Below the pieces are notes generated by a model that saw only the letters and a list, made by a program, of their open reading frames with translations, did no database searches and was not told the origin of the DNA. Below, in pieces: positions 1 through 33,289 of a stretch of 33,289 bases of DNA (its first letter is position 1; each line of letters begins with the position of its first letter). The stretch is taken from assembly GCA_947174915.1 (NCBI GenBank), contig CAMWKV010000006.1, positions 1 through 33,289 on the forward strand. The letters run 5' to 3'. The DNA is from an uncultured Porphyromonadaceae bacterium (lineage in GTDB: Bacteria; Bacteroidota; Bacteroidia; Bacteroidales; Muribaculaceae). The position numbers and the translations under genes are program-made.

Positions 1-30
1 CTCTACAAGTAATCCCGCCTAAAAACATTC

Positions 31-72
31 AGCCTGACAGGGGACAGCACGCAGGCTCACCCCTGTCAGGCT
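31..72. terminator. Hairpin (13-bp perfect inverted repeat AGCCTGACAGGGG / CCCCTGTCAGGCT), probable terminator of an upstream gene outside the window
   Basis: Arms 31-43 and 60-72 are exact reverse complements; lies in the non-coding start of the window. Confidence 0.6.
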
Positions 73-139
73 TGAAAATCCAAGCTCAGAACAAACTCAA
101 TTATCTCCTCAACAACCTTTGATTTTTACATTCCGCACA

Positions 140-2953
140 ATGGAAGAAAAAGACAGAAAATACGCAGAATTTATCAATGCGATAAGCCGCAAAGTATCGC
201 GCGACCGTATATATACCGATGACCTCCGACTCCTTGCATGGGGTACGGATGCCGGCTTCTATAGAATGCTTCCCCGCGTCGTGGTACGTGCTGCCAATGA
301 AGAAGAAGTTTCGATGATACTGCAAGAAGCATCGCGTCTGAATCTGCCTGTCACCTTCCGTGCAGCCGGCACCAGCCTCTCAGGACAGGCCATCTCGGAC
401 TCCATCCTCCTTGTCGCCGGCAAGTTTTGGGAAAAATATCGTATACTCGATCCGGAAGCTACGGCCATCGCCATGCAGCCCGGCATCATAGGTCTGCGAG
501 TATCTGAGATACTCAAGCCCTATGGCCGTGTATTTCCCCCGGATCCTGCCTCCAAGAAATCCGCAATGGTCGGCGGTATCGTCGCCAACAATGCCTCCGG
601 CATGAAATGCGGTATACACGCCAACAGTGACAAAGTACTCCGTTCGCTCCGTCTGATTCTCTCCGACGGCTCTGTACTGGACACTGCCGACGAAGCCTCA
701 CGCGAGGAATTCCGTCGCACACACGCGTCACTCATCGCCGAAATCGAAGCTATCCGCGACGAGATACGCAACGACGCAGAGACACTCAATCTGCTCAAAC
801 ATAAATACGCCATCAAGAACGTTACGGGCCTCAACATGCTGCCTTTTGTAGTATTCGACGACCCGTTCGACATCATAGCCCACTGCATGGTAGGCAGTGA
901 AGGCACACTCGCTTTCATGAGCGAAATTACTATGAACACCGACGTCGAGGTGCCATTTGCAGCATCGGCGATGGTGTACTTCGACGACCTCAAGGAAGCC
1001 TGCCGTGCCGTTGTTGCACTGCGCAAAGCAGGCAGCGTACAGGCCTGCGAACTACTCGACCGCAAGTCCCTTGCTTCTGTCGGTGACAAAACAGGTGAAG
1101 GTCTCACTGCCCTCCTCCTCCAGACCGAGGCCATGACCGAGGCCGAGCTTAAGACCCGCATGGATGCATCACTTGAAGTCCTCAAAGATTTCAAGCTCTT
1201 CAAACCAGCACATTTCTCCACCGACCCCGAAGAAGTAGCCGCATGGTGGCTCACACGCTCCGGCGTGTTCCCTGCTGTCGGTGGTACTCGTCCGCTCGGC
1301 ACAACAGCACTCATCGAAGACATCGCATTCCATATCGAAGACCTCCCCGAGGCTACTATGGCTCTTGCTAAACTCATCGAAGACTGCGGGTACAACGATG
1401 CATGCATCTATGGGCATGCACTCGAAGGCAACTACCACTTCGTTATCGCCCAGTCGTTCGAGAACCAGGCCGACATCGACAAGTACACCCATCTGATGCA
1501 GGAACTCGAGAATCTCGTTGTCAACCGTTTCAAGGGTTCACTCAAGGCCGAACACGGTACGGGGCGCAACATGGCTCCCTTCGTCGAATCCGAATGGGGT
1601 CCCAAAGTGTGGTCGCTGATGAAGCGTCTCAAAAAAGCATTCGACCCGGCCAATCTTCTCAACCCCGGCGTGATATTCAATGACGATCCGCAGTGCTTCA
1701 TCCGCAACATGAAGCCGCTGCCTCTTACCGACCCTCATGTCAACAAGTGTATCGAGTGCGGCTTCTGCGAGGTGAACTGCGTAAGCTGCGGCCTCACCCT
1801 CTCGGCTCGCCAACGCATCGTCGCTCAACGTGAAATATCGCGTCTGACACGTACAGGCGAAGATCCGGAGCGTCTCAAACGTCTCAATGAACAATTCCGC
1901 TACTATGGCACCGACACCTGCGCCGGCGACGGCCTATGCAGCACCTCGTGCCCGATGAAAATCAATACCGCCGACATGATCCACGACATCCGTGAAGCTC
2001 AACTGTCGGCAACGGCACGCAAGGTAGGTAAATGGTCGGCCGAGCATCTTGCCGGCTTGTCTACCGGCCTCCGACTGATGCTTGGCGCCGCCAACATCGG
2101 CCATACAGTCCTCGGTGACAAAGGCGTCAGCGCTGTCGGACGCACACTCCACCGCGTAGGTATACCTCTGTGGACACCGTCACTCCCCAAAGCCTTCTAT
2201 CCCGGCGGACTCACAAAGAAAAAGTCCGAGCCGAGCAATCGCAAACTTGTTTATTTCCCCTCTTGCCTCAACCGCGTGATGGGTCCGAGTGAGGAAAGCG
2301 GCAAGACGGAAGCTCTCGCGGACGTTTTCGTACGCCTGTGCAACAAAGCCGGCTACGAAGTAATATTCCCGGAGAATATGGAAGGACTCTGCTGCGGTAT
2401 GATATGGGAGAGCAAAGGTATGCCCGACATCGCCGACAGCAAGACACGCGAACTCGAAGCCGCTCTTCAGGTAGCTTCGCAGGGTGGTACCATCCCCGTG
2501 GTATGTGACCAGAGCCCCTGTCTGCACCGCATGCGCGACCATATCAAGAGCATGAAGCTCTACGAGCCGTCAGAGTTCATCCACGACTATCTCGCCCCGC
2601 ATCTTGAGTTCCATCCTCACGACACATCAATTGCGGTACACGTCACTTGCTCGAGTCGTCGCATGGGTCTGGGAGATAAGATTATTGCCCTCGCCAAGAA
2701 GTGCTCCACCAAGGTCACAGTACCGTCGGAAATCGGCTGTTGCGGCTTCGCAGGCGACAAGGGTTTCACTCACCCCGAACTCAACGCCTGGGCACTACGC
2801 AAACTACGCGGACAGCTCGAGGCCGCCAATGTTGTAGCCGGTTACTCCAATTCACGAACCTGCGAGATAGGCCTGACAACCAACGGCGGAGTACCCTACA
2901 AGTCAATTGTATACCTCGTTGACGCTTGTACTACTCCCCAAAAAGGAGAATAA
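140..2953 (+). CDS. FAD-linked and Fe-S-binding oxidoreductase (GlcD-GlcF/Dld-type fusion; D-lactate / D-2-hydroxyacid dehydrogenase family)
   Basis: FAD_binding_4-like N-terminus (RAAGTSLSGQA, VGGIVANNASGMKCG), FAD-oxidase C region (HALEGNYHF, AEHGTGRNMAPFV), 4Fe-4S motif CIECGFCEVNC, C-terminal cysteine-rich CCG-like motifs (GLCCGM, GCCGFAGDKGF). The ORF track starts at a TTG (119); the ATG at 140 is the likelier start. Confidence 0.88.
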   Translation: MEEKDRKYAEFINAISRKVSRDRIYTDDLRLLAWGTDAGFYRMLPRVVVRAANEEEVSMILQEASRLNLPVTFRAAGTSLSGQAISDSILLVAGKFWEKYRILDPEATAIAMQPGIIGLRVSEILKPYGRVFPPDPASKKSAMVGGIVANNASGMKCGIHANSDKVLRSLRLILSDGSVLDTADEASREEFRRTHASLIAEIEAIRDEIRNDAETLNLLKHKYAIKNVTGLNMLPFVVFDDPFDIIAHCMVGSEGTLAFMSEITMNTDVEVPFAASAMVYFDDLKEACRAVVALRKAGSVQACELLDRKSLASVGDKTGEGLTALLLQTEAMTEAELKTRMDASLEVLKDFKLFKPAHFSTDPEEVAAWWLTRSGVFPAVGGTRPLGTTALIEDIAFHIEDLPEATMALAKLIEDCGYNDACIYGHALEGNYHFVIAQSFENQADIDKYTHLMQELENLVVNRFKGSLKAEHGTGRNMAPFVESEWGPKVWSLMKRLKKAFDPANLLNPGVIFNDDPQCFIRNMKPLPLTDPHVNKCIECGFCEVNCVSCGLTLSARQRIVAQREISRLTRTGEDPERLKRLNEQFRYYGTDTCAGDGLCSTSCPMKINTADMIHDIREAQLSATARKVGKWSAEHLAGLSTGLRLMLGAANIGHTVLGDKGVSAVGRTLHRVGIPLWTPSLPKAFYPGGLTKKKSEPSNRKLVYFPSCLNRVMGPSEESGKTEALADVFVRLCNKAGYEVIFPENMEGLCCGMIWESKGMPDIADSKTRELEAALQVASQGGTIPVVCDQSPCLHRMRDHIKSMKLYEPSEFIHDYLAPHLEFHPHDTSIAVHVTCSSRRMGLGDKIIALAKKCSTKVTVPSEIGCCGFAGDKGFTHPELNAWALRKLRGQLEAANVVAGYSNSRTCEIGLTTNGGVPYKSIVYLVDACTTPQKGE

Positions 2954-3001
2954 ATAAGAATATTAAACAAAATTATATAACAACCAACCATTAACACATT
3001 T

Positions 3002-4198
3002 ATGTCTGAAACTAATACAGCCCAGGCCAAATCAAAGAAGGGTGGTCGACTACTCGCACTGGACATCCTGCGCGGTATCACCATTGCCGGCATGATTATG
3101 GTAAATAATCCGGGCTCATGGGGACATATATACGCACCGCTGGAGCATGCCGAGTGGAACGGTCTTACACCCACCGACCTGGTATTCCCCTTCTTCATGT
3201 TTATCATGGGCGTATCTACTTATTTCTCCCTGCGCAAGTATAATTTCGAGTTCAGTTGGGCATCATTTGCCAAAATTCTCCGTCGCACAGTTGTCATTTA
3301 CCTCATCGGTATTGCCATCGCATGGTTCGGCCTCACTCTTCGCGGAGTAATGGGCGAAAAGACCTTCCTGGAGGCCATCAACAACTTCGACAGAATCCGC
3401 CTCCTTGGCGTAATGCCTCGCTTGGCTCTCTGCTACGGCATAGGCGCCACCTGTGCACTGCTTATACCAAAGAAAGGCCTGCCATGGACCATTGCAGGCA
3501 TGCTTGTCGTATATGCTTTCATCCTCGTGTTCGGCAACGGTTTCGAGTTCTCGGACCGCAATATCATCGCCATCGTCGACCGCACCATCCTCGGTGAGAA
3601 TCACATGTACGCCGACACTGTCGGCGGCGTTCGCCTCAAACTCGATCCCGAAGGCCTCGTCAGCACCCTCCCCTCCATCGCGCACATGCTCATCGGCTAT
3701 CTGTGCGGCTCCCTGATTCTCGGCACCAAAGACAATAGCGAACGCATCAACCGCTTATTCATCGTAGGTACTATACTCACCTTCGCCGGTCTGCTTCTAA
3801 GCTACGGTCTGCCCATCAACAAGAAAGTGTGGTCACCCACCTTCGTGCTCACCACCTGCGGTCTTGCATCAAGCTTCCTGGCTCTCCTGATATGGATTAT
3901 TGACATCAAGGGCTATAAGCGCTGGTGCCGCTTCTTCGAAGCCTTCGGTGTGAACCCCCTCTTCATGTACTGTCTCGGTGCTGTGCTTAGTATAGTTTTC
4001 GGCAGTGTCCGCGTTCCCTACGCTGTCGCTGCCTCCGGCTACACTTCTTTCAACGGCTGGCTCTACAACGCCATTTACGTTCCCGTATGTGGCGGTGACA
4101 TGACACTCGCTTCACTTCTCTCCGCTCTTATATTTGTAATGTTTAACTGGTGTATTGGATACGTCCTCTACAAAAAGAAAATCTATATCTCGATATGA
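3002..4198 (+). CDS. murT: Multi-pass membrane protein of the DUF5009 / heparan-alpha-glucosaminide N-acetyltransferase-like (NagX/MurT) family; likely MurNAc transporter
   Basis: RLLALDILRGITIAGMIMVNNPGSWGHIYAPLEHAEWNGLTPTDLVFPFFMFIMGVS is the family hallmark; about 10 TM segments; directly followed by MurK/MurQ-like genes. Confidence 0.72.
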   Translation: MSETNTAQAKSKKGGRLLALDILRGITIAGMIMVNNPGSWGHIYAPLEHAEWNGLTPTDLVFPFFMFIMGVSTYFSLRKYNFEFSWASFAKILRRTVVIYLIGIAIAWFGLTLRGVMGEKTFLEAINNFDRIRLLGVMPRLALCYGIGATCALLIPKKGLPWTIAGMLVVYAFILVFGNGFEFSDRNIIAIVDRTILGENHMYADTVGGVRLKLDPEGLVSTLPSIAHMLIGYLCGSLILGTKDNSERINRLFIVGTILTFAGLLLSYGLPINKKVWSPTFVLTTCGLASSFLALLIWIIDIKGYKRWCRFFEAFGVNPLFMYCLGAVLSIVFGSVRVPYAVAASGYTSFNGWLYNAIYVPVCGGDMTLASLLSALIFVMFNWCIGYVLYKKKIYISI

Positions 4199-5043
4199 TA
4201 CTTATTGCCGACTGCGGTAGCACCAAGATTGACTGGTGTCTCCTCAATAAAACCCGCGTAGAAAAGCAGGTCTTCACCCTGGGCATGAACGCCGTTATGC
4301 TCACCGAAGAAGAAATGCGCGAGCGTCTCGCAGCCGAACTCCTCCCCGAATTAGGTGACCTGACCAAGAATGTTGTAGCCGTATATTTCTATGGCGCCGG
4401 CTGCATCTCGCCCGAAGTTTGCGGCAACGTGGCGCGCGCTATCAAGCACAACATCCCCTCTGCCGAGACCATCGAAGTGTACTCCGACCTCCTGGCAGCT
4501 GCCCGCGCCCTCTGCGGCCACGAACCCGGTATCGCCTGCATCATGGGCACCGGCTCCAACTCCTGCCTCTATGACGGCACCGGTATTGCTGCCAATGTAT
4601 CGCCCCTCGGCTTCATCCTCGGCGACGAAGGTTCCGGCGCTGTTCTGGGCAAGCTCTTCCTCGGCGACGTGCTCAAGAAGCAGCTCCCCGCTGAGATCTG
4701 CGCGCAGTTCCTCGAAGAATACAATCTCGACCTGCTTACCATCATCCGCCGCGTGTACAAGGAACCTCAGGGCAACCGCTTCCTTGCGTCCGTGACACCC
4801 TTCCTGAGCAAGAATATCAACGTACCCGAGATTCATGAACTCGTACTCAATGCATTCCGCGCCTTCTTCCGCCGCAATATCAAGCAGTACGACAACTATC
4901 AGAACCTCCCCGTCAACATCATCGGCTCTATCGCCTACTACTTCAAGAGCGTACTCGAAGAAGCAGCAGCAGCCGAAGGCTGCACCATCGGCAACATCGT
5001 CAAGAGCCCCATGGAAGGTCTGCTGAAGTTCCACACAGTATAA
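4195..5043 (+). CDS. murK: BadF/BadG/BcrA/BcrD-family sugar kinase (N-acetylmuramate/N-acetylglucosamine kinase)
   Basis: MILIADCGSTKIDWCL phosphate-binding motif, GIACIMGTGSNSCLYDG, GFILGDEGSGAVLGK. Starts at ATGA overlapping the stop of the upstream gene (the ORF track start at 4150 is over-extended). Confidence 0.78.
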   Translation: MILIADCGSTKIDWCLLNKTRVEKQVFTLGMNAVMLTEEEMRERLAAELLPELGDLTKNVVAVYFYGAGCISPEVCGNVARAIKHNIPSAETIEVYSDLLAAARALCGHEPGIACIMGTGSNSCLYDGTGIAANVSPLGFILGDEGSGAVLGKLFLGDVLKKQLPAEICAQFLEEYNLDLLTIIRRVYKEPQGNRFLASVTPFLSKNINVPEIHELVLNAFRAFFRRNIKQYDNYQNLPVNIIGSIAYYFKSVLEEAAAAEGCTIGNIVKSPMEGLLKFHTV

Positions 5044-5060
5044 CAATTATCTCAAACAAT

Positions 5061-5891
5061 ATGGCATTCGTAAAAATCAGCGAGCAGTCCTCGCTCTACA
5101 ACGATCTTGAGAAGAAAAGCGTAGGAGAAATCCTCCACGACATCAACAACGAAGATAAGAAGGTAGCCCTCGCCGTAGAAAAGGCTATCCCCGCTATCGA
5201 AAAACTCGTAGAAGAAATCGTACCCCGCATGAAGCGTGGCGGCCGCATCTTCTACATGGGTGCCGGCACCTCCGGCCGTCTCGGTGTTCTCGATGCCTCT
5301 GAGATTCCTCCCACATTCGGTATGGATCCCACTTGGGTTATCGGCCTCATCGCCGGCGGTGATACTGCTCTCCGCAACCCCGTGGAAAATGCCGAAGATG
5401 ACACCCTCCAGGGCTGGCGCGACCTCGAAGCATTCGATATCAACGACAAAGACACCGTCATCGGTATCGCCGCTTCAGGTACTACTCCCTACGTAATCGG
5501 TGCTATCAAGGAAGCCCGCAAGCACGGTATCCTCACCGCCGCCATCACTTCCAACCCTGATGCTCCCGTGAGCGAAGCTGCCGACATCGCCATTGAGATG
5601 GTAGTAGGTCCGGAATACGTCACCGGCAGCTCCCGTATGAAGAGCGGTACAGGCCAGAAGATGATCTGCAACATGATCACCACTTCCGTCATGATCAAGA
5701 TGGGTCGTGTAAAAGGCAACAAGATGGTGAACATGCAGCTCTCCAACGCCAAACTCGTTGACCGCGGCACACGCATGATTGTCGAAGAACTCGGTATGGA
5801 CTACGAAGATGCTAAGCGTCTTCTCCTCATGCACGGCTCCGTGAAGAAAGCTGTGGATGCTTACCGTGGCATCGAATCCACCGAAGAATAA
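5061..5891 (+). CDS. murQ: N-acetylmuramic acid 6-phosphate etherase
   Basis: GGRIFYMGAGTSGRLGVLDASEIPPTFG, VIGIAASGTTPYVIGA, VGPEYVTGSSRMKSGTGQKMICNMITT are diagnostic MurQ/SIS-domain motifs. Confidence 0.96.
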   Translation: MAFVKISEQSSLYNDLEKKSVGEILHDINNEDKKVALAVEKAIPAIEKLVEEIVPRMKRGGRIFYMGAGTSGRLGVLDASEIPPTFGMDPTWVIGLIAGGDTALRNPVENAEDDTLQGWRDLEAFDINDKDTVIGIAASGTTPYVIGAIKEARKHGILTAAITSNPDAPVSEAADIAIEMVVGPEYVTGSSRMKSGTGQKMICNMITTSVMIKMGRVKGNKMVNMQLSNAKLVDRGTRMIVEELGMDYEDAKRLLLMHGSVKKAVDAYRGIESTEE

Positions 5892-5894
5892 ACC

Positions 5895-6542
5895 ATGCGA
5901 CGTCTCTTTCTTCTGCCGGCTCTCGTCATGTCGTTCTTAGCGGCCAATGCTCAGGACACCTTCCATGAGCAGCGCGCTACTCTCTTCGAACTTCTGCCCG
6001 TCGACAGCACCAACATCGTATTCCTCGGCAACAGTCTCACCAACGGCTGCGAGTGGCACGAGCTCATAGGCAACCCCAAAGTAATCGGCCGTGGTATCAG
6101 CGGTGATACCGCTCCCGGTGTCTATGCGCGTCTTGATCCTATCGTGAAGGGACATCCCGAAAAGATTTTCCTCATGATTGGCGTCAACGACGTAAGCCAT
6201 GCCCTCAGCGCCGACTCTATCGCCACTGATATCGCCAAGGTACTCGACAAGATTACAGCAGAGACACCTTCGACTAAGGTGTACCTCCAGTCGTGCCTGC
6301 CGTTCAACGAATCTTTCAACCGTTGGAAGAATCTTGCCGGTCGCCAGCAAGTAATTCTTGATCTCCACAAGAACCTTGAGCGTATGGCAGCCGAGCGCGG
6401 CATCACCTGGATCAACCTCTACCCTCTCTTCAGCGACGGAGAGGACAATCTGCGCAAGGAATTCACCAACGACGGCTTGCATCTTCTCGGCCCCGCCTAC
6501 ATGGTGTGGAAAGAGGCAGTCCTTCCGTATGTGAATGAATAA
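5895..6542 (+). CDS. Secreted SGNH/GDSL-family hydrolase (esterase)
   Basis: Signal peptide MRRLFLLPALVMSFLAANAQ; block I FLGNSLTNG, GRGISGDT, MIGVNDVS, and C-terminal TNDGLHLLGPAYMVW (D-x-x-H-type block V). Confidence 0.87.
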   Translation: MRRLFLLPALVMSFLAANAQDTFHEQRATLFELLPVDSTNIVFLGNSLTNGCEWHELIGNPKVIGRGISGDTAPGVYARLDPIVKGHPEKIFLMIGVNDVSHALSADSIATDIAKVLDKITAETPSTKVYLQSCLPFNESFNRWKNLAGRQQVILDLHKNLERMAAERGITWINLYPLFSDGEDNLRKEFTNDGLHLLGPAYMVWKEAVLPYVNE

Positions 6543-9024
6543 TATCCCCGATACAGACCAGAGCCGTGCTGTTGAATTTTTCAATGGCACGGCTCTGATA
6601 CTTGCCGGACCGGGATGTGGCAAGACGCACGTGCTCGCCAAGCGCGTGTTCCATGCCTCACGTCTCGGTATAGACTTCAAGGACATGCTGTGCGTCACCT
6701 TCACCAATCGTGCCGCGCGAGAGATGAAGCATCGCATACACGAATATCTGGGCTACGACCCGGCAGGACTCTTTGCCGGCAATCTGCATCGTTTCTGTCT
6801 CCGGTTCTTGATGGAGAACGAGCTTGTGAGCCCTGACATCTCCATCCTCGACGAAGACGACCGCGACGATTATATCCGCAGCCTTCTGCCCGATGAATGT
6901 CACACTCAGGACAATATACAGCAGTTCAAGGTCAAGGCTGCTTATGTGTACCAGCTCAACAACAATCACCCTTACTGGACGCTGCGCCATCCGCGATGCG
7001 AAGAGATAACAGATGACGAGTTGCGACTCATCGAGATGTACGAGGATTTCAAAAAAGATTTCTCGCTCATCGACTTTGATGATATACTTTTGCAGACACT
7101 CACTGCCCTGAATACTCATCCTCGCGGCTCACTGAAATACACTGAATTCCGATGGGTACAGGTTGACGAAGTGCAGGATATGACTCCGCTGCAGCTCTCT
7201 ATCATAGACTCGCTGACACGGACAGCCGACCGTACCCTGGTATATTTCGGCGATGAACAGCAGGCAATCTTCAACTTCCTGGGCGCCGGTGGCCGGGCGC
7301 TTGAATTCATCAAGCAGTCGTGCCGGGGCAATATCCTGCATCTCGGCCGCAACTACCGTTCTCCTCGCCAACTCGTCGAAGCCTGCAACACCTTTGCTGT
7401 CGAAGAATTAGGCCTCGATCCACAATTCCTATCCGCCTCCTACCGCGGCGACGGCAACCGCAGCACTTTGCGACTGATGGAGTCTGCTCGCTACGCTAAA
7501 CAGGAGGATGCGGCATATATATGCCGACAATGGCTCCTTCATGACGAAGGGACCTGTGCCGTCCTGGCGCGAACGAATGCCGAAGCAGAGCGACTCTCCG
7601 AATATTTCCATAGTATCGGGCTGCCTCACTTCCTCGTGAGTCGCCTCGATGTATTTCATCAGGTGCCTTTCCGCACGGTGTGGAGTCATCTTGCCGCAGT
7701 CAGCCAACCGTTCCGTCCCGAACCCTGGGCACGACTGCTATATCAGACACATTCGGTACGTACTATGGCACAAGGTCGGTCGGTAGTACGCTTGCTCCGC
7801 GAAGCGGCTGTGGCCTACGACGAGCTGCTTTGTATCGATGAATCGACACGCGTAGAGCGCTTCGTCGACGTGATGGAATCCAACCGTACCGTAGTTGTAT
7901 TCGACACCGAGACAACAGGTCTTGATGTTCTTACAGACGACATCGTACAGATAGCAGCCGTGAAGATGCGCGGCGGAGAGATAGTCGAAGGTAGCGAGTT
8001 CAACATCTTCATACGCACGACAAAACGTCTGCCGGAATTGCTGCGCGACGAGACTCCGAATCCACTCCTGCGTATCTACGACCACGCAGAAAAGCATGAG
8101 CCTGCCGATGCACTCAAAGCCTTCTTCGACTATGCAGGCTCCGACAGCGTTATTGCCGGACACAATCTCAACTTCGATATTGCCATCCTACGTGAGAATG
8201 TTAGGCGACACATAGGAGAGAAGATTGTTAAAAGCACCGGTAACACCACCGACGAAAGTCTTGAGGAGCAACTCAGCAGAGGCTTGCCCGAAAATTTCGA
8301 GAATGAAAGTCTTGATACGCTCGACATCGCCCGACTGCTGTTCCCAATGTTCCCGGCACACACGCTGGCGCACATGACAGCAGCATTGAGGCTCGAGGTG
8401 AAGAATACCCACATAGCTACAGACGATGCCCTTGCCACTGCCGTACTTGCTCAGTCGCTCGTCGACCTTGCTCAGACAAAAGTAAGGCTTATCAAGGAAG
8501 TGCGCGACAGAATCCATCGTATATCCGACCGATTCCGCGAACACTATGCTTCGTTCTACAATTACTGGCGCAGGATATATTGCGAGCCGGACAACAAGCA
8601 CGACCTGATGGGAGCTATGCAGGCTGCCGCAACATTCTTCGCCGACAAAGGTTATACCAAACCCATAGCCCACTTCGACTACGTCCTACGGCTGATTGAC
8701 CGGTGTGTAGTAGACCCTCGCGAACCATACACCTTCAGGAGTCAAGTGTCGGCACATCTTTTCGACCTTATCTCGTACAACGAGGCCGACCTCTATCTCA
8801 ATGGCATCGTTGACGAACGCCTGTCCGTCATGACCATCCACAAAGCAAAGGGTCTGGAGATGGACAATGTGCTGGTATACAACGCCAACAGCGGCTTCGG
8901 CACGCACGGCGAGCAGGCGAGGCTCCTGTATGTAGCCATGTCGCGCGCCAAACAGCGTCTTGCTATAGCATATTCGGACAGTCTGCCGAAACCACTGCAA
9001 TCCATAGCTCACTTCTTTCATTAG
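6535..9024 (+). CDS. UvrD/Rep (SF1A) helicase with an internal DEDDh (DnaQ/RNase T-like) 3'-5' exonuclease domain
   Basis: Helicase motifs: Walker A AGPGCGKT, TFTNRAAREMK, DEVQD, GDEQQAIFNFLGA, LGRNYRSPRQLVEA, VMTIHKAKGLEMDNV, LLYVAMSRAKQRL. Exonuclease motifs between helicase motifs IV and V: FDTETTGLD (7903), HNLNFDIAIL (8161), HIATDDALA (8410). Confidence 0.92.
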   Translation: MNNIPDTDQSRAVEFFNGTALILAGPGCGKTHVLAKRVFHASRLGIDFKDMLCVTFTNRAAREMKHRIHEYLGYDPAGLFAGNLHRFCLRFLMENELVSPDISILDEDDRDDYIRSLLPDECHTQDNIQQFKVKAAYVYQLNNNHPYWTLRHPRCEEITDDELRLIEMYEDFKKDFSLIDFDDILLQTLTALNTHPRGSLKYTEFRWVQVDEVQDMTPLQLSIIDSLTRTADRTLVYFGDEQQAIFNFLGAGGRALEFIKQSCRGNILHLGRNYRSPRQLVEACNTFAVEELGLDPQFLSASYRGDGNRSTLRLMESARYAKQEDAAYICRQWLLHDEGTCAVLARTNAEAERLSEYFHSIGLPHFLVSRLDVFHQVPFRTVWSHLAAVSQPFRPEPWARLLYQTHSVRTMAQGRSVVRLLREAAVAYDELLCIDESTRVERFVDVMESNRTVVVFDTETTGLDVLTDDIVQIAAVKMRGGEIVEGSEFNIFIRTTKRLPELLRDETPNPLLRIYDHAEKHEPADALKAFFDYAGSDSVIAGHNLNFDIAILRENVRRHIGEKIVKSTGNTTDESLEEQLSRGLPENFENESLDTLDIARLLFPMFPAHTLAHMTAALRLEVKNTHIATDDALATAVLAQSLVDLAQTKVRLIKEVRDRIHRISDRFREHYASFYNYWRRIYCEPDNKHDLMGAMQAAATFFADKGYTKPIAHFDYVLRLIDRCVVDPREPYTFRSQVSAHLFDLISYNEADLYLNGIVDERLSVMTIHKAKGLEMDNVLVYNANSGFGTHGEQARLLYVAMSRAKQRLAIAYSDSLPKPLQSIAHFFH

Positions 9025-9114
9025 CAAGGCTATGGAGGCGACAAAACCGCTACTTCAATTGTTATAAATAAAAGAGGGGAACGCCCCTTGCTAACTGACA
9101 TAAAACAGAATCCA

Positions 9115-9729
9115 ATGATAGTAAATACAGCCCGCTTCGTAGTAAGTAATACCGACTACAACAAATGCCCGACCGAAATGCGCCATGAATACGCCTTCAT
9201 CGGCCGATCGAACGTAGGTAAATCTTCTCTCATCAACATGTTGACCGGACACAGTGGTCTTGCAATGACCTCGGCTACCCCCGGCAAGACAATGCTCATC
9301 AACCACTTCCTTATCAACGACAGCTGGTATATCGTAGACCTTCCCGGCTATGGCTACGCTCGTCGCAGCAAGGCCGACCGCGACCGTCTCGAAGGCATTA
9401 TCAAGAGCTATATCCTTGGACGTGAGCAGATGACAAATCTCTTTGTACTCATCGACAGCCGCCACAAGCCCCAGAAAATCGACCTTGAATTCATGGAATG
9501 GCTCGGCGAGAACGGTGTGCCTTTCAGCATCGTTTTCACAAAGATGGACAAGCAGAGCCCCACTGCCGGAGCGAAGCAGACAGCAGAATATTGCGCTCAA
9601 CTCCTGGAGTCGTGGGAAGAATTGCCGCCGGTATTCTACACCTCAAGCGAAGATGGCCGCGGACGCGATGCTCTGCTCAACTATATCGAGGAGATGAACC
9701 GTCTGCCGCTTCTCGACAGCGAACAATAG
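9115..9729 (+). CDS. engB: Ribosome biogenesis GTP-binding protein EngB/YsxC/YihA
   Basis: [58 protein letters not shown]. Track start at 9088 is TTG; ATG 9115 preferred. Confidence 0.93.
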
Positions 9730-9734
9730 AACAG

Positions 9735-9774
9735 TCGTCAGTGTTTTAATTGCAAACATTTAAAACACTGACGA
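9735..9774 (+). terminator. Perfect 15-bp hairpin (TCGTCAGTGTTTTAA - 10 nt - TTAAAACACTGACGA) between engB and a small ORF; terminator or 5'UTR regulatory hairpin
   Basis: Arms 9735-9749 and 9760-9774 are exact reverse complements; no T-tract follows; ATG begins at 9776. Confidence 0.7.
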
Positions 9775-9775
9775 T

Positions 9776-9940
9776 ATGAAAACTGAAAATACATCCGACA
9801 ACAAACAGAAACCGGTGGACACGTATCCCGGCGTAGCAATCAACGTGGGTGATGATGACAAAGTGAGCGAGCGCCTCGTGGACGAACGCACTAAGGCTCA
9901 GAATAATAACCCTCGCAACGACTACGAAAAAGACAATTGA
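9776..9940 (+). CDS. Putative 54-aa hydrophilic, charged small protein
   Basis: ATG..TGA: MKTENTSDNKQKPVDTYPGVAINVGDDDKVSERLVDERTKAQNNNPRNDYEKDN. Not in the ORF track because of the length cutoff; good start context after a hairpin, protein-like composition. Confidence 0.55.
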   Translation: MKTENTSDNKQKPVDTYPGVAINVGDDDKVSERLVDERTKAQNNNPRNDYEKDN

Positions 9941-10041
9941 GCCGTGCTGATGGTAGAGTCTGATGTCCGTACTCGCGTCTATCAATCTTTAACTTAGCAC
10001 CTATCAATTCGAAGTAACAATATAGGTTGCATCTATACAGA

Positions 10042-10085
10042 ATGACGAAGCCTCCCTGTGTTAGCGACAAGGGAGGCTTCGTCAT
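10042..10085. terminator. 16-bp perfect hairpin (ATGACGAAGCCTCCCT / AGGGAGGCTTCGTCAT), probable bidirectional terminator between the small ORF (+) and tRNA-Gly (-)
   Basis: Arms 10042-10057 and 10070-10085; starts 5 nt past the tRNA 3' end on the minus strand. Confidence 0.7.
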
Positions 10086-10090
10086 ATTGA

Positions 10091-10162
10091 GCGGTAAACG
10101 AGACTCGAACTCGCGACCTGAGGCTTGGGAAGCGTCTGCTCTACCAACTGAGCTATTACCGC
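10091..10162 (-). tRNA. tRNA-Gly (anticodon CCC)
   Basis: Reverse complement GCGGTAA TA GCTCAGTTGGTAGAGC A GACGC TTCCCAA GCCTC AGGTC GCGAG TTCGAGT CTCGT TTACCGC folds as a cloverleaf; U discriminator follows; CCA not encoded; one C.C mismatch in the anticodon stem. Confidence 0.9.
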
Positions 10163-10172
10163 ATTTACGCTG

Positions 10173-10204
10173 CAAAGTTATCTATTTTTCCGCACCTGTG
10201 CAAA
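10173..10204 (-). promoter_or_regulatory. Bacteroidetes-type promoter for tRNA-Gly
   Basis: On minus strand: TTTG (10204-10201), 20-bp spacer, TAACTTTG (10180-10173), just upstream of the tRNA 5' end at 10162. Confidence 0.6.
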
Positions 10205-10248
10205 TCTTTTTTACACAGATGCGGGTTTACCGGGCAACTTACAGTACT

Positions 10249-11445
10249 TTAGTGCTTTATATGCAGAGAGCCATACATCATTGCAGCAAGTGATATGAAT
10301 AATATCAGACTGCCGAGCAGGAGTGCATAGGACTCAAGCGACAAGAGGATATAGCAGCATCCATAAATCGCAGTAAGGATAGAACCTATCACCAGTCCGA
10401 CATTTCTTGACCTGAGCATCCGCCACAGATATCCGGATATCAGAAGCACAGTCATTGCCGAAGCTATCAGATAAGCCACGCCGAAGGATGCATGCTCGGA
10501 GAATGATAGCAGCAGAGTGTAGAATATTACCAGCGCAGCGCCTATCAGAAAGTAGTTAAGCAGTGGAATATTGCGCTTCATCATTATCTCCGCATCGAAC
10601 ACACTCATGAATGTAAGGACAATGATGATAAAGGCATATTTCAGTGCGCGGGACACTTTCTGATAACGGTCAACACCGACGAGGAATTTTGCACCAACTT
10701 CCGGGATATCATAGTGGTGATACTCAGCTTTCTTAGCACCGACAGGCGTTTCAAACTCCCACAGGGCTGAAAAGTTACGTCCTTGCACGCTGCGTTGATT
10801 GGGCAATATACCACTGAACGAGGGATGGCCGGCTTCTCCTTCTATAGATATCGAAGATGCATCTGCCATATCCTTGATGTAGAGCGAGCTTGAGCCGTGA
10901 ATATCAAAATCCGTGGCAAATTCGAGCGTATCGGGCTGCGCTGTCGCATCAATCTTTGCGTAGATATATGAATCTGACTGCTCCCAATTGATTGACTTAC
11001 CGCCAATCGTCAGCGGAGACAGCTTCACTATCTGCCCGGGATTAACCGTAAGCCGAACGTACATTGAATCGGCAGCAACTTTATCTGTATTGAAAGAACC
11101 TGAGATTGCCACGCGAGCATTGAAAACTTCGGCTTCATAGATACTTCGGTGCAATGTCTGCGTTTCGACAGTTGCTTTACAGTTGAAAGTTTCGGGGTAA
11201 AGCCGGACGGCAGTGTCAGGATTTTCCTGTATCGTTGGCGTGGCAATCTCTACCTTTCCACCCCATTCTTTGGCAATCTGACCGGCGACCTTGTCACTGA
11301 GACCTTCACGAGAATCCAATATCACCCATACGACGAGGGTGCCTATCATTAATAGACAGCACTGAAGCCCCAGGAGAAGAGCCTTAGTACCATAAGTCAT
11401 CGGCCTCTTGACCTGTACCTGCACAGGCGTCTGAATATTGTCCAT
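10249..11445 (-). CDS. creD: CreD-family inner membrane protein (with periplasmic region)
   Basis: GSSSLYIKDMADASSISIEGEAGHPSFSGILPNQRSVQGRNFSALWEF, LVGVDRYQKVSRALKYAFIIIVLTF, LIGAALVIFYTLLLSFSEHASFGVAYLIAS, YCYILLSLESYALLLGSLILFI-type CreD signature. Confidence 0.85.
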   Translation of the reverse strand: MDNIQTPVQVQVKRPMTYGTKALLLGLQCCLLMIGTLVVWVILDSREGLSDKVAGQIAKEWGGKVEIATPTIQENPDTAVRLYPETFNCKATVETQTLHRSIYEAEVFNARVAISGSFNTDKVAADSMYVRLTVNPGQIVKLSPLTIGGKSINWEQSDSYIYAKIDATAQPDTLEFATDFDIHGSSSLYIKDMADASSISIEGEAGHPSFSGILPNQRSVQGRNFSALWEFETPVGAKKAEYHHYDIPEVGAKFLVGVDRYQKVSRALKYAFIIIVLTFMSVFDAEIMMKRNIPLLNYFLIGAALVIFYTLLLSFSEHASFGVAYLIASAMTVLLISGYLWRMLRSRNVGLVIGSILTAIYGCCYILLSLESYALLLGSLILFISLAAMMYGSLHIKH

Positions 11446-11448
11446 GGC

Positions 11449-12057
11449 CTATTTGATTATCAGTTCTTCGTCTTCAATGCGCAGTCGGAGAGTGAAATAC
11501 ATGGCTACGGCAATGAGTACAAACAGCACAATACTGCCCACAAGCAGAGCCATCGAGCCTATGCTTATCAAGAGATATATCAAAGCGTATTCCACCACCA
11601 GTATTCCGACCGTCAGTTTCACAGCCTTTGAATTTTCCGTAATTCCCTTTATGAACCATCCAATCAGTCCTACGGTCATGGCAGTAACGATGATATATGA
11701 GGCGGCGAACGGTAATTTCTCAGATATGGCGAGCAGGAGTAGATAGAACAACGCCAAAGCGCATCCTATCAGACCGTATTGGATATAGTTTATACCTTTC
11801 CGGAAGATTACATCTACCATCATGAGAGATACTAATGTGACTGAAATCATAGCAAAGCTGTAGTCGATTGCATCGGACAGCAGTTTGTAGCTTGATTCGG
11901 TGAAGAGTCCACTGTTCATACGATGCGAGGAGATAGTGTAGACACCTCCGGCCAAGAGTGCAAGTACAACCGACGCGCCAAAGACAAAGAGGCAATGAAG
12001 ACCCAGCCACGACATCGTGTACTTGGGCTTACGACAAATTTGATCACATTTTTCCAT
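11449..12057 (-). CDS. CreD-like membrane protein lacking the periplasmic domain (C-terminal TM-region paralog)
   Basis: IDYSFAMISVTLVSLMMVDVIFRKGINYIQYGLIGCALALFYLLLLAISEKLPFAASYIIVTAMTVGLIGW...YALIYLLISIGSMALLVGSIVLFVLIAVAMY aligns by eye to the TM region of the adjacent CreD. Start ATG at 12057 preferred over 12093. Confidence 0.78.
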   Translation of the reverse strand: MEKCDQICRKPKYTMSWLGLHCLFVFGASVVLALLAGGVYTISSHRMNSGLFTESSYKLLSDAIDYSFAMISVTLVSLMMVDVIFRKGINYIQYGLIGCALALFYLLLLAISEKLPFAASYIIVTAMTVGLIGWFIKGITENSKAVKLTVGILVVEYALIYLLISIGSMALLVGSIVLFVLIAVAMYFTLRLRIEDEELIIK

Positions 12058-12187
12058 AGTCAATAAATTTATCAGATTGAGATTACTTCGCAAAAGTAAC
12101 GGATAAATTTGAATATCTTTTATATTTATTCTAATTTTAAGTTTATTAACAGGAGCATCATGTCATAGTATGAATATTGCCGGAGAT

Positions 12188-12218
12188 TTTGTCTTTAAGC
12201 AAAAATCTTATACCTTTG
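12188..12218 (+). promoter_or_regulatory. Bacteroidetes-type promoter for galE
   Basis: TTTG (12188-12191), 19-bp spacer, TACCTTTG (12211-12218), upstream of ATG 12287. Confidence 0.72.
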
Positions 12219-12286
12219 CAGGCAGAAATGAATGTCGCCGGCGATATATCGCGGCACATGTAGTTCAATAACTAAAACAAGTAAGC

Positions 12287-13318
12287 ATGAGCAGTAAAAA
12301 GGAGACAGTTCTCGTATCCGGCGGCGCCGGTTATTTAGGCTCCCACACTACCGTAGCCCTCATCGAAGCAGGCTATGACGTTGTTGTTATCGACAACTTT
12401 TCAAATTCCGAACCGTCATCCATCGAAGGAGTAGAGAAAATTGTTGGACGTAAAATTTGTTTTGAAGAAATTGATACGTGCGATAAAGAAGCTCTGCGCG
12501 GAGTGTTCGAGCGCCACGAATTCAACACTGTCATCCATTTTGCCGCCTTCAAAGCCGTAGGTGAATCGGTAGAAAAGCCCCTCATGTATTATCAGAACAA
12601 TCTTGTGTCGTACATGAATATCCTGGAGATGATGAAGGAATACAGTCGCCCTAATGTGCTCTTTTCCTCATCGGCTACCGTTTACGGCGAGGCCGAGGTC
12701 ATGCCGGTGACAGAGCAGACTCCCAGACAGCCCTCTACCTCGCCGTACGGCAACACCAAGCAGATGGCCGAAGACATACTCCGCGACTGCTGTGCCGCCT
12801 ACGACAATTTCTACGGCATCGCCTTGAGATACTTCAACCCCATAGGCGCTCACCCATCTGCTCTCATCGGCGAGTTACCGCGCGGTGTGCCCAACAACCT
12901 TGTGCCTTTCATCACACAGACTGCCGCCGGCATCCGCGAGTGCCTGTCAGTGTTCGGCAATGACTATGATACCCCCGACGGCAGTTGCCTCCGCGACTTT
13001 ATCGATGTCACTGATCTGGCCAAGGCTCATGTTGCCGCCGTCGATAGAATGACTCAGGGTAAGATGAAGCAGAAATACGAAATCTTCAACATCGGCACCG
13101 GTCGCCCCGTATCTGTACTCGAACTTATCACACGCTTTGAGAAAGCCAATAATCTCACTCTGCCCTACCGCATCGTAGCACGTCGTCCCGGCGACACGCC
13201 CTTCATCTGGGCCGACACCACGCTGGCCAATGAAGAACTCGGATGGAAAGCTGAATGTGACCTCGACGACTCACTCCGCTCAGCCTGGGCATGGGAAGTT
13301 CATCTGCACGAGCGGTGA
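12287..13318 (+). CDS. galE: UDP-glucose 4-epimerase
   Basis: VSGGAGYLGSHTTVALIEAGYDVVVIDNFSNS, YGNTKQMAEDIL, LRYFNPIGAHPS, CLRDFIDVTDLAKAH. Confidence 0.95.
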   Translation: MSSKKETVLVSGGAGYLGSHTTVALIEAGYDVVVIDNFSNSEPSSIEGVEKIVGRKICFEEIDTCDKEALRGVFERHEFNTVIHFAAFKAVGESVEKPLMYYQNNLVSYMNILEMMKEYSRPNVLFSSSATVYGEAEVMPVTEQTPRQPSTSPYGNTKQMAEDILRDCCAAYDNFYGIALRYFNPIGAHPSALIGELPRGVPNNLVPFITQTAAGIRECLSVFGNDYDTPDGSCLRDFIDVTDLAKAHVAAVDRMTQGKMKQKYEIFNIGTGRPVSVLELITRFEKANNLTLPYRIVARRPGDTPFIWADTTLANEELGWKAECDLDDSLRSAWAWEVHLHER

Positions 13319-13368
13319 ATGTTCCAGCAAACATATTGATTAGCAGCTTTTAACACTGCGAATTATAA

Positions 13369-13397
13369 TTTAAGGACGGCCATGAGCCGTCCTTAAA
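13369..13397 (+). terminator. Intrinsic terminator downstream of galE
   Basis: 12-bp stem TTTAAGGACGGC / GCCGTCCTTAAA with 5-nt loop followed by CTTTTCC. Confidence 0.8.
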
Positions 13398-13514
13398 CTT
13401 TTCCGCCATTAAATTGTATTCCGCACAATCAAACTCATTACATTATCAATCAGCATATTACGTAATTTAAAGTAATTCCTGATGGAAATTTTAGTGAAAT
13501 TTCTTCACAAAATA

Positions 13515-13546
13515 TTTGGAAATACGATAAGGATTTCTTAATTTTG
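13515..13546 (+). promoter_or_regulatory. Bacteroidetes-type promoter for ndk
   Basis: TTTG (13515-13518), 20-bp spacer, TAATTTTG (13539-13546), ATG at 13588. Confidence 0.58.
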
Positions 13547-13587
13547 AAGCAATCAAAATGCCGATTAACAATCTTTAAAAGCTCACT

Positions 13588-14049
13588 ATGGAGCAGACCT
13601 TTATAATCCTGAAACCTTCTACCATCATCCGTGGTCTTGTAGGAGACGTAATGACACGTTTCCAGCGCAAGGGTCTTCGCATCGCCGGCATTAAAATGCT
13701 GCAACTCGATGAAGACATTCTCCGCCGTCACTACGCACACCTCGTAGATAAGCCATTTTTCCCTCTCATTCTGAAATCTATGATGGCTACCCCGGTGATT
13801 GTCGCAGTACTGGCAGGAAAAGATGCCGTAACTGTTGTGCGCACCATGACAGGTGCTACCAACTGCCGCAAGGCAGACCCCGGTACAATCCGCGGTGACT
13901 TCGGCATGAGCGGTCAGGAGAATATTGTCCATGCGTCAGACAGCGTGGAGAATGCGAAGGCCGAGATTGAACGGTTCTTCAAGCCTGAAGAAATTTTTGA
14001 TTACACTCTACCTACACAGGCTGCACTCTATGCGGCCGACGAACTTTAA
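13588..14049 (+). CDS. ndk: Nucleoside diphosphate kinase
   Basis: MEQTFIILKPSTIIRGLVGDVMTRFQRKGLRI, GATNCRKADPGTIRGDFGMS, catalytic-His motif ENIVHASDSVENAKAEI. Confidence 0.94.
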   Translation: MEQTFIILKPSTIIRGLVGDVMTRFQRKGLRIAGIKMLQLDEDILRRHYAHLVDKPFFPLILKSMMATPVIVAVLAGKDAVTVVRTMTGATNCRKADPGTIRGDFGMSGQENIVHASDSVENAKAEIERFFKPEEIFDYTLPTQAALYAADEL

Positions 14050-14082
14050 CCCCCAGCGCAACATAAAATACCATTCTCTCCA

Positions 14083-15057
14083 ATGAAAGGAATTATCACA
14101 GCGTTATCACTTATGGTGGCTGCCTTCAGCCTTTCGGCCGAATCCTATGTGCTTCCGGACAGGCATGCCTCAAACCACGACGCCCTCCTTGCCAATCAAG
14201 GTAACGCCGGCATCATGGTTGAGAACACCACAAAATATCTGGAAGAAATTTTCGCCGAAGAAGAGGAGCCCGAATTTGACATATACACCGAAGGATGGGA
14301 TAGCAAGCGCGTCAACTGCTACGCCAACACCAAAGTACCTTCGCGTGCCACTATTGATGTATCGAAGTTCAGCATGCCCCACCCCGGCTACATCACCTCG
14401 CCCTACGGCTACCGACGCCGCTTCAAGCGCATGCACAAAGGCGTTGACATCAAGCTGAACATCGGTGATACCGTACGCTCGGCATTCGACGGACGCATCC
14501 GCATCATTAACTTCGAGCGCAAAGGCTATGGCAAGTACGTAGTAGTACGTCACACCAACGACCTTGAGACAGTATACGGACACCTGTCAGATTATCTCGT
14601 TGAAGAAGGTCAGTATGTGAAGGCCGGCGATCCTATTGCACTCGGCGGCAACACCGGTCGCTCCACCGGCCCCCACCTCCACTTCGAGACTCGCTACATG
14701 GGTTACGCCATCAACCCATGCGCCATCTTCGACTTTGCCAATCAGACCACCCATACAGATACATACACCTTCGACAAGAACACATACCAGGATGCCCGCA
14801 ACTTCTCTCCCGCGGCCAACACCGAATATGCTAAAGAGTATCTCAAGAAGAACCCCAACAAGCCTTATGTACGCAATTCGAGCGCGACAGCATCATCCGG
14901 CAGCCGCAGTTCATCGTCATCGTACCGCGTGCGCAAGGGCGACAGTCTGAGCAAGATTGCCTCTCGCAACGGCACCACAGTCGCCAAGCTCTGCAAACTC
15001 AACGGTATCACGACCAAGACTAAACTGCAAGTAGGTCAGCGACTAAAGGTGAGATAA
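14083..15057 (+). CDS. M23-family (LytM) metallopeptidase with C-terminal LysM domain
   Basis: Signal peptide; GYITSPYGYRRRFKRMHKGVDI, TVYGHLSDYLV, STGPHLHFETRYMG (H/D/HxH metal ligands); LysM YRVRKGDSLSKIASRNGTTVAKLCKLNGI. Confidence 0.94.
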   Translation: MKGIITALSLMVAAFSLSAESYVLPDRHASNHDALLANQGNAGIMVENTTKYLEEIFAEEEEPEFDIYTEGWDSKRVNCYANTKVPSRATIDVSKFSMPHPGYITSPYGYRRRFKRMHKGVDIKLNIGDTVRSAFDGRIRIINFERKGYGKYVVVRHTNDLETVYGHLSDYLVEEGQYVKAGDPIALGGNTGRSTGPHLHFETRYMGYAINPCAIFDFANQTTHTDTYTFDKNTYQDARNFSPAANTEYAKEYLKKNPNKPYVRNSSATASSGSRSSSSSYRVRKGDSLSKIASRNGTTVAKLCKLNGITTKTKLQVGQRLKVR

Positions 15058-15097
15058 GTAACGTCCGAGCCGCTTATTTTGCAACAAATTATACACT

Positions 15098-15127
15098 ACC
15101 CCTGCTACATTGATTCGTGGCAGGGGT
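15098..15127 (+). terminator. Weak hairpin terminator candidate after the M23 peptidase gene
   Basis: ACCCCTGC / GCAGGGGT arms (15098-15105, 15120-15127) followed by GATTTATAT. Confidence 0.5.
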
Positions 15128-15254
15128 GATTTATATAATGCCCACCCACAAAAAGCACTCCGAGGGAGATGGCTTTATCGTAGAGATTCAGTCGATTAGT
15201 ATTTTTTAACCGAGATTAATTGAGCTCAATTTTCCCCGCTTGGGAAATAATGGT

Positions 15255-15262
15255 TAACTTTG
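15255..15262 (+). promoter_or_regulatory. -7-type element (TAACTTTG) for hpt
   Basis: TAnnTTTG consensus 26 bp upstream of ATG 15288; -33 region TTTTCC only a partial match. Confidence 0.5.
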
Positions 15263-15287
15263 TACAATTTATTACAAAAGATAAATA

Positions 15288-15830
15288 ATGAAAGAAGTGA
15301 CGTACGAAGGTCTGACCTTCCGACCTTATATATCCAAAGAACAGATTCAGGCTCGCGTAGCAGAGCTTGGAGAGGAAATCAAGCGCGATTGCGCAGACAA
15401 AGTGCCCTTGTTTGTGTGCGTACTCAACGGTGCATTTCCTTTTGCAAGCGACCTCTTCCGCGCCGTTGAAGACATTGACGCCGAGATTGCCTTTATCCGC
15501 CTCAAAAGCTACGAAGGGACATCAAGCACAGGTACTGTGAAAGAAGTTCTCGGCCTGAATGATGACATTGAGGGTCGTACACTCATCGTCGTAGAGGATA
15601 TCGTTGATACCGGCAACACTATCTACCGCCTCGTCAATGACCTCAAGAAGAAGAACCCGGCCGACGTAAAAATCGCTACACTTCTTTTCAAGCCCGAAGC
15701 ACTGCAGTGCGACGTTAAACCCGACTATGTAGGCTTCAGCATCCCCAAGAAATTCATTATCGGTTACGGCCTTGACCTTAACGAAAAAGCACGTAATCTT
15801 AACGATATATACATCCTTAAAGAGGACTAA
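15288..15830 (+). CDS. hpt: Hypoxanthine phosphoribosyltransferase
   Basis: [41 protein letters not shown] motif [34 protein letters not shown]. Confidence 0.94.
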
Positions 15831-15839
15831 TCTCAAAAA

Positions 15840-16421
15840 ATGAATATAGTTATTTTTGGAGCTCCCGGCAGTGGCAAAGGGACTCAGAGCGAGCGCATTA
15901 TCGAACGCTATGGTCTTCATCACATCTCTACCGGCGAAGTGCTCCGCGACCACATCGCCCGCGGCACACACCTCGGTCAAGTAGCGAACACATTCATATC
16001 GCAGGGCATGCTCATCCCCGATGAACTGATGCTGGATGTTCTTGCCGACATTTTCCGTCAGAATCCCGAATACGCCAAGGAAGGCGTTATCTTCGACGGT
16101 TTCCCCCGCACCATCGCTCAGGCAGAAGCACTGTCCAAGCTCCTCGCGGCCTATAATACTGATGTTCACGCTGTTGTAGGTCTGGATGTAGATGAAGATG
16201 AACTCGTACGACGCATGCTCGAACGTGGCAAGTCCAGCGGTCGCAGCGACGACAATATAGACACCATCAAGAAGCGTCTCGACGTGTACCATCGCCAGAC
16301 ATCCCCCCTGCGCGACTACTACAACAAGAAAGGCAACTTCCACGCTATCAACGGCAACGGTACCCTTGACCGCATCTTCAATGACATTGCTGTTGTTCTC
16401 GACGAACAGAAGAATAAGTAA
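15840..16421 (+). CDS. adk: Adenylate kinase (short, lidless-type)
   Basis: MNIVIFGAPGSGKGTQSERIIERYGLHHISTGEVLRDHIA, VIFDGFPRTIAQAEAL, RLDVYHRQTSPLRDYY. Confidence 0.95.
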   Translation: MNIVIFGAPGSGKGTQSERIIERYGLHHISTGEVLRDHIARGTHLGQVANTFISQGMLIPDELMLDVLADIFRQNPEYAKEGVIFDGFPRTIAQAEALSKLLAAYNTDVHAVVGLDVDEDELVRRMLERGKSSGRSDDNIDTIKKRLDVYHRQTSPLRDYYNKKGNFHAINGNGTLDRIFNDIAVVLDEQKNK

Positions 16422-16430
16422 TATAGCGCA

Positions 16431-18167
16431 ATGTATAAGTTCGAAGACGCATACGAAAAAGCGCCATACAACGACTTGCTGCAAATATACCAGCAAAGTT
16501 TCATCGATAGCTTCCCTCTGCCCGCACTCACCGACTATGTGAACGGAAAGACAATAACCTACGGTGATATGGCCCGTCGTATAGCCCGCCTTCATCTGTT
16601 CTTTGAACTCTGCGGTATCCGCCCCGGTGACAAGATTGCCCTCCTCGGCACCAACAGACCGAACTGGGTGATAACGTTCATGGCAACAATCACCTACGGA
16701 GCGACTATCGTCCCTATTCTGAGCGATTTCAATCCGACAGATGCGCAGCACATCGTATCACATTCGGACGCTGTGCTACTCTTCGTGTCCGACAATATCT
16801 TCTCGCACCTGGACTTCGATGCTATGCCCGAACTGCGGGCTGTAATTTCGCTCGATTCACGCACTGTTATCGCCGAACGAGCTCCACTTACAACTCCTAC
16901 CGGGCGTCGACCGACCTCACACAAAGGCCTGGTGTCAAGCCTTACACGACACTTCCACAAGCGTTACCCTAACGGATTCTCGTCAACAGATATTCGTTAC
17001 TCGCACTTCGACGGAGACTCCGTCGCTGTAATCAACTACACCTCAGGTACCACCGGCTACTCAAAAGGCGTCATGCTCACGCTCGACAACCTCCGAGGCA
17101 ACGTAGTATTCGGCATCCGTTCCAAGCTGCACTATCAAAGCTCGCGCTGTCTATCGTTCCTGCCCCTGGCACACACCTACGGCTGTACTTTCGACATGCT
17201 GGTACCACTGTCGGTGGGTGCGCATGTTACACTATTGGGCAAGACTCCCACTCCCATGCTTCTCTTGAAGGCCATGAGACAGGTGCGACCCTCGCTCATC
17301 GTATGCGTACCGCTCATTCTGGAGAAGATATACCGCAAAGTCGTCGTACCGATGATTACGAAGAAACCCATCCGCTGGGTTCTTGCCGTGCCGGGACTCG
17401 ACAAAGCAGTCTACAGCATAATCCGTAAAAAGCTGGTAGATGCCTTCGGCGGACAGTTCGAAGAAGTTATTGTAGGCGGAGCACCTCTCAACCCCGAGGT
17501 AGAGAGTTTCCTCGAGACGATAAAATTCCCCTTCACCGTAGGCTACGGTATGACCGAGTGCGGTCCACTCATCAGCTATTCACCATGGCGACGCTTTGAA
17601 CCCGGCACTACGGGTCGTGTCCTCAGAGGCATCATGGAGGCCAAGATTCTCGTGGACTCTACTCTCCCCGTTGTCGACGGACACCCTCAGGGAGAGATTA
17701 TGGTTCGCGGCCTGAACGTGATGAAAGGCTACTACAAGAATCCTGACGCTACCCTCGCAGCTCTCGAAGAGGATGGTTGGCTTCATACAGGCGACATGGG
17801 CTGGCTGAGCGAACCGAACAATCGCACCATCCACATCCGTGGCCGTTACAAGACGATGATTCTTTCGTCCAATGGACAGAATATCTACCCCGAAGAGATT
17901 GAAGCCAAGATGAATAACATGCCCTACGTCAATGAGTGTCTCGTCATTGAGCGCAGCGGTCATCTTGTGGCGCTCTGTCATCCGGATGCAGATCAGGTGA
18001 CTCGTGACGGCCTTGACGACGAAGCTCTCAAGGCAGCCATGCTCGATAATCTGTCAGCACTCAATGCTCTCGTAGCTCCCTACGAGCGAGTGCAGGATAT
18101 CGAGATAATGCCTGAGGAATTCGAAAAGACGCCCAAACGCTCCATTCGCCGCTTCCGCTATAAGTAA
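16431..18167 (+). CDS. AMP-binding long-chain fatty-acid-CoA ligase-like enzyme
   Basis: A3 motif INYTSGTTGYSKGVML, A5 VGYGMTECGPLISY, GWLHTGDMGWL, IHIRGRYKTMILSSNGQNIYPEEIEAKM. Confidence 0.92.
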   Translation: MYKFEDAYEKAPYNDLLQIYQQSFIDSFPLPALTDYVNGKTITYGDMARRIARLHLFFELCGIRPGDKIALLGTNRPNWVITFMATITYGATIVPILSDFNPTDAQHIVSHSDAVLLFVSDNIFSHLDFDAMPELRAVISLDSRTVIAERAPLTTPTGRRPTSHKGLVSSLTRHFHKRYPNGFSSTDIRYSHFDGDSVAVINYTSGTTGYSKGVMLTLDNLRGNVVFGIRSKLHYQSSRCLSFLPLAHTYGCTFDMLVPLSVGAHVTLLGKTPTPMLLLKAMRQVRPSLIVCVPLILEKIYRKVVVPMITKKPIRWVLAVPGLDKAVYSIIRKKLVDAFGGQFEEVIVGGAPLNPEVESFLETIKFPFTVGYGMTECGPLISYSPWRRFEPGTTGRVLRGIMEAKILVDSTLPVVDGHPQGEIMVRGLNVMKGYYKNPDATLAALEEDGWLHTGDMGWLSEPNNRTIHIRGRYKTMILSSNGQNIYPEEIEAKMNNMPYVNECLVIERSGHLVALCHPDADQVTRDGLDDEALKAAMLDNLSALNALVAPYERVQDIEIMPEEFEKTPKRSIRRFRYK

Positions 18168-18203
18168 TTATTGTCCGCTAAAACATTCTAGCGGACAATA
18201 ATT
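18166..18203 (+). terminator. Hairpin terminator overlapping the ligase stop codon
   Basis: 15-bp perfect arms AATTATTGTCCGCTA (18166-18180) / TAGCGGACAATAATT (18189-18203), 8-nt loop. Confidence 0.75.
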
Positions 18204-18302
18204 GATTAATAATAGATGGTTCGACCAAGATTAAGAACACAACATCAAAACTCATACTTGCATTTTAACTAGGTATAGTTCTCGTATCATATAAAACAAT
18301 GT

Positions 18303-18354
18303 CGTACGAGGTGGGATACTACCTTAAGTAATCCGCCTCATACGACACTTTTTA
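18303..18354. terminator. Bidirectional terminator candidate between the ligase (+) and the RND operon (-)
   Basis: GTCGTACGAGGTGG ... CCGCCTCATACGAC (two imperfect positions) with CACTTTTTAAAT on + and TTGTTTTAT on - side. Confidence 0.6.
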
Positions 18355-18357
18355 AAT

Positions 18358-21300
18358 CTAACCCTTGTGGGTATTGTCGGGCTTAAGTTTTATACTATCA
18401 GAGCTATTGCTAGCTGAATCGGCTTGAGTGAAGGTTGCTGAGTCGTCCGAGGAGGTAGCAGCCGTAGACGCGGGAGCGGTATAGGCAAACATCTTGCTGA
18501 GGTAGCGTTCGCGGAATTTTTGGAAGAGTTCCCAGAAACTCGGAACGAAGAGCGTGCCAAGTACAGCATTTACCGCCATGCCGAATACTACTGCCGTACC
18601 GAGGGAAATACGGCTTGCCGCACCGGCGCCTGTGGCAAAGAGCATAGGCATCACACCGAAGACGAATGCCAGTGCCGTCATCAGAATAGGACGGAGGCGG
18701 ACATTACCGGCATTCTCGGCGGCTTCGCGTATAGGCTGGCCGGCTTTGCGATAGTCCATGGCGTACTCAACAATAAGGATTGCGTTCTTCGCGGCCATAC
18801 CGAGCAGCAGGATAATACCGATCTGAGTATATATACTGATGCTCTGGCTCAGGAACATACATCCAAGTACGGTGCCGAGGATAGCTGTCGGCGTGGTGAT
18901 GACTACGGCAAGCGGGTCGGTCCACGATTCGTACTGAGCGGCGAGCACGAGTATGGTGATGATGATGGCGAACAGGAGCGTCATACCGATGGTGGTGCCA
19001 CTCTGCGTCTCTTGCAGAGCCTCGCCGGTCCAGGCATAGCTATAGTTGTTGCCCACGGTCTTGTTCATGATTTCCTCCATGGCTTTGATACCTGCGGAGG
19101 AGCTCACATTGGCGGCAACAGTACCCGTCACCGCTGCGGTGGTGTACATGTTGTAGCGGCTTATTGAGGGCGTACCCATAGTCTCCTCAACCTTGGCGAA
19201 AGAGGCAAACGGTACCATATCGCCGGTAGCATTGCGCACTGCCAGGGACAGCACACCCTCTGCTCTACTGCGTGAGGCGGCGTCGCCACTGACAAGGACT
19301 TCGTAGGTGCGGCCGAACTTGACGAAGTCGTTCACATAGTCCTCGCCCATGAAGACCGAAAGTGAGCCATAGACATCCTCGAGGGAGAGGCCGAACATCT
19401 TCACTTTGTCGCGATCTATCTTGATAGAGTACTGAGGTACAGAACCCTGATAGAGCGATGTTACCTGCTTGAGTTCGGGATATTCTGCGGCTGCTGCCTG
19501 AATCTGGCTCACTACATCGGCGAGTTGTGCCGCACCGAGGTTGTTGATATCGAGTACCTGCATTTCCAGACCGGATGTCATGCCGAGACCCGGGATAGCG
19601 GGAGGATTCACAGAGAAGATGATAGGTTCCTGATAGGCGGCCGCGAGACGGTCGACTTCGGCGATGACGCCATCGACACTGTTTTTCTTGCCCTTGCGGT
19701 CCTTCCAGGGTTTGAGTACGACGAATAGCGATGCATTGTTCGATGTCGAGCCACCGCCCATCATGGACATGCCGGATATAGATATAACGTCCTTGACCTG
19801 AGGCAATTTTTTAACCTGTGCGCTCAGTGACGACACTATACTGTCGGTGCGTTCAAGTGATGCGCCGGTAGGCAACTGTATGGAGGTCATGAAGTAGCCC
19901 ATATCTTCCTGAGGAACATAGCTGGCAGGCCAGCGCATGAAACCGAAGAACGCAGCACCGCAGATGAGAAAGAAGATAATCATCGCCATTACAGGACGGC
20001 GCAGGAGGCGTCCAACGGTACTGTTGTAGAGACGGCGCACGGATTCAAAGGTCTTGTTGAACCAGCGATAGAGGAAGAAGCTCGGCTGGCCGGTGTTAGG
20101 ACGCAGGAAGAGCGCGCACATGGCCGGTGTAAAGGTGAGGGCGTTGAAACCCGAGAAGGCCGTCGATACAGCGATGGTGAGAGCGAACTGCTTGTAGAGC
20201 TCGCCGGTGATACCGGAGATAAAGGCTGTAGGAATGAATACGGACAGGAGCACGAGGACTTCGCCGACAACAGGGCCGGTAAGCTCGTCCATGGCTTGCT
20301 CGGCAGCCTGAGTAGGAGTCACGCCGCCCTTATTCAGTATTCGCGTACAGTCTTCCACCACCACTATGGCGTCATCTACCACTATCGCAATAGCGAGCAC
20401 GAGACCGAAGAGGGTCAGTGTATTAAGCGTGAATCCCATCACTTTCATCACTGCGAAGGTAGCGATGAGCGAAACAGGGATGGTGAGCATAGGGATAATC
20501 ACCGCGCGCCAGTTTTGCAGGAAGAGCAGGATGACGAGCATCACGATAAGCGTCGTCTCCAGGAAAGTCACGAGCAGGTCGTCAATAGATGCTGACACGA
20601 AGTCGGTGGTATCGAGGATGATACGGTAGTTGACACCATCGGGGAAGTACTGCTGCAGGTCGTTCATCTTGGCCTTGACAGCCTTTGCCACCTTCATGGC
20701 ATTGGCGCCGGGGAGCTGATACACACCTATCAGGCCGGCCTGTTCGCCGGATACGTGCGATATTGTGGAGTAGCTGTCGCTGCCGAGGTCGACACGTGCA
20801 ATGTCGCGGAGGCGGAGGATACCGCCGTCTGGGTCGGTGCGGATGATGATATTCTCGAATTCGGACACCTCGGAGAGCTGGCCGGTGGCAGTAAGGGTGT
20901 ATTCGAACTGTTCGTCACCATTGGTAGGAGGTGTGCCGACAGAACCGGCAGAAACCTCAATGTTTTGGTTTGCGATAGCCTGACTGACATCCGACGGAGT
21001 GACACCACGTACACGCATCAGCTCGGGGTCGAGCCACACACGCATGCTATAGTTGCCGGAGCCGAATGCTCCTACCTGGCCGACGCCGTCGATGCGCGAC
21101 AGTTCCTCTACGATGTTAAGCTGTGCATAGTTGGTGAGATATAGTCCGTCGTAGCGTGCGGGGTCGTCGCTCTCGATAGCCATGAACATGATGATATCCG
21201 ACGAGCGGGACATCACATCCACACCCTGCTGCTGCACCACATTGGGCAGACGGGGCTCGGCGCGCGACACGCGATTCTGAACTTTCACGGTAGCCATATC

Positions 21301-21603
21301 GAGGTCCGTACCGTTTTCGAAGGTAATCTCGAGGGAGTAGGAGCCGTCCGAACCGCTGGTCGAACTCATATACATCATGCCCTCGACACCGTTGACCTGT
21401 TCCTCGATGGGAACGCCAACGGTCTCAGCGACGGTCTTGGCATCAGCACCAGGATAGCTGGCCGATACGAAGACTGTGGGCGGTGTGATGTCGGGATATT
21501 GCGCTACCGGAAGTGTTTTCACAGTAAGCAATCCCGCCAGTATCATCAATATCGCCAGCACTGTGGCGAAGATGGGGCGTTTGATAAAGAATCTGCTGAA
21601 CAT
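18358..21603 (-). CDS. RND efflux transporter permease (AcrB/HAE1 family)
   Basis: MFSRFFIKRPIFATVLAILMILAGLLTVKTLPVAQYPDITPPTVFVSASYPGADAKTVAETV; GLVLAIAIVVDDAIVVVEDCTRIL; 1081 aa. Confidence 0.96.
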   Translation of the reverse strand: MFSRFFIKRPIFATVLAILMILAGLLTVKTLPVAQYPDITPPTVFVSASYPGADAKTVAETVGVPIEEQVNGVEGMMYMSSTSGSDGSYSLEITFENGTDLDMATVKVQNRVSRAEPRLPNVVQQQGVDVMSRSSDIIMFMAIESDDPARYDGLYLTNYAQLNIVEELSRIDGVGQVGAFGSGNYSMRVWLDPELMRVRGVTPSDVSQAIANQNIEVSAGSVGTPPTNGDEQFEYTLTATGQLSEVSEFENIIIRTDPDGGILRLRDIARVDLGSDSYSTISHVSGEQAGLIGVYQLPGANAMKVAKAVKAKMNDLQQYFPDGVNYRIILDTTDFVSASIDDLLVTFLETTLIVMLVILLFLQNWRAVIIPMLTIPVSLIATFAVMKVMGFTLNTLTLFGLVLAIAIVVDDAIVVVEDCTRILNKGGVTPTQAAEQAMDELTGPVVGEVLVLLSVFIPTAFISGITGELYKQFALTIAVSTAFSGFNALTFTPAMCALFLRPNTGQPSFFLYRWFNKTFESVRRLYNSTVGRLLRRPVMAMIIFFLICGAAFFGFMRWPASYVPQEDMGYFMTSIQLPTGASLERTDSIVSSLSAQVKKLPQVKDVISISGMSMMGGGSTSNNASLFVVLKPWKDRKGKKNSVDGVIAEVDRLAAAYQEPIIFSVNPPAIPGLGMTSGLEMQVLDINNLGAAQLADVVSQIQAAAAEYPELKQVTSLYQGSVPQYSIKIDRDKVKMFGLSLEDVYGSLSVFMGEDYVNDFVKFGRTYEVLVSGDAASRSRAEGVLSLAVRNATGDMVPFASFAKVEETMGTPSISRYNMYTTAAVTGTVAANVSSSAGIKAMEEIMNKTVGNNYSYAWTGEALQETQSGTTIGMTLLFAIIITILVLAAQYESWTDPLAVVITTPTAILGTVLGCMFLSQSISIYTQIGIILLLGMAAKNAILIVEYAMDYRKAGQPIREAAENAGNVRLRPILMTALAFVFGVMPMLFATGAGAASRISLGTAVVFGMAVNAVLGTLFVPSFWELFQKFRERYLSKMFAYTAPASTAATSSDDSATFTQADSASNSSDSIKLKPDNTHKG

Positions 21604-21615
21604 GATCGTGCGGGA

Positions 21616-22725
21616 TTATTGTTTGACAACCGGTTTGACAGTGATACCGTTGCGTACCTTCAAGAGCGCCTTGGTCACGTACTTGTCCTTGTCGGAGAGA
21701 CCTTTGGTGACGATGCGCATGGAGTCATTGGCGAGCGGCCCTATGGTGATAGGTGTATAGACTACCTTATTGCTATCATTGACTACATAGACATATTTGC
21801 CAAGCTGGTCGGTAGAGATTGCAGCGTCGCGGATGATGATTGCATGTGGGTCAGTACCTGTCGGCAGGTCTACTGATACGAACATACCGCTGCGAAGTTC
21901 GCCATAAGGATTCTCTATACGGCCCTGCAGTTCGAGCGTACCTGTGGAGGTATTCACCTTAGGTGCCATATAGGTAAGTGATGCAGTATACTCGTGAGCC
22001 AGAGTATCGGAAAAAGATACGGGAATCTTGTGGTAGTCCATGCCGTTCTTCTCGAGGTTGACAAGCAGATTCGATAGTGCGCCGGCATCATCGATGGCGA
22101 AGGTAGCGTTCATCGAGGCATCGTCGTAAAGTGTAGCCAGAGTGACGGGTGCTCCTTCACCGCCGACATAAGCACCCACGCTGAAATTGCATTTCGACAT
22201 ATGTCCGTCGTATGGTGCACGCACGGTGCAGTACGACAGCTGCGTCTGAGCTGTCTGAAGGGCGGCCTGAGCTGACTTAACGCTCGCTTTGGCTTCCTCA
22301 AGGGTATTGAGACCCTGCTCTACTTCCATGCGGCTCACCGCATCGGTCTTGAGTGCCTCTTTGAGTGCCTCATATCTTGTCTGAGCATACTCAAGGGTAG
22401 ACTTGGCGGATGCGAGATTGCTCTGCGCCTGCTGTACGGCGTCCCGATAGTTGCCGGATTCGATTGTAAAGAGCACATCACCTTTGTGGACAAATTGTCC
22501 GTTGGTATACAACTGTCCTGTAAGGTAGCCGTTGACGCGCGCCACGAGGGGCACCTCGTTATCTGCTCCTAAAGTGCCCGGATATGACTGATATAAGGTG
22601 AGGGAGTCCACTACGGGATATGCTACATCGACAGGAAATGTTTCTGCAGTATGTGTTTCTTTGTGGCTACAAGCACTGATAAATACGACGGCTGCACCGA
22701 AAGCAGCAAAAGTAAGAGTTTTCAT
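21616..22725 (-). CDS. RND efflux periplasmic adaptor (MFP), lipoprotein
   Basis: Lipobox-like VVFISACSHKE; VARVNGYLTGQLYTNGQFVHKGDVLFTIES; TVRAPYDGHMSKCNFSVGAYVG. Confidence 0.93.
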   Translation of the reverse strand: MKTLTFAAFGAAVVFISACSHKETHTAETFPVDVAYPVVDSLTLYQSYPGTLGADNEVPLVARVNGYLTGQLYTNGQFVHKGDVLFTIESGNYRDAVQQAQSNLASAKSTLEYAQTRYEALKEALKTDAVSRMEVEQGLNTLEEAKASVKSAQAALQTAQTQLSYCTVRAPYDGHMSKCNFSVGAYVGGEGAPVTLATLYDDASMNATFAIDDAGALSNLLVNLEKNGMDYHKIPVSFSDTLAHEYTASLTYMAPKVNTSTGTLELQGRIENPYGELRSGMFVSVDLPTGTDPHAIIIRDAAISTDQLGKYVYVVNDSNKVVYTPITIGPLANDSMRIVTKGLSDKDKYVTKALLKVRNGITVKPVVKQ

Positions 22726-22736
22726 GTCTTTAATGT

Positions 22737-24140
22737 TTATTGCTCCCAGCCGCCGCCAAGTGCCTCAAATAATGTGATGAGGGAAGTCAGTGCTTCACCG
22801 CGTGCTGCGACAAGTGTATTTTGATATGTGAGATAATTCAACTGAGCGTCCACGACATTCGAGAATACTGTAAGGCCCTGCTTATAGAGGTCAACTGACA
22901 GTCTTACTTCTTCTTCGGCATTGGTCACGACCTCTTCGATACGGGAGATGTACTCCTGGTCTGCGGTGTATGATGCTATGGAATTGCGGATGTCTTCCAG
23001 TGCCGTGAGGACGGTGAGATTGTAGTTGTCCACAGCAGCCTCGAGTGACTGCTGAGCTGCCACGGTGGCGCCACGTCGCTGCATACCGTCGAAGAGAGTC
23101 CACGACAGTGTGGGCGCGACGGAGTAGGTGAAAGACGGGCCGCTGAAAAGGTCGCCGAAACGGTGGGCTTGCGTACCGACAGCGGCGTTGAGACTCAACG
23201 AGGGAAGGTAGGCGCTGCGGGCGATACCGAGTTCGGCCGCTGCCACGTCAATATTCCGCTCGGCTTCCACTATATCGGGACGACGCCGCAGCAGATCGAC
23301 GGGAGCGCCGAGTGCCACATTGCCGGTCGCGGTAGGCATAAGATTGACCTGCGCGAGTTCGGGAGGAAGTTGGTCGGGAGTAACACCGAGAAGGACTGCC
23401 AGAGCATTGAGCGAAGCCTGGATGGATGCTTCGAGCTGTGGCACGGGGGCTATGGTGGAGTAATAAAGTGTCTTAGCCTGGGCGAGCTCGAGCTTGGAGG
23501 CCAAGCCTGTGCGATAGCGTGTCTCAACCATCTCTACGAGGTGTGCCTGATTGGCACCGTGTTCGTTGGCTACCTGGAGCTGCAGACGCTCGACGATAAG
23601 ATTGACATAGGTCTTGGCGATGTTTGCCTCAATTGCCGTCATCACACCGGCGTATTCGGCTGCGGAAACCTTCACTGCCGCACCGGCACGTTTGGTCTGC
23701 TGACGGACTTTCCCGAATACGTCTATCTCCCAACTGAGAGTGGCACCGCCATTGAAATAACTCATGGTACTGGCCGAACCGGAGGAGGATACCATACGGC
23801 CGGATGTGCGTTCACGCGTATATCCGGCCGAGAGGTCTATGGAGGGATAGTAGGCGCTGCGTGCCTGCGTGAGTTGTGCCTTCGCCACTTCGATGCGGCG
23901 GATGGCGGCAGATACACTATAATTATTCTCGCGACCGACTGTTATTAGGCTGTCGAGAAGCGGATCATTGAATTTTCGCCACCAGAGGGCATTGGTCTCA
24001 CCGCTATCGCCGGTGAAGACATTATCAGCGTCCCAGTTGTCGGCAAGTTCTACCCGCAAGTCCCCACGTCGGTCGGCGGCGTGGGAGGCAAGGGGCAGCG
24101 CAGCAAGGAGTGCAAGGGACAGAGCGTATTGGATTCTCAT
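22737..24140 (-). CDS. Outer membrane efflux protein (TolC/OprM, NodT family)
   Basis: WWRKFNDPLLDSLITVGRENNYSVSAAIRRIEVAKAQLTQARSAYYPSIDLSAGYTRE; RRPDIVEAERNIDVAAAELGIARSAYLPSLSL. Confidence 0.93.
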   Translation of the reverse strand: MRIQYALSLALLAALPLASHAADRRGDLRVELADNWDADNVFTGDSGETNALWWRKFNDPLLDSLITVGRENNYSVSAAIRRIEVAKAQLTQARSAYYPSIDLSAGYTRERTSGRMVSSSGSASTMSYFNGGATLSWEIDVFGKVRQQTKRAGAAVKVSAAEYAGVMTAIEANIAKTYVNLIVERLQLQVANEHGANQAHLVEMVETRYRTGLASKLELAQAKTLYYSTIAPVPQLEASIQASLNALAVLLGVTPDQLPPELAQVNLMPTATGNVALGAPVDLLRRRPDIVEAERNIDVAAAELGIARSAYLPSLSLNAAVGTQAHRFGDLFSGPSFTYSVAPTLSWTLFDGMQRRGATVAAQQSLEAAVDNYNLTVLTALEDIRNSIASYTADQEYISRIEEVVTNAEEEVRLSVDLYKQGLTVFSNVVDAQLNYLTYQNTLVAARGEALTSLITLFEALGGGWEQ

Positions 24141-24197
24141 AATAGTGATGTGTTATGGTTTTCTAACCATCCACATGCACAAAATGTTCATCCTTTG

Positions 24198-24674
24198 TCA
24201 ATTGTCGCGCAGGCGGCGCACTTCGGCTGCGACAAGGCTGCTCTCAAAACCGCGGCTGAGGCCGAAGCGATACAGTTTGGCTCGCTCGTTATAGTCTGTC
24301 ATATCGAGCTGTCGTGAGCGTGCCGTCAGCAAAGCAGCAAGTATGGTACGGTACTCGTCTTCGTTGATGAGGTCGAGTGCTTCCTCGGCTGTACGCGTGT
24401 CAATACCCTTGGCGCGCAGGTGAATGCTGATTTTCACCCGACCCCAGTGGCCGAAGCGTAGTTTGTCGAGCACGAAAGCGCGGGCGAAGCGGCTGTCATC
24501 GATAAAACGGCGCTTGACGAGTGATGCAATTATTCTCTCCGCCTCGTCCGGGACAATACCCCACTGCCGCAATTTCTGACGTGCCTCACCCGTGCTACGT
24601 TCGGCGCGCATACACTGCTCCTCAAGGCGTTCGAGCGCCTTCTCGGGAGTGACTTTCTTTATCTGCCGCATCAA
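24198..24674 (-). CDS. recX: Regulatory protein RecX
   Basis: ALERLEEQCMRAERSTGEARQKLRQWGI, FIDDSRFARAFVLDKLRFGHWGRVKISIHLRAKGI. Confidence 0.88.
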   Translation of the reverse strand: MMRQIKKVTPEKALERLEEQCMRAERSTGEARQKLRQWGIVPDEAERIIASLVKRRFIDDSRFARAFVLDKLRFGHWGRVKISIHLRAKGIDTRTAEEALDLINEDEYRTILAALLTARSRQLDMTDYNERAKLYRFGLSRGFESSLVAAEVRRLRDN

Positions 24675-24721
24675 TTCTGTGGCTGTTATCTCTAATCTGG
24701 TGTGAAAAACTCGCGCTATGT

Positions 24722-25588
24722 TCAGGCATCTTTAGAACTGCGTGTACATACTACGAAGCGGTAGTTGCCTTTGAAGTCGCGCATGGTCTCTACTTTGTCG
24801 AACCCGGCCTTGCGCATTGTATCGGCCGTGAGGTCGGCGTAGAGGCTGTTTATCTCGAGGAATAACTGTCCCCCGTCGCGAAGCGCAGCATAGGCGTACT
24901 TGCCAATGGGTCGGTAGAATTTCATCGGGTCGTCGTCGGGCACGAACAGAGCTGTCGACGGTTCGTAGTCCTTGACACGCTTGTCCATGTCGGCTTCCTC
25001 GCGTGTACAGATATACGGCGGATTGCTGACTATGATATCGTACATAGCTTGTTTCGGTGGAGTCAGAGCCAATATATCTCCGTTCTCAAAAGTAACACTC
25101 GCATGCAGACATTTCGCATTCTGTGCCGCTACGTCAAGTGCGTCTTTGCTGATGTCGACTGCCTTTACTTCGCTGAATGGCAAAGCTTTGGCAAGCTCGA
25201 TGGCGATACAGCCCGAACCGGTACCAAGGTCGAGCACGCGCAAGTCGCGCTTGTCGGCCCAGCGGTCAGTGATAAGGTCCACCAGCCCTGCTGTCTCGGG
25301 TCGCGGGATAAGCACGGCCGGCGTCACAGTGAACATATCGCCCATGAAAAGCGCCTTACCCACAGCGTATTGCACCGGCTCGCCGGCTTCAATCTTAGCA
25401 GCAACAGCATCGACCTTCGTTTGCATGTAGTCGTCCATCTCGCGGTCGCCGTTGACGAATATGAACTTGGGAGAATATCCGGCAACATCCTCGAAGATAA
25501 TGCGTGCGGCTGCCCTACCCTCCCCGGCCCTGAGGATGGCAGTCAGCCGCTGCTCCATAGCGCTGTAAGAGGCGCGTATCGTGGTCAT
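24722..25588 (-). CDS. prmC: Peptide chain release factor N5-glutamine methyltransferase
   Basis: [67 protein letters not shown]. Confidence 0.94.
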
Positions 25589-26853
25589 TTGTCGTCGTTT
25601 ATCGCTTCGTAGAGGAAGGGATCCACATCGTCATCCGAATCGTCTGTGTCTTCCTCTACTTCGTCTTCTACTATATCGGCATCGTCCCAGTCGATATCAT
25701 CGCCCCAGGCGTCGGGGCTGATACTGCGCAGGTCCTCAGCCTCTTCTTCTTCATCGTCGGCATCACGCTCGTACTTGAAGATGAAGTCGTCTTCAGCCGG
25801 TACGCGATGGTGGCCGTCGAGGGGTCGATGGATGATGTCGCTGCCGTCGATGCGGTTGTTTTCGTCGGTGATGGCACGCCACAGGAGGTCCTTGAGTTCG
25901 GTGATACCCTCTCCGGTGACGGCTGAGATGAATACATGGGGGACACCTTCAGGAAGGGTCTTGGCAAGCTCTTCGCGGAGTTCATCGTCGAGCATATCGC
26001 TCTTGCTCACAGCGAGCACACGCTGCTTGTCCATCAGTTGGGGGTTGAAGGTGCGCAACTCGTTCAGGAGGATTTCGTACTGCTCGGATATGTCGTCGGC
26101 ATCGGCAGGCACCATGAAAAGCAGCACGGCGTTGCGTTCGATATGACGGAGGAAACGCAAGCCGAGACCTTTGCCCTCGCTGGCACCTTCGATGATACCG
26201 GGTATATCGGCCATGACAAATGAACGGTTGTCGCGATAGGCCACGATGCCGAGCTGAGGCTCCATAGTAGTGAAGGGGTAGTCGGCAATCTTCGGCTCGG
26301 CAGCACTCACTGCGGAGAGCAGTGTCGACTTACCTGCATTCGGGAAGCCTACAAGACCCACGTCGGCAAGCATCTTGAGTTCGAGCACGATGCTCTTCTC
26401 GATAGCCGGCTCACCCGGCTGTGCATAGCGTGGTGTGCGGTTGGTGGCGCTCTTGAAATGCCAGTTGCCCAGACCGCCACGTCCGCCTTTGAGGAGGCGC
26501 ACCTCCTGGCCGTCATCGGTCACTTCGCAGAGATATTCGCCCGTCTCGGCATCGAATACGACGGTGCCGCAGGGTACTTCTACAATAACGTCCTCACCAT
26601 CCTTACCGAAACTGCGGCCACCGGAGCCGCTCTGGCCATTGCCGGCAAAGATGTGTCGACGATACTTCAGTGGCAGCAGTGTCCACATGTTGCGGTTGCC
26701 ACGGAGGATGATATGGCCGCCACGACCGCCGTCGCCACCATCGGGACCACCCTTGGGGACGTACTTAGCACGATAAAAATGACGTGAGCCGGCGCCACCC
26801 TTTCCCGAGCGGCACAATATCTTTACATAATCGATGAAATTCGAATCTGCCAT
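25585..26853 (-). CDS. obgE: GTPase Obg/CgtA with extended acidic C-terminus
   Basis: Obg fold [40 protein letters not shown]1 [41 protein letters not shown]; acidic tail DDEEEEAED...[16 protein letters not shown]. Confidence 0.95.
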
Positions 26854-26960
26854 AGTGTTTTATGTCTTTATTTTAAATAATAACGTCTGTATTCCGCCAG
26901 TGTTCACTTTGCTTGGGTTGATGTACTTGGGATTGCTTTAGTTGCTACCTCTTAGGCGGT

Positions 26961-28022
26961 CTACTCGGTCATATTACGGTGATGGCGCATAAGTTCGGCT
27001 GCCTGGCGGAAATCCACCGGCGATCCGACATCTATCCATGTGCCTTTGATGGGGTAGTAAGTCACGAGTCCTCCGGCATTGATGGTGCGTTCGATAAGGT
27101 CTGTAGCATCACATCGCTCTCCGGGGACGAGGCCGGCAAGCACGCTGTCGCGGAAGATGTAGATTCCGGCATTGGCGTAGTACGAGTAGGCAGGTTTCTC
27201 CTCTATGGCACTGACCTTATTGGGATTAGTGCTATCGGTTGTGAGGATTGCATAGGGTACTGACACCTGATAGGGCACGGCTGCAATAGTGATATCGGCT
27301 CCGAGGTCGCGGTGATGCAGATACATCTCTTCGAAAGAAATGGTGGTGATGAGGTCTGAATTCATCACAAGGGTATCTGTCGTCGCTTTTGCCGGCGACA
27401 GGAAAGCTGCAGCGCCTATCGTACCGAGGGGCTTCTCTTCGCGTCGGCATGTCACCTTTACATCGCCTCGCGGGCTTGCAAAGTGCTGCTCTATCTGCTC
27501 GGCGAGGTAGCCGGTAGCAACGTTGATATCAGTGATACCGCATGCGGCAAGTGCTTCTACATTGTAGTCTATCAGCGCTTTACCTTCAATTTGAAGGAGC
27601 GGCTTGGGTGTATTCTGCGTGGCCGGACGCAGTCGCTCGCCTTTGCCGCCGGCCATCAGCAAAGCTCTGAGCGGCAGGACGGTACGTACCTCGATGAGAT
27701 TGATGATGCGCACAAGACGTCGGGATGAATCGAGCACCGGCACCTGAGTGATACCTTGCGCGCGATATTCGCGCAGCAATGCCGGGTCAAGCTTGTCTTC
27801 GCTGACGCTGCGGAAATTTTTGTGGCATGCGGCCGATACTGACATGGTCAGGTCCGGCTCGGCAAGGAGGGCACGACGTATATCGCCGTCGGTAAGTGTA
27901 CCCACGAGGCGTCCGTCATCGTCCACCACAAAGAGTGTCAACTCGCCGCCCGGCAGATTGTTGAGACGCCGCAGGGCATCAACAATAGTTGCTGTATGGG
28001 CTATGATATTGGGCGCTTTCAT
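26961..28022 (-). CDS. CBS-domain plus nucleotidyltransferase (PtmE-like hexosamine-1-phosphate guanylyltransferase family)
   Basis: N-terminal CBS pair (VVDDDGRLVGTLTDGDIRRALL; ITQVPVLDSSRRLVRII) followed by ALLMAGGKGERLRPATQNTPKPLLQIEGKALIDYNVE. Confidence 0.82.
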   Translation of the reverse strand: MKAPNIIAHTATIVDALRRLNNLPGGELTLFVVDDDGRLVGTLTDGDIRRALLAEPDLTMSVSAACHKNFRSVSEDKLDPALLREYRAQGITQVPVLDSSRRLVRIINLIEVRTVLPLRALLMAGGKGERLRPATQNTPKPLLQIEGKALIDYNVEALAACGITDINVATGYLAEQIEQHFASPRGDVKVTCRREEKPLGTIGAAAFLSPAKATTDTLVMNSDLITTISFEEMYLHHRDLGADITIAAVPYQVSVPYAILTTDSTNPNKVSAIEEKPAYSYYANAGIYIFRDSVLAGLVPGERCDATDLIERTINAGGLVTYYPIKGTWIDVGSPVDFRQAAELMRHHRNMTE

Positions 28023-28717
28023 GACTTCATATCTCGGATTATCTGCTCGGCACGCTGCCAGTCATCGGGCGTATCGAGGTCGATACTGCGGACAGCCGGC
28101 ATATAATACGGTATGCGCTTAGGGAAGGCTCCCATAGGCATCTCGCGCAGGGACTCGGGACGTATCACATACACGGCGCCGTTGTACTTGTACACCTGCG
28201 GCACATCCTGGCGACGTGTGTAGAGGCCGTCGCCCTTGCATACTTTCAGTGTGCCGTCGGCGGTACATTCGAAGAGGTTGTAGTAGGGGTTATCGTCCGA
28301 CGGACACACGCTCACCACCATATCCACATCGTCGGAAAAGAGTACGAGCGACATCTCAATGTCGTCATAAGTACGCAGGGGTGAGGTGGGTTGCAGGAGA
28401 ACGACGCAATTGTATTCTATACCTTTGCTGTCGGCCCAGTCCATCACGTCAAGCATCACTTCGCGGCTGCCGGTGGTATCCAATCCGAGTTCGGCGGGTC
28501 GCAGATACTCTACGTCGAGCCCACACTCGCGAGCCGTTGCTGCAATGTCCTCGTCGTCGGTGCTCAGAACAATGGTACCTCCTATATGTTTAGCGGCCTC
28601 AGTGGCGCAGTCAATAGTATAGGCTATGAGCGGACGTCCGCCGAGGCTTTTGATATTCTTGTGTGGTATACCTTTGCTCCCGCCACGGGCAGGGATAATA
28701 TATAGTGGTTTCAGCAT
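28019..28717 (-). CDS. CMP-N-acylneuraminate / CMP-legionaminate cytidylyltransferase family (NeuA/LegF)
   Basis: PLYIIPARGGSKGIPHKNIKSLGGRPLIAYTID, VVLLQPTSPLRTYDDIEMSL, SIDLDTPDDWQRAE. Confidence 0.88.
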   Translation of the reverse strand: MLKPLYIIPARGGSKGIPHKNIKSLGGRPLIAYTIDCATEAAKHIGGTIVLSTDDEDIAATARECGLDVEYLRPAELGLDTTGSREVMLDVMDWADSKGIEYNCVVLLQPTSPLRTYDDIEMSLVLFSDDVDMVVSVCPSDDNPYYNLFECTADGTLKVCKGDGLYTRRQDVPQVYKYNGAVYVIRPESLREMPMGAFPKRIPYYMPAVRSIDLDTPDDWQRAEQIIRDMKS

Positions 28718-29892
28718 GGCAGGTCGTAGAATTTTTTTGCCTGTATGGGCAATCGATGAAGGAATGTCATCACGCCTTTCACCATTTTATCAAGGGTATC
28801 GGGCTGATAATATGGATTTTGCTTGCGGGCTGCCAGGGCGGCGAACTCGGGAGTGATGGCGAGCCGTATGGCCGCGAGGATAAGCTCCGTGCTGTCGCCG
28901 CAATGAATGACAGACTCGGCTGCGAGGCGTCCTTTCTGACGAACGCCTATATCGACGGTAGGTACGCCCGCTGATGGTGCTTCGACTATGCCGCTTGATG
29001 AATTGCCTATCACCACGCAGGCCTGTCGGAGCAGACTCTGATAGCGCTTCATTCCGAGGGATGATACAAGGTGTACGTTTTCAGGGTGTTGCGATGCAAA
29101 TTCCTCCAGTAGCGGGAAGAGTGAGGCTCCACCGGCGTCGTTATTCGGTGCTGTTATCACATAGGTGAGTTCGGGCAACTGTTCCAGAGCATCAAGGAGT
29201 GCCTTCATATGTACAGCGGGGCACACGTCGTCATTCGTTGCAGGATGATATGTCACCAGCGCTACGCGTTCGCGGTCAAAGTCAATCCCCAGATCATCAC
29301 CGAGTTCTTCAGCGGTCATCAATTGTGTGTTGAATGCGTTCCACACGCCAATGGCACCGGTATTAATGACGCTATCCGGTGCCTCGCCGAGTTGTATCAC
29401 TCGTCGGCGGTAGTCCTCGGTCGCAGTAAGATGTAATTGCGACAATTTCGTTATTGCATGGCGGAATGAATCGTCGAGTGCACCCTCTGTCACTTCACCG
29501 CCGGCAATATGTATCAGCGACACATGCATCACTGCCGCAGCAGATGCAATTGCGAGCATCTCGAAGCGGTCGCCGAGGATTATCATAGCATCCGGCTGCA
29601 GCGACGCCAGGGCATCGGCTGTGCCGGCGAGGGACTTGGCCATAATGTGTGCCCGAGACACATCATCATCGCCGTCAACATCGGTATGTATTGCAACGCT
29701 CACCTCAAAACCGTCGGCGATAATTTCGTCTACGGTATGGCCGTATCGGTCGAGCAGGTGCATATTGGTAGCGAGGATATGTAGCTCCACGCCACAGCGA
29801 TCACGCAGAGCGCGACAGAGCGGCATCAGCAGACCCCAGTCAGCACGAGTACTCGTTGCGACACAAATTCGGTAAGGCGACAGACGTTCCAT
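28711..29892 (-). CDS. Hydrolysing UDP/GDP-GlcNAc 2-epimerase family (NeuC/LegG)
   Basis: RICVATSTRADWGLLMPLCRAL, MIILGDRFEMLAIASAAAVMHVSLIHIAGGEVTEGALDDSFRHAITKLSQLHLTATEDYRRRVIQLGE. Start ATG 29892 or 29895 preferred over 29973. Confidence 0.88.
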   Translation of the reverse strand: MERLSPYRICVATSTRADWGLLMPLCRALRDRCGVELHILATNMHLLDRYGHTVDEIIADGFEVSVAIHTDVDGDDDVSRAHIMAKSLAGTADALASLQPDAMIILGDRFEMLAIASAAAVMHVSLIHIAGGEVTEGALDDSFRHAITKLSQLHLTATEDYRRRVIQLGEAPDSVINTGAIGVWNAFNTQLMTAEELGDDLGIDFDRERVALVTYHPATNDDVCPAVHMKALLDALEQLPELTYVITAPNNDAGGASLFPLLEEFASQHPENVHLVSSLGMKRYQSLLRQACVVIGNSSSGIVEAPSAGVPTVDIGVRQKGRLAAESVIHCGDSTELILAAIRLAITPEFAALAARKQNPYYQPDTLDKMVKGVMTFLHRLPIQAKKFYDLPC

Positions 29893-29912
29893 CATATAAT
29901 AGTTGACATCTG

Positions 29913-29920
29913 CAAAGGTA
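29913..29920 (-). promoter_or_regulatory. -7-type element (TACCTTTG) for the nonulosonate module
   Basis: Minus-strand TACCTTTG about 20 bp upstream of the start codon at 29892-29895. Confidence 0.55.
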
Positions 29921-30010
29921 ACAAAAATTCTCCAATCCTCCCACTCCCAAATGCGCTCAAGGCAAGATACCACCCCTACCCTACGGCAAAATTTGCCACA
30001 TAGCTAAGTC

Positions 30011-30047
30011 CCGTTCCTCAGTATTAGACACCGTTCTTCAATATTAG
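30011..30047. repeat. Two 17-nt imperfect direct repeats CCGTTCYTCARTATTAG at 20-bp period
   Basis: 30011-30027 ccgttcctcagtattag and 30031-30047 ccgttcttcaatattag; 2 mismatches. Confidence 0.7.
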
Positions 30048-30153
30048 TTAGCGCTTGACCGCCCTCGTCGGCCTGGCACGGATGGTGCGGAGGCGACAGG
30101 CACAGCCCTGCAGCACACCGGCGCTAAGAAATATGGGGAAGGGGCATAAAAAT

Positions 30154-30180
30154 GATAGCCCCTGCGAGGCAGAGGCTATC
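30154..30180 (-). terminator. Terminator of the thrS-infC-rpmI-rplT operon
   Basis: GATAGCC-C-CTGC gag GCAG-A-GGCTATC stem; on minus strand followed by ATTTTTATG. Confidence 0.7.
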
Positions 30181-30217
30181 GGGAAGGCGGCTTAGGCCTT
30201 TATGAGTCGGGAAGGAT

Positions 30218-30568
30218 TTATGCGTTCTTCACCTTCTCTACAACGGCAGCAAAAGCTGCGGGGTTGTTGAGGGCGAGGTCAGCAAGCACCTTGCGATTGA
30301 TTTCGATACCGCTCTTGTGGATGAGACCCATGAGCTTGGAGTAGCTGAGGTCGTGCATGCGGGCAGCAGCGTTGATACGCTGAATCCAGAGGGCACGGAA
30401 GTTGCGCTTCTTGTCTTTGCGATCGCGGTAAGCGTAGGTAAGACCTTTTTCCCAAGTGTTCTTGGCTACGGTCCATACATTGCGACGACATCCGTAGTAG
30501 CCTCGTGTAAGTTTGAGGATTTTCTTGCGGCGTGCACGTGATGCTACGTGATTGACTGATCTTGGCAT
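30218..30568 (-). CDS. rplT: 50S ribosomal protein L20
   Basis: [70 protein letters not shown]. Confidence 0.97.
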
Positions 30569-30692
30569 TGTTTCAGTAGTTTGTGGGTGTTAGCGTCTGC
30601 TCTGTGCAGTTCTTAGTGGCTAAACATCCGGTTAATAATTGATTACAATATCACGAATTAATGTTGGGGTGTCGTAAGAAGTCTACCTTCGA

Positions 30693-30890
30693 TTACTTGA
30701 GGCCGAGGAGCGACTTAACATTACCTACGTCCACGCGGGCAACGAGGCCGAAGTGGGTAAGGTTGCGTTTCTGCTTCTTGGTCTTCTTGGTCAGAATGTG
30801 GCTCTTGAAGGCGTGTTTTCTCTTGATCTTTCCTGATCCGGTAAGGGCGAACCTCTTTTTGGCACCGGAGTTAGTCTTAACCTTTGGCAT
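30693..30890 (-). CDS. rpmI: 50S ribosomal protein L35
   Basis: [45 protein letters not shown]; start at 30890 (track start 30929 over-extended). Confidence 0.95.
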
Positions 30891-30938
30891 TTTGTTGTTT
30901 GTTAATTGGTGAGTTGTATGTTTTGCCACACGTGGCGG

Positions 30939-31553
30939 TTATTTCTTTTTGGGCGATATCATCAATATCATTCGCTTGCCTTCAAGCACGGGCATCTGCT
31001 CTACTTTGCCGTACTCTTCGAGGTCGCTTGCGAAGCGAAGGAGTAGTACTTCGCCCTGCTCCTTGAAGAGGATGGAGCGGCCTTTGAAGAAGACATAAGC
31101 CTTGACCTTGGCACCTTCCTGGAGGAAGCCCATGGCATGCTTGAGCTTGAAGTTGTAGTCGTGATCGTCTGTCTGAGGACCGAAACGAATCTCCTTCACC
31201 ACAACCTTGGTGCTCTTGGCCTTGATCTCTTTGGCCTTCTTCTTCTGCTGATAGAGGTACTTCTGATAGTCCAGAATCTTGCATACGGGGGGATCGGCCT
31301 GTGCTGAGATTTCTACAAGGTCAAGTTCCTGCTCCTCGGCCATCTTGCGAGCCTCCTGAATGGAATATATGCCGGGGGTGACATTGTCACCTACCAATCG
31401 CACCTCACGAGCACGGATATGCTCGTTGATGTTGTTGGGGGCTTGTTTTGCCTGACGAGGGTCGCGTCGGGGTCCCTGTGCGGGTCGTGGTCCGCCGGGA
31501 CGGGGGCCTGCCGGGCGCGGTGCGCCGGGATTGAAGGGGGGCTTTTTATCCAT
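30939..31553 (-). CDS. infC: Translation initiation factor IF-3 with Pro/Arg/Gly-rich N-terminal extension
   Basis: [72 protein letters not shown]-term [40 protein letters not shown]. Confidence 0.95.
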
Positions 31554-31561
31554 TCAGTTGG

Positions 31562-33289
31562 TTATTGGTTGATCATTTCGTTGACCTCTTTGGTCAAACG
31601 CTCTGCAAAGTTAGCAATTTTCATCGACCCTAAATCACCTTCGCCGGATTTTCTTACAGAAACTTCGCCATTTTGTTCCTCTTTTTCGCCCACAACGAGC
31701 ATATAGGGGATGCGGCGGAGCTGATTGTCGCGAATCTTGCGGCCGAGTGTCTCATTGCGGTCGTCGATTTCGAGGCGGATGTCTGCGTCTTCGAGTTCCT
31801 GAGCCACCTTGCGTGCGTAGTCAAGATATTTGTCGCTCACGGGGATGATGATAGCCTGCTCGGGAGCGAGCCACAGGGGGAAGTGGCCGGCGGTATGTTC
31901 GAGGAGTACAGCTACGAAGCGTTCCATCGAACCGAAGGGAGCACGGTGTATCATCACAGGACGATGCTTGGCATTGTCGCTGCCGGTGTATTCGAGATCG
32001 AAGCGTTCGGGGAGGTTGTAGTCGACCTGAATTGTACCGAGCTGCCAGCGGCGGCCGATAGCATCGCGTACCATGAAGTCGAGTTTGGGACCGTAGAAGG
32101 CCGCCTCACCGAGTTCGGTGCGGGCGTTGAGGCCTTTTTCGGCACAGGCTTCGATGATAGCCTGCTCGGCGAGGTGCCAGTTCTCATCGCTACCGATATA
32201 CTTTTCTTTGTGCTCGGGGTCGCGGAGGGAAATCTGGGCCTCAAAGTTGTCGAACTTAAGTGCCTTGAAGATGTAGAGGATGATGTCCATCACCTTGAGG
32301 AATTCATCCTTAATCTGGTCGGGGGCACAGAAGATATGTGCGTCGTCCTGCGTAAAGCCGCGTACACGTGTCAGACCGTGAAGCTCGCCAGACTGCTCAT
32401 AGCGATATACGGTGCCGAACTCTGCAAGGCGGAGTGGCAGGTCGCGGTACGAACGAGGAAGGGCGCGGAATATTTCGCAGTGGTGAGGGCAGTTCATGGG
32501 CTTAAGCAGGTACTCTTCACCTTCCTCGGGAGTATGGATCGGCTGGAAGGAGTCCTTGCCATACTTGGCATAGTGGCCAGAAGTAACGTAGAGCTGCTTG
32601 TTGCCGATATGGGGGGTGATTACCTGCTTGTAACCGTAGCGGCGCTGAATCTTGCGGAGGAACTGCTCGAGGTGGTCGCGGAGAGCGGCGCCCTTGGGGA
32701 GCCAGAGGGGCAGACCGGGACCAACCTTCGAGGAGAAGGCGAAGAGTTCCATTTCTTTGCCGAGCTTGCGGTGGTCGCGCTTCTTGGCTTCCTCCAGGAG
32801 AGCGAGGTACTCATCGAGCATGCTCTTCTTGGGGAATGTGATGCCGTAGACACGGACGAGCTGGTTGCGCTTTTCGTCGCCACGCCAGTATGCACCGGCG
32901 AGCGATGTAATCTTTACGGCCTTGATAGCGCCTGTCGAGGGGAGGTGCGGGCCGCGGCAGAGGTCTGTAAAGGCGCCCTGGGTGTAGGTGCTGATGGTAC
33001 CGTCGGCAAGCTCATCGATAAGTTCGCACTTGTACTCTTCACCACGGTCACCGAACATCTTGAGGGCGTCTGCCTTGGCGATATCTGCACGAACGATAGC
33101 CTCGTCTTTCTTGGCAAGTTCGAGCATCTTAGCCTCAATGCGGGCAAAATCGTCGGAGGTGAGTTTGTTCTCGCCCGGATCGATATCGTAGTAGAAACCA
33201 TTCTCGCTGGCCGGACCTATGCCGAACTTCACGCCGGGATAAAGTTCCTGGAGTGCTTCGGCGAGAAGGTGTGCCGAGCTGTGCCAGAA
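31562..33289 (-). CDS. thrS: Threonyl-tRNA synthetase, partial (5' end beyond window)
   Basis: Frame stays open to 33289 ([35 protein letters not shown]); [46 protein letters not shown]. The track start 33232 is an internal GTG, not a real start. Confidence 0.96.

Follow-up and report, generated by a model that had tools for sequence, protein, structure and literature searches.

A UvrD/Rep-type helicase from Bacteroidales with a DEDDh exonuclease domain embedded in subdomain 2B

Machines that couple a helicase to a nuclease are central to phage defence and DNA repair, and there is active debate on the way in which the 2B subdomain controls SF1A helicases. A gene in a 33,289-nucleotide stretch of DNA (the window, meaning the whole stretch analysed) from a 2.17 Mb Bacteroidales genome raises a question that touches on both topics: how does a DEDDh exonuclease sit inside a UvrD-like motor, and what might such a combination do? 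Our preferred reading, to which we assign a probability of about 0.6, is that the gene encodes an SF1A 3'-5' helicase or translocase whose 2B subdomain carries a DEDDh exonuclease gained once, and that it would act as an accessory enzyme of DNA repair or 3'-end clean-up. If this is correct, a protein common in Bacteroidales/Prevotella and named only '3'-5' exonuclease' would acquire an assigned function.

A helicase chain and its inserted exonuclease

The gene (6535..9024, plus strand, as are all features of it given below) starts with ATG and encodes 829 amino acids. Pfam annotation, proposed as a check in the preliminary description, matched all three domains in this reading frame, namely UvrD-helicase (residues 7-253, 5.4e-43), UvrD_C (residues 269-815, 8.9e-34) and RNase_T (residues 454-636, E=2.7e-23, 83.8 bits against a cut-off of 24). 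That all SF1A helicase motifs are present, as had been claimed, is borne out by UvrD matches above cut-off and by motif residues that stay constant among 105 distinct relatives carrying the exonuclease domain, down to ~30% identity. While K30 and T31 of motif I (Walker A, GPGCGKT, residues 25-31, 6607..6627) are kept in 104/104 aligned rows, the count is 105/105 for D211/E212 of motif II (DEVQD, residues 211-215, 7165..7179), Q243 of motif III (GDEQQ, residues 239-243, 7249..7263), R275 of motif IV (NYRS, residues 273-276, 7351..7362), T767, K772 and G773 of motif V (TIHKAKGLE, residues 767-775, 8833..8859) and R804 of motif VI (YVAMSRA, residues 799-805, 8929..8949). A second alignment keeps the motifs in 25 rows with 29-48% identity to the window protein. 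Judged by motifs I-VI and by the 1A/1B/2A/2B fold of its structural model, the protein belongs to the SF1A UvrD/Rep helicase superfamily; the UvrD, PcrA and Rep equivalogs do not include it, the scores being 150.8, 149 and 136.9 bits against NCBIfam cut-offs of 1144, 911 and 951.

The inserted domain spans residues 449-645 (7879..8469), around the RNase_T match, and is missing from orthologues that lack the exonuclease (exo-less hereafter). It contains motif I (DTETTG, residues 457-462, 7903..7920) with D457 and E459, motif II (HNLNFD, residues 543-548, 8161..8178) with D548 and motif III (HIATDD, residues 626-631, 8410..8427) with H626 and D631. The complete DEDDh set that the preliminary description had read here, at positions that proved exact, thus recurs as D, E, D, H, D in the correct order, with all five catalytic residues intact in each of the 105 domain-bearing relatives. 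Since these and the helicase residues are invariant over so many proteins, a chance match is excluded, and by its active-site set the domain classifies as a DEDDh (DnaQ-like) exonuclease.

Where the domain sits in three dimensions was modelled by AlphaFold from 31 aligned family members (mean pLDDT 88.9, pTM 0.88). The model gives a complete RNase H-like exonuclease fold, which settles the question of completeness in favour of the earlier claim; disorder is confined to residues 563-582 (8221..8280; pLDDT <50), a loop longer than that of relatives and gapped in the other alignment rows. As for the insertion site, the preliminary description was right to place the domain between helicase motifs IV and V, internally rather than terminally; its idea that the exonuclease takes the place of 2B did not hold, as the domain interrupts 2B instead. 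Helices of 2B flank it on both sides (first part, helices ~377-448, 7663..7878; second part, ~645-755, 8467..8799), and the same helices form an intact 2B in the model of the exo-less orthologue L018 (pLDDT 88.7; Foldseek match to Rep with TM 0.74), so the exonuclease lies within 2B and does not substitute for it. According to DSSP on the AlphaFold model, the helix that ends the exonuclease runs on into the following 2B helix as one continuous helix of 55 residues (628-682, 8416..8580), which suggests that the predicted connection between exonuclease and 2B is stiff. With the whole protein as Foldseek query, the top PDB matches are DNA-bound UvrD, Rep and PcrA, followed by AddA, AdnB and RecB, and no entry among the 50 PDB matches listed carries a description of a helicase that has a DEDDh domain inside its chain.

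Distribution and probable gain and loss of the exonuclease

Among congeneric genomes the gene is present in 20 of 36 and absent from 16. An alignment-based scan of genome contigs returned 80 loci, and a query with the single protein returned none. The architecture is common in Prevotella, Segatella, Hoylesella and many Bacteroidales MAGs and occurs also in Muribaculaceae; it is sparse in other Bacteroidales (3 genomes outside the family of the window's genome among 393) and in other classes of Bacteroidota (L145-L149). In RefSeq-type annotation, members go by the names "3'-5' exonuclease" or "ATP-dependent helicase". Plasmid copies are found in Phocaeicola vulgatus, Bacteroides fragilis, Prevotella and Chryseobacterium, and one viral contig encodes a member. 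At least one genome of Clostridia, that of Acetoanaerobium noterae, encodes the same architecture, and it is the single case behind a spread to Bacillota. Bacteroidales-like copies turned up under the labels Clostridium (L097), Succinivibrionaceae (L083) and Kiritimatiellae (L101); these may reflect mis-binning or recent transfer, and since their contigs may be mis-binned we left them out of the evidence for spread. On the B. fragilis BFG-481 plasmid (L174, CP103159.1, 7876-10615) the gene lies in two overlapping frames with a break close to where the exonuclease domain begins and is likely a frameshifted copy, unlike the P. vulgatus plasmid copy (L173), which is a single frame.

A tree of exonuclease domains sets 28 inserted ones apart as a single clade (support 97/97) from 18 DEDDh domains that stand alone or are fused in other ways. 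Because the inserted exonucleases group together, one ancient insertion is likely, that is, a domain gained once and long ago as far as sequences can tell; the same tree does not favour separate insertions in distant members. Loss appears to be a different matter. When the helicase tree was built by quick search and without the exonuclease columns, exo-containing rows surrounded the exo-less ones (all from one genus of draft genomes), with three changes. The three exo-less groups, L018/L020/L024, L019/L021 and L022/L023, belong to the window's genus, and the first shares a clade (support 100) with exo-containing L017/L053. A topology that unites all exo-less rows in one clade is rejected (p-AU 4.8e-6), and one that unites L018/L020/L024 with L019/L021 is rejected more weakly (p-AU 0.02). 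The ends of the deletion vary from one group to another. Taken together, the exonuclease was probably lost cleanly three times within the genus, with the helicase retained. The murQ-like neighbour described below is still present next to exo-less L018 and L020, and L020 has the GDSL lipase gene too; these retained upstream neighbours identify both as same-site orthologues. Relocation of the exonuclease to another gene was looked for in six exo-less genomes, where no other copy was found at E<=1e-3.

A stretch of 50-57 residues at the deletion site of L019 and L021 (residues ~430-505) looks like what is left of an exonuclease, and in L021 it contains LARLLFPSRRS, which resembles the exonuclease consensus larllyPklrs. 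A profile match falls on the site in L021 at only 2.4 bits and elsewhere in L019, so we regard this sequence as a hint of a possible decayed remnant.

Neighbourhood, mechanism and rival readings

Directly upstream of the helicase gene lies a GDSL lipase gene (5895..6542, plus strand) whose stop overlaps the helicase start (ATGAATAA) and whose synteny is kept in the genus. It is preceded by a murQ-like SIS-domain gene (5061..5891, plus strand), which also stands upstream in the 18 loci retrieved, exo-less ones among them; two of these 18 loci repeat the window and some duplicate one another. Further upstream come genes for a BadF-type ATPase and an HGSNAT-like protein, and downstream one for a YsxC-type GTPase. 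The gene that precedes the helicase in a group of 11 Bacteroidales MAG loci is glmS-like, as recognised from sequence alone. Such neighbours speak for a stable chromosomal gene rather than a defence island; the GDSL lipase, murQ-like and YsxC-type genes are uninformative on repair. Seen as a row (window 3002-6542, plus strand), HGSNAT-like gene, BadF-type ATPase, murQ-like SIS protein and GDSL lipase stand in series and overlap the helicase, and this possibly represents an amino-sugar or cell-wall recycling operon, conserved in the genus, that acquired the helicase. Elsewhere in the window (10249-12093, minus strand), a full CreD gene (398 aa) stands beside a 214-aa ORF that matches only the C-terminal part of CreD and is a truncated tandem paralogue.

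How might motor and nuclease work together? As a 3'-5' motor advances, the complementary strand comes off 5' end first, a polarity that offers the exonuclease no 3' end ahead of the motor. We envisage that the motor would load on a 3' single strand and move 3'-5', thereby unwinding DNA or stripping proteins, and that an active exonuclease would digest the 3'-ended single strand so made available. With 5'-end-first displacement, the substrate in cis would have to be the tracking strand's own 3' tail, unless a second subunit presents a 3' end in trans, as in a 2B-2B dimer; coupling in cis hence requires that the tail extend as far as the exonuclease domain. In SF1A helicases, unwinding is under the control of 2B, through either its rotation or the formation of 2B-2B dimers (PMC13238157), and for this reason 2B may also position or gate the exonuclease. 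A bolder version, which we put forward tentatively and hold to be less probable than its negation, sees 2B as a shared switch whose rotation or dimerisation both sets unwinding and swings the DEDDh site onto or off a DNA 3' end. One conformational change would then choose between unwinding and degradation, and in the natural exo-less orthologues the motor would run without the second output of the switch. Repeated loss implies that the exonuclease is dispensable for the role of the helicase. An active site inside 2B is kept across a large family and removed repeatedly in the orthologues of one genus, and such natural pairs with and without exonuclease provide a means to test what the nuclease contributes and whether 2B couples both activities.

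Other readings have to be weighed against repair or clean-up. The enzyme might mainly be an anti-phage or anti-plasmid effector, in which the helicase finds or unwinds invader DNA for the exonuclease to destroy, in the manner of other defence systems that pair a helicase with a nuclease. Its best PADLOC matches are RTasHel of DRT (1.3e-66) and GajB of Gabija (2e-48), its occurrence among congeneric genomes is patchy, and one member resides on a viral contig. Copies on Bacteroidales plasmids adjoin Fic/RhuM and recombinases, while that on the Chryseobacterium plasmid adjoins a DNA methyltransferase and a DEAD helicase. Moreover, on the Prevotella sp. E2-28 plasmid NZ_CP091789.1 (L182, 6008-25641) a member is found amid TerY-C, Ser/Thr kinase, VWA, PP2C, FGE-like, two FtsK and OmpA genes. 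The PADLOC matches reflect the shared UvrD fold, however, and neither a reverse transcriptase nor GajA nor another defence gene was seen by the window gene, whose housekeeping neighbourhood is conserved in the genus; in some Bacteroidales MAGs the gene adjoins a glmS-like one. We consider defence unlikely as the main role, even though the E2-28 cluster is reason to think that conflict systems may have recruited some members, which in certain mobile contexts could possibly defend against other elements. By eye, several proteins of this cluster, FtsK and FGE included, seem to share an N-terminal helical module; similar flanks occur in L129 (the viral contig) and, for one gene, in L040, and the cluster has the look of a conflict system whose proteins share an adaptor domain.

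RNA or R-loops as the substrate appear improbable to us. The DEDDh superfamily includes RNases, and a helicase that clears RNA-DNA hybrids could be partnered by a domain of the RNase T or Orn kind that trims RNA 3' ends. Binding of RNA polymerase and suppression of R-loops by PcrA/UvrD (PMC8318588) would be in keeping with this. Yet the nearest curated profiles of the exonuclease part are proofreading exonucleases of DNA polymerases (PolC, 5.6e-26) and DnaQ-like proteins, with neither RNase T nor Orn among the closest, and the closest PDB chain is again a PolC exonuclease. It is still harder to credit that the insert mainly serves as a brake on 2B, its nuclease activity being secondary or lost. 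Residence in a regulatory subdomain, from which the domain can vanish while the helicase stays, would fit a structural part, but a scaffold would not need five catalytic residues that are invariant down to ~30% identity. We return to accessory DNA repair or 3'-end clean-up as our preferred role, which would resemble that of MrfAB or S. aureus DinG (see below) and be built on a UvrD chassis.

Comparison with known helicase-nuclease systems

Helicase-nuclease fusions as such are already known. What seems new, in that we have not found it described, is a DEDDh domain embedded in 2B of an SF1A helicase; the open-access literature (subscription papers lay outside the scope of our search) yielded neither a description nor a functional characterisation of this architecture. 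From UvrD, Rep and PcrA, with which the window protein shares all SF1A motifs, the 1A/1B/2A/2B layout and the top PDB matches, it differs by the ~195-residue DEDDh domain inside 2B, and the window's genome carries further UvrD-like paralogues. The closest PADLOC profiles, RTasHel (DRT) and GajB (Gabija), have the UvrD-like fold in common with it but are shorter, too short to contain the insert. Since no reverse transcriptase was found among the window ORFs scanned and no GajA OLD nuclease gene adjoins the helicase gene, membership of DRT or Gabija is rejected for want of partner genes at the locus.

AddA, RecB and AdnB likewise unite a UvrD-like motor with a nuclease on one chain. Their nuclease, though, is a C-terminal PDDEXK domain and they work in heteromeric complexes, whereas the window protein has an internal DEDDh domain, no PDDEXK match to Pfam within its length and no partner gene. 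The window's genome has separate AddAB-like genes, and each of the 14 other congeneric genomes tested gave PDDEXK matches; this co-occurrence rules out a replacement of RecBCD/AddAB. Together with the absence of the gene from 16 of the 36 congeners and the existence of exo-less orthologues, it argues for an accessory enzyme rather than a RecBCD substitute.

Closer in their nuclease chemistry are systems of lesion repair that pair a helicase with a DEDDh exonuclease, in cis as in S. aureus DinG (PMC12345164) or in trans as in MrfAB (PMC11194089). DinG of S. aureus combines helicase and DEDDh 3'-5' exonuclease in a single polypeptide and has a link to crosslink repair (PMC12345164); it is an SF2 enzyme of 5'-3' polarity with the exonuclease fused at its N-terminus, in contrast to the SF1A motor and internal exonuclease found here. 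In B. subtilis, MrfA is a 3'-5' helicase partnered by the DEDDh 3'-5' exonuclease MrfB (PMC11194089; PMC12345164), but MrfA belongs to SF2 and the two activities reside on separate proteins, while the window protein carries both on one UvrD-like chain.
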